From contig DAHXNH010000311.1 of NCBI GenBank assembly GCA_027365485.1, forward strand, positions 1 through 39,666: a stretch of DNA of 39,666 bases, in the 5' to 3' direction. Of this stretch, positions 1-39,666 are shown piece after piece. Made by a program: the position numbers and the translations under genes. The notes under the pieces were generated by a model that saw only the letters and a list, made by a program, of their open reading frames with translations, ran no database searches and was not told the origin of the DNA. The stretch is from Clostridiales bacterium (GTDB taxonomy: Bacteria > Bacillota > Sulfobacillia > Sulfobacillales > Sulfobacillaceae). Within the stretch, counting starts at the first letter, position 1. Each line of letters opens with the position of its first letter.

Positions 1-634
1 GATTCCGAGATGGATCCGCTTCAACTCGTCAGGATGGCCGCATTACCGGGCGGATGCCATAGTACATTAAATATACTCCTCGCGGATCACAATTGATGGT
101 TTGAGTTTAGGAGCAAAACCACCGAATTCGCTCACAGAACGGTCGCCAACCGTTACGAAATTTCGTCAATTGTCGTCCGCGAGGAGTATATACGCGACTC
201 GGCCCTTTGAAAACAGGCATATCGAAACCACAAGTAGGGTATCTCAGCAACAAACCTGTCTACCGCACATCGCCGCTCGGCACCGAGACTTCCGGCCAAA
301 CGTTTCAATGCGCCATCATCGGATTGGTATGGTCACACTTGATTTCGCTATAGCGCGGTTTTATACGCAAGGTCAAAGCGTTCCCGACGGCGCGACCGTG
401 ACCCAAGATTTTGGACCGATGCCGAATCCGCGTTCCGGCGCCCAGCAATTTGACACAAAGCAATATAGACCGCAGTCTGTCTCCGCGGTCAAGAATAAAA
501 GTTTTGAGTCCGGATAGAATCTCGCACATCGTGAGGTTATGCTAGCCTATTCTGGGCGATCCCGATTTCCTGGTCGTTGCGTCCCTGCCCTACCAAAATT
601 CCGCCAGCCATTGTCAATCAGGACGTTTTATGAA
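1..634. other. Intergenic stretch without a supported gene, containing nested inverted repeats
   Basis: I see no convincing gene here. The open frames are short, lack a ribosome binding site and resemble no family I know. Between 71 and 191 there is a nested set of inverted repeats, described as its own feature. The rest, 192 to 634, shows nothing I can name. It lies downstream of the minus-strand tRNA-Phe, so it may hold that unit's transcript end, but I could not see a hairpin followed by a T-run. Confidence 0.5.
71..191. repeat. Nested inverted-repeat element with 16-bp perfect ends
   Basis: The arms at 71-86 and 176-191 are perfect 16-bp reverse complements (ATATACTCCTCGCGGA on the left). 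Inside sit a second inverted repeat, AACGGT (138-143) with ACCGTT (149-154), and a perfect 12-bp palindrome, ACGAAATTTCGT (155-166). The 121-bp unit could be a small non-autonomous mobile element, a structured RNA or a double binding site. I see no clear target-site duplication at the edges, so the mobile-element reading is only one option. Confidence 0.4.
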
Positions 635-710
<76 letters not shown>

Positions 711-715
711 ATCGA

Positions 716-793
716 TGGCGGAGGCGACGGGATTCGAACCCGTGATCTCATGCGTGACAGGCATGCGTGTTAGGCCGGCTACACCACGCCTCC
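716..793 (-). tRNA. tRNA-Asp (GTC)
   Basis: A 78-nt cloverleaf on the minus strand with encoded CCA. The acceptor stem GGAGGCG pairs with CGCCTCC. The anticodon stem CATGC/GCATG encloses the loop CTGTCAC, so the anticodon is GTC. It is the first gene of a two-tRNA unit with tRNA-Phe, and a promoter lies about 45 bp upstream. Confidence 0.97.
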
Positions 794-838
794 GCGTATT
801 CAGTTTTCATCGACTATCGGTTAACTGCCACGAGCGTC

Positions 839-868
839 ATTATGCCACGGACCGCACTCATCTGTCAA
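839..868 (-). promoter_or_regulatory. Sigma-A type promoter of the Asp-Phe tRNA unit
   Basis: On the minus strand a perfect TTGACA (863-868) is followed after 18 bp by CATAAT (839-844). Transcription would start near 832, about 40 nt before tRNA-Asp. This matches the near-consensus promoters usual for stable RNA genes. Confidence 0.75.
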
Positions 869-1205
869 CCTAAACTTTTAAGCGATTTTTGCCTTTGAAA
901 TCGTCGGCATCCCAGCCAGGCAATTTGGCTTCTTTCCGATTCATGGATCCGCGATGCAGCCGTTACTGCAGAAAAAGATCAGCCTCTGAAAATGCCTGGT
1001 TTCGTCTAAACCCAAAGATGCTGACCCCAGGTTCAAGGTTCTCTGGCGTCCCGATCCAGCCTTCGAATCACCCCGGCCCTCTTTTGGGGCCTTTTCGCGA
1101 GAGAAGTGAGCCCACGCCCTCACCACCTCTTCCTCGGAATTCTTGGACCTCGACCGGAAGGATTGCCATCAACTCCGCCGGAAGTCACCTACTGCTGCCG
1201 AGGAT
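869..1205. other. Intergenic stretch, no feature seen
   Basis: The stretch lies between two divergent tRNA promoters. The open frames in it have no ribosome binding site and resemble nothing known. I see no strong hairpin or repeat, so I make no call. Confidence 0.5.
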
Positions 1206-1234
1206 TTGACACCAATCCCCCTCCACGATATATT
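1206..1234 (+). promoter_or_regulatory. Promoter of tRNA-Val
   Basis: A perfect TTGACA at 1206-1211 and TATATT at 1229-1234 are separated by 17 bp. The start point would fall near 1241, only a few bases before the mature tRNA 5' end, so the tRNA has almost no leader. Confidence 0.8.
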
Positions 1235-1246
1235 ATAAGCGGTTAA

Positions 1247-1321
1247 GGGCGAATAGCTCAGCGGTAGAGCACCTGCCTTACAAGCAGGGGGTCCCAGGTT
1301 CGATCCCTGGTTCGCCCACCA
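1247..1321 (+). tRNA. tRNA-Val (TAC)
   Basis: A 75-nt cloverleaf with encoded CCA. The acceptor stem GGGCGAA pairs with TTCGCCC. The anticodon arm CCTGC-CTTACAA-GCAGG gives anticodon TAC at 1279-1281. The T-loop is GTTCGATCC. It is a single tRNA gene with its own promoter. Confidence 0.97.
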
Positions 1322-1439
1322 CCCCAAACCGCATGAATCTTAGGGCTTGCCAATTTTATCCCCGATGTGAGAGCTGATTATCATGCCCTCATTTGCCCTT
1401 CGTTGTCGCCATATCGGCGGCAAAACGAGCGGCAAGATT

Positions 1440-1916
1440 TTACTTCGGAGTCCAGTCGGCGAGAAATGGGTGGGCGTCCCAGACGGCTTGGTCTTCAGTT
1501 CGGCTGGCGGGGATTAGGTGGACGGTCTCGGCCGCCGGGGCTGTTGCGGTAATGCCCACCGGCTGGGTCGGATGGCTATAGCGATGCTTTTCCCGATAGA
1601 GGTTGGGATTAGGCCCTTGTTTCTGTTTCCATCGAATAAAATGCCCGGTGGCCGCGTCAGACACCCCAGCGGTATCCCAAGCCACAATCAGCCCCCGGCG
1701 AATGGCATGCATGGCTGCGCCTTTGACCAGGGGGAGGTCCCCAATCGTCGCCAGATGTTTTAGCGTCTGCTGGACCCGTTTTAGACTGACGGAGCTGCCG
1801 CCTAGCGCCCCATTGCCGTTCGACTGCCGGAGGTAGCCGCTGCCACCGGACTTCCCCTTCAGCGCCGTAGGTTGGCCGCGGGCTGTTGGTCCAGCGCTCA
1901 GTGGGCTATAAGGCAT
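1440..1916 (-). CDS. Hypothetical protein, 158 aa, downstream partner of the secreted protein
   Basis: I do not recognise this protein. Its ATG lies within the last codons of the upstream gene (GTGAATGCCTTATAG), an 11-base overlap typical of translationally coupled genes. It is 158 residues, hydrophilic and basic, with no signal peptide or membrane segment. A Gly/Ser-rich first third (residues 1-43) precedes a possibly helical segment (about 44-65), and the tail is rich in Thr, Ala and Pro. The frame could be a chance open frame, because it has no ribosome binding site apart from the coupling and no visible family motif. Confidence 0.4.
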   Translation of the reverse strand: MPYSPLSAGPTARGQPTALKGKSGGSGYLRQSNGNGALGGSSVSLKRVQQTLKHLATIGDLPLVKGAAMHAIRRGLIVAWDTAGVSDAATGHFIRWKQKQGPNPNLYREKHRYSHPTQPVGITATAPAAETVHLIPASRTEDQAVWDAHPFLADWTPK

Positions 1917-2925
1917 TCACCCACCAAGCGTAGGTTCCGTGGTCGTGACCCGAGTCGACGCTAACCAACACCCAGCGGTTGCCTAAAAACCCGTCCAAGT
2001 GGTAGTTCCTGATGGCAATGTCATAAGGCAGGCGCAAGGACCATTGATGGGTCGGACCATCTAAGTAGAGTTCCCCTTTACCCTCGCTATTCTCAGCCAA
2101 AACGGCAACGTCAGAACCATTTTCGGAAAACTCCGCACTACCCACATAGGTGACGTCGGGTCGGTTTCGCATGCGTATTCGGCCGTCCTCCCACAACACC
2201 GTCTGAGACTGGTGAATTCCCCAGATACTCGCCACTCCATTATCGACCGAGGCGCGACTTAATCCGGGCAGGCTTACCCTCGGGTGGCCTTGCCACAAAA
2301 TTTTCCCGCGCCGCAGCGCCGCCAAGACCGTCTCTTGTCGGGTGAAACCGAAATCCTGGATCGGTGAGGGGGTGCGTAGAATGGTTTGGTTTTTGTCCCC
2401 ATCAAAGACATACACCCCAGCGCCTTGAGGTCCAACCGCCTCGACCGCCACGGCAGCGCCGTCGGGCGCCCAGAGAATGCGCCCAACGCTTCGCAAGTAA
2501 CTGGCATAAGGGCTTAAGCCGTCTCCTTCTCCCTGACTCTGATAGAGCAAACCACTGTTAGGATCCTTCCATATCACTTGCGTGCCGTCACTACTCGGAA
2601 ATACTGCCTGACCACTGCCGATTACCGGCATCCCTTGACGCGTATACGCCACTTGCCAAGTGCCAAATCCAGTCGGCCTAGGAACCACTTCCCACGACAC
2701 CTGAAGAGGCTTTGCCACCACGTGCACTGAGTTGGCATGCAGTTGGTACACCCGGTGGCCAGCAATCAGATAGTAGCCTTGTTGGCGCTCTACGATCGCC
2801 CCTGCCTGTCGACTGACTTCGATCCAAGTGGAACCAACGACTTGATGCGTCATTGGCTGACGGGCAAAATAGATTTGTATCGCCGCAAATACCATCAAAA
2901 AAAATAGTGTGACTTTCCCTTTCAT
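1906..2925 (-). CDS. Secreted or membrane-anchored protein with beta-propeller-like repeats, function unknown
   Basis: A 339-residue protein with a positively charged start (MKGK) and one hydrophobic stretch at about residues 4-20, fitting a signal peptide or uncleaved anchor. The rest is extracytoplasmic and rich in beta-forming residues, Gly, Trp and Asp. Repeated strands such as ILWAPDGAAVAVEA and AEFSENGSDVAVLAE look like blades of a TolB/WD40-like propeller, where a sequence-display strand is followed by S/D-x-x-G-x-x-V-A-V. I cannot name a specific family or ligand. The start follows a GAGGGGGC stretch at a long spacing. The last codons overlap the 158-aa ORF, so the two are probably one operon, transcribed away from the MaoC gene. 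Confidence 0.6.
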   Translation of the reverse strand: MKGKVTLFFLMVFAAIQIYFARQPMTHQVVGSTWIEVSRQAGAIVERQQGYYLIAGHRVYQLHANSVHVVAKPLQVSWEVVPRPTGFGTWQVAYTRQGMPVIGSGQAVFPSSDGTQVIWKDPNSGLLYQSQGEGDGLSPYASYLRSVGRILWAPDGAAVAVEAVGPQGAGVYVFDGDKNQTILRTPSPIQDFGFTRQETVLAALRRGKILWQGHPRVSLPGLSRASVDNGVASIWGIHQSQTVLWEDGRIRMRNRPDVTYVGSAEFSENGSDVAVLAENSEGKGELYLDGPTHQWSLRLPYDIAIRNYHLDGFLGNRWVLVSVDSGHDHGTYAWWVNAL

Positions 2926-3056
2926 GACAGCTGACAGCCCCCTCGGCTTGGCCTACTATAGCCATATGCCCAAGGGCTCAGATTATGTCCGAGTCCTTGG
3001 CCCTAAAACGCCGTCGAGCCGAAGCAACGAGACCACACCACATAAGGAGAAATTCG

Positions 3057-3503
3057 ATGTTAACCAAACCATTTGAGGCACTGCACATTGGAGACCACAC
3101 CACGACCCGCGCCCGCACCATCACCGAGACGGATATTGTCCTGTTTGCCAGTCTTAGTGGGGATTGGTATCCCCTCCATACCGATAGCGACTATGCAGCG
3201 CACAGCATATTTGGCCAACGCGTTGCGCATGGCTTGTTAATTCTGGCCATTACCTCCGGCCTGTTAATCATGGAGCCTCGCTTAGTGGTGGCATTCTATG
3301 GAATGGATCGCGTACGCTTCACCGGGCCAACCTTCATCGGCGACACAATCCACGTAGAAACCGAAGTGGTCTTTCGCGAAGACCGGGCAGAACGTGGTGG
3401 CTTGGTCACTTTTCAGATTGAAACTAAAAAGTCGACCGGAGAAACGGTGCTGGCAGCGCTACTCAAAATTTTGGTAGCCAAAGCGGCCCCGACTACCAGC
3501 TAA
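3057..3503 (+). CDS. MaoC-type (R)-enoyl-CoA hydratase-like protein
   Basis: A 148-residue single hot-dog domain of the MaoC/PhaJ family, which adds water to trans-2-enoyl-CoA or performs related dehydration of acyl thioesters in the cytoplasm. The family signature with catalytic Asp and His is visible as FASLSGDWYPLH (Tyr where many members have Asn). The hydratase loop is followed by VAHGLL and the family-typical FTGPTFIGDTI. I chose the ATG at 3057 because AAGGAG lies seven to eight bases before it; an in-frame start at 2985 would add 24 residues with no ribosome site. It stands alone, divergent from the secreted protein, so its substrate cannot be read from the context. Confidence 0.85.
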   Translation: MLTKPFEALHIGDHTTTRARTITETDIVLFASLSGDWYPLHTDSDYAAHSIFGQRVAHGLLILAITSGLLIMEPRLVVAFYGMDRVRFTGPTFIGDTIHVETEVVFREDRAERGGLVTFQIETKKSTGETVLAALLKILVAKAAPTTS

Positions 3504-3523
3504 ATGGTTCGCATCCGAGCAAC

Positions 3524-4927
3524 CTATGACCGCTCATTTTTTTCTTGGATCGCGCCCACCGCCCCGAGGATCGCTTGCCGCAAGGCGCTTTCTTGGTGGG
3601 GAAGGACCGTTCGCAGGTCAAAGAGAAGACGGTCATCGTGAATCCGAGCAATGACGGGCATCGGTCCGCGACGGAGTTCCGCCTCTAAGTAATGTACGGG
3701 TCTTCCGCCGCCGGTCAGCGCGATAACCCACGTGGGCAGGGTAGTTCCGGGCATAGACCCACCTCCCACCGCGGAAACACCCGGCTCAGCCACGACCTCG
3801 ATCAGTTCAGGAAGATTTCGTCGCAGCCGAGCGGCCAGACGACGGGCCCGGGTGCGCAACTCTAAGGGGTTCGCATCCAACATCTGCCACAACGGCAGTT
3901 CCCCCTGCCTCCCCTCTAAATAGAGCCGAATTACCGCCTCCAATGCCGTGAGCGTCATCTTGTCCACCCTAAGCGCTCGCGCCAAAGGATGCTTTTTCAT
4001 GCCATCGATCCATTTACGTCGTCCGACAATCAGCCCGGCCTGCGGTCCTCCCAGCAGTTTGTCTCCAGAAAACGTGACTACATCCACTCCGGCGGCCACG
4101 ACTTCGCGCACCGAAGGTTCAACATATCCACCAAGGGAGAAGGCCTCTACGACCCCACTGCCTAAGTCCTCCAGCATGACCAAGCCATGTTCATGGGCCA
4201 GAGTGACCAAATCGCCGGTCGTCGGCTGCTCGGTAAATCCAACCATCCGAAAGTTTGAGGCATGCACCTTTAAAATCGCACGAGTCTCAGTCGACACCGC
4301 ACGCTGGTAATCTTCCAAATGGGTCTTGTTGGTCGCCCCCACTTCGACTAGATGAGCCCCGGAAGCTGCCATCACCTCAGGAATGCGAAACGAGCCCCCA
4401 ATCTCCACCAGTTGACCCCGAGAGACGATCACTTCATAACCTTTGGCCAATTGGGACAGTGCCAAAAGCACCGCGGCGGCATTATTATTCACCACCATCG
4501 CTGCTTCAGCGCCGATTAGCTGCTGAAGCAAGGCACCCACATGATCGTGGCGCGACCCGCGCACCCCTTGGTCCAAGCGATATTCCAACGTAGAATATCC
4601 AGACGCCACCTGTCGCACGCGATCCATCACCTCTTGAGACAGCGGGCTCCGTCCCAAATTTGTGTGAATCACCACTCCGGTGGCGTTAATCACCGGTCGA
4701 AGGCTAGGCGCCGCCAAGTTTTGGGCCGTGCCCCGAATGCGTTCCAGCAGTCGATCCAAAACCGGCACCGCCTGACCATTCCGGACCTCCTCACGCACTT
4801 CGATTAATACCTGGTTCAGCCCCTCCTTCTGCCACACCGTCGGACGTTCCCACTGCAACTGTCGATAGAGTTCCTGAATCGCGGGAATCTGACGCATTCG
4901 CGCTTGCAACGCCTGATCCATCCCCAT
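3524..4927 (-). CDS. selA: L-seryl-tRNA(Sec) selenium transferase (selenocysteine synthase)
   Basis: A full-length 467-residue SelA, the PLP enzyme that converts Ser-tRNA(Sec) to Sec-tRNA(Sec) with selenophosphate. The N-terminal domain (about 1-70) begins with the usual R-x-I-P motif. The PLP fold carries NATGVVIHTNLGR near residue 80, NNNAAAVLLAL near 147, the conserved EDLGSG near 253 and the PLP lysine in FSGDKLLGGPQAG (K290). It is the last gene of the minus-strand heme run, 53 bp after a 61-codon ORF, so it may be cotranscribed with heme genes. selB, selC and selD are not in this window. Presence of selA implies that UGA is decoded as selenocysteine in some genes of this organism. Confidence 0.96.
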   Translation of the reverse strand: MGMDQALQARMRQIPAIQELYRQLQWERPTVWQKEGLNQVLIEVREEVRNGQAVPVLDRLLERIRGTAQNLAAPSLRPVINATGVVIHTNLGRSPLSQEVMDRVRQVASGYSTLEYRLDQGVRGSRHDHVGALLQQLIGAEAAMVVNNNAAAVLLALSQLAKGYEVIVSRGQLVEIGGSFRIPEVMAASGAHLVEVGATNKTHLEDYQRAVSTETRAILKVHASNFRMVGFTEQPTTGDLVTLAHEHGLVMLEDLGSGVVEAFSLGGYVEPSVREVVAAGVDVVTFSGDKLLGGPQAGLIVGRRKWIDGMKKHPLARALRVDKMTLTALEAVIRLYLEGRQGELPLWQMLDANPLELRTRARRLAARLRRNLPELIEVVAEPGVSAVGGGSMPGTTLPTWVIALTGGGRPVHYLEAELRRGPMPVIARIHDDRLLFDLRTVLPHQESALRQAILGAVGAIQEKNERS

Positions 4928-4979
4928 TCCCTTCTCCGTCTCGCTCTAATCCGGGTCCATGAGCGTAATTTGCGCCATC

Positions 4980-5165
4980 TTAGTGCTCTTGGGTGATGAG
5001 TTGTCCGCGCCATTTCGCCTGTAGCGGATCTAAAATGGTTCCCAGACTCGAATCGGCCACCACATGACCCGTGGTATGGAGCATATCGTCCGCGTTCATG
5101 TCATAAAGAGCCACCGCTTCGTTGTGCACCCGACGAGCCCCATCGCTACCTTGTCGTTCTTGCAT
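4980..5165 (-). CDS. Small protein of 61 aa between hemB and selA, unrecognised
   Basis: The ATG at 5165 is preceded by a near-perfect AAAGGAGG at eight bases, one of the best ribosome sites in the window, so I trust this start over an upstream in-frame ATG at 5270 that lies inside hemB. The 61 residues are hydrophilic and mixed charge, with many Asp, His and Gln (MQERQGSDGARR at the start, a central DMNADDML segment). There is no signal peptide, membrane segment or cysteine. It sits 83 bp after hemB and 52 bp before selA in the same direction. I do not recognise a family and cannot assign a function. Confidence 0.6.
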   Translation of the reverse strand: MQERQGSDGARRVHNEAVALYDMNADDMLHTTGHVVADSSLGTILDPLQAKWRGQLITQEH

Positions 5166-5248
5166 CCCGAACCCTCCTTTATCCCTGTATACCTGCTCGG
5201 CAACTAAACCGTGACCCCAGCTCACATCCCCATCTGAGAGGCGCAAAA

Positions 5249-6226
5249 TCACATCCCTTGCTGTCGCCATTGCCCGTATTGAGGAGCAAAATAGGTAATA
5301 ATGAGGTCAGCTCCGGCACGGCGAATCGATAGCAGCGATTCCTCTACCACCCTCTTCGCGTCGATCCAGCCATGCCCCGCCGCCGCCTGAATCATCGAAT
5401 ATTCTCCGGAGACCTGATACGCGGCAACTGGCACCGAAACATGGCCTTTGATATCACTTAAGATATCCAAATAGGGCATCGCCGGCTTCACAATCACGAT
5501 GTCGGCTCCTTCGGCAATATCGAGATCGACCTCCCTTATCGCTTCGCGACGGTTTGCTGGGTTCATCTGATAGGTGCGACGATCTCCGAACTCTGGGGTA
5601 TTTTCGGCAGCTTCCCGAAATGGTCCGTAAAATCCGGAGGCATACTTGGCGGCATAGGACATAATCGGCGTATTGATCAAGCCATGCCCGTCCAAAGCGG
5701 CGCGAATCGCAGCTACCCTCCCATCCATCATGTCTGACGGGGCCACGATGTCCGCTCCAGCCAACGCTTGTTGCACTGCGGTTCGGGCCAATAATTCGAG
5801 ACTCTCGTCATTTTGAATCCAACCGTCTTTCACCACGCCACAGTGTCCATGGTCGGTATACTCGCATAGACAAAGGTCGGCAATCAACGTCAATTGGGGA
5901 AAATGCTCTTTAAACGCGCGTAGCGCTTGCTGAATGATGCCTTCTGGATCATACGCTTCTCGCCCCATCGCATCCTTATGTTCGGGAATGCCAAACAGCA
6001 AGATCGAACGGACTCCCATCTCTTGCACCACGGCCAAGTGCTCAAGAGCTCGATCGATGGACCATTGGTAGATTCCAGGCATCGAACGAATCGGAATCTT
6101 ATGGTCGCTGCCAAATCGAATAAACATCGGATAAATCAACTGGCCTACGGTCAACCGGGTTTCTTGCACCAAATCGCGCAATGCAGCGCTGGCTCGAAGC
6201 CGTCTCGGCCTGTCGACTGGAAACAT
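5249..6226 (-). CDS. hemB: Porphobilinogen synthase (delta-aminolevulinate dehydratase)
   Basis: HemB condenses two 5-aminolevulinate molecules to porphobilinogen in the cytosol. At 325 residues it has the normal length. It carries the zinc-site cysteines in DLCLCEYTDHGHCG (C119, C121, C129), so it is a zinc rather than magnesium-only type, and the Schiff-base lysines in SYAAKYASGFYGPF (K194) and VKPAMPYLD (K247). I prefer the ATG at 6226 because AGAGGTGA lies eight bases upstream and the product starts MFPVDRPRRLR, as in relatives; a GTG at 6238 overlapping the hemD stop (GTGA) is the alternative. It is the last heme gene of the operon; hemL, its usual neighbour in Bacillus, is absent. Confidence 0.97.
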   Translation of the reverse strand: MFPVDRPRRLRASAALRDLVQETRLTVGQLIYPMFIRFGSDHKIPIRSMPGIYQWSIDRALEHLAVVQEMGVRSILLFGIPEHKDAMGREAYDPEGIIQQALRAFKEHFPQLTLIADLCLCEYTDHGHCGVVKDGWIQNDESLELLARTAVQQALAGADIVAPSDMMDGRVAAIRAALDGHGLINTPIMSYAAKYASGFYGPFREAAENTPEFGDRRTYQMNPANRREAIREVDLDIAEGADIVIVKPAMPYLDILSDIKGHVSVPVAAYQVSGEYSMIQAAAGHGWIDAKRVVEESLLSIRRAGADLIITYFAPQYGQWRQQGM

Positions 6227-6234
6227 AAACCGCC

Positions 6235-7554
6235 TCACCTCTTATCATGATCATGTTCGAAGTATCGTGCCACCGTTTGCGCTAACTCGCGCCAACTAGC
6301 GCGAGGCGCTTCCCCCGAAACCAGCAATCCCGCCTTGCGAAGGGCTAATGAGGTCTGGCGACCAATGCTAAAACCAGGGATCTGACGCAACATCTCTATG
6401 GTACCATCATCCAGTTGGTTTAGCAGTTCGCTGACCAAAGACGACGAAGAATACAAGAGCCCATGCACGCTTCCAGCGTGAATTTGGCTCACTGCCCACT
6501 TCGACAACGGCCGTTGGCAATTTTGGTACACTGGCACCACATCGACGTCTGCGCCCCGTGCCTTGAGGCCGTCACTCAACCGGGGACGACTACGGTCTCC
6601 GGTGAACCAGAGTACCCGAGCTCCTGCCAAGGGTTCACTTTCAAAGGCACGCAAAATGCCTTCTTGGTCAAATGAATCCTTCGCCTGCAACGCCGCAAAT
6701 ACGCCATATTCGGCCAGCGCCCGCCCAGTCGCTGATCCCACCGCGGCCACTTTGCCGCCAAACCGAGCCAATTCTAATCGGCGGGTTCTAAGCGCTCGCA
6801 TAGTGAAATGGACGGCATGGGCGCTGGTAAAAATCGTCCATTGATACGATGCCAGGCTTCGCCACCACTGTTCGTTCCAGGGCACCGGCTCAATCGTCAA
6901 GATAGGTTCGAGGGCCACTTCCGCGCCCCAGTGGCTGAGATCCCGGATGGCCCCAAAAGCGCCTTCCCCTTCACGCAGAACCAACAACCGGATTCCACAC
7001 AATGGACGGGTGCTCCACCAAGATTGTCGAGACGACGATTTTACAGTCATCGTCTCAACGACGATGCTCTGAGCCAGCGATGCCGACAACCGTGGGCGCT
7101 CTTGTCCCGAAGAGGCGACCGAGACCGAAATCTGCGGACGCTTTTGGTCATCTTCGGCCAGCAACTGCCATCGCCCGCCCAGCTCTTTCGGACCCGTCCA
7201 CCAGTCGGCTGCCAGCGTTATCGGCCAGACTCGCGCTGTTCGTTTAATCCATCTGAGCCATTGAGGATGCTGATCCAACATTTGCCAGACGGAGGCTGGG
7301 CCTCCCCCCTCAGGGTACAGATAGACCACTCGCTGCTGCTCATCCAACCCCTTCGCAATCACCAATTCGGGGGAGTCAGACCAGGTAATTTTCTGCCACC
7401 ATCCAGAGTCGGGCCCGTAAAAGCGTTCTACCGGCAACGGAGCGACAATCACTTCACTCTGCTCCAAAGCCCAGAGCGCTTCCGCGCTCAACCATCCTAT
7501 GTTCATTGCCGGTGGCATGGCCACCAAAGTCAAGTCCGGAATCGACATGGTCAT
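6235..7554 (-). CDS. hemD: Uroporphyrinogen-III synthase with a degenerate methylase-like N-terminal domain
   Basis: HemD cyclises hydroxymethylbilane to uroporphyrinogen III. Residues about 185-439 match this fold: RLLVLREGEGAF, the IFTSAHAVHF stretch, AAVGSATGRALAEYG and a C-terminal FSIGRQTSLALRKAG. The first 180 residues look like a decayed SUMT/CobA tetrapyrrole methylase: LTLVAMPPA stands where VYLVGAGPGDPG is expected, then an ALEQSEVIVAP strand and a VVYLYPEGGGPAS strand where the family has VRLKGGDP. The SAM-binding glycines and catalytic residues are gone, so methylase activity is unlikely. CobA-HemD fusions are known in Bacillota, so this may be a relic of one. It lies 6 bp after hemC and overlaps or touches hemB. 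Confidence 0.88.
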   Translation of the reverse strand: MTMSIPDLTLVAMPPAMNIGWLSAEALWALEQSEVIVAPLPVERFYGPDSGWWQKITWSDSPELVIAKGLDEQQRVVYLYPEGGGPASVWQMLDQHPQWLRWIKRTARVWPITLAADWWTGPKELGGRWQLLAEDDQKRPQISVSVASSGQERPRLSASLAQSIVVETMTVKSSSRQSWWSTRPLCGIRLLVLREGEGAFGAIRDLSHWGAEVALEPILTIEPVPWNEQWWRSLASYQWTIFTSAHAVHFTMRALRTRRLELARFGGKVAAVGSATGRALAEYGVFAALQAKDSFDQEGILRAFESEPLAGARVLWFTGDRSRPRLSDGLKARGADVDVVPVYQNCQRPLSKWAVSQIHAGSVHGLLYSSSSLVSELLNQLDDGTIEMLRQIPGFSIGRQTSLALRKAGLLVSGEAPRASWRELAQTVARYFEHDHDKR

Positions 7555-7560
7555 CCAGGC

Positions 7561-8454
7561 TCAATTCCCAGCCTGGCTTAAGCGTTCGGCTAGTCGTCGC
7601 CCCAAGCCCTCGGGGTCTTGGCTGCTCCCCGAAATCCTAGCCAACGTAACGTGACCTTGCCCATCCACCCATTTAGCCATTAACGAAACCTCGGTTCGCG
7701 AAATCCACGTCGCATAACAGCCTAAAGGCATTTGACAGCCTCCCCCCAACGCTTGGAGCACCGAACGTTCAGCGCGTGCCCGAACCGCGCTCTGAGCGTC
7801 TCCCACCGCCTCCTCAACCCACTTCAACACTCCGTGGTCATCCAAACGCACTTCGACTGCCACAATCCCTTGTCCCGGTGCGGGCACAAAGACCTTAGGA
7901 TCCAAATAGAGCCCTATCCGATCTTTCCAGCCCAGGCGATGAACCCCGGCCGCGGCCAAGATGAGGCCATACCAGGCCTGGTCCTCCATTTTTCGGAAGC
8001 GGGTAGTCAAATTGCCGCGAACAGCGACCACATCAAGGTCTTCGCGAAGATCGCGTAAAAATGCCCGTCGGCGAACACTCGAAGTTCCGATGCGAGCACC
8101 GGGAGGAATTTGGTCAAATCCTTGAACCGGTCGTGCCGCTATTAACACATCGCGAGGGTCCTCGCTGGCTGAATAGGCCCCCACCACCAAGCCTGCGGGC
8201 AGTTCCGTGGGCAGGTCTTTAAGCGAGTGCACGGCCAAATCCACGTCCCCGGCAAGCAGAGCCGATTCTAACTCCGTGGTAAATATTCCACTGCCCCCTA
8301 CTTGGTCCAGCGCCCGGTCTAATATCTGGTCCCCTCGGGTTTGAAATGGAACCAGTTCCGTCTGATGGCCCCGGGACTCCAGGGCCCGCTGCACTTCCAT
8401 TGCCTGCACCATGGCCAATGGACTGGACCGCGTTCCAATCCGCAAACTCGCCAC
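7561..8454 (-). CDS. hemC: Hydroxymethylbilane synthase (porphobilinogen deaminase)
   Basis: HemC polymerises four porphobilinogen units into hydroxymethylbilane. The 297-residue length is normal. Family marks are the start RIGTRSSPLAMVQA, FTTELESALLAGDVDLAVHSLKDLPTE split over residues 58-84 (catalytic Asp in SLKD, D80), RIGTSSVRRRAFL near 121 and the cofactor-binding Cys in LGGGCQMPLG (C240), which holds the dipyrromethane. It starts at GTG with AAAGGAGA seven bases upstream. It lies between hemX and hemD in an unbroken operon. Confidence 0.97.
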   Translation of the reverse strand: MASLRIGTRSSPLAMVQAMEVQRALESRGHQTELVPFQTRGDQILDRALDQVGGSGIFTTELESALLAGDVDLAVHSLKDLPTELPAGLVVGAYSASEDPRDVLIAARPVQGFDQIPPGARIGTSSVRRRAFLRDLREDLDVVAVRGNLTTRFRKMEDQAWYGLILAAAGVHRLGWKDRIGLYLDPKVFVPAPGQGIVAVEVRLDDHGVLKWVEEAVGDAQSAVRARAERSVLQALGGGCQMPLGCYATWISRTEVSLMAKWVDGQGHVTLARISGSSQDPEGLGRRLAERLSQAGN

Positions 8455-8490
8455 CTTATCGTCTCCTTTTCGCCGATTTTCTGGACGTTT

Positions 8491-9288
8491 TTAAAAATGA
8501 AAGGAACTGGCGACGATCCAGTGTAAATTGAGCGTCAAAAAATTGATCAGCACGACCAAAAACAGTACCATCAACATCACCGCAGCAGGACGCCCTCTCC
8601 ACCCAAAGGCACTGCGCATCATGAAGTAAAGCCCATACATCACCGCCGTGAATAGCGACCACCCCGCAGCCAGCGGACCCATCGGCGGCCTCGCGAGCTG
8701 CCTCGCAGACAGTGCGCCCGCGGCTAACGCAATCAGCCACAACCCCAGCCCCAGCCCCGCCAAACGCGAGCTCCAACGGTCCATTACTTGAAGCGCGGGG
8801 AGACGGTAATAAAATACCTCGACGGACTTTTTGCGAAGTTCCCGTTCTTTTTCGGTATACATCAGCCCAAATATTGCCGCCAACAACAGTGCCACCACCG
8901 CCAAGGTCGCGGCCACAATGTGCAGCGGAAGCCACCCCGAAAGCGGCATCCGCTGCACCCCGTCAGCCACACCGAGATCCGCCAACCAAAAAACGGCGCC
9001 CACCGGTAATAAAAACCCTGACAAGGCGCGATACTGTCCACCAAAGACCCACACCACCATCAAAGCCATGCCAGCGATGATCCACACCAAAACCGCCAGC
9101 CACGTCCCGAAACTGGTGACCGGGAGTTCTGCCGCCGCCAACCCCAGATGAATCAAATAGAACGTCAACAACCCCCAACTGACGGCGGTCACGACGGTCG
9201 CCGAAATTAAACGGCGGGGGCGGTAAAATCCGGCCACAGAGAATACCGCACCGACAATATAAAACACGGTGATTAGGGCGCGCAACAC
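8491..9288 (-). CDS. hemX: HemX/CcsA-family membrane protein
   Basis: A strongly hydrophobic protein with about eight membrane segments, of the cytochrome c assembly (CcsA/CcmC/HemX) superfamily. In Bacillus, HemX lies between hemA and hemC and affects the steady-state level of glutamyl-tRNA reductase. The same gene order here supports that name. I see no tryptophan-rich WWD haem motif; the loop WLPLHIVAATLAV keeps one histidine. I favour GTG at 9288 (AGGA seven bases upstream, start overlapping the hemA end) over a TTG at 9324 that would add 12 residues without a ribosome site. It could act in haem handling for cytochromes rather than in HemA control. Confidence 0.82.
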   Translation of the reverse strand: MLRALITVFYIVGAVFSVAGFYRPRRLISATVVTAVSWGLLTFYLIHLGLAAAELPVTSFGTWLAVLVWIIAGMALMVVWVFGGQYRALSGFLLPVGAVFWLADLGVADGVQRMPLSGWLPLHIVAATLAVVALLLAAIFGLMYTEKERELRKKSVEVFYYRLPALQVMDRWSSRLAGLGLGLWLIALAAGALSARQLARPPMGPLAAGWSLFTAVMYGLYFMMRSAFGWRGRPAAVMLMVLFLVVLINFLTLNLHWIVASSFHF

Positions 9289-9292
9289 GGTG

Positions 9293-10603
9293 CTATCCTG
9301 ACGAGCCAAGACGAGGTTCAGCAATGATAGCCCGCGTCTTGGCCTCGACCTCGGGCCGCAAATGAAAAAGGTCTACGACCATGTCCACTCTCTCATGGTC
9401 GCCCCGAGCCGCCCATTTGCGCATACTCACCATGGGGTCATTCAAAATTTTATTGATCATAAGCCGCGTCGCTTGTTCAATCAGATCGCGTTCCTCATCG
9501 TCTAAATGATTTAACCGTGTCATCACCCGGGATAGCTCTGCGACTCGAATCTCCTCAGCACGGTCTCGCAGGCCGCGAATCAAAGGACCGATATCGGTCG
9601 CACTCAGAGCCTCTCTAAGTTGAACCACCTCTTCGCGGACGATGCGGTCTACCGCGTCGGCCTCCCGTCTACGCTCGGCCTGATTCTTTTCGACTACGGA
9701 GCGTACATCATCAATATCATAGACGAACACTTCCCGTCCGCTCCGCCGCACGCCCGAATCAATGTTCCTCGGAACGGAAAGATCGAAAAAGAAGCGAAGA
9801 CGGTGTTCGCTCTCTCGAAACGCCTTCCTGGCGACTTGTTCAGTCACCAAAATCTCCGGGCTCTTCGTTGCCGCGATGATCACATCGGCTTGGGCCAACA
9901 AGCCATCGAGGTCGTGCAAACCATAAGCTTTCCCACCCACTTCCTTCGCCAAGGATTGGCCTCGACTGGGCGTTCGATTGACGATCTGGATTCCCGAAAC
10001 TCCGGCGCTGTGAATGTGCCGGGCCACTAGCCCGGCCATGTCGCCCGCGCCTAGAATCAACACCTTGAGTCCGCTGACCTGGCCAAAGACTCGTTCGACC
10101 AGTTCCACCACCACATGTCCCATCGACAGCGCGTTTTGACTGACGGCGGTCTCTGTTCGTGCCCGCTTGCCTACTCTCAGGGCAGTCTGAAACACCCGGT
10201 GTAACACTCCAGCCACTCCGCCATCTTGGGCCAACTGGTACGCTGTCTTCACTTGTCCCAAGATCTCGGGTTCACCGATAATCATCGAATCGACCCCAGC
10301 GGCCACTCTAAAAAGATGGTCGATCGCCTGATCGTCCTGGAGCCAGTATAGATATTCGGACAATTGTCCGCGTTCTACTCCGCTCCACTGTTCCCACCAA
10401 GTCAGAACGTCGGCTAAGGTTGCCGCTCCGGCAACATAGAACTCGGTACGGTTGCACGTGGAAAGGACCGCCACACCACCATCTGAGTGCAATCCGGCTA
10501 GCGTCCTATACCCAGCCATAATCTCTTCCGAACTCATCCCTGCTTGTTCCCGAATTGACACCGGGGCGGTGACATGATTGATTCCTATCACCTGCAGCTT
10601 CAC
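9293..10603 (-). CDS. hemA: Glutamyl-tRNA reductase
   Basis: HemA reduces glutamyl-tRNA to glutamate-1-semialdehyde with NADPH, the first committed step of C5-pathway haem synthesis. The N-terminal catalytic domain has GINHVTAPVSIRE and the nucleophile Cys in LSTCNRTEFY. The GEPEILGQVKTAY motif follows near residue 115, then the NADPH-binding LILGAGDMAG near 190 and a C-terminal helical dimerisation domain. Length is 436 residues from the GTG at 10603, chosen because GGGGGG lies seven bases ahead; ATG at 10627 is the alternative. It heads the hemAXCDB run. A TATGAT -10 box with an adjacent palindrome lies 50-75 bp upstream. Confidence 0.96.
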   Translation of the reverse strand: MKLQVIGINHVTAPVSIREQAGMSSEEIMAGYRTLAGLHSDGGVAVLSTCNRTEFYVAGAATLADVLTWWEQWSGVERGQLSEYLYWLQDDQAIDHLFRVAAGVDSMIIGEPEILGQVKTAYQLAQDGGVAGVLHRVFQTALRVGKRARTETAVSQNALSMGHVVVELVERVFGQVSGLKVLILGAGDMAGLVARHIHSAGVSGIQIVNRTPSRGQSLAKEVGGKAYGLHDLDGLLAQADVIIAATKSPEILVTEQVARKAFRESEHRLRFFFDLSVPRNIDSGVRRSGREVFVYDIDDVRSVVEKNQAERRREADAVDRIVREEVVQLREALSATDIGPLIRGLRDRAEEIRVAELSRVMTRLNHLDDEERDLIEQATRLMINKILNDPMVSMRKWAARGDHERVDMVVDLFHLRPEVEAKTRAIIAEPRLGSSG

Positions 10604-10651
10604 CGCACCACCCCCCATCGAATTCATCCCGCGTTCGAAATCTTAACCCCT

Positions 10652-10677
10652 ATCATACACGAAAGTCGAGACGACTT
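10652..10677 (-). promoter_or_regulatory. Probable hemA promoter with a 15-bp palindrome
   Basis: On the minus strand a TATGAT -10 box (10652-10657) lies about 50 bp before the hemA start. No good -35 is visible. Instead a perfect palindrome AAGTCG-tct-CGACTT (10663-10677) starts five bases upstream of the -10 box, where an activator or repressor would contact polymerase. The promoter call is moderate and the operator reading is inference. Confidence 0.45.
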
Positions 10678-10720
10678 GGAGTAGACGCCATGATTGGGGA
10701 TGGCTGGGTACCGAAGGTTA

Positions 10721-10957
10721 TTAGGTCGGACGATCCGGCCGCGGTGTCGATTGGTCGATCACAAACGCCTGGTCCATGGTCATCCCGATCACTAGCGCAC
10801 CTGCAACAAACTTCGATCCCGGCTGACGCTTTCCCGCCAATACACGATTGACGTAAGAATAAGCAAGACCCATACGCTCCGACAGATCTCGCTCTGACCA
10901 TCCATGGTGTTCCATTAATTGGCGGAACGCCGCAACGTTCACACGTAATATTGCCAT
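10721..10957 (-). CDS. Small XRE-family helix-turn-helix regulator, 78 aa
   Basis: A 78-residue protein that is almost only a Cro/C1-type HTH: FRQLMEHHGWSERDLSERMGLAYSYVNRVLAGKRQPG gives helices 1 to 4, and a short hydrophobic tail (VAGALVIGMTMDQAF) could dimerise. It starts with ATG after AAGGTGA at six bases. It is transcribed divergently from a second XRE gene across a 117-bp spacer with two palindromes, the classic layout of a Cro/CI-like switch or an autoregulated pair. Target genes beyond the spacer are unknown. Confidence 0.82.
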   Translation of the reverse strand: MAILRVNVAAFRQLMEHHGWSERDLSERMGLAYSYVNRVLAGKRQPGSKFVAGALVIGMTMDQAFVIDQSTPRPDRPT

Positions 10958-10968
10958 TGCCCATCACC

Positions 10969-10985
10969 TTTGCCTATTTGGCAAA
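10969..10985. promoter_or_regulatory. Palindromic operator candidate 1
   Basis: A perfect inverted repeat, TTTGCC-TATTT-GGCAAA. It lies between the -10 box of the minus-strand XRE gene and its ribosome site, over the predicted transcription start, so a bound protein would block that gene. It shares the half-site TTGCC and the spacer TATT with operator 2. Confidence 0.65.
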
Positions 10986-11014
10986 ATCATAGCCATATTT
11001 TTGTCAGAATGCAA
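10986..11014 (-). promoter_or_regulatory. Promoter of the 78-aa XRE gene
   Basis: On the minus strand TTGCAT (11009-11014) is followed after 17 bp by TATGAT (10986-10991), a good -10 box with a weak -35. The -10 box touches operator candidate 1. Confidence 0.5.
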
Positions 11015-11037
11015 ATTTCTTCGCAGTATTTGTCTGC

Positions 11038-11055
11038 AATTGCCTATTGGCAATT
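11038..11055. promoter_or_regulatory. Palindromic operator candidate 2
   Basis: A perfect 18-bp inverted repeat AATTGCC-TATT-GGCAATT, about 20 bp before the start codon of the plus-strand XRE gene. It has the same half-site as operator 1 with a spacer one base shorter. The pair suggests a single dimeric repressor controlling both directions. Confidence 0.65.
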
Positions 11056-11074
11056 TTCCAGATAGGATAAGGAC

Positions 11075-11458
11075 ATGATGGATATGTACGCTGACCGTTC
11101 AGAATCGTTTGGATCGTTAATTCGAAGACTTCGAAAAAGCCATTCGCTATCCCTGGAGGATCTTGCCACGCAGATAGGGATTAGTCCTTCGTACTTATCC
11201 CGCATGGAGCGCGGTCACCGCCAGCCTCCGCCGGGCTCGCTCATCGTCCGGTTGGCGGAAGCCTTAAATGTGCCCCCACTGACCCTGTTGGTTTCCGCTG
11301 GGATCCTCAACCAGCATACACTGCGCGAAATGGGAGTTCCGCCGTACGGCATTGACCTCAAGGACTGGAAAGAGGCCATCCAGCGTTTGTCCAGCGATGA
11401 TTGGCAGGAAATCGAAGCGTTGATCCGCACCAAACTCAATCGATATCGCCACCCATAG
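11075..11458 (+). CDS. XRE-family helix-turn-helix regulator, 127 aa
   Basis: An N-terminal Cro/C1-type HTH spans about residues 10-67: FGSLIRRLRKSHSLSLEDLA, then IGISPSYLSRMERGHRQPP and LIVRLAEALNVPP. A helical C-terminal part follows with LKDWKEAIQRLSSDDWQEIEALI, which may dimerise or bind a partner. ATG codons at 11075, 11078 and 11084 compete; ATAAGGA at 11067-11073 fits 11078 or 11084 best. It is divergent from the 78-aa XRE gene with the two palindromes between them. It resembles SinR-like or prophage-derived regulators but no phage genes are nearby. Confidence 0.85.
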   Translation: MMDMYADRSESFGSLIRRLRKSHSLSLEDLATQIGISPSYLSRMERGHRQPPPGSLIVRLAEALNVPPLTLLVSAGILNQHTLREMGVPPYGIDLKDWKEAIQRLSSDDWQEIEALIRTKLNRYRHP

Positions 11459-11548
11459 GCGAACAACCCACGGCCCGAGTCTCTCGACCGGATCTTTGGC
11501 GCTGCCGACCGGGGTCTGACTGCTATCTAGAGAAAAGCAAGACTTCTC

Positions 11549-11582
11549 AAAAAAGCCGGTACCCGTGCCCCCGGGTACCGGC
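11549..11582 (-). terminator. Rho-independent terminator of the icd-mdh-sucC-sucD operon
   Basis: An 11-bp perfect stem, GCCGGTACCCG (11555-11565) with CGGGTACCGGC (11572-11582), with a six-base loop. On the minus strand it is followed by six T residues (11549-11554), about 145 bp after the sucD stop. On the plus strand a short GGCC-aa-GGCC hairpin and TTTT follow, so it may also end transcription from the XRE gene. Confidence 0.85.
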
Positions 11583-11727
11583 CAAGGCCTTTTCACAGGC
11601 CAGGTCAGGCGGTTGAATCCACCGTCTCAATCGAGCTAGCCGCTCGGGTTAGCTTTCTTTTGGTCTAAAAGGCCCGCTGCGACTCCTGAGAAACCATGAT
11701 CCTGCTCAAATTGACTGCTGCGCTGAG

Positions 11728-12597
11728 TCAACCCAAGATCTCGCGCACCGCGGGTGCCACCTCCCAGGGCATGGTCACCACACGCACTCCGACTGCGGTC
11801 AGCGCCCGTTCTTTACTGTCTAGGGTACCTCGGCCCCGTTCAATGATCGCGCCGGCATGACCCATGCGTTTGCCCGGAGGCGCCGCCCGGCCAGCAAGAT
11901 AGGCTACCACCGGCTTGCCGAGCGTTTTCACATACTCAGCCGCTTCTTCTTCGGCACTGCCGCCGATTTCCCCCACCATCACCACGGCTTTGGTTTCCGG
12001 GTCCTGATGAAAAGCCTCAAGCACCGAAATGAAGTTCTGACCCACCACCGGATCGCCGCCCATTCCGACCACCGTCGACTGGCCCAGCCCTGCATTGGTT
12101 AGGCTGAAGGCAATTTCGTAGCTTAATGTGCCCGATCGGGCCACAACTCCGACAGGACCCGGCCGATAGATATGATTGGGCATGATCCCCATCTTGGTCT
12201 TTTCTCCCGGGGTAATCACCCCAAAGGTGTTGGGCCCTATGACTACGGCACCCAAGGCTTGGGCCCGGGTGACAATGTCAATCGAATCCTGAACCGGAAT
12301 ATGCTCCGGAATCATCACTAACAGACGAATGCCATTTTCTAAGGCTTCGTACGCCGCATCCTTGGCAAAGGCGGCGGGCACAAAGACCACCGACGCGGTA
12401 GCCCCGGTAGCCGCCACGGCTTGGCGGACCGTGTCAAATACCGGCACACCCTCGACCTGTTGGCCTGCCTTGCCTGGAGAAATCCCGCCGACCACCTTGG
12501 CGCCATACGCGACCATTTGCCCAGTATGAAACCGACCTTGATTTCCTGTGATTCCCTGCACGATAATCTTATCTTCGCTGCGCAATAAAATCGCCAT
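11728..12597 (-). CDS. sucD: Succinyl-CoA ligase, alpha subunit
   Basis: The alpha subunit of succinyl-CoA synthetase, which binds CoA and carries the phosphohistidine. The 289 residues show the CoA-binding Rossmann start VQGITGNQGRFHT, the GPNTFGVITPG segment and the active histidine in GKRMGHAGAI (H247). The GGSAEEEAAEY loop is also typical. It starts one base after the sucC stop, so translation is coupled, and a strong terminator follows. In the cycle it makes ATP or GTP from succinyl-CoA, or runs in reverse. Confidence 0.97.
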   Translation of the reverse strand: MAILLRSEDKIIVQGITGNQGRFHTGQMVAYGAKVVGGISPGKAGQQVEGVPVFDTVRQAVAATGATASVVFVPAAFAKDAAYEALENGIRLLVMIPEHIPVQDSIDIVTRAQALGAVVIGPNTFGVITPGEKTKMGIMPNHIYRPGPVGVVARSGTLSYEIAFSLTNAGLGQSTVVGMGGDPVVGQNFISVLEAFHQDPETKAVVMVGEIGGSAEEEAAEYVKTLGKPVVAYLAGRAAPPGKRMGHAGAIIERGRGTLDSKERALTAVGVRVVTMPWEVAPAVREILG

Positions 12598-12598
12598 G

Positions 12599-13711
12599 CT
12601 AACGCCCCTCTCCGGCTAGTTCCACTACCCGTTGGGCGGCCTCAGACATCTCCGAGAAGGCGGCGATGCCGTCTTCCTCCAACATGGCTACACCCTTTTG
12701 TTCATTGGTGCCGACCAAGCGCACGACCAAGGGCACGGGAATTCCTTGACTGCGACGCACTTGCAAAATCGCTTGAGCCACATCGTCACAGCGCGTAATG
12801 CCGCCAAAGATATTGATAAAAATCGCTTTGGGATGCATGCCCACTAACACGGAAAGCGCCTGCGCCGTTGGCTCCACGGCCGCTCCACCCCCGGCGTCCA
12901 AAAAGTTAGCCGGTCGGCCGCCGTAATGTTGAATCGCATCCAATGTGGCCATCGCCATGCCAGCACCGTTGGCCATCACCGCAATATCGCCGTCTAGTTC
13001 GACATACGCCAACCCCAACTGGTGGACGGTATGTTCGAGCGTGGACCCTTCTTCCACCAATTCGAACTCAGGATGACGAAAAAGCGCGCTGTCATCGATG
13101 TTAAGACGCGCATCGGCGGCGATTAAGTGGCCATCAACCACCACCAAAGGATTGATCTCGACGAGTTCAGCATCTTCTTGGCGATAAATGGCATACAGCC
13201 GAACCAAAAGCTCCGAAAACTCGCGAGCCAACGGCAGCGGCAAGTTCATGGCTTCGGCAATTTCCCGCCCCAGATAAGGAAGCACACCGACTTCCGGATC
13301 GACTAAGCGTCGAATGATGAGATCATCTTGCACATCTTCAATCTCCACTCCACCGGCTGCCGACGCCATTACTAAAGGTTTTTTGGCATTGCGGTCGGTG
13401 GTCACCGACACATACAACTCACGCTCGATTTCGAGCTTTGCCTCCACATAAAGGCGATCCACGCGATAGCCTTTCAGATCCATACCTAAAATCGCTTTCG
13501 CTTGGATGACCGCTTCTTCGGGAGTGGAAGCAAATTTAATGCCTCCGGCTTTCCCTCTGCCTCCGACCAGCACCTGCGCTTTGAGTGCAGACGGACCGAT
13601 TTCCGCTACCACTTTGGCCGCCTCTTCCGGTGTATCCGCAATACGCCCTGGGGGTACGATAATCCCCCGCGCTTTTAGACGACCTTTGGCCATATACTCG
13701 TACTGTTTCAT
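12599..13711 (-). CDS. sucC: Succinyl-CoA ligase, beta subunit
   Basis: The nucleotide-binding beta subunit, 370 residues, somewhat shorter than the usual 385-390. It starts with an ATP-grasp domain, MKQYEYMAKGRLKARGIIVP, then KAQVLVGGRGKAGGIKFA, AKLEIERELYVSVTTDR and the metal-binding VEINPLVV. The C-terminal CoA-ligase domain has NGAGMAMATLDAI, NFLDAGGGA and NIFGGITRCDDVA. A ribosome site with GGAGG precedes the ATG. It lies 33 bp after mdh and couples to sucD. Confidence 0.97.
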   Translation of the reverse strand: MKQYEYMAKGRLKARGIIVPPGRIADTPEEAAKVVAEIGPSALKAQVLVGGRGKAGGIKFASTPEEAVIQAKAILGMDLKGYRVDRLYVEAKLEIERELYVSVTTDRNAKKPLVMASAAGGVEIEDVQDDLIIRRLVDPEVGVLPYLGREIAEAMNLPLPLAREFSELLVRLYAIYRQEDAELVEINPLVVVDGHLIAADARLNIDDSALFRHPEFELVEEGSTLEHTVHQLGLAYVELDGDIAVMANGAGMAMATLDAIQHYGGRPANFLDAGGGAAVEPTAQALSVLVGMHPKAIFINIFGGITRCDDVAQAILQVRRSQGIPVPLVVRLVGTNEQKGVAMLEEDGIAAFSEMSEAAQRVVELAGEGR

Positions 13712-13744
13712 CGATTCCCTCCTGATCTAAGCGTTCTCCGTCAG

Positions 13745-14674
13745 TCAGTATGATAATTGGGATAGAGGATCCCGCACCGATTTCACCGACAACTTGAACG
13801 CCTGAGCTTCCTCCGGTGTGAAATCGACCTCTAGCACCTTTTCGACTCCGGCCCCGCCCAAGATGGCAGGCACCCCCACATAAATGTTGTGTTCCCCATA
13901 TTCTCCGTTCAAATAGCTGATTGTCGGCAAAATTCGGCGCTCGTCCAACAAGACCGCCTTCACCATCTCCACCAATGAAGACCCAGGAGCATAAAACGCC
14001 GAGACGTTCATCAAACCCAAGACTTCACCGCCGCCTCCCCGGGTTCGGGTGACAATCTTCTCTAAGGTGGCTGCGTCCAGCAAGCGATCGACGGGAATCC
14101 CCCCCGCCGACGAGTAGCGCACCAGCGGCACCATGGCGTCGCCATGCCCACCCATCACAAACGCGGTCACATCCCTGACCGATACGCCCAGAGCCTCGGC
14201 CAAAAATGTGCGAAACCGAGCCGAATCCAGCACCCCGGCCTGGCCCATCACCCGGTGGTGAGCAAACCCGCTCGCTTTTTGAGCCACATAAGCCATGACA
14301 TCGGCGGGATTGGACAAGACCACAATGACCGCGTCCGGCGATACTTTCGAAGCCTTTTCTACCACTTGATAGACGATGTCGGCATTAATCTTCAATAAAT
14401 CGTCGCGACTCATGCCTGGCTTTCGTGGCATGCCTGCCGTCACCACGATGATATCGGAGTCCGCCGTGTCGTCGTATTGATTAGTTCCCGTCACTTTGAC
14501 CGAAAACCCCTCCACCGGACCCGATTCCCACATGTCGAGCGCCTTGCCTTGCGGCACCCCCTCGACCACGTCCACCAGCACAATGTCGCCCAATTCTTTC
14601 AGCGCCAACAAATGGGCGGTTGCCGCTCCAGTCGCGCCTGCCCCGATTACCGTAATCTTTCGCCGTTTAAACAC
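13745..14674 (-). CDS. mdh: Malate dehydrogenase (LDH-like type)
   Basis: NAD-dependent oxidation of malate to oxaloacetate. The 309 residues carry the Rossmann motif ITVIGAGATGAATA and an Asp at the end of strand two (LVDVVEG), which favours NAD. Substrate arginines sit in TAGMPRKPGMSRDDLL (R84, R90), and the catalytic His is in GGHGDAMVPL (H177). The arginine in the first of these distinguishes malate from lactate dehydrogenase. It is the second gene of the icd-mdh-sucC-sucD unit, with 42 and 33 bp spacers. Confidence 0.97.
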   Translation of the reverse strand: MFKRRKITVIGAGATGAATAHLLALKELGDIVLVDVVEGVPQGKALDMWESGPVEGFSVKVTGTNQYDDTADSDIIVVTAGMPRKPGMSRDDLLKINADIVYQVVEKASKVSPDAVIVVLSNPADVMAYVAQKASGFAHHRVMGQAGVLDSARFRTFLAEALGVSVRDVTAFVMGGHGDAMVPLVRYSSAGGIPVDRLLDAATLEKIVTRTRGGGGEVLGLMNVSAFYAPGSSLVEMVKAVLLDERRILPTISYLNGEYGEHNIYVGVPAILGGAGVEKVLEVDFTPEEAQAFKLSVKSVRDPLSQLSY

Positions 14675-14716
14675 TGCAATATGCCTCCTATCAGTTCTCC
14701 ATTCCCATAGGAATGG

Positions 14717-15940
14717 CTACATCCGTTCTACCATCGCTTCGGCAAACGCCGACGTGGCGACTTCATGGGCGCCTTCCATTTGACGCGCCAAATCGTAGGT
14801 TACCACCCGATCCGCGATGGTCCGCTCGATAGCCGACCGCACCATGTTCGCGGCTTCGTTCCACTGCAAGTGCTCTAACATCATGATGGCCGAAAGCATC
14901 AATGAACTCGGATTCACTTTATCCAGGTTCGCATACTTGGGCGCCGTACCATGAGTGGCTTCAAACACGGCCACCTCGTCCGACAAATTGGAACCAGGAG
15001 CCATGCCCACCCCACCCACTTGGGCGGCCAGAGCATCGGAAAGGTAATCACCGTTCAAATTCGGACAGGCAATCACGTCAAATTCGTCGGGCCGCAACAA
15101 CACTTGCTGAAAGATAATGTCCGCAATGCGATCTTTAAGCACAACCTTGCCCTTGGGTGCCTCGCCATGGTAGCGATCATAGAGATCGGCTTCACTAATC
15201 ACTTCATCAGCAAATTCCCTTTTGGCCAGAGCATACCCATAATCTCGGAACGCGCCCTCAGTGAACTTCATAATATTGCCTTTATGCATCATAGTGACCG
15301 ACCGTCGTCCATGATCAATGGCATAGCGAATGGCGCGACGAATCAAGCGCTCGCTGCCGGATCGAGTGATCGGTTTAATTCCGATTCCAGCACTAAGATC
15401 GATGTGAGTGCCCATCTCCTGGTTCAAAAAACGAATGACCTTTTCGGCGGCTTCTCCCTCTGCCGGCCACTCTATCCCAGCATATACATCCTCGGTGTTT
15501 TCTCGAAAGATGACCATGTCCACCTTGTCCGGGCGCTGCATGGGCGAAGGCACCCCCGGAATATAGCGCACCGGACGCACACACGCATAAAGGTCTAATT
15601 CCTGGCGGATGGTCACATTCAACGAACGGATTCCGCCGCCGACCGGCGTAGTTAACGGCCCCTTGAGTCCTACTCGGTAGGTCCTCATAGCCTCTAGTGT
15701 GGCTTCCGGCAACCATTCGCCAGTGGCCTTAAACGCCTTTTCCCCAGCCAACACCTCTTTCCACACAATCTTTTTGCGACCGCCATACGCTTTTTTGACC
15801 GCCGCATTCACCGCGTGCGACGTCGCTCGCCACAAGTCAGGACCAATCCCATCGCCTTCGATGAAAGGAATAATGGGTTGCTCCGGGACCTTCAGTTGGC
15901 CATCCACATATGTAATCTTGGCTCCTTCAGCCTCACTCAT
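14717..15940 (-). CDS. icd: Isocitrate dehydrogenase, NADP-dependent
   Basis: Decarboxylates isocitrate to 2-oxoglutarate. It is 407 residues, close to the E. coli enzyme. Seen are the N-terminal [12 protein letters not shown], the substrate loop [14 protein letters not shown] (its serine is the phosphorylation site in E. coli), [38 protein letters not shown] and [16 protein letters not shown]. The Lys-Tyr after GTAP is the NADP-specificity signature. The ATG is preceded by GAGGAGG at about seven bases. A small hairpin (GGGTAAT/ATTACCC) lies right before that site. It is the first gene of the TCA unit, behind a leader of about 325 nt. Confidence 0.97.
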
Positions 15941-16265
15941 CGATCGTTCCTCCTCGGGTAATCACTGAATTACCCCTTCTCTAAGTCTTCACCATCTTCA
16001 CTTCACCACACCGGGCGCACACCAACCAAGCAGGGCACCCTCCTGTCGGTGAATCCCCCAACCCCAACCAAGACTGCGACCCACTCTGCGGGAAGCCTCC
16101 GCTCTTGCCGTCCGGCCACGCTCTTCGACGGACAGGCGTTTTTCACGAAGCCCGGATGCCGAGGTCCATCATCCACCAATTTTTTAGCCGCATCGGTCGC
16201 CATGCTGGCACTCGACGCCCGTTCCTACCCGGCTTCACTTCGCCCTGGGTCGGCCAACGGGCCCC
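15941..16265 (-). other. Long 5' leader of the icd operon
   Basis: If the promoter at 16273-16300 is used, the transcript carries about 325 nt before icd. A 7-bp hairpin, GGGTAAT and ATTACCC (15956-15975), sits just ahead of the icd ribosome site. The 66-codon open frame inside (16003-16203) has no ribosome site and no recognisable sequence, so I do not call it a gene. I saw no known riboswitch motif. Confidence 0.4.
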
Positions 16266-16272
16266 GGTTTTG

Positions 16273-16300
16273 ATTATACGCCAACCACTTCGGATGCCAA
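16273..16300 (-). promoter_or_regulatory. Promoter of the icd-mdh-sucC-sucD operon
   Basis: On the minus strand TTGGCA (16295-16300) is followed after 16 bp by a perfect TATAAT (16273-16278). The start would fall near 16266, between tatC and icd, so this separates the TCA unit from the upstream run. Confidence 0.65.
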
Positions 16301-16397
16301 GAGACGGCACAAAGCGGCCCACACCTTTCGGTGCTCCTCGGCGACCCCGATGCACGGCGTCGATGCTCATTAGAGAAGACCGCGTGTTCTTGCCCCA

Positions 16398-17126
16398 TTA
16401 TTTCTCGACGACTCCCCCTCTCGCGCCGGGACGATAGGCCAACCGCGAGACTACGTATGCCAACTCGTAAATTAAGTAGATCGGAATCGCCATCAAGATC
16501 ATCGAGAGAGCGGTCGGCGGTGCCAGCACCGCTGCGATCGCAAAGGCAATTAAAATAGCGTAGCGCCGGTAGCGAGCAAAGAGGCTTGGCGACAAGATGC
16601 CATAGTGGCTTAACAACCCCGACACTAGCGGCAATTCGGCAACGATGCCAAAGGGTACCGAAAGGTCAATGACAAAAGAAAGATAACTACTTAACGTCCA
16701 TAGCGGCTCGAGCCCATGACCGGTGAAGGACAGCATTACCCGCAGCACAACAGGCACAAACCAGAAAAATCCGGCTGCCGACCCCGCCAAAAACAGGAGC
16801 CCCCCTGGCACCAAAAACCAGCCCACCATCCGCCGTTCCAGATCCGTCAACCCAGGAAACACGAACGCGGCCAGTTGAAAGAGCAAAAACGGCGAGGACA
16901 CAATCAGCGACATGATAAAGTCAATCTGAATAACGCCATAAAACGCCTCCACGACGCCAATGACAACGAGGTGATGAAGAATGGACCGCCGAACCAACCA
17001 CAACATGACCGGCTTAGCCACGAAATAGCCGGCAATAAAGCAAGCGCCCACCACCGCAATCATCCATAAAAAGCGCGTTCGCAACTCTTCGAGGTGCTGG
17101 CTTAAACTCATTTCAGGTGAGTCCAT
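16398..17126 (-). CDS. tatC: Sec-independent protein translocase TatC
   Basis: TatC is the membrane receptor of the twin-arginine system that exports folded proteins. The 242 residues start with the diagnostic SLSQHLEELRTRF and have six hydrophobic segments. The loop with FPGLTDLERR and the conserved proline-rich FGIVAELPL segment are visible. It follows the response regulator by 15 bp. No tatA-like gene (short, one membrane helix, FGPxKLPE) is in the window, so its partner must be elsewhere. Confidence 0.95.
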   Translation of the reverse strand: MDSPEMSLSQHLEELRTRFLWMIAVVGACFIAGYFVAKPVMLWLVRRSILHHLVVIGVVEAFYGVIQIDFIMSLIVSSPFLLFQLAAFVFPGLTDLERRMVGWFLVPGGLLFLAGSAAGFFWFVPVVLRVMLSFTGHGLEPLWTLSSYLSFVIDLSVPFGIVAELPLVSGLLSHYGILSPSLFARYRRYAILIAFAIAAVLAPPTALSMILMAIPIYLIYELAYVVSRLAYRPGARGGVVEK

Positions 17127-17141
17127 CAGCCTTCCCGTCCT

Positions 17142-17789
17142 TTACTGTGGCTCTTTAACCAATCCCTGGCGAATGGCATAGGCCGCCGCTTGCACTCGAT
17201 TGGCACAGTGGAGTTTCTGCAAGATGTTCCGCAAATGGTTCTTTACGGTATTCTCAGCGATATTCAACTGATGAGCGATCTGGCGGTTGCTTGCGCCTTC
17301 GCCGACAAAAGCCAAAACCTCCCGTTCGCGCTCGGTTAAAGAGGCGAGACTCGGCTCTAGGTCGCGCTCTTGCAACAAACGGCGCAACTTGACTGCCAAC
17401 GGCCCGACCAATCGAACTTCTCCATTAAGATGGGATCGGATTTGCCACAAAAACTGGCTAGGATCTACCGTCTTGACTAAATATCCCTCCGCCCCGACGA
17501 CAATGGAATCCCACAGCACTTGGTCCTGGTCGCTGGCAGTCAGCATGACAATAGAAGCCGACGGCATCCTCCGCTTAATTTCCCGAGTCGCCTGCAATCC
17601 GCCCATGCCCGGCATGTTAATGTCCATCAAAATCAGATCTGCCATCGTCTCTTCGGCCAACTTCACCGCGGTTTCTCCGTCTCCGGCCTCGGCTGCCACC
17701 ATAAGATCCGGTTCCCGGTCAATCAGATCCTTGATAGCCGAGCGAAATAAGCGGTGATCATCCACTAACAGAAGCCTTGCTTTTGCGAT
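17142..17789 (-). CDS. NarL/LuxR-family response regulator
   Basis: A receiver plus LuxR-type HTH protein. The phosphoacceptor Asp is in DLILMDINMPGMGG (about D56 of 216), acidic pair LVDDH, Lys in LVKTVDP, and a C-terminal HTH with LTEREREVLAFVGEG and AENTVKNHLRNILQKL. It overlaps the kinase gene end. The natural N-terminus AKARLLLVDDHRLFR has no ATG, GTG or TTG just before it. An ATC (17787-17789) with GGGAGG upstream would give the family-typical length of 216. In-frame ATG 17861 or TTG 17828 would add an odd 13-24 residue extension deep in the kinase gene. Partner of the adjacent kinase; targets unknown. Confidence 0.9.
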   Translation of the reverse strand: MAKARLLLVDDHRLFRSAIKDLIDREPDLMVAAEAGDGETAVKLAEETMADLILMDINMPGMGGLQATREIKRRMPSASIVMLTASDQDQVLWDSIVVGAEGYLVKTVDPSQFLWQIRSHLNGEVRLVGPLAVKLRRLLQERDLEPSLASLTEREREVLAFVGEGASNRQIAHQLNIAENTVKNHLRNILQKLHCANRVQAAAYAIRQGLVKEPQ

Positions 17790-18663
17790 GCACCTCGCCT
17801 CCCTCCCGGTTGATCCAAGAGATCTCAACCACTGTACTCCATCCCTCAGGGTTCTTTGCAATCACGACATTGGCCCCGACGGAATGGGCGCGCTCTTGCA
17901 TGACCAGCAATCCGAAATGGCGCCCTTCAGCATCCTTCGATCGAATGAAGCCCTTCCCATCGTCTCGGACATACAAACACAATTCGGCTCCGCGTTGCAC
18001 TGCCTCCACCAGCACCCGCTTCGCCCCGGAATGCTTGCGAACGTTGACAAGCGCTTCCTGCACAATACGGAGAAGTTGCACAGAGACCCGAGGATCCATG
18101 GGCTCTTGGACCTCGGGTCGTCTCCTCCCCTCGATGCTTATTCCAGTTTGACTCCGAAAATCATCAATTTGAAGACTCAGCGTCCGCCAAAGGCCACGGA
18201 TCAACTCATGCCCGGCTCTTAAGTCGTAAAGATTCTGACGCACGTCATCAGAACACCGCTCGATCATCGCTTGGGTTTGGTCCAAATCGAGCCCAATACT
18301 GGATGTTTCTCCGCTATACAATCGATCGCGGATGCGGTGAATGGTAAATTTCAAGGCAGCCAAGTCCGGTGCTAAGCCGTCATGCATTTCGCGGCCAAGG
18401 CGTTCCCGTTCCTGCAACGCCAACATCGACTCCCGATACCGATTGCGTTCTTGTTCCATGCTGCGGACCACGCCAAAAACATAACTGGAAAATCCGCCCG
18501 CCGCAATCACGGTCACTAGCACGGCTACCCCGCTCACCTGCCAGGGTGCCAAAACATGCCTGAGATAAAAATAGCGAAAGAGTTCGGCTATCATCACAAA
18601 AAGCGTCGGTCCTAAAATTGTGAGCCATCTTAGCCACCGAAATGGTGGCCGACCTTCGTCCAT
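17758..18663 (-). CDS. Sensor histidine kinase, NarX/DesK-like (HisKA_3)
   Basis: A 301-residue membrane kinase. Two hydrophobic helices (about residues 14-34 and 43-65) with hardly any loop between them leave no extracellular sensor domain, so it may sense membrane state or an internal signal. A short coiled linker leads to the HisKA_3 phosphoacceptor LGREMHDGLAPDLA (H94). The ATPase domain has EALVNVRKHSGA (N box), VRDDGKGF (G1) and GLLVMQERAHSVG (G2). GGAGG lies six bases before the ATG. It is 24 bp after the hydrolase gene and overlaps the response regulator, followed by tatC. Confidence 0.93.
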   Translation of the reverse strand: MDEGRPPFRWLRWLTILGPTLFVMIAELFRYFYLRHVLAPWQVSGVAVLVTVIAAGGFSSYVFGVVRSMEQERNRYRESMLALQERERLGREMHDGLAPDLAALKFTIHRIRDRLYSGETSSIGLDLDQTQAMIERCSDDVRQNLYDLRAGHELIRGLWRTLSLQIDDFRSQTGISIEGRRRPEVQEPMDPRVSVQLLRIVQEALVNVRKHSGAKRVLVEAVQRGAELCLYVRDDGKGFIRSKDAEGRHFGLLVMQERAHSVGANVVIAKNPEGWSTVVEISWINREGGEVHRKSKASVSG

Positions 18664-18687
18664 GCGCCACCTCCAAATCCCGTCGGA

Positions 18688-19446
18688 CTAGGCTTGCCAA
18701 AATTCCTGCAACGTCTCGTCCAGTCTCAAGGGTTGGTCCAGAGGGATTAAGTGGCCCGCTCGAGGCACCACAGCAAGCCAACTGTTGGGAAGCACGCGCG
18801 CCGCAATTTCGGCTTCAGCCGGGGGCGTTACCTGATCCAGCGTGCCCACGACGACCAAGGTAGGCTGCTGTACTTGAGCAAACACGGGCCCATTGTCGAC
18901 GGCATACGTGAACGCCATCGTCTCCAAGTACGTTTTCGAGTCCATGTCGGCCAATTCTTGGGCAAGGTTTTCCCGAACCTCAGGCCGGGCAAATTCGGTA
19001 AGAACCTCTTGACTATACGCTCGCGCATACTCGACCATCCCTTGACTCTCAATGCGTCGGGCCCGCTCAGCCACCATGGCGGCTCCGTCAGAAAAGCCGA
19101 CACTGGTACTGACTAGCGCCACGGTCTGAATTCTCCCCGCCGCTTGAGCGGCAACCCGGGCCATAACAAACGATCCCAAGGATACTCCCACTAAATGAAC
19201 CGGACGATCCAAAACCGCTGCGATATCCTCCGTATCTGCCACCATGGCCTCCAGGCTAGGCGCAAGCAACCGATTGTCTCCCACCCCTCGCGGGTCCCAA
19301 CTCACTACGGCGTACCGCGCCGACCACCGCGGCTGAAGCCGATGAAACAAAAAACGGCCCAATCCCAAGCTCGGGTGGCAAAGAACGGCCTCCGGCCCAT
19401 CGCCCAAAACATGAAAGATTAAGCCTTTGTCGGTTTGCATCGCCAT
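18688..19446 (-). CDS. Alpha/beta hydrolase
   Basis: A 252-residue alpha/beta-hydrolase fold protein without signal peptide. The triad is visible: Ser in the nucleophile elbow GVSLGS (S89), Asp in GTLDQVTPP (D204) and His in RAGHLIPLDQP (H232). An oxyanion segment HPSLGLG and the strand SWDPRGVGDN resemble 3-oxoadipate enol-lactonase and related esterases, but substrate specificity cannot be read. I chose the ATG at 19446 (GGAGA eight bases before), not an in-frame start at 19506. It sits between MobA-like and kinase genes in the same direction. Confidence 0.9.
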   Translation of the reverse strand: MAMQTDKGLIFHVLGDGPEAVLCHPSLGLGRFLFHRLQPRWSARYAVVSWDPRGVGDNRLLAPSLEAMVADTEDIAAVLDRPVHLVGVSLGSFVMARVAAQAAGRIQTVALVSTSVGFSDGAAMVAERARRIESQGMVEYARAYSQEVLTEFARPEVRENLAQELADMDSKTYLETMAFTYAVDNGPVFAQVQQPTLVVVGTLDQVTPPAEAEIAARVLPNSWLAVVPRAGHLIPLDQPLRLDETLQEFWQA

Positions 19447-19508
19447 CGTTGATTCTCCGTTCTGACCTCTTTTCGAGGTCTCAGATGCCTCATTATACCA
19501 TCCCATCC

Positions 19509-20126
19509 CTAGCGCTTAAGCCAGTCCATAGCCAGCAGATAATCGGACCAGCTGTCCACGTCAAAGTTGGGATTGGGTCGACCGTCAATCCGCCGAGACA
19601 CCGTCGCCAAATCAAGACGGTCGTTCAAAACCCTGCTCAAGCCCACGTCGCCTTCGATCCGTGCGACCAGTTCCACTGCCAAGGACCATTCGATCAAGAG
19701 GGGATGTCCCGGCACCCCATCATAAAGCGGTCGCAAAATGCGCACTCCCGGGTCTCGCTGTTTCCAACATTGCACCAGAAATGAACCATCGTCCGCCTGT
19801 ACAAAGGGCTGGTCCACCAACATAAAAGCCACCGTATTAACCTCATAATGCGCCATGAGTGCGTCTACCGCAACCTTTAAGCTAGACGCCATCCCACGGT
19901 AGGGATCGTGGTTTCTCACCACCCGAACCTGAGTCTTTGGAGGTGCCTTCATATTCCGGGGAATCACGGCAAGAATGCCGTCCGCCCAAGGCACCGCGCA
20001 CTTCACCGCTCGGTCGAGAAGGTTTTGATAGCCTGGCCATGCCAATTTGGCCTTGGGTTGCCCCAAGCGCGAACCTAATCCGGCGGCTAAAATCACCGCA
20101 CAAATGTCATGACGGCGGATGGCCAT
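19509..20126 (-). CDS. MobA/MocA-like molybdenum cofactor nucleotidyltransferase
   Basis: A 205-residue NTP-transferase domain. The N-terminal AVILAAGLGSRLGQPKAKL is the nucleotide signature, FMLVDQPFV is the metal-binding Asp motif, and GVPGHPLLIEW is typical of MocA-type enzymes that make molybdopterin cytosine dinucleotide for xanthine-oxidase-family proteins. It overlaps the 3' end of the CoxG gene by 20 bases. CoxG and MocA-like genes occur together in clusters for aerobic CO dehydrogenase and related hydroxylases, which supports that role. The enzyme subunits are not in this window. Confidence 0.85.
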   Translation of the reverse strand: MAIRRHDICAVILAAGLGSRLGQPKAKLAWPGYQNLLDRAVKCAVPWADGILAVIPRNMKAPPKTQVRVVRNHDPYRGMASSLKVAVDALMAHYEVNTVAFMLVDQPFVQADDGSFLVQCWKQRDPGVRILRPLYDGVPGHPLLIEWSLAVELVARIEGDVGLSRVLNDRLDLATVSRRIDGRPNPNFDVDSWSDYLLAMDWLKR

Positions 20127-20556
20127 GCAAATACTCCTGGATGCCGCTAAAAAACTGGGTCAAGACCAAATGAGCGACTCCATCCAACAACTTCTGACCT
20201 AGTCCCGCCACCTTGCCTTCCATACTAGCCTTTCCTAGGTAGTGGAGCGCAGTGGCACTGCCTTGGGGTTCTAAGCCCACCTCCATCACCATCTGGATCG
20301 TCCCGGCCGGGCCCCGTCCATTGAGGGATAAACGATAGGCCTCGGGAGGTCGAGTCTCTTGGATATGCAAAATCCCATGGTATCTACCACGAATGGACGA
20401 CACGCCCATTTCCATTTCTGCCGCATAAGAACCCAGACCTTGGGATTGAAGCTTTTTCAAACCGGGCATGGTCTGCATCAACACGGCAGGATTCGTCAAT
20501 GCCCGATACAGGGGATGCGGTGAGGCAATCATCAGTTTCGTACCCTTGACTTCCAT
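20107..20556 (-). CDS. CoxG-like SRPBCC protein
   Basis: A 149-residue START/SRPBCC-fold protein of the CoxG (carbon monoxide dehydrogenase subunit G) family. Marks are the N-terminal strand with LTNPAVLMQTMPGLKKL, matching the family pattern D-P-x-x-x-x-x-x-P-G, and central strands with KGRYHG-like IRGRYHGILHI. The C-terminal helix VAGLGQKLLDGVAHLVLTQF is also typical. CoxG is reported to help anchor or mature membrane-associated CO dehydrogenase. GGGAGG lies eight bases before the ATG. It is coupled to the MobA/MocA-like gene. No coxL, coxM or coxS is present, so it may serve a distant operon. Confidence 0.82.
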   Translation of the reverse strand: MEVKGTKLMIASPHPLYRALTNPAVLMQTMPGLKKLQSQGLGSYAAEMEMGVSSIRGRYHGILHIQETRPPEAYRLSLNGRGPAGTIQMVMEVGLEPQGSATALHYLGKASMEGKVAGLGQKLLDGVAHLVLTQFFSGIQEYLHGHPPS

Positions 20557-20602
20557 CAGCTCGACCTCCCTGTCAACTGGTTTACCTTGGCCAAGTGCGC
20601 GG

Positions 20603-21871
20603 TCAGGACGGCACCCGAGTGGGCGACGTCCCGTCGGAGGGATAACGCTGGATTAACGTCTGGCGATCAATCACTAAAAGCACCGGGCGCAAGTGACGGT
20701 AGCGCTTAATGCTCCTCCACCCTTGCCGATGGTACATCGCCATCAACCAGATTAAATAAAGCCGCATGCTCAATCGCTGCCAGCCGACCACGGGCACTCT
20801 CACAAACCCCAACCGCTCGATGGCTTTCCCTGCATTCAGCACCGTGACTCCACCAAAAGCTAGCACGTCTTGGTATTTTTCACTTTGTCCGACAAAACTC
20901 GCCAAATCGACCAATGACTGACGAATGGCCTGATACGCTTTCAGAACATGTCGGGTGTCGTCGCTAAATCGAGAAAGTTCACTGTTATCAAAATGCAACT
21001 CGCCAAACCAATCCCCGCGGTCCAGGACCACCGAGGACAAAGCGAGCCGAGGCCCGCGAAACCGAATCTTCCCCAACCGAAAGATGGGAACGATCGATCC
21101 CTGGGAAGGGACGGGATCGAGATCCCAAGCTATCTGAAATCTCGTCTCCCACCATCTCCAGCCCGTCTTTAACCAGGACGCCTCAAATGCCAGTGCCTCC
21201 ATCGGCACAGGCTCCATCCCGATTCGCCGCAATCCCGCCGCGATGAGAGGAAGCGCTAGTCGCGTCCGCGTGCGATCTCCCCCGCCATCGTGTAATACGA
21301 CCACTCCTCCTGGCAAGGCGGCCTTGACCACATGATTGCTAATTTTTTCTTTAGAGTGCTCTGCTCTCCAGTCATCGGGGGCCACCGTCCACAAGACCCG
21401 CTTCAATCTGAGCCGTCGACACGCCCACCACGTCCATAGATTCTGGTGGCCCCACGGCGGTCGGTACCATTGGATCGGTTGGCCACTCAGATCTTGGAGT
21501 TTCGCCACGCCTTGCGCGATATCCGCCATCGTCCCCCAAGGAGTATTTAGGTAAGCCGATCGATGCCGGTACCCGTGGAGTCCGATTTCGTGCCCTCCAG
21601 ACACCACCAGGGTGACCCATTCGGGATGCTCCGAAGCCCTTTCCGCCACCATAAAAAACGTAGCCTTAATGTTCAAACGGTGAAGTTCGGCTAAGATCGC
21701 GACCGTGTCCTCCGCCGGACCATCGTCGAAGGTGAGAGCCACCTGGCGCTGATCTTCGTTGGCATGAAACGCTCCCCATTGCGCGTGGTGAAAAATCACG
21801 TCGGCCACCGGATAGGTCAAAATCCACAGCGTCAGCAATGCACTGACGATCCACCAAAGCATCCCTCCCAT
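20603..21871 (-). CDS. Membrane-anchored polysaccharide deacetylase with a C-terminal extension
   Basis: An N-terminal membrane helix (about residues 4-22) anchors an extracellular NodB domain, which removes acetyl groups from N-acetylated glycans such as peptidoglycan. Seen are VALTFDDGP (D49, D50), the zinc histidines in GLHGYRHRSA (H99, H103), YRPPWGH and VVLHDGGG. Residues about 230-420 form a second region, FRLGKIRFRGPRLALSS, LDRGDWFGELHFDNSEL and a helical end, that resembles the YkoP-like domain of some Bacillota proteins. It lies 49 bp after the glycosyltransferase, so both probably act in envelope building. Confidence 0.9.
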   Translation of the reverse strand: MGGMLWWIVSALLTLWILTYPVADVIFHHAQWGAFHANEDQRQVALTFDDGPAEDTVAILAELHRLNIKATFFMVAERASEHPEWVTLVVSGGHEIGLHGYRHRSAYLNTPWGTMADIAQGVAKLQDLSGQPIQWYRPPWGHQNLWTWWACRRLRLKRVLWTVAPDDWRAEHSKEKISNHVVKAALPGGVVVLHDGGGDRTRTRLALPLIAAGLRRIGMEPVPMEALAFEASWLKTGWRWWETRFQIAWDLDPVPSQGSIVPIFRLGKIRFRGPRLALSSVVLDRGDWFGELHFDNSELSRFSDDTRHVLKAYQAIRQSLVDLASFVGQSEKYQDVLAFGGVTVLNAGKAIERLGFVRVPVVGWQRLSMRLYLIWLMAMYHRQGWRSIKRYRHLRPVLLVIDRQTLIQRYPSDGTSPTRVPS

Positions 21872-21920
21872 CTCCTTCCTTCATCGTTCCTTCGTCGCTT
21901 GTCACGTTGTTTCAGCCATC

Positions 21921-23156
21921 TTAGGCGGGTGCGTTGGCTCGGCGTTCCAGACGGGCAGCTAAAACATGGCGTGCCACCGTCTCGGCCGCGTCTGGATGGC
22001 CTAACTGTCGAGCTTGACGGGCCATTGCTTTTAACTGCCACGGATTTTCTAGCAGTTGGCCCACAATTTCCCCTACCTCCGCTTCGTGATGAGCGCGAAT
22101 ACCCGCTCCATGGCGTTGAAGAAAGTCGGCGTTAGCATCTTCTTGTCCAGGAATGGGTCGGTAAATCACCACCGGAAGCCCACGACAAAGGGACTCCGTG
22201 GTCGTCAAGCCTCCCGCCTTAGAAACCAACATGGAAGAAATCGCCATCAATTCGTGAACATTGTCGACGTAGTCCAAAACCACCAAGCGATTCTTGGCTC
22301 GGCTTTTATAGGCTTCGGCAATCGCACGACGCTGACCTGCCCGCCCGGCAATCACGATCGTCGCATGCGTCACCGGGACGCAGTCGATGGCTTCCAATAC
22401 CGTCTCAAACTCGTTCTGGGGCATATACGCACCACCCATGAACAAAACCACGGGAGCGTCATCGAGCAAAAGGTCTTGCCGCACTCGACTTTCGTCGACA
22501 GGCCAACGGAAGCGCTCGTCCACCGGAATACCCGAAACGACAATGCTTTGTTCATCTAGTCCCCGTGCGATCAACGCCATTTTCATATCGTCGCTGCCTA
22601 CGAAGTAACGATCGATCCCTGGATGAATCCATTGTGAATGGACGCTGTAATCCGTCATAACAACAAAATTGGCGGTGCTAAGACGACCCTGCCGTTTTAA
22701 CGCAGACACTACGCCAGCCGCGGTGGGATAGGTGGAGACGATGACCTCCGGCGGATTGTCTTTAATGGCCTGATAAAACCGATTCAGGCCAATGTGATTC
22801 AACATTTTCTGCGCCTTGGACGAAGGGTCGATTCTTTGCGTGGAGGTATAAAACCACCGCCACAAAGAAGGAGCAAACCGAACACTCGACAGATAAGCCC
22901 AGCGAATCCCGTTATCCAACCGCGGATTAACAAATCGATAGTAGTCCAAGACTCCTAAAGACGGCTCCGGATCCGTTTGCAACAACTCTAGCGCGACCGC
23001 CTTCGCCGCTCGCAGGTGGCCATCACCATAGCGCGCGGCTAAAATTAGGACTTTGGGATGAATCGCCAGCGTTTCCAGATGGTGATCCGGCATCTTATCC
23101 ACCATCTGGATAAAGGCCGCGATTTCAGCCGTCGATGAGCGCCGCGACTGGTCCAT
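21921..23156 (-). CDS. MGDG-synthase-like glycosyltransferase (UgtP type, GT28)
   Basis: A 411-residue GT-B enzyme without signal peptide. The N-terminal MGDG-synthase domain has VLILAARYGDGHLRAAKAV and LDYYRFVNP. The C-terminal GT28 domain shows VVLFMGGAYMPQNEFETV and SKAGGLTTTESLCRGLPVV for UDP-sugar binding. Relatives transfer glucose or galactose to diacylglycerol, making membrane glycolipids and anchors. GGGAGG lies seven bases before the ATG. The deacetylase follows directly. Acceptor and sugar cannot be told from sequence alone. Confidence 0.9.
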   Translation of the reverse strand: MDQSRRSSTAEIAAFIQMVDKMPDHHLETLAIHPKVLILAARYGDGHLRAAKAVALELLQTDPEPSLGVLDYYRFVNPRLDNGIRWAYLSSVRFAPSLWRWFYTSTQRIDPSSKAQKMLNHIGLNRFYQAIKDNPPEVIVSTYPTAAGVVSALKRQGRLSTANFVVMTDYSVHSQWIHPGIDRYFVGSDDMKMALIARGLDEQSIVVSGIPVDERFRWPVDESRVRQDLLLDDAPVVLFMGGAYMPQNEFETVLEAIDCVPVTHATIVIAGRAGQRRAIAEAYKSRAKNRLVVLDYVDNVHELMAISSMLVSKAGGLTTTESLCRGLPVVIYRPIPGQEDANADFLQRHGAGIRAHHEAEVGEIVGQLLENPWQLKAMARQARQLGHPDAAETVARHVLAARLERRANAPA

Positions 23157-23284
23157 GATGCGCCTCCCTCATTCACTTCGTGTAAAGCGCCGCCCTCATC
23201 CTCGTAAGTTCCTGCGCCAAATTGCCGAATGATTCCCATCATGATACCATCCTCTTAACCTATATCATCCAAGGATTGATGCTC

Positions 23285-23890
23285 ATGAAAACCATCCTGC
23301 GTTCTTCAACTTGCGATGAAACGGTACACTCGTCGCGTTTCATCGGATGGAGTTGTCATCTCAATCACGAAGCCGAACTATCCACGATGCTCGACCGGGC
23401 GCGCTCCGAGTGGCCTCGCGCTTCCCATTACGCCTTTGCCTATCGCATCGAACCGGGAAACGAGCGTGCTTCGGATGACGGTGAACCTCACGCCAGTGCC
23501 GGATTGCCTATGCTTCACATTATACAAAAACGTGAACTGGTCCAGACCTTGGTGGTGGTCATACGCTATTTCGGCGGGACCAAACTGGGTCGCGGCGGTC
23601 TAGTGAAGACTTACCAAGACATCTGCAGCAAATCTCTGGATCAGGCAGAGTTGCGGGAGTTGGTTTCCAGCTACCAGGTCCATCTTGTACTGGACTACGC
23701 TCAGTATGAAATCGTGCAGCATCAATTGCAGCTCAAGGCGATTCACCCCACCGCTACCTTTCTCGAGCAAGTCTGCCTAGACTTTTACTGCCCCACCGAT
23801 ACCTGGGAGCAATTGGATCCAACGCTTCGCCCCTGGGTTCAACACATAGAACACACCGACGCCTGCCTCCGGGTGCTTCCCGACGCATAA
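23285..23890 (+). CDS. YigZ/IMPACT-family protein
   Basis: A two-domain protein of the IMPACT/YigZ family. The N-terminal domain has FIGWSCHLNHEAEL, the SHYAFAYRI strand, SDDGEPHASAGLPML and VVVIRYFGGTKLGRGGLVKTY, which are its hallmark motifs. The C-terminal part is a ferredoxin-like DUF1949-type region that starts near LVLDYAQYEIVQHQL. Bacterial members are linked to translation stress or ribosome rescue, but the reaction is not settled. AAGGA lies nine bases before the ATG at 23285; ATG 23279 is possible. It is divergent from the glycosyltransferase. Confidence 0.92.
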   Translation: MKTILRSSTCDETVHSSRFIGWSCHLNHEAELSTMLDRARSEWPRASHYAFAYRIEPGNERASDDGEPHASAGLPMLHIIQKRELVQTLVVVIRYFGGTKLGRGGLVKTYQDICSKSLDQAELRELVSSYQVHLVLDYAQYEIVQHQLQLKAIHPTATFLEQVCLDFYCPTDTWEQLDPTLRPWVQHIEHTDACLRVLPDA

Positions 23891-23932
23891 CTCGGTCTTC
23901 ACGGGCACATGTTAGCGACGAGGTGAACGTTC

Positions 23933-24358
23933 ATGACCGGATTAGCCGCTTGGCTTGCCCTCACCACCGCCACGGCACTGATGTCGCCTGCATTGCCCCG
24001 GCCCCACCCGGTAAGCCAATCCGCCGCCGCATCCATCGCTAAGCTAGCCGCCGGCGGAGGCCGAGTGATTAATGTCACAGTGGAGCCCCATGGATACCTC
24101 GTTCGAATCCGCCATCGCGGTCTCGTGGTGATAGGGGTCAGTCGGGCGGGCCAGGTCAGCCGTTTTTCAGGAAATCGTCAGCCAGGGTCTGCCTTCGCGC
24201 CACACCAAGGCGACGGGCAGACCAAAGGCCCGGGCCATGAGTGCATCCGTCAGAACCTGATGCTTTTCGCCAGCGGCAATGGTCTTCCCCCCAGCCAAGA
24301 GCAAGACATGGGTAAACCACGGCAATATCTCCTCCGCATGGTGAGTCACGTAAATTAA
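23933..24358 (+). CDS. Small exported protein, possibly PepSY-like, overlapping an antisense gene
   Basis: The ATG follows GAGGTGA at six bases. A hydrophobic start (about residues 2-20) ending near ALPRPHP looks like a signal peptide. Residues 28-78 form a short alpha/beta segment, AASIAKLAAGGGRVINVTV and GYLVRIRHRGLVVIGVS, that recalls a PepSY domain. After residue 78 the frame runs 192 bases into the convergent ABC gene on the other strand, and the sequence becomes Gln/Gly/Pro rich and shapeless, so this tail is probably not functional. A lost stop codon would explain it. Role unknown; PepSY-type domains often inhibit proteases or bind metals. Confidence 0.55.
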   Translation: MTGLAAWLALTTATALMSPALPRPHPVSQSAAASIAKLAAGGGRVINVTVEPHGYLVRIRHRGLVVIGVSRAGQVSRFSGNRQPGSAFAPHQGDGQTKGPGHECIRQNLMLFASGNGLPPSQEQDMGKPRQYLLRMVSHVN

Positions 24359-24958
24359 GGTCGGAGTATTCTCCGATTCGGCTATCAACCGACTCAACCC
24401 TCGGAGTAAAGTCTCTCGTCCAACCAAATCGAGCCCACTGGCAGGCTCATCAAGAATTAACAGCGCCGGATTGGCAAGCCATGCGCGGGCTAGCACGACC
24501 CTCTGCTTTTCACCTTGAGACAAAACCGCAAACGCGCGATCACTCAAACTCTCTGCTCCCAGCCAAGCCAAAAGCTGGCGAGCGCGCTCCCGAACCTCGG
24601 CACCGATCGGCCGGTAAAGCCCAATCGAGGCCTCAGAGCCACTCATGACCACGTCGAGAGCAGGCATTTCGCCATGGTAGCCCGCGATCTGCGCAATCAG
24701 ATCAGCGCTCACCCAGCCCAACCGACGGCGCAGATCCCGTAGATCGGTCTCGCCAAATCGTGCCCCAAGGACCCGAACTTGGCCCTGAGAGGGCCAAAGA
24801 TAGCCATTAATAATGTTGAGTACAGTGGTTTTGCCGGCGCCGTTGGGCCCCATCAGCGCCCATTGCTCGCCTTCCCGAACGGTCCAACTCACCGCGTCTA
24901 AGAGCGTCCGTTGACCGCGAATCAAGCTCACGTCTTCTAACTTTATCAGTTCTTCCAT
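24167..24958 (-). CDS. ABC transporter ATP-binding protein
   Basis: A 263-residue stand-alone ATPase. Walker A is GPNGAGKTTV, the Q-loop region DLIAQ, the signature is LSQGEKQRVV (Gln in place of the second Gly), Walker B LLILDEPASGLD and the switch His in YVTHHAEE. The layout resembles YlmA/ModF-type ATPases, whose transporter partners are often unclear. I chose ATG 24958 (GGAGG six bases ahead); a start at 25039 would add 27 arginine-rich residues. There is no permease beside it, so its cargo is unknown. Its last 192 bases are antisense to the exported protein's frame. Confidence 0.92.
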   Translation of the reverse strand: MEELIKLEDVSLIRGQRTLLDAVSWTVREGEQWALMGPNGAGKTTVLNIINGYLWPSQGQVRVLGARFGETDLRDLRRRLGWVSADLIAQIAGYHGEMPALDVVMSGSEASIGLYRPIGAEVRERARQLLAWLGAESLSDRAFAVLSQGEKQRVVLARAWLANPALLILDEPASGLDLVGRETLLRGLSRLIAESENTPTLIYVTHHAEEILPWFTHVLLLAGGKTIAAGEKHQVLTDALMARAFGLPVALVWREGRPWLTIS

Positions 24959-25128
24959 GTACCGCCTCCTGCTCCCTGCTCCGGTTCCGACCGATCTTGG
25001 CCGGCAGCCCTCGCTCCCGCCTACAAGACGACGGTTCAAAAAGATCTCCGGCAGGCCCCTGTTGCTCTCGGCTGTGCAATCCGACCCGGGTGCCGGTCTA
25101 GACCCGATAAACTCTTGCTACACTATTG

Positions 25129-25980
25129 CTACACTCTTCTTTGCAACAAAGGATAGCGCCCCAAAATTCGGTGCCATTCGGTTGTGGTCCGAATTTGCGG
25201 AATCACTCGTGAAATCACGTCAGGAGAATCCAATTCGCCTTCACAATCGATCCAAAATCGAAATGCAAAGGGATGATGGGGTCGCGGTCGCGACTCAATC
25301 TTGGTCAAGTTAATCTCCGCTGCCGAAAACGGCAAGAGCGCGCGCACCAGACTTCCGGGTGTATTGGCGGTATCAAATACGATGCTGGTCTTGGCCCGGG
25401 TGGCCGTCAAGCCAACCGCTAGGCGAGAAGGACGGCGGCCTGAGATCATCCAAAACCTGGTGCGGTTGTCGGGGTGATCTTGTATACCGTTTTCTAAAAT
25501 CACCAAACCATACTCTTCAGCCACATGCGGACCAGCGATGGCGGCGACTCCAGGCCAACGATGCTGAATCAATTCGCGAGCACTGCCTGCCGTATCCGAC
25601 CCCACTTCCATCTGCCATCCCCGCGACTGCCAGTACCCGCGACTTTGCATCAGCGCCTGAGGATGAGAACGGACCCGTCGGACCTCACTCATCGCCATGC
25701 CCGGTACGGCCAATAGGGCCAAATCCACTGACTGGACAACCTCCGCCCAAACCGAAAGTTCTGGATGGGCAATGAGCAAATCGAAAACGTCATGCACCGT
25801 TCCGGCGTAGGCATTTTCGATCGGCAAAAGACCTACCACTTCAGGATCTTCGACCAGCCGTTTAAAGACTGCCGCAAAACTTGGAAGCCCGACCGGCTCT
25901 GCGGCCGGCCAGTGATTCAACACAGCCGCTTCGCTAAACGCTCCGGGCTCGCCCTGAAAATATATCTTGGGCGCAATCAT
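25129..25980 (-). CDS. pheA: Prephenate dehydratase
   Basis: Converts prephenate to phenylpyruvate in phenylalanine synthesis. The 283 residues show IYFQGEPGAFSEAA at the start, LLPIENAYAGTVHDV, the GSDTAGSARE motif and the catalytic NRTRFW. A regulatory ACT domain follows at about residue 195, TSIVFDTANTPGSLVRAL and LTKIESRP, the phenylalanine site. So it is a monofunctional, feedback-controlled enzyme. Its ATG overlaps the ilvE stop by four bases, hence coupled translation, and the final transamination could be shared with that aminotransferase. Confidence 0.96.
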   Translation of the reverse strand: MIAPKIYFQGEPGAFSEAAVLNHWPAAEPVGLPSFAAVFKRLVEDPEVVGLLPIENAYAGTVHDVFDLLIAHPELSVWAEVVQSVDLALLAVPGMAMSEVRRVRSHPQALMQSRGYWQSRGWQMEVGSDTAGSARELIQHRWPGVAAIAGPHVAEEYGLVILENGIQDHPDNRTRFWMISGRRPSRLAVGLTATRAKTSIVFDTANTPGSLVRALLPFSAAEINLTKIESRPRPHHPFAFRFWIDCEGELDSPDVISRVIPQIRTTTEWHRILGRYPLLQRRV

Positions 25981-26885
25981 GCCTGAATCGTCTCAGATCC
26001 ATGCACGGAAACTCCCTCACTCCTAGCATAGACCCTAAATCGTTCCATTAAGTCCTTGGTGATACGCCCCGGACGGCCTGATCCAATCACTCGTCCATCA
26101 CACCGAGCCACGGGCACCATCTCGGCTGCCGTTCCGGTCAAGAACACCTCGTCCGCATTGTAGACATCAAACAAGGTGAAATTGACCTCGCGCACTCGGT
26201 ATCCCGCGGACTCAGCCAACACCATAACCACTTGGCGCGTAATTCCGTTCAAAATGCCGACATAAGTCGGCGGAGTGAGCAGTTCGCCGGCCTTGACCAA
26301 AAAAACATTATCTGCTGTCGCTTCCACTACCCAACCCTCGTGGTTCAGCATCAAGACTTCTACTAATCCTCTTTGATTAGCTTCGATCTTGGCCAAAATG
26401 TTATTCAAATAGTTCAAGGTCTTCATCGCCGGGTTGAGCGCATCCGGAGCCGGTCGGCGAACCACCACCGACGCCAATTCGAGACCGTTCAGATACACAT
26501 CCTGCGGATATAGGCTGATTTCTTCCACGATAATGATGACCGTCGGCTGGCTGCAGCGTAGCGGGTCCAACCCTAAATCTCCCGGGCCGCGAGAGACCAC
26601 CAAGCGAATATAGGCATTGTCGAGGCCATTCGCCCGAACGGTGTCGATGACCGCCTGCTCCATGGCCGTGGGAGTTAAAGGGATGGACAACAAAATAGCT
26701 TTCGCCGACTGATATAACCGGTCCAAATGCTCTTTCAACTTAAATACTCGACCACCGTAGACTCGAATTCCCTCGAAAATCCCGTCGCCATACAAAAATC
26801 CATGATCGAACACGGAGACCGTCGCTTCCGCACGGTCGACCAAACGTCCGTTGATATAAACCTTGGTGACTCTTTCAGCCATCAT
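25977..26885 (-). CDS. ilvE: Branched-chain amino acid aminotransferase (class IV)
   Basis: A fold-type IV PLP enzyme of 302 residues that makes Leu, Ile and Val from the oxo acids. Seen are INGRLVDRAEATVSVFDHGFLYGDGIFEGIR split over residues 11-41, the PLP lysine in PAMKTLNYLNN (K155), EATADNVFLV and the GITRQVVMVLA phosphate-binding segment. D-amino acid transaminase is a relative, but the neighbours ilvB and pheA support the branched-chain role, with possible action on phenylpyruvate. GAGGGACA precedes the first ATG. It lies 45 bp after ilvB. Confidence 0.95.
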   Translation of the reverse strand: MMAERVTKVYINGRLVDRAEATVSVFDHGFLYGDGIFEGIRVYGGRVFKLKEHLDRLYQSAKAILLSIPLTPTAMEQAVIDTVRANGLDNAYIRLVVSRGPGDLGLDPLRCSQPTVIIIVEEISLYPQDVYLNGLELASVVVRRPAPDALNPAMKTLNYLNNILAKIEANQRGLVEVLMLNHEGWVVEATADNVFLVKAGELLTPPTYVGILNGITRQVVMVLAESAGYRVREVNFTLFDVYNADEVFLTGTAAEMVPVARCDGRVIGSGRPGRITKDLMERFRVYARSEGVSVHGSETIQA

Positions 26886-26930
26886 TGTCCCTCTTTCTCC
26901 AACGGTCTCAAACCGGTAATCGCTACGAGA

Positions 26931-28586
26931 CTACTCTTCGATGACCATGGACAACGGCTGACCTGAAGGGACCATCGGATAAACGTGGTCGTCTTGCGGA
27001 ACCAACACCTCGAGCACGACCGGACCGTCTATCGCCTTCATCGTTGCCAGTGCCTCGTTGAGCGCCTCGGCGGTATTGACGCTGAACCCAGGAATTTGAA
27101 ATGCTGCGGCCAATTTGACAAAGTCGGGATTCTCCAAAAGTTCCCCATGGCGCCGTTCTCCATGGAACAAGTCTTGCCATTGCCGCACCATGCCATGACC
27201 AGAGTTATTAAAGATAATAACCCAAACTGCCATCCGATATTGAGCCAATGTGGCGAACTCCTGCAGATTCATCTGAATGCTGCCGTCTCCGGCAATCAAA
27301 CAGACCCGGCTGTGGGGACGAGCTAATTTCGCTCCCATGGCCGCAGGAAAACCATACCCCATGGTCCCTAGCCCTCCTGAAGTGACAAACCGACGGGGAA
27401 GGCTTCGCGGAATATAGAGCGCGGCCCACATTTGGTGTTGGCCGACCTCAGTCACCACCACGTCATCCGCGCTCAGATGATCCGCGATAATCTCTAAGGC
27501 TTGAGGCGCAGACAGCCATGATGGCGTCAGTGGATAACGCAGGGGATGCTCTCGACGCCATCCGCTCAGCACTTTCTTCCACGCGGGATGCCGTACCTTG
27601 GGCGCAATTTTCAACAATTTTGGCAACACCTCTCGGAGATCGCCATGAATCGGCAGGTCTGAGTGCACAATTTTATCAATCTCAGCCGCATCCACTTCGA
27701 CGTGAATAATTTTCGCTTTTGGGGCAAATTGGTCGACGCGCCCCGTCACCCGATCATCGAATCGTGCGCCTAGTGCCAGAATCAGGTCGGCATCTTGAAT
27801 TGCATGATTGGCCGTCCAGGTCCCGTGCATGCCCAACATGCCCAAAAACAGAGGATGCTCATGAGGCATCACGCCTAACCCCATCAGAGTGGAGACCACC
27901 GGAGTATCCACCTTTTCCGCCAAATGCCGCGCTAATTCGGCGGTATTACTGGCGGTCACCCCCCCGCCGAGATAGATCACCGGCCGCTTCGCAAACCGCA
28001 TCAAACTTCGGGCTCGCGACCAATCCAATGGCCGCACGCTGGCGGGCACGTCCTCCGGCGGTTGCCAGTGCCGAATCGCCGTCACTTCCGCGAGTTGGAC
28101 GTCCTTAGGAAATTCGACAACGACCGGCCCCGGGCGACCATGGCTGGCAAAATACATGGCCTCTTCCAAAATTTCAGCCACCGCATTAGCCTCAGTCACT
28201 CGCCAACTGTGCTTCACCACGGACATGGTCATTGTAAACAGATCCGCTTCTTGAAAGGCATCGGTCCCAATCAACGAAATTGGCACCTGACCGATTAGCA
28301 CCACCATTGGCACTGAATCGGCCATGGCCGTCGACAGTCCGGTCAGCACATTGGTGCCTCCAGGACCTGAGGTGACCAACACCACTCCAGGTTTTCCGCC
28401 AGCCCGGGCATAGCCGTCGGCGGCGTGCACCGCCGCGGCTTCATGCCGAGTCACAATGAATGACAGCGCCTTGCCTTCTTCCGCCATTGCGTCTACCAGC
28501 GGCAAGATCGCTCCTCCCGGAATTCCGAAGATGGTGTCGACATTTAACGATTCAAGCGCTTTCCAGGCCCACTGTGACCCGTTCAT
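26931..28586 (-). CDS. ilvB: Acetolactate synthase, large (catalytic) subunit
   Basis: The thiamine-diphosphate enzyme that makes acetolactate or acetohydroxybutyrate, the first common step to Val, Leu and Ile. The 551 residues show the PYR domain start IFGIPGGAILPLVDAM with the catalytic Glu in TRHEAAAVHAADGYAR. The central FAD-binding part includes LALGARFDDRVTG, and the TPP motif is GDGSIQMNLQE to IIFNNSGHGM. The FAD-type domain separates it from catabolic forms. AAGGGAGTG lies six bases before the ATG. Three 16-bp tandem repeats sit right upstream, and the regulatory-subunit-like gene lies 1.1 kb upstream instead of adjacent. Confidence 0.97.
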   Translation of the reverse strand: MNGSQWAWKALESLNVDTIFGIPGGAILPLVDAMAEEGKALSFIVTRHEAAAVHAADGYARAGGKPGVVLVTSGPGGTNVLTGLSTAMADSVPMVVLIGQVPISLIGTDAFQEADLFTMTMSVVKHSWRVTEANAVAEILEEAMYFASHGRPGPVVVEFPKDVQLAEVTAIRHWQPPEDVPASVRPLDWSRARSLMRFAKRPVIYLGGGVTASNTAELARHLAEKVDTPVVSTLMGLGVMPHEHPLFLGMLGMHGTWTANHAIQDADLILALGARFDDRVTGRVDQFAPKAKIIHVEVDAAEIDKIVHSDLPIHGDLREVLPKLLKIAPKVRHPAWKKVLSGWRREHPLRYPLTPSWLSAPQALEIIADHLSADDVVVTEVGQHQMWAALYIPRSLPRRFVTSGGLGTMGYGFPAAMGAKLARPHSRVCLIAGDGSIQMNLQEFATLAQYRMAVWVIIFNNSGHGMVRQWQDLFHGERRHGELLENPDFVKLAAAFQIPGFSVNTAEALNEALATMKAIDGPVVLEVLVPQDDHVYPMVPSGQPLSMVIEE

Positions 28587-28606
28587 CGAATCACTCCCTT
28601 TCTAGA

Positions 28607-28654
28607 TTACTACTGCCGGGGCTTACTGTTGCCGAGGCTTACTGATGCCGAGGC
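28607..28654 (-). repeat. Three 16-bp tandem repeats ahead of ilvB
   Basis: On the plus strand three units follow one another without gaps: TTACTACTGCCGGGGC, TTACTGTTGCCGAGGC and TTACTGATGCCGAGGC. They end 21 bp before the ilvB start on the minus strand, next to its ribosome site. A related CACTGCCGAGGCC occurs at about 29457. The units could expand or contract and so change ilvB expression, but that is inference. Confidence 0.7.
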
Positions 28655-29731
28655 CCCAACCTCCAAAAATATGCTGGATCTACCGTCCCTACCGTCTTCA
28701 GCCCAGATTTTGGCTCGCTGTCCGAAAGGGGAAGATTTCAGCGCCGCGTTTCTCGGTACACACCCTGCTAGCCCTGCGCCTTCAGGCTCTGACAAAAGAA
28801 CCAAACTTTCGAGGCCCTCATGCGCCGCGCTCACCAATGGCGTTCGTGATCCCTATCGGCTCCGCGTCTCGCCTTCTACCGTCCATCCATGTGGATTTCG
28901 ATCCCGACATGCCAAATTCCTCTTCCCCTAGGGCATCGAGCGCGAAGGGCTCATTTGGCCGTCTGGCCCAAGGAAAGATCGTCCTCTAGCTAGCACCAAG
29001 GCTCAATCCCATTAGCGTCTATTTGGCACCGTTCTGTCGAATCCGCCTTAAACCAGGGGCCCCACCGCCCATTCTCAGTTCTCGGACACCCCATCTAGAA
29101 GCGCGCCTCGGGGTCACTTTCTTCATCACTCCATCCACCCCACCGAAAAGACGGCGCTTTTATCTCAAACAGCGACGCTCGCTGACACCGCTTTCAAGAT
29201 CTTCACTGGTCTGTAAAAGTCCGCATTGAAATTCGTTCGGCTTGCCGGGCGAATTCTACATAGAGCATCGATTATCCCGAATTTCGTGGGGAAAATGTCC
29301 GATTCATGCTCAAAGCCGATTTACGCGAAAATCTCCGAAACTCGAATCTGACGACATAGGGCGCATCGGATTTGCCGAGCCCATGCATTCATCCACACCG
29401 CCGCCGGCCCTCCTTGGGCCGAATCCCTACTGATTCCTCTAAAATTTGGGGTCACCACTGCCGAGGCCAACGCCACTAGGTACCCCATTCACGGGCGTCT
29501 TAGGCCACTGAACCGCTCCCAACATCGCTGCAAGAGAGCCGAGAACTTCGCTTCCCACCCAATCGACTCGCAGTCGTGCCGATCGCTTTGCCACCGCCAG
29601 TCGATATCAAAAACTTACCAACATTGCCAACGAGTCCTGATCATGGTAAAAACGTCGCAGCACAAATATAGATCCAAGCTCGCAACACCCGTCCACACCC
29701 TCTAGTTCAGACCCGGGAAGTGTCGGCCAAG
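28655..29731. other. Gap of about 1.1 kb without a gene inside the ilv run
   Basis: Between the ACT gene and ilvB, in an operon that is otherwise tightly packed, I find no open frame with a ribosome site or known motif on either strand. The plus-strand frames (for example 28645-28989) are Pro/Ser/Arg rich and look accidental. The stretch may be a decayed gene or a long regulatory leader. A 10-bp hairpin GTCGGCCAAG/CTTGGCTGAC covers the end of the ACT gene (about 29718-29745), with no T-run. Confidence 0.5.
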
Positions 29732-30097
29732 CTAAGACTTGGCTGACGCCACCCGAGAGTCCCGCCGAACCACCACAGTTCTTTGCCGATTAAGCGAGCG
29801 CCCATACACTGGATAGCAACGCCTTGAACCCGAAGATTCTGCCCTTAATTCTGCCGACGCACGGTCGGAATTGCGGATTTTCGCTGACAGTACGTTGTGA
29901 TTCCGCCCTACCTGGCGCAGTGCCCAAGGCGCACGCTCCCGGGAACCTTCCACTTCAATCACGGCGTTGATTGTGCCGACACCGCTGCGCTTTGCACTAA
30001 ACTGGGCAATGTCGATATGGCGCTGACTAAGCAGCATGACCAGACGCGTCACCGCCCCCTCCCGGTCCTGCATGGTAACTTCTATCGTGTAACTCAT
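29732..30097 (-). CDS. Short ACT-domain protein, IlvN/IlvM-like regulatory subunit of acetolactate synthase
   Basis: The ATG at 30097 is preceded by AAAGGAGG seven bases upstream. Residues 1-76 form an ACT domain: SYTIEVTMQDREGAVTRLV, LSQRHIDIAQFSAKRSG and TINAVIEVEGSRERA. The length matches the short IlvM/IlvN class (85-96 residues) rather than the 160-175 residue IlvH type. The tail, about 45 residues rich in Arg and Ser, looks unlike any ACT subunit and may result from a lost stop or decay. It is the first gene behind the T-box leader, so it should be leucine controlled. Function as the acetolactate synthase regulator is inferred from family and position. Confidence 0.7.
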   Translation of the reverse strand: MSYTIEVTMQDREGAVTRLVMLLSQRHIDIAQFSAKRSGVGTINAVIEVEGSRERAPWALRQVGRNHNVLSAKIRNSDRASAELRAESSGSRRCYPVYGRSLNRQRTVVVRRDSRVASAKS

Positions 30098-30120
30098 GTG
30101 CCGGCCTCCTTTCACTCTCC

Positions 30121-30454
30121 GCAAAAATAAAATGGCCCCTACTACTGTCCTCAGTAGCAAGGGGCGCCTTAGCGCGGTACCACCCTTGTCTCCGTTGCCG
30201 GAATCTCGTTGATCCTTAACGGAATCACCCGATTTCGCCTACTAGGGCCAAAACCCGTTCAGGAAATCCACTCCAGGGCGAGCAGGATATGCTTTGGGTT
30301 CGGGCTCTCACCAATCCCCGAATCGCTAAAGACCCAATCAACACAACCGTTCCCCTTCATCGCGGTAAACTTTTCAAAACCTCAAATAGTTACTTCCGTC
30401 ACAAATTGACGTATCAGACTACGCAAGTTTTTAGCTCTACGAGCTTGTAGTCTG
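30121..30454 (-). promoter_or_regulatory. T-box riboswitch (leucine, specifier CUC)
   Basis: The minus-strand leader shows the T-box sequence AAGGGTGGTACCGCG (30171-30186) and the Stem I start GATGAAGGGG (near 30361). The conserved CTGGAG element follows Stem I. Aligning the Stem I base (GGG with CCC) to the glyQS type puts the specifier at 30280-30282, codon CUC followed by G, which reads tRNA-Leu(GAG). The TGGT bulge would pair with the tRNA end and an A discriminator. Uncharged tRNA would favour the antiterminator and expression of the ilv genes. An extra hairpin, CAGACTAC with GTAGTCTG, stands at the very 5' end. Confidence 0.92.
30123..30168 (-). terminator. T-box attenuator terminator
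   Basis: On the minus strand a stem built from GGCGCCCC and CTACTG on one side and CAGTAG and GGGGCC on the other is followed by ATTTTATTTTT. It overlaps the T-box sequence, so terminator and antiterminator exclude one another. The ACT gene starts 26 bp further on. Confidence 0.88.
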
Positions 30455-30455
30455 T

Positions 30456-30484
30456 ATTATACATGCATCCGCCGAAAATGCCAA
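30456..30484 (-). promoter_or_regulatory. Promoter of the ilv T-box operon
   Basis: TTGGCA (30479-30484) and a perfect TATAAT (30456-30461) are separated by 17 bp on the minus strand. The start lies near 30449, at the edge of the 5' hairpin and about 350 nt before the first gene. Confidence 0.8.
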
Positions 30485-30634
30485 GGGGTTCTTTCCACGC
30501 ACTCGACAATCGCGATGATCCTAAGCTAAGGTGTTGGCAGCAATAATGGTCGATGGCCGCTACGCTTTTTCTCACCAGTCATTGCCCATCATCCGGCCCG
30601 TTACCCAGGGCACCACTTTTGGAGGAGGTCTACC

Positions 30635-31084
30635 GTGCGAAAATTTGCCTGGATCAATGCGTACCGTCACTTGGAAAATGACATGGCACTCCCGGTGCGA
30701 ACCACGGAAGGTTCAGCGGGATATGATCTAGCGTCCGCCGAATCATTAACCATCGCTGCTGGTCAAACCCTTTTGGTCCCTACCGGACTCAAAGTGTACA
30801 TGGAACCGACGGATGTCCTTCTGATCATCATTCGCAGTTCGCTAGCCGTTAAAAACCACCTCGTGCTCGCCAACCAAGTCGGGGTGATCGACCGGGACTA
30901 CGTCGACAATGACAGCAATGAAGGTCACATTATGGTTCCCATACTCAACTTAGCCCAATCTGCAGTGGCAATCGAACGAGGTCAAAGAGTCGCCCAAGCG
31001 ATTTTTGTCAGCTATCAGCTAACGGATGACGACCAAGCTCGGGGTCAGCGTTACGGCGGATTCGGCAGCACTGATCCCACTTAA
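30635..31084 (+). CDS. dut: dUTP diphosphatase (trimeric type)
   Basis: Hydrolyses dUTP to dUMP, keeping uracil out of DNA and feeding thymidylate synthesis. The 149 residues contain all five motifs: 1 GSAGYDLAS, 2 IRSSLAVKN, 3 VGVIDRDYVDN with the following NEGHI, 4 RGQRVAQAIF and 5 RYGGFGST. The NEGHI variant after motif 3 is typical of a Bacillota and phage subgroup, so the gene may be of phage origin, although no other phage gene is near. It starts at GTG with GGAGGAGG six bases upstream. A 15-bp palindrome CCCACTT-A-AAGTGGG covers the stop codon. Confidence 0.95.
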   Translation: MRKFAWINAYRHLENDMALPVRTTEGSAGYDLASAESLTIAAGQTLLVPTGLKVYMEPTDVLLIIIRSSLAVKNHLVLANQVGVIDRDYVDNDSNEGHIMVPILNLAQSAVAIERGQRVAQAIFVSYQLTDDDQARGQRYGGFGSTDPT

Positions 31085-31297
31085 AGTGGGTCGGCGATGC
31101 CTGCGATGCTTGCGAATACTCGAAAAGAGAGTGTCACCCGACCGCAACCACACCCAGTCCGCTTGAGCGGTCGCTGAAGCCTCAATATGGAGCAGTATTC
31201 ACCAATATGAGACCCGTGGCCGACTGCTTCACGCCTGTCTTGGGCGGTCTGCCACGGCCCTTCTTTTCCCAGGTCCCTCATTCAATCCAGAGAACTC

Positions 31298-31314
31298 ACA
31301 CTCAAAGCGAGTGT
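31298..31314 (+). promoter_or_regulatory. Inverted repeat ahead of amtB
   Basis: ACACTC-AAAGC-GAGTGT, a perfect 6-bp stem, ends 13 bases before the amtB ATG. It may be an mRNA hairpin near a weak ribosome site or an operator. No clear promoter is visible in the 240-bp spacer. Confidence 0.4.
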
Positions 31315-31327
31315 CTGGCAAGAGACC

Positions 31328-32671
31328 ATGAATGTCAGATTTGTGATCGGGCTTGTTAATATGCTTAGTTTTGCTATACTCGTTGTAAATAACCTTACAT
31401 GGGTTCGGGCGGGAGATGAGGATTTGATTACGGCTCTAAATACTGTCTGGGTGATGTTTGCGGCTACTTTAGTGTTTTTTATGGAAGGAGGCTTCGCCCT
31501 TCTCGAAGCCGGATTAGTTCAAACGAAAAACACTGTCTCCATCGTCATGAAAGTTATGGCCGACGTTACTGTAGGCTCTTTAGTGTTTGCCGTAATTGGA
31601 TTCGGTTTGATGTACGGCGCATCGCGCAATGGTTGGTTTGGGTTCTCCGGGTTCTTTTTTCACGGGCATCCACTCTTGGTTTCGCACCTTCCCACTCCGG
31701 TGCTGTGGTTTTTTGAAATGGCGTTCGCGGTGGCTGCGGTCTCTATCGTCTCCGGAGCTGTCAGCGAGCGGATGAAGTTTTCTGCGTATCTGGTTTATGT
31801 CATCATAGGGGTCACCGCGTATTCGATTTCCGCACACTGGGTATGGAATCCCGATGGCTGGCTGAACCGGTTGGGGATGATCGATTTTGCCGGATCTTCG
31901 GTGGTGCATGCCTTTGGTGGATTTTCCGCCCTGGCCGCGGCTATTTTAGTGGGCCCCCGCATAGGTCGTTTCGCTAAAAATCCCGTAGTCTTTCGTCCAT
32001 CGAATCTGCCGTTGGCCTTCGTCGGCACGTTTATTCTATGGTTCGGCTGGTTTGGATTTAATGCTGGATCGACCCTCAGTGCCCTTTCGCCGCTTATCGG
32101 TACCATCGCGGTCAATACCATGCTGGCGGCGGCAATTGGTGGCTTGACCGCCATGCTGGTCACGCGAATCACCTCCGGGACGTATGACCCCACCATGGTC
32201 ATCAATGGAGCCCTTTCAGGCTTGGTCGCGATTACTGCGGGCTGCGCCTCGGTCACTCCTTCCGGCGCCCTATGGATTGGAGCGGCCGCGGGCGTATTGG
32301 TGGTCCTCGGCACCTCAATGCTTAACCGTCTTAAGGTGGATGATCCGGTCGGCGCTGCCCCGGTCCACGCGGCTAACGGCATGTTCGGCACGATTGCGGT
32401 CGGCCTATTCGCAGCTCACGGTGGCCTGTTTTACGGCGGAGGGGCACGACTGCTAGGCGTACAAAGCCTGGGCACATTCACCATCTCGGCCTGGGGCTTT
32501 GGCGTTACTGCCTTGGCGCTTGGCATCATGCGCTGGTGTGGGTTTCTACGAGTCTCGGCGACTGACGAGTCCGACGGACTGGACATCCGCATACATGGAC
32601 ACCGCGCCTACCAACACTACGATCCAGACCTTCCAGAGGAAGGGAATCCATCCACGGACGTTGCGCGATAA
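31328..32671 (+). CDS. amtB: Ammonium transporter (Amt/MEP/Rh family)
   Basis: A 447-residue membrane channel with about eleven helices that conducts ammonia or ammonium. The family start is EGGFALLEAGLVQTKN, and the twin histidines of the pore lie in SSVVHAFGG (H194) and APVHAANGMFG (H347). TLILWFGWFGFNAGS-like FILWFGWFGFNAGST is diagnostic. An N-terminal helix followed by WVRAGDED may be a cleaved signal or the first membrane segment. The ribosome site is weak (AAGAGA). Usually a PII gene (glnK) sits beside amtB; none is here. The cytosolic tail is rich in acidic residues. Confidence 0.96.
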   Translation: MNVRFVIGLVNMLSFAILVVNNLTWVRAGDEDLITALNTVWVMFAATLVFFMEGGFALLEAGLVQTKNTVSIVMKVMADVTVGSLVFAVIGFGLMYGASRNGWFGFSGFFFHGHPLLVSHLPTPVLWFFEMAFAVAAVSIVSGAVSERMKFSAYLVYVIIGVTAYSISAHWVWNPDGWLNRLGMIDFAGSSVVHAFGGFSALAAAILVGPRIGRFAKNPVVFRPSNLPLAFVGTFILWFGWFGFNAGSTLSALSPLIGTIAVNTMLAAAIGGLTAMLVTRITSGTYDPTMVINGALSGLVAITAGCASVTPSGALWIGAAAGVLVVLGTSMLNRLKVDDPVGAAPVHAANGMFGTIAVGLFAAHGGLFYGGGARLLGVQSLGTFTISAWGFGVTALALGIMRWCGFLRVSATDESDGLDIRIHGHRAYQHYDPDLPEEGNPSTDVAR

Positions 32672-33221
32672 GGCCAAGCCCGTTTGCGCACCCAAAGGCT
32701 TCGAAAGCAATGCGCTGCGGACGGGCTTGGTCTCGCCATGAAGGCAGGCTGAAGACGACAGCGTTCGGCTCATGGCAAGTCGCCGTCCGCTCTCCGTTCC
32801 CTAGATCACTTGCGGCCAATCACACCGACCCGAAGATCCTGACGCCAGATCAGGGCAATTCTAACCAACCTTTCAAATCTTTTCGACCGGCCCGCTTGAC
32901 CAAACGAACCTCCCGTCCTAAGCGGGCCATGTCCGATCTCAGGAAGTCCTGTGGGTCATATCCACCCGGCCAACGCCGTTGGTGGATTCCGAAACAGGCG
33001 AAGCCACTGCCCGCGGATCTGAGCCAGGAAATTCGATCAGTTGCCACCTACTATCCGCAACGACGGGCTCAGTCGTCCGGATAGATCCCCAAACGATTAA
33101 AGCGCCGTCGCTTAATCCAATGCTGAGATCCCGGCAAGAAGGACGAACGCTTCGGGAGTCAATCCATTAAATAAGGTGGCGTTTAACCACGAGCGGCCTG
33201 CCCAATCCCCGCCAGCCTCGA
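32672..33221. other. Gap with a long hairpin and possible decayed coding pieces
   Basis: Just after amtB a long-range hairpin joins CCAAGCCCGT (32674-32683) to ACGGGCTTGG (32721-32730), with TGCGC inside each arm; no T-run follows, so it is not a standard terminator. Further on, the minus strand holds short protein-like pieces in different frames, such as WLNATLFNGLTPEAFVLL (about 33115-33205), HWIKRRRFNRLGIYPDD (about 33081-33131) and a 65-codon frame at 32850-33047. No intact gene is supported. It may be a broken gene that I cannot name. Confidence 0.4.
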
Positions 33222-34238
33222 TCAGGCGAAAGAATGCAAGTGACCCACACCCCAATAGCCCGCGATGCTAACCAACAGAGCCAGACCCCAGACAATAGTA
33301 AACAACCACTGACTCTTGCTCGGTATGACCCGGTATTCGGGTCGATGCTGCTTGGGCTCTCGAATCATCGAAACCACAATGAGCGCGACGATAAAGATGG
33401 TCAGGGGGTCGAAGGTGAGTCGATTATCCAGTGGATTGTAAAAGAGGACTATTAACACTCCGACCATACCGGGAATCCATGCCTTCCATTGCCAAAATCC
33501 TACAGTACGCCCTCCGTCTAGCGGCAGGACCGGCATCAAATTGAAGACATGGAGGAGAAATCCCATTTCGGCAATCGCATAAAAGATGGAGTCGTGGGTC
33601 AACGTAGCTATCAGTAACGCAACTAATGTCGCGCCGATCCCGAATAATGGCCCCATAATTCCGATAAAGGCTTCATCTCCGGCATTTTGCGGATATTTCT
33701 TCAAACGAATGAATGCCCCCAGAAATGGAATGAACACCGGAAGACTAGCCGGAATCCCTTTGATCCGATTCGCCACGACATGGCCAGATTCGTGCACCGC
33801 TATCAGAGCGACCAAACCGGCAGCAAACGCCCAGCCAAATGCGATGCCGTACACCAACAAGGTCAGGACCACGGATCCAAAAGACAGCACCAGTTTAAAT
33901 TTGACCAAGACGCCCAGCACCACGGTCCATATCCTGCGCAAACTAAATCGTCCGCCGAGCGAACGCGTTGCGGGCGGACTATATTTGATCTCCGCATCTC
34001 CAATAGAAAGCACAATGGGGCGCGAGTCCTTAGGTCCGCGATCGATAAAGATGTGTTGAATCCGATCCCGATCTTCAGCAGACAGCGATCCAAAGAGATA
34101 CTCAGACTCCGCCAACTGTCCGCGAATTTCCCAGCTGCCCGGCAAAGACATGGACAGTGGGATGGAACGCGTCAACCAGCGCCAATGAGGATCTTCCTGG
34201 GACAGAGGCCGCCACGATTCTTCCGCCCATACCGGCAT
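33222..34238 (-). CDS. M50-family (site-2 protease type) membrane metallopeptidase
   Basis: The 338-residue protein has an N-terminal cytosolic part of about 100 residues, then five to six membrane segments. The zinc site is HESGH (H149, E150, H153) and the third ligand is in NLMPVLPLDGGR (D241), the classic S2P/M50 arrangement. Members cut membrane-bound regulators or act in sporulation and stress control. The soluble N-terminal region, WRPLSQEDPHWRW to about residue 90, is not a domain I recognise. I chose ATG 34238 (AAAGGGTGA ahead) over 34283. It stands alone, so its substrate is unknown. Confidence 0.92.
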   Translation of the reverse strand: MPVWAEESWRPLSQEDPHWRWLTRSIPLSMSLPGSWEIRGQLAESEYLFGSLSAEDRDRIQHIFIDRGPKDSRPIVLSIGDAEIKYSPPATRSLGGRFSLRRIWTVVLGVLVKFKLVLSFGSVVLTLLVYGIAFGWAFAAGLVALIAVHESGHVVANRIKGIPASLPVFIPFLGAFIRLKKYPQNAGDEAFIGIMGPLFGIGATLVALLIATLTHDSIFYAIAEMGFLLHVFNLMPVLPLDGGRTVGFWQWKAWIPGMVGVLIVLFYNPLDNRLTFDPLTIFIVALIVVSMIREPKQHRPEYRVIPSKSQWLFTIVWGLALLVSIAGYWGVGHLHSFA

Positions 34239-34406
34239 TTCTTGCTCACCCTTTCGCTGCCTTGTGGTCTTGTAACCAACCACCCACCTACCGCAACATC
34301 ATCGTTCTTTCCTCACTACAGCCTATCACAGGCGAAGTTCGAAAACGCCATTCCAATCGACCATTCGCCTTTTTTTGACGAAGGCACCCACGGCTTCAAC
34401 CTCGGG

Positions 34407-34466
34407 TCAGAAACGTTTGCGTCGCCTGATCCGGTTCACCTCATTCAAAGGAATCTTGATCCGCAC
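34407..34466 (-). CDS. Very short basic ORF (19 aa) behind the ArsR gene
   Basis: A GTG at 34466 follows GGGAGGGGG at four to five bases, one of the strongest ribosome sites seen, and the frame closes after 19 codons with a basic product ending IRRRKRF. It lies 38 bp downstream of the ArsR-type regulator in the same direction. It may be a leader peptide, a microprotein or chance. I do not recognise it. Confidence 0.2.
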   Translation of the reverse strand: MRIKIPLNEVNRIRRRKRF

Positions 34467-34504
34467 TGAACCCCCTCCCGAGAATCCTCTACCCGCTCAT
34501 TTAG

Positions 34505-35620
34505 CTACGTTCCAATGTCGCCCAACAACAGGGCTCTTCCCCGGTCCCAGACCGCGTCGAGACGGTCGCGGTTTAACGAATAGTAGTAACGGCGGCCCTT
34601 CTTTTCCATCGCCACTAAGTCCGCCTCGAACAAAAAGCTCATCTGATAAGAAATGGCAGCTGGCGTGAGTTGCAAAGCTTGGGCCAACTCTGCCCCGTAC
34701 CATGGTTTCTGACCCAAGCGGCGAAGAATTTCGACCCGCGTCTTATCGCTCAACAAGCGAAGAAGGCCCTGCAACTCGCGATCCGGGTCCAGAGTTTCGG
34801 TGGCCGTGGACACTTCCGATCCCAAAATCGCCCAGTGGATTGGCGGCGATTCGTTAAGCACCAGATACACCCATTGCCCAATCAGTGGACTCACATGCAC
34901 CACTACCGTTCCATCAAAGCGTTGCGGGTCAAGCTTGAGCGCTTTGCTAAGAAACCGAGACGGATCAGAACGATACCTCTGCTCAAACGACTCCAACGCT
35001 CGCCTGCCTAGTTGCGCGAGGCTCTCTTCGGCGGAATGATAGCAGTCCTGGTAGACTCGGCGTAAAGTGAAAACCAAACGGTGCTGGGTTTCTTCGGCGT
35101 GCAGCAGGTAGTCTTTCATTCTGAACTGGCCCGGACCCGTCCAGTATCGCTCGACATAGGCGATGGCTTCAGCGATTGATGCTTCCCCCTCACTTTGTTC
35201 TAAGATTTCTTTCATTTGGTCGCCGTTGCTAGATCCGGGCATAGCTTTTGCCAGGGCGACCAAAATGTTCGGAAGAGGAGCCTTTTCAATGGGAAAAATC
35301 ACCTCCTCGACCGTCGCCGGTTGTGGATAGGTGCTCCATACCCAGTCAAAGTAGTTGCCGTAGGGCAGATTCGCCGAATGGGCGTGTTGGAAAAACTCCT
35401 CCGTCTCCTGGCTCAGAAATCTCGACAATCCAGAACGCGAGACCTCGATCCACTCAAGATGTGCCGGGCTGACGAGGCTGTTTTCCTTAGCCACCGCGGT
35501 AGCATTGCCGAGCAACCCCATAAAGACAAAAAACTCCAACGGAGGAGAATAGGAGAATAGGTGAACAGTTCCATCCAGCCCGGGCCTTCGTCCCCAATTT
35601 TCGTCGTCTCCTGAGATCAC
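34505..35620 (-). CDS. ArsR-type transcriptional regulator with a large N-terminal domain
   Basis: A 371-residue protein. The C-terminal winged helix (about 280-360) has LRLLSDKTRVEILRRLGQ, AELAQALQLTPAAISYQMSFL and the wing KKGRRYYYSL. The N-terminal 260 residues, beginning HLFSYSPPLEFFVFMGLL, match the layout of ArsR-like regulators with a DUF5937-type sensor region, although I assign that only by pattern. No metal-binding cysteines are seen, so it is unlikely to be a metal sensor. The start is uncertain: GTG 35620 has no ribosome site. Its 5' end overlaps the head-to-head ABC gene by about 60 bp, so it probably controls that exporter. Confidence 0.82.
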   Translation of the reverse strand: MISGDDENWGRRPGLDGTVHLFSYSPPLEFFVFMGLLGNATAVAKENSLVSPAHLEWIEVSRSGLSRFLSQETEEFFQHAHSANLPYGNYFDWVWSTYPQPATVEEVIFPIEKAPLPNILVALAKAMPGSSNGDQMKEILEQSEGEASIAEAIAYVERYWTGPGQFRMKDYLLHAEETQHRLVFTLRRVYQDCYHSAEESLAQLGRRALESFEQRYRSDPSRFLSKALKLDPQRFDGTVVVHVSPLIGQWVYLVLNESPPIHWAILGSEVSTATETLDPDRELQGLLRLLSDKTRVEILRRLGQKPWYGAELAQALQLTPAAISYQMSFLFEADLVAMEKKGRRYYYSLNRDRLDAVWDRGRALLLGDIGT

Positions 35621-36344
35621 AGTCTCAGCATTAGGCTACCGCTATGCCGGCCACCCTGCTTTGCTGCGCCATCTTTCCTGCCATTTTCGTCCCAATGAAA
35701 TCACGGCTATCATTGGCCCCAGCGGCTCGGGCAAAAGCACGCTAGCGGCACTGTTGTTAGGATTAGTCCAGGCCGACCGGGGCCAAATTCTCATAGATGG
35801 CACGGATCTCAATGCTATCGACCTTGCCTATTGGCGATCCCGCATTGGCTATGTGGAACCAGAGCCCTGGCTTATTCCGGGATCGCTGTCCGACAATGTA
35901 CTTTTGGGCAAAGCCAACGCTAGTCAGAAGGCCGTGCGTTCCGCGCTCTGGACCGCGGCCGCAGATGATTTCAGCGAACGCCTCCCCCAAGGACTCGAAA
36001 CTCCGGTGGAAGAAGAGGGCGTCGCCCTTTCGGGAGGACAACGCCAGCGCGTGACTCTCGCCCGCGCCCTGCTCCGCGATGCTCCAGTGCTCATTTTCGA
36101 CGAGCCCACCGCGGCACTCGATAACGACACGGAGGCCTCGGTCCTCAAACGATTAGCTCCCTGTCTTCGCACCAAGACGACGATAATCATCACTCACCGG
36201 CGGGCCGTAGTCGAGGCGGCGGATCAGGTGTTGATGTTGTACCAGGGCCACGTAAAGAGCCTTGCTCGATCAACCGCTGATTTCGATGAAGCCTGGCGCA
36301 GCATGGCAACTTGGTCCAAAACTCCGACCGGAGAGGAGATGTAG
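35561..36344 (+). CDS. ABC exporter nucleotide-binding domain, lacking a membrane domain and frame-interrupted near its start
   Basis: An exporter-type ATPase domain with A-loop Tyr in YRYAG, Walker A GPSGSGKST, signature LSGGQRQR, Walker B VLIFDEPTAALD and switch His in IITHRR. No canonical start lies between the frame's opening and the A-loop. A GTG at 35561 has AGGAGA five bases ahead and opens a 17-codon frame that ends TCC-TGA (35609-35614); a +1 shift at that point continues straight into the domain (GAG ATC ACA). TTG 35661 would lose the A-loop. The usual membrane half is absent, so this may be a truncated exporter subunit. It pairs with the next gene as a likely heterodimer. Confidence 0.7.
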
Positions 36345-36345
36345 C

Positions 36346-36915
36346 ATGGACAACGTGTCTTGGCGATCGGTGTTTCACACCAGTCTTAATTTTATTAAGG
36401 AGTCCCGGGTGCTGTTTCGCGCTTCATTGCTATTGATGAGTGCTAATCTTTGCTTTGACATCGGGCTTGCCGTCATCCAGCAATTTTTCTTTAACGATAT
36501 GACCGCTCATCGATTTTTAGAGTTAGAGCGGCTGCTGACAGCGACAAGCGTGCTTTCATTGTTCCTTGTGGCGGCAATAACCGTACAATATTACGCCCAA
36601 GCGGTAGCCGCCGCCGATGGCGGCCAACGGTTGCTCCTAGATATATTCCAGAGCACTTATCAGGCCGCCTATCACACCGTGACCGGCTTTCACTCGGCCG
36701 ATGTTGTGTCGCGCATGACCGAGGATGCGGGGCAGATGGTGCACAGTGTTCCCCTGCTATTAAACGGGGTTCTTTATCAGGTGGTGGTGACCACCACCGC
36801 CTTCACTTTGCTTTGGCGGCTAAGTCCAGGCCCAGCCCTGTTGGCTCTGGGTGCGGGTCCGATCATTTTTTCACTGGTCGAGGGTTTGATCGGCGCATTC
36901 AAAAAGATTCCGTAG
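36346..36915 (+). pseudogene. ABC exporter membrane domain, first part of a frame-interrupted gene
   Basis: The ATG follows GAGGAG at nine bases and lies one base after the previous stop. The product is the first 189 residues of an ABC exporter membrane domain, with about four membrane helices and an exporter-type loop (SADVVSRMTEDAGQMV, compare T-G-x-x-x-S-R-x-x-x-D). It stops at TAG 36913 after AAAAAG, just before the coupling helix region. The remainder continues in the -1 frame from GAT at 36906. Read through, the pair would form a normal exporter of about 590 residues. It could be a decayed gene, a sequencing error or a frameshifted product. Confidence 0.72.
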
Positions 36916-38120
36916 TAATCCGCCGCTTAGATGCTGCCTCGCAGTCAGCATGGCAAGACGGCGTGCAGCATATGGCATGGGTGCGAGTTTACGGTCTGGA
37001 AAATCGCTATCTGCAGCAATTTGACCATCGGCGGGAGCAACTCAACGCCAGAAGCGTACGGCGTGCCTGCAGTCAGTCTGCGGTCACCGAGTTGGCGGGA
37101 TTGACTCAGTCGATGGCTACCTTCGTCTCGGCTTATTTCCTGGCTGGAGGCGCTGCCAACGCTCCGATTGCGGTGGGAAAAATTATGACGTTCTTGTTTC
37201 TCATGGATCAGGTCCAACTACCATTTATTAACATGTCGAGCACGTGGGCAACGCTGCAGCAAGCCATAGGCTCGGGTCAGCGCGTTGCCAATTTCGTAGA
37301 CTCCCTGGCTCAAGGTGATTCCAACCCCACCGGGTCCAAAAAGTCGCTGGCAACTGTCCGCGCTCTGTCATCGACGACCGCCTGTTCCATCGCTCCCCCA
37401 AACGCCGACAGGCCAATGCAATTGGCCATAAGACTCAGGGCCGTCACCTGGAGTCCGATAGCGGACCGGACAACCAGGGATATGGACCCATCCCGCGCCT
37501 ATCGAACCTCTCCTCCCCTTCTCGACGGAATCAACTTAGACGTCGAGTTATCTCAGATCTTAGCTGTCATGGGGCCTAGCGGGGTTGGCAAAACGTCGCT
37601 GGCTCGTATTTTAGCGGGTCTCTACCGACCAGACGCAGGGCAGATCGATGTGTTCGGCCAAGATCTGAGCGATCTCCATTCGCCCGTTCGCAATCAAATC
37701 GCCTATTTACCGCAGGCACCTTATGTGTTTTCGGGAACGGTGCGGGATAACCTGGTGATGGCCAATCCCAAAGCATCGGAGACTGCCATCGCCGACGCGG
37801 TCCGACTAGCAGCCTGCGATGAATTCATCCAAAGCCTCCCTCTTGGCTATGACACCCCGGTTGGCGAAGGCGGAGTCGCTCTCTCCGGAGGCCAACGGCA
37901 ACGCCTTGCCATCGCCCGCGTAATCTTGTCCGAGCGCCCCATCCTCATTCTCGACGAACCCAGTGCGGCCTTAGATGCAACTAGTGAAGAGCACCTGGCC
38001 AAATCCTTGACTAACTTGCGCAACCGATGCGCTCTGGTGGTCATCAGCCATCACTCAGCGCTTATAGAGCGGGCGGATCGAGTCATGCAATTGCAAAACG
38101 TCCACTTAACTGAGGTGTGA
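36906..38120 (+). pseudogene. ABC exporter, second part (rest of membrane domain and ATPase domain)
   Basis: Continues the interrupted gene in another frame: membrane residues RRLDAASQSAWQDGVQHMAWVRVYGLE, then helices around TQSMATFVSAYFLAGG and a linker rich in Ser/Thr. The ATPase domain follows with Walker A GPSGVGKTSL, signature LSGGQRQRL, Walker B ILILDEPSAALD and switch His in VISHHS. All catalytic motifs are intact, which argues for recent interruption or active recoding. A start within this frame would begin inside the membrane domain without a ribosome site. A weak hairpin with a T-run follows the stop. Confidence 0.75.
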
Positions 38121-38129
38121 AAGCCTGAA

Positions 38130-38153
38130 CGGCTATTAGCCGGGGTATTTTTC
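38130..38153 (+). terminator. Weak terminator after the ABC exporter genes
   Basis: A 5-bp stem CGGCT-att-AGCCG (38130-38142) is followed by GGGTATTTTTC. The stem is short and the T-run interrupted, so the call is tentative. Confidence 0.35.
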
Positions 38154-38412
38154 GACAATTCGGTCGTGCGACACACCATTGCTGGCGGCTAGAAACAACT
38201 GGCATCAGATCAGCGACGGCCGGCCGATGTCGGCCTGGTCAGCCAACGACTCAGCCTGTTTTGCGGCGCCGTCTACCGAATGCCTCTACGAGGTCTTTGC
38301 CCTGCCTTTGGCAGCGTCTAACCAACCAGACGCATCTCTCCGCTGCAAAATCGACGAAGAGAGGCACTGGCGGACTGATCCGGAGTTCCTCTCTTCTCAT
38401 TAAGACCACACC

Positions 38413-39666
38413 TTAGACTTCCCCCGAGGCCACCTGAATGCTCAGTCCCCCTCCGGTTTCTCTACCCCAGATGAGCCAGGCCGCTGCGCCCAGCGTTCCC
38501 ACCAGCCACACCCCGGCATTAAAGAGAATGTAGTGAGACGGCGACAAGTGCGCCGTGATGTAAATAGCGGGAATATACAGTCCGATGGAAATAAATCGGG
38601 CCACCGCCGTTAGGGTCCCACGGTGAAGTGTGGGCCAAACCTCCGCTTTGACGGTATCTTCAGTGAGGTAGCACAAAGAGTTGACTCCAGCGAGAATGAC
38701 CAGAAGAATCCAAAAGAGCGTCATGTCATGTTGCCAAGCTTTGGCGGTCAGACCGACGATAGTCGTCATGATGAAGGTGCTAAGGAAACTCCAGAACAGA
38801 AACTTCTTGCGCGAGATCGCATCGGCGAACAATCCAAGAAATCCAATGACAAAGCCGGCTCCCTCAAAAACCGCAAGGATCGTTGGCTGAAGATGAGGAA
38901 AGAATGCATAAGCCAAAGCGTAGGCCATCAGCCCGAAGCCGATGGTGTTCGCGGCCGCCACGATAATCATTACCGTCATAGTAAACACAGAATAAGCGGC
39001 GCTCACTTTCCGACCTACCGCGGCGGAAGTGGAAGAATCGAGGACTTCTTTCATAATAGCCCCCGCGTGAACTTCTGGGCCGAAGTACGATTTCACGGTT
39101 TTCTCAAGGTCTTGGCTGCGGCCTTTTTTTTGCAGCCACAAAAACGACTCGGGCATGGTGATCCTGGTGGCAAACAGAATGGCGACCACTATCAGGACGG
39201 CGGCCGCCACCACGTCCCGCTGGGCAGCGACTAACGACTTTGTCCCCAGGGAAGCCGTCGTCAGAGCCACGATAGCCAAAATGGTGCCTCCAAGATTGAT
39301 GCCGTTAATAATCATCATCGTAGCCTTTCCTCGGTGTTTTCGCGGCATGAGCTCATGACTCGCCACCATGATTGAGTTCATTTCTCCGCCGCCGGCCATA
39401 AGCATCAGGGCGAGAGAGACGAGAATCACGATATAACTCGACCCGAAGAAGAGCACGATGCCTCCGATGGCATACAAGACCAAAGTCGCGTAAAGCGTCA
39501 CTTTCCGCCCATATTTATCGGAGAACGGGCCCGCCAAAATAATCCCGACGATGAGCCAAATGGGTGCCCAGGCCAATAGCAATTCGCCAAGGGCCTTAGG
39601 CATGGACACCCAGTAGATGGCGATGGAGGCCAAGGCGAAGACGTAGGACTCGAGAGCCAAACCCAA
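38413..39666 (-). CDS. MFS transporter, N-terminus cut by the window edge
   Basis: At least 417 residues with about eleven visible membrane helices of the major facilitator superfamily. The loop between helices 2 and 3 has the signature GPFSDKYGRKVTL, and a second-half equivalent GLFADAISRKKFL follows; the ESFLWLQKKGR segment resembles the sugar/metabolite (SP or AAHS-like) branch. The frame runs to the window end, and the first helix begins at once, so roughly 15-25 residues are missing. The substrate cannot be read. It faces the ABC exporter genes tail to tail, with about 290 bp between that hold nothing else I can name. Confidence 0.9.
   Translation of the reverse strand: MGLALESYVFALASIAIYWVSMPKALGELLLAWAPIWLIVGIILAGPFSDKYGRKVTLYATLVLYAIGGIVLFFGSSYIVILVSLALMLMAGGGEMNSIMVASHELMPRKHRGKATMMIINGINLGGTILAIVALTTASLGTKSLVAAQRDVVAAAVLIVVAILFATRITMPESFLWLQKKGRSQDLEKTVKSYFGPEVHAGAIMKEVLDSSTSAAVGRKVSAAYSVFTMTVMIIVAAANTIGFGLMAYALAYAFFPHLQPTILAVFEGAGFVIGFLGLFADAISRKKFLFWSFLSTFIMTTIVGLTAKAWQHDMTLFWILLVILAGVNSLCYLTEDTVKAEVWPTLHRGTLTAVARFISIGLYIPAIYITAHLSPSHYILFNAGVWLVGTLGAAAWLIWGRETGGGLSIQVASGEV

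Follow-up and report, generated by a model that had tools for sequence, protein, structure and literature searches.

Whether a pair of ABC exporter genes interrupted in opposite senses is read through by frameshifting, or is simply falling apart, is the question raised by the present locus. The stretch of DNA analysed here, referred to as the window (39,666 nucleotides), is a single contig (C176) of a draft genome in 440 contigs. A preliminary description had proposed a +1 shift in the first gene and a -1 shift in the second, leaving programmed recoding, homopolymer phase change and recent decay as options. The present analysis suggests that the operon is very probably being lost through ordinary deletion and small indels, recoding not being supported.

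Re-reading of the sequence returned the letters as described, namely GTG at 35561-35563, 17 codons closed by TGA at 35612-35614, and TAG at 36913. The ATPase frame at 35565-36344 indeed lacks a usual start, with no ATG, GTG or TTG until TTG 35661, shortly upstream of the Walker A motif. No second copy of the locus was found elsewhere in the assembly, where the missing membrane domain described below was sought too. A promoter scan gave no promoter upstream of gene 1 or of the regulator, which is weak evidence. The features of the locus are as follows.

34505-35620, minus strand: ArsR-like transcription regulator (about 350 aa), oriented away from the exporter genes; matches HTH_5 and NF033788 above their cut-offs and shares an SPxxE motif near the N-terminus with homologues
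35543-35558, no strand: exact 8-bp tandem duplication (AGGAGAAT twice) at the regulator N-terminal motif
35561-35614, plus strand: 17-codon GTG open frame closed by TGA, the leader of the preliminary description; read directly from the sequence, antisense to the regulator frame, and judged not to be a gene
35565-36344, plus strand: gene 1 remnant, exporter ATPase domain and part of the linker, without membrane domain or start codon
36346-36915, plus strand: gene 2 frame A, with the ATG start and the N-terminal portion of the membrane domain, closed by TAG 36913
36862-36888, plus strand: interval of the -1 phase change in gene 2, with a run of six T inside; placed by homology (crossover scan, bracketing local HMM matches, alignment)
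36885-38120, plus strand: gene 2 frame B, with the C-terminal portion of the membrane domain followed by the ATPase domain
37900-38099, plus strand: stretch of gene 2 of which a decayed counterpart is still present in the sister species (L029 6389-6587, minus strand; 88.5% identity, one gap)

Gene 1, its supposed leader and the divergent regulator

Gene 1 carries the ATPase motifs GPSGSGKST, LSGGQRQR, LIFDEPTAALD and THR. The ATPase is its sole exporter domain, the remaining domain matches being to generic P-loop models. Against a profile built from 40 homologous frames of at least 550 aa, which are uninterrupted by construction of the set, it matches positions 373-597 of 658, and it matches the CydD (TIGR02857) profile from position 317 on. 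The membrane domain of about 300 residues present in full-length relatives is absent, and the DNA upstream of gene 1 is the coding region of the divergent regulator, not a membrane domain. Both genes are full length in each of the two tandem homologue pairs examined (641/722 and 648/658 aa). The absence of this domain is, like the phase change of gene 2 described below, apparent from the sequence itself. The term "ABC exporter pair" thus fits gene 2 only, gene 1 being entirely devoid of a membrane domain.

The layout of gene 1 had been likened to that of prfB, and the likeness extends to a short open frame ending in TGA with a long frame at +1. The resemblance ends there, as the region 35586-35614 has neither a Shine-Dalgarno-like stimulator such as AGGGGG nor CTT-TGA-C, and the +1 frame does not hold a complete protein. 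The genome's own prfB (L091, G000:C11, minus strand, about 1533) does have the signal, reading AGGGGG-TCT-CTTTGAC at the shift site, which makes it an internal control. The stretch before TGA 35612 reads CTTCGTCCCCAATTTTCGTCGTCTCC; its codon differs from that of prfB, and the stop is followed by G, not C. Furthermore, the linker homology in the ATPase frame starts upstream of TGA 35612 (profile match from residue 6, base 35580), and the 17-codon frame is therefore not a natural lead-in. With the membrane domain of gene 1 missing, shifting by +1 at TGA 35612 would in any case yield an ATPase carrying a 17-residue tag, and no exporter.

The letters of the "strong ribosome site" ascribed to this frame are present, but they are antisense to codons by which the divergent ArsR-like gene encodes a conserved Ser-Pro motif. 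SPxxE (mostly YSPxxE) occurs near the N-terminus in all nine of the nine aligned full-length regulator homologues, and the window regulator has YSPPLE, encoded on the minus strand by the bases carrying GGAGGAGAATA on the plus strand. The plus-strand site is made up by the 8-bp tandem repeat, which adjoins and overlaps the motif; GGAGG lies 15 bases away from GTG 35561, and normal spacing is obtained only from the second copy of the repeat. The antisense strand of a neighbouring gene can hence mimic both a ribosome site and an open frame, which calls for caution.

The 39.7 kb contain two exact tandem repeats whose unit measures 8-12 bases, 35543-35558 being one of them. The frame of the regulator body (...YSPPLEFF...) and that opened by ATG 35574 (minus strand, MELFTYSP...) are set apart by this repeat, and their meeting in it suggests a frame-breaking duplication, by which the regulator is probably broken at its N-terminus. 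The sole canonical in-frame start of the regulator, GTG 35620, sits within the antisense of the gene 1 ATPase frame.

Position and nature of the break in gene 2

The stop of gene 2 at TAG 36913 and the restoration of the membrane and ATPase parts in the -1 frame stand as first described; the shift at TTC-AAA-AAG does not, as the phase change lies further upstream. Each possible -1 crossover was scored against homologues, and a plateau of 296.7-296.8 bits was obtained with the last frame-A base at 36867-36885 and dips of up to 2.2 bits within. A crossover at the AAAAAG run scored 288.4 bits, 8.3 bits below the best position. With the five nearest homologues only, the best crossover gave 204.2 bits as compared to 199.4 at the A run (4.8 bits worse). 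Of two local HMM matches obtained with no crossover assumed, the one in frame A extends to 36876 and the one in frame B begins at 36885. The crossover scan puts the phase change at about 36867-36888, close to the run of six T; the proposed AAAAAG slip site follows some 15-40 bases downstream. The -1 frame is open from 36813 or earlier to 38120.

The ATPase frame of gene 2 keeps its motifs (GPSGVGKTS, LSGGQRQR, LILDEPSAALD and SHH) and contains no nonsense codons, so that the Walker and signature motifs of both genes are intact, as had been claimed. Both halves of the PF00664 membrane domain are found as fragments, each below the curated cut-off. The gene ends about 25 residues short of most homologues, an end at which half-exporters vary. 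Its matches among plasmid records are to generic ABC transporters alone, at about 31-34% identity.

At 37340-37510 of the window, gene 2 has an extended linker between its domains and, past the first ATPase strand, an insertion. This in-frame insertion, which precedes Walker A, was considered as a lesion and rejected, since still longer ones occupy the corresponding place in the nearest homologues (family f35 of the class).

Programmed frameshifting, by +1 at TCC-TGA in gene 1 and -1 at TTC-AAA-AAG in gene 2, would agree with the open downstream frames and the intact motifs in both genes. It is nevertheless highly improbable. To the missing prfB-like signal and membrane domain in gene 1 is added, in gene 2, the lower score of the AAAAAG crossover, and the heptamer just upstream of the stop is C-AAA-AAG, not A-AAA-AAG; it does not lie at the protein phase change, as the X-XXY-YYZ heptamer of dnaX/IS-type -1 frameshifting would. 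No stimulatory stem-loop was detected at 36907-36970, which folds like its shuffles (z -0.21), and RNA folding around both sites was no better than that of shuffles (z -0.21, 0.07 and -0.09). Neither site is conserved in any relative compared, since the congener G001 has lost the locus and the aligned distant homologues have plain frames. The recoding option of the preliminary description is thereby disfavoured; if true, it would make an unusual double case within one operon, and the evidence points elsewhere. It is equally hard to credit a reading in which the gene 1 ATPase acts by itself as a partner, its translation beginning at a non-canonical start or depending on a weak shift, while low-level frameshifting supplies the product of gene 2.

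Loss of the locus in a sister species

The sister-species comparison involves one congener, G001. Window 30493-34619 aligns to its contig C95 at 94-96% and 38375-39666 to its contig C194, the flanks being collinear at 95.7% (33167-34619) and 95.2% (38375-39666). Of the ArsR/ABC region between them, G001 retains on this alignment only 115 bases from the 3' end of the regulator gene and a 200-base piece of gene 2, besides 233 bases of the downstream spacer. The common flanks suggest that the remnants on the two unjoined contigs face each other across one gap.

Mobile elements are found around these remnants, transposases being named by reading of the sequence, not by family search. On C194 (L029 3420-5786, minus strand), the spacer downstream of the gene 2 remnant, beside the conserved MFS gene, holds a 788-aa open frame, DDE-type transposase-like, which is missing from the window (site near 38375). 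Fragments of another transposase-like frame lie close to the remnants. On C95 about 370 additional bases (L079 3921-4288) are present at the place matching window 33167-33174, and the 8-base overlap of the flanking alignments there resembles the target-site duplication of a small mobile element.

In the 200-base remnant of gene 2, differences by codon position are 8/8/6, close to the 9/8/8 of the intergenic spacer, as compared to the constraint pattern of the neighbouring genes (9/1/48 for MFS and 8/5/41 for the ammonium transporter AmtB). Neutrality of the window copy was considered on this pairwise pattern and rejected, as most of the changes that can be polarised against the family fall on the sister branch; where both copies differ, the window copy keeps the family residue oftener. 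The sister remnant alone is neutral-looking. Prolonged neutrality of the window copy is excluded by the gene 2 ATPase, which has no nonsense codon and keeps its motifs and, more often than the sister, the family residues. Judged from these sequence patterns, decay looks recent in the window copy, and in the sister either older or more rapid.

An assembly or sequencing error at a homopolymer could also account for the break in gene 2, gene 1 alone being truly broken or misassembled too. The phase-change interval includes the run of six T, where, and not in the A run, gene 2 may have taken a homopolymer indel, whether real or an artefact of assembly. The genome is moreover a draft of many contigs, and gene 2 otherwise appears freshly constrained. 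This explanation is considered unlikely. AmtB, dUTPase, peptidase M50 and MFS align with the congener without a frame-breaking gap (one 3-base gap in 4.1 kb), and errors are therefore not common in this region. Moreover, base-calling cannot explain the loss of a whole membrane domain, so that gene 1 is not rescued, and the locus has been lost independently in the congener.

Phase variation, in which slipped-strand changes at the T run of gene 2 and at the 8-bp repeat of the regulator toggle the genes, has in its favour the presence of a homopolymer and of a tandem repeat at, or close to, two of the three breaks. For contingency loci, however, a run of six T and a repeat of two units are short, the membrane-domain loss of gene 1 is irreversible, and the sister has deleted nearly the whole locus; there is accordingly little reason to expect it here.

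Decay of the operon remains the best explanation. The ancestral state would have been an ArsR-type regulator divergent from two adjacent type I (CydCD/MsbA-like) half-exporter genes, each with a membrane domain and an ATPase. A deletion may then have joined the start region of the regulator to the linker of gene 1, taking away the intergenic region and, from gene 1, both start and membrane domain. Gene 2 carries a -1 frame break within the membrane domain, and the regulator has probably acquired an 8-bp tandem duplication in its N-terminal motif; the sister species would have undergone further deletion and acquired insertion sequences. We infer deletion as the cause in gene 1, the order of events, the ancestral arrangement and the regulator lesion. 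Loss of an operon that is no longer needed would be the simplest account, with no recoding step required. The "recent decay" first offered as one option among three is supported by the domain loss in gene 1, the probable regulator lesion, and the near-total deletion of the locus with insertion-sequence debris in the sister. Several independent lesions in the window, and in the sister lineage loss together with a neutral-looking remnant, are both found, as expected of a decaying operon. For a "frameshifted" transporter, a missing domain and the state of the locus in sister species deserve to be checked first.

Comparison with known exporters and frameshifted genes

For both ATPases, TIGR02857 CydD and related exporter models are the top-scoring or nearly top-scoring matches, in agreement with type I ABC exporters (CydC/CydD/MsbA-like; PF00664 and PF00005). 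They differ from these in that gene 1 lacks the membrane domain and that of gene 2 is divided over two frames. Consequently, neither gene has PF00664 followed by PF00005 in one frame, as a half-transporter does; Walker A, LSGGQ, Walker B and the H-loop are present in both. Scores lie far under the NCBIfam equivalog cut-offs (gene 1, 236 vs 435 bits for CydD; frame B, 200 vs 329 for CydC), a weak test with partial fragments, and no substrate can therefore be assigned. A search of 154 genomes of the class and a scan of genome contigs gave no close orthologue with plain frames or an undamaged membrane domain; the best membrane-domain match in the 154 genomes has about 24-25% identity, the intact copies being distant homologues only.

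Reading-frame transitions in ABC transporter genes were numerous in the GeneTack survey of prokaryotes, where the ABC transporter clusters were attributed to translational coupling between adjacent genes (PMC3711429). Singleton fs-genes were regarded there as likely to arise from indel mutation or sequencing error (PMC3711429). The clusters represent coupling between genes, whereas the present breaks lie within a domain. These assignments agree with decay of the operon, and gene loss of this kind is ordinary.
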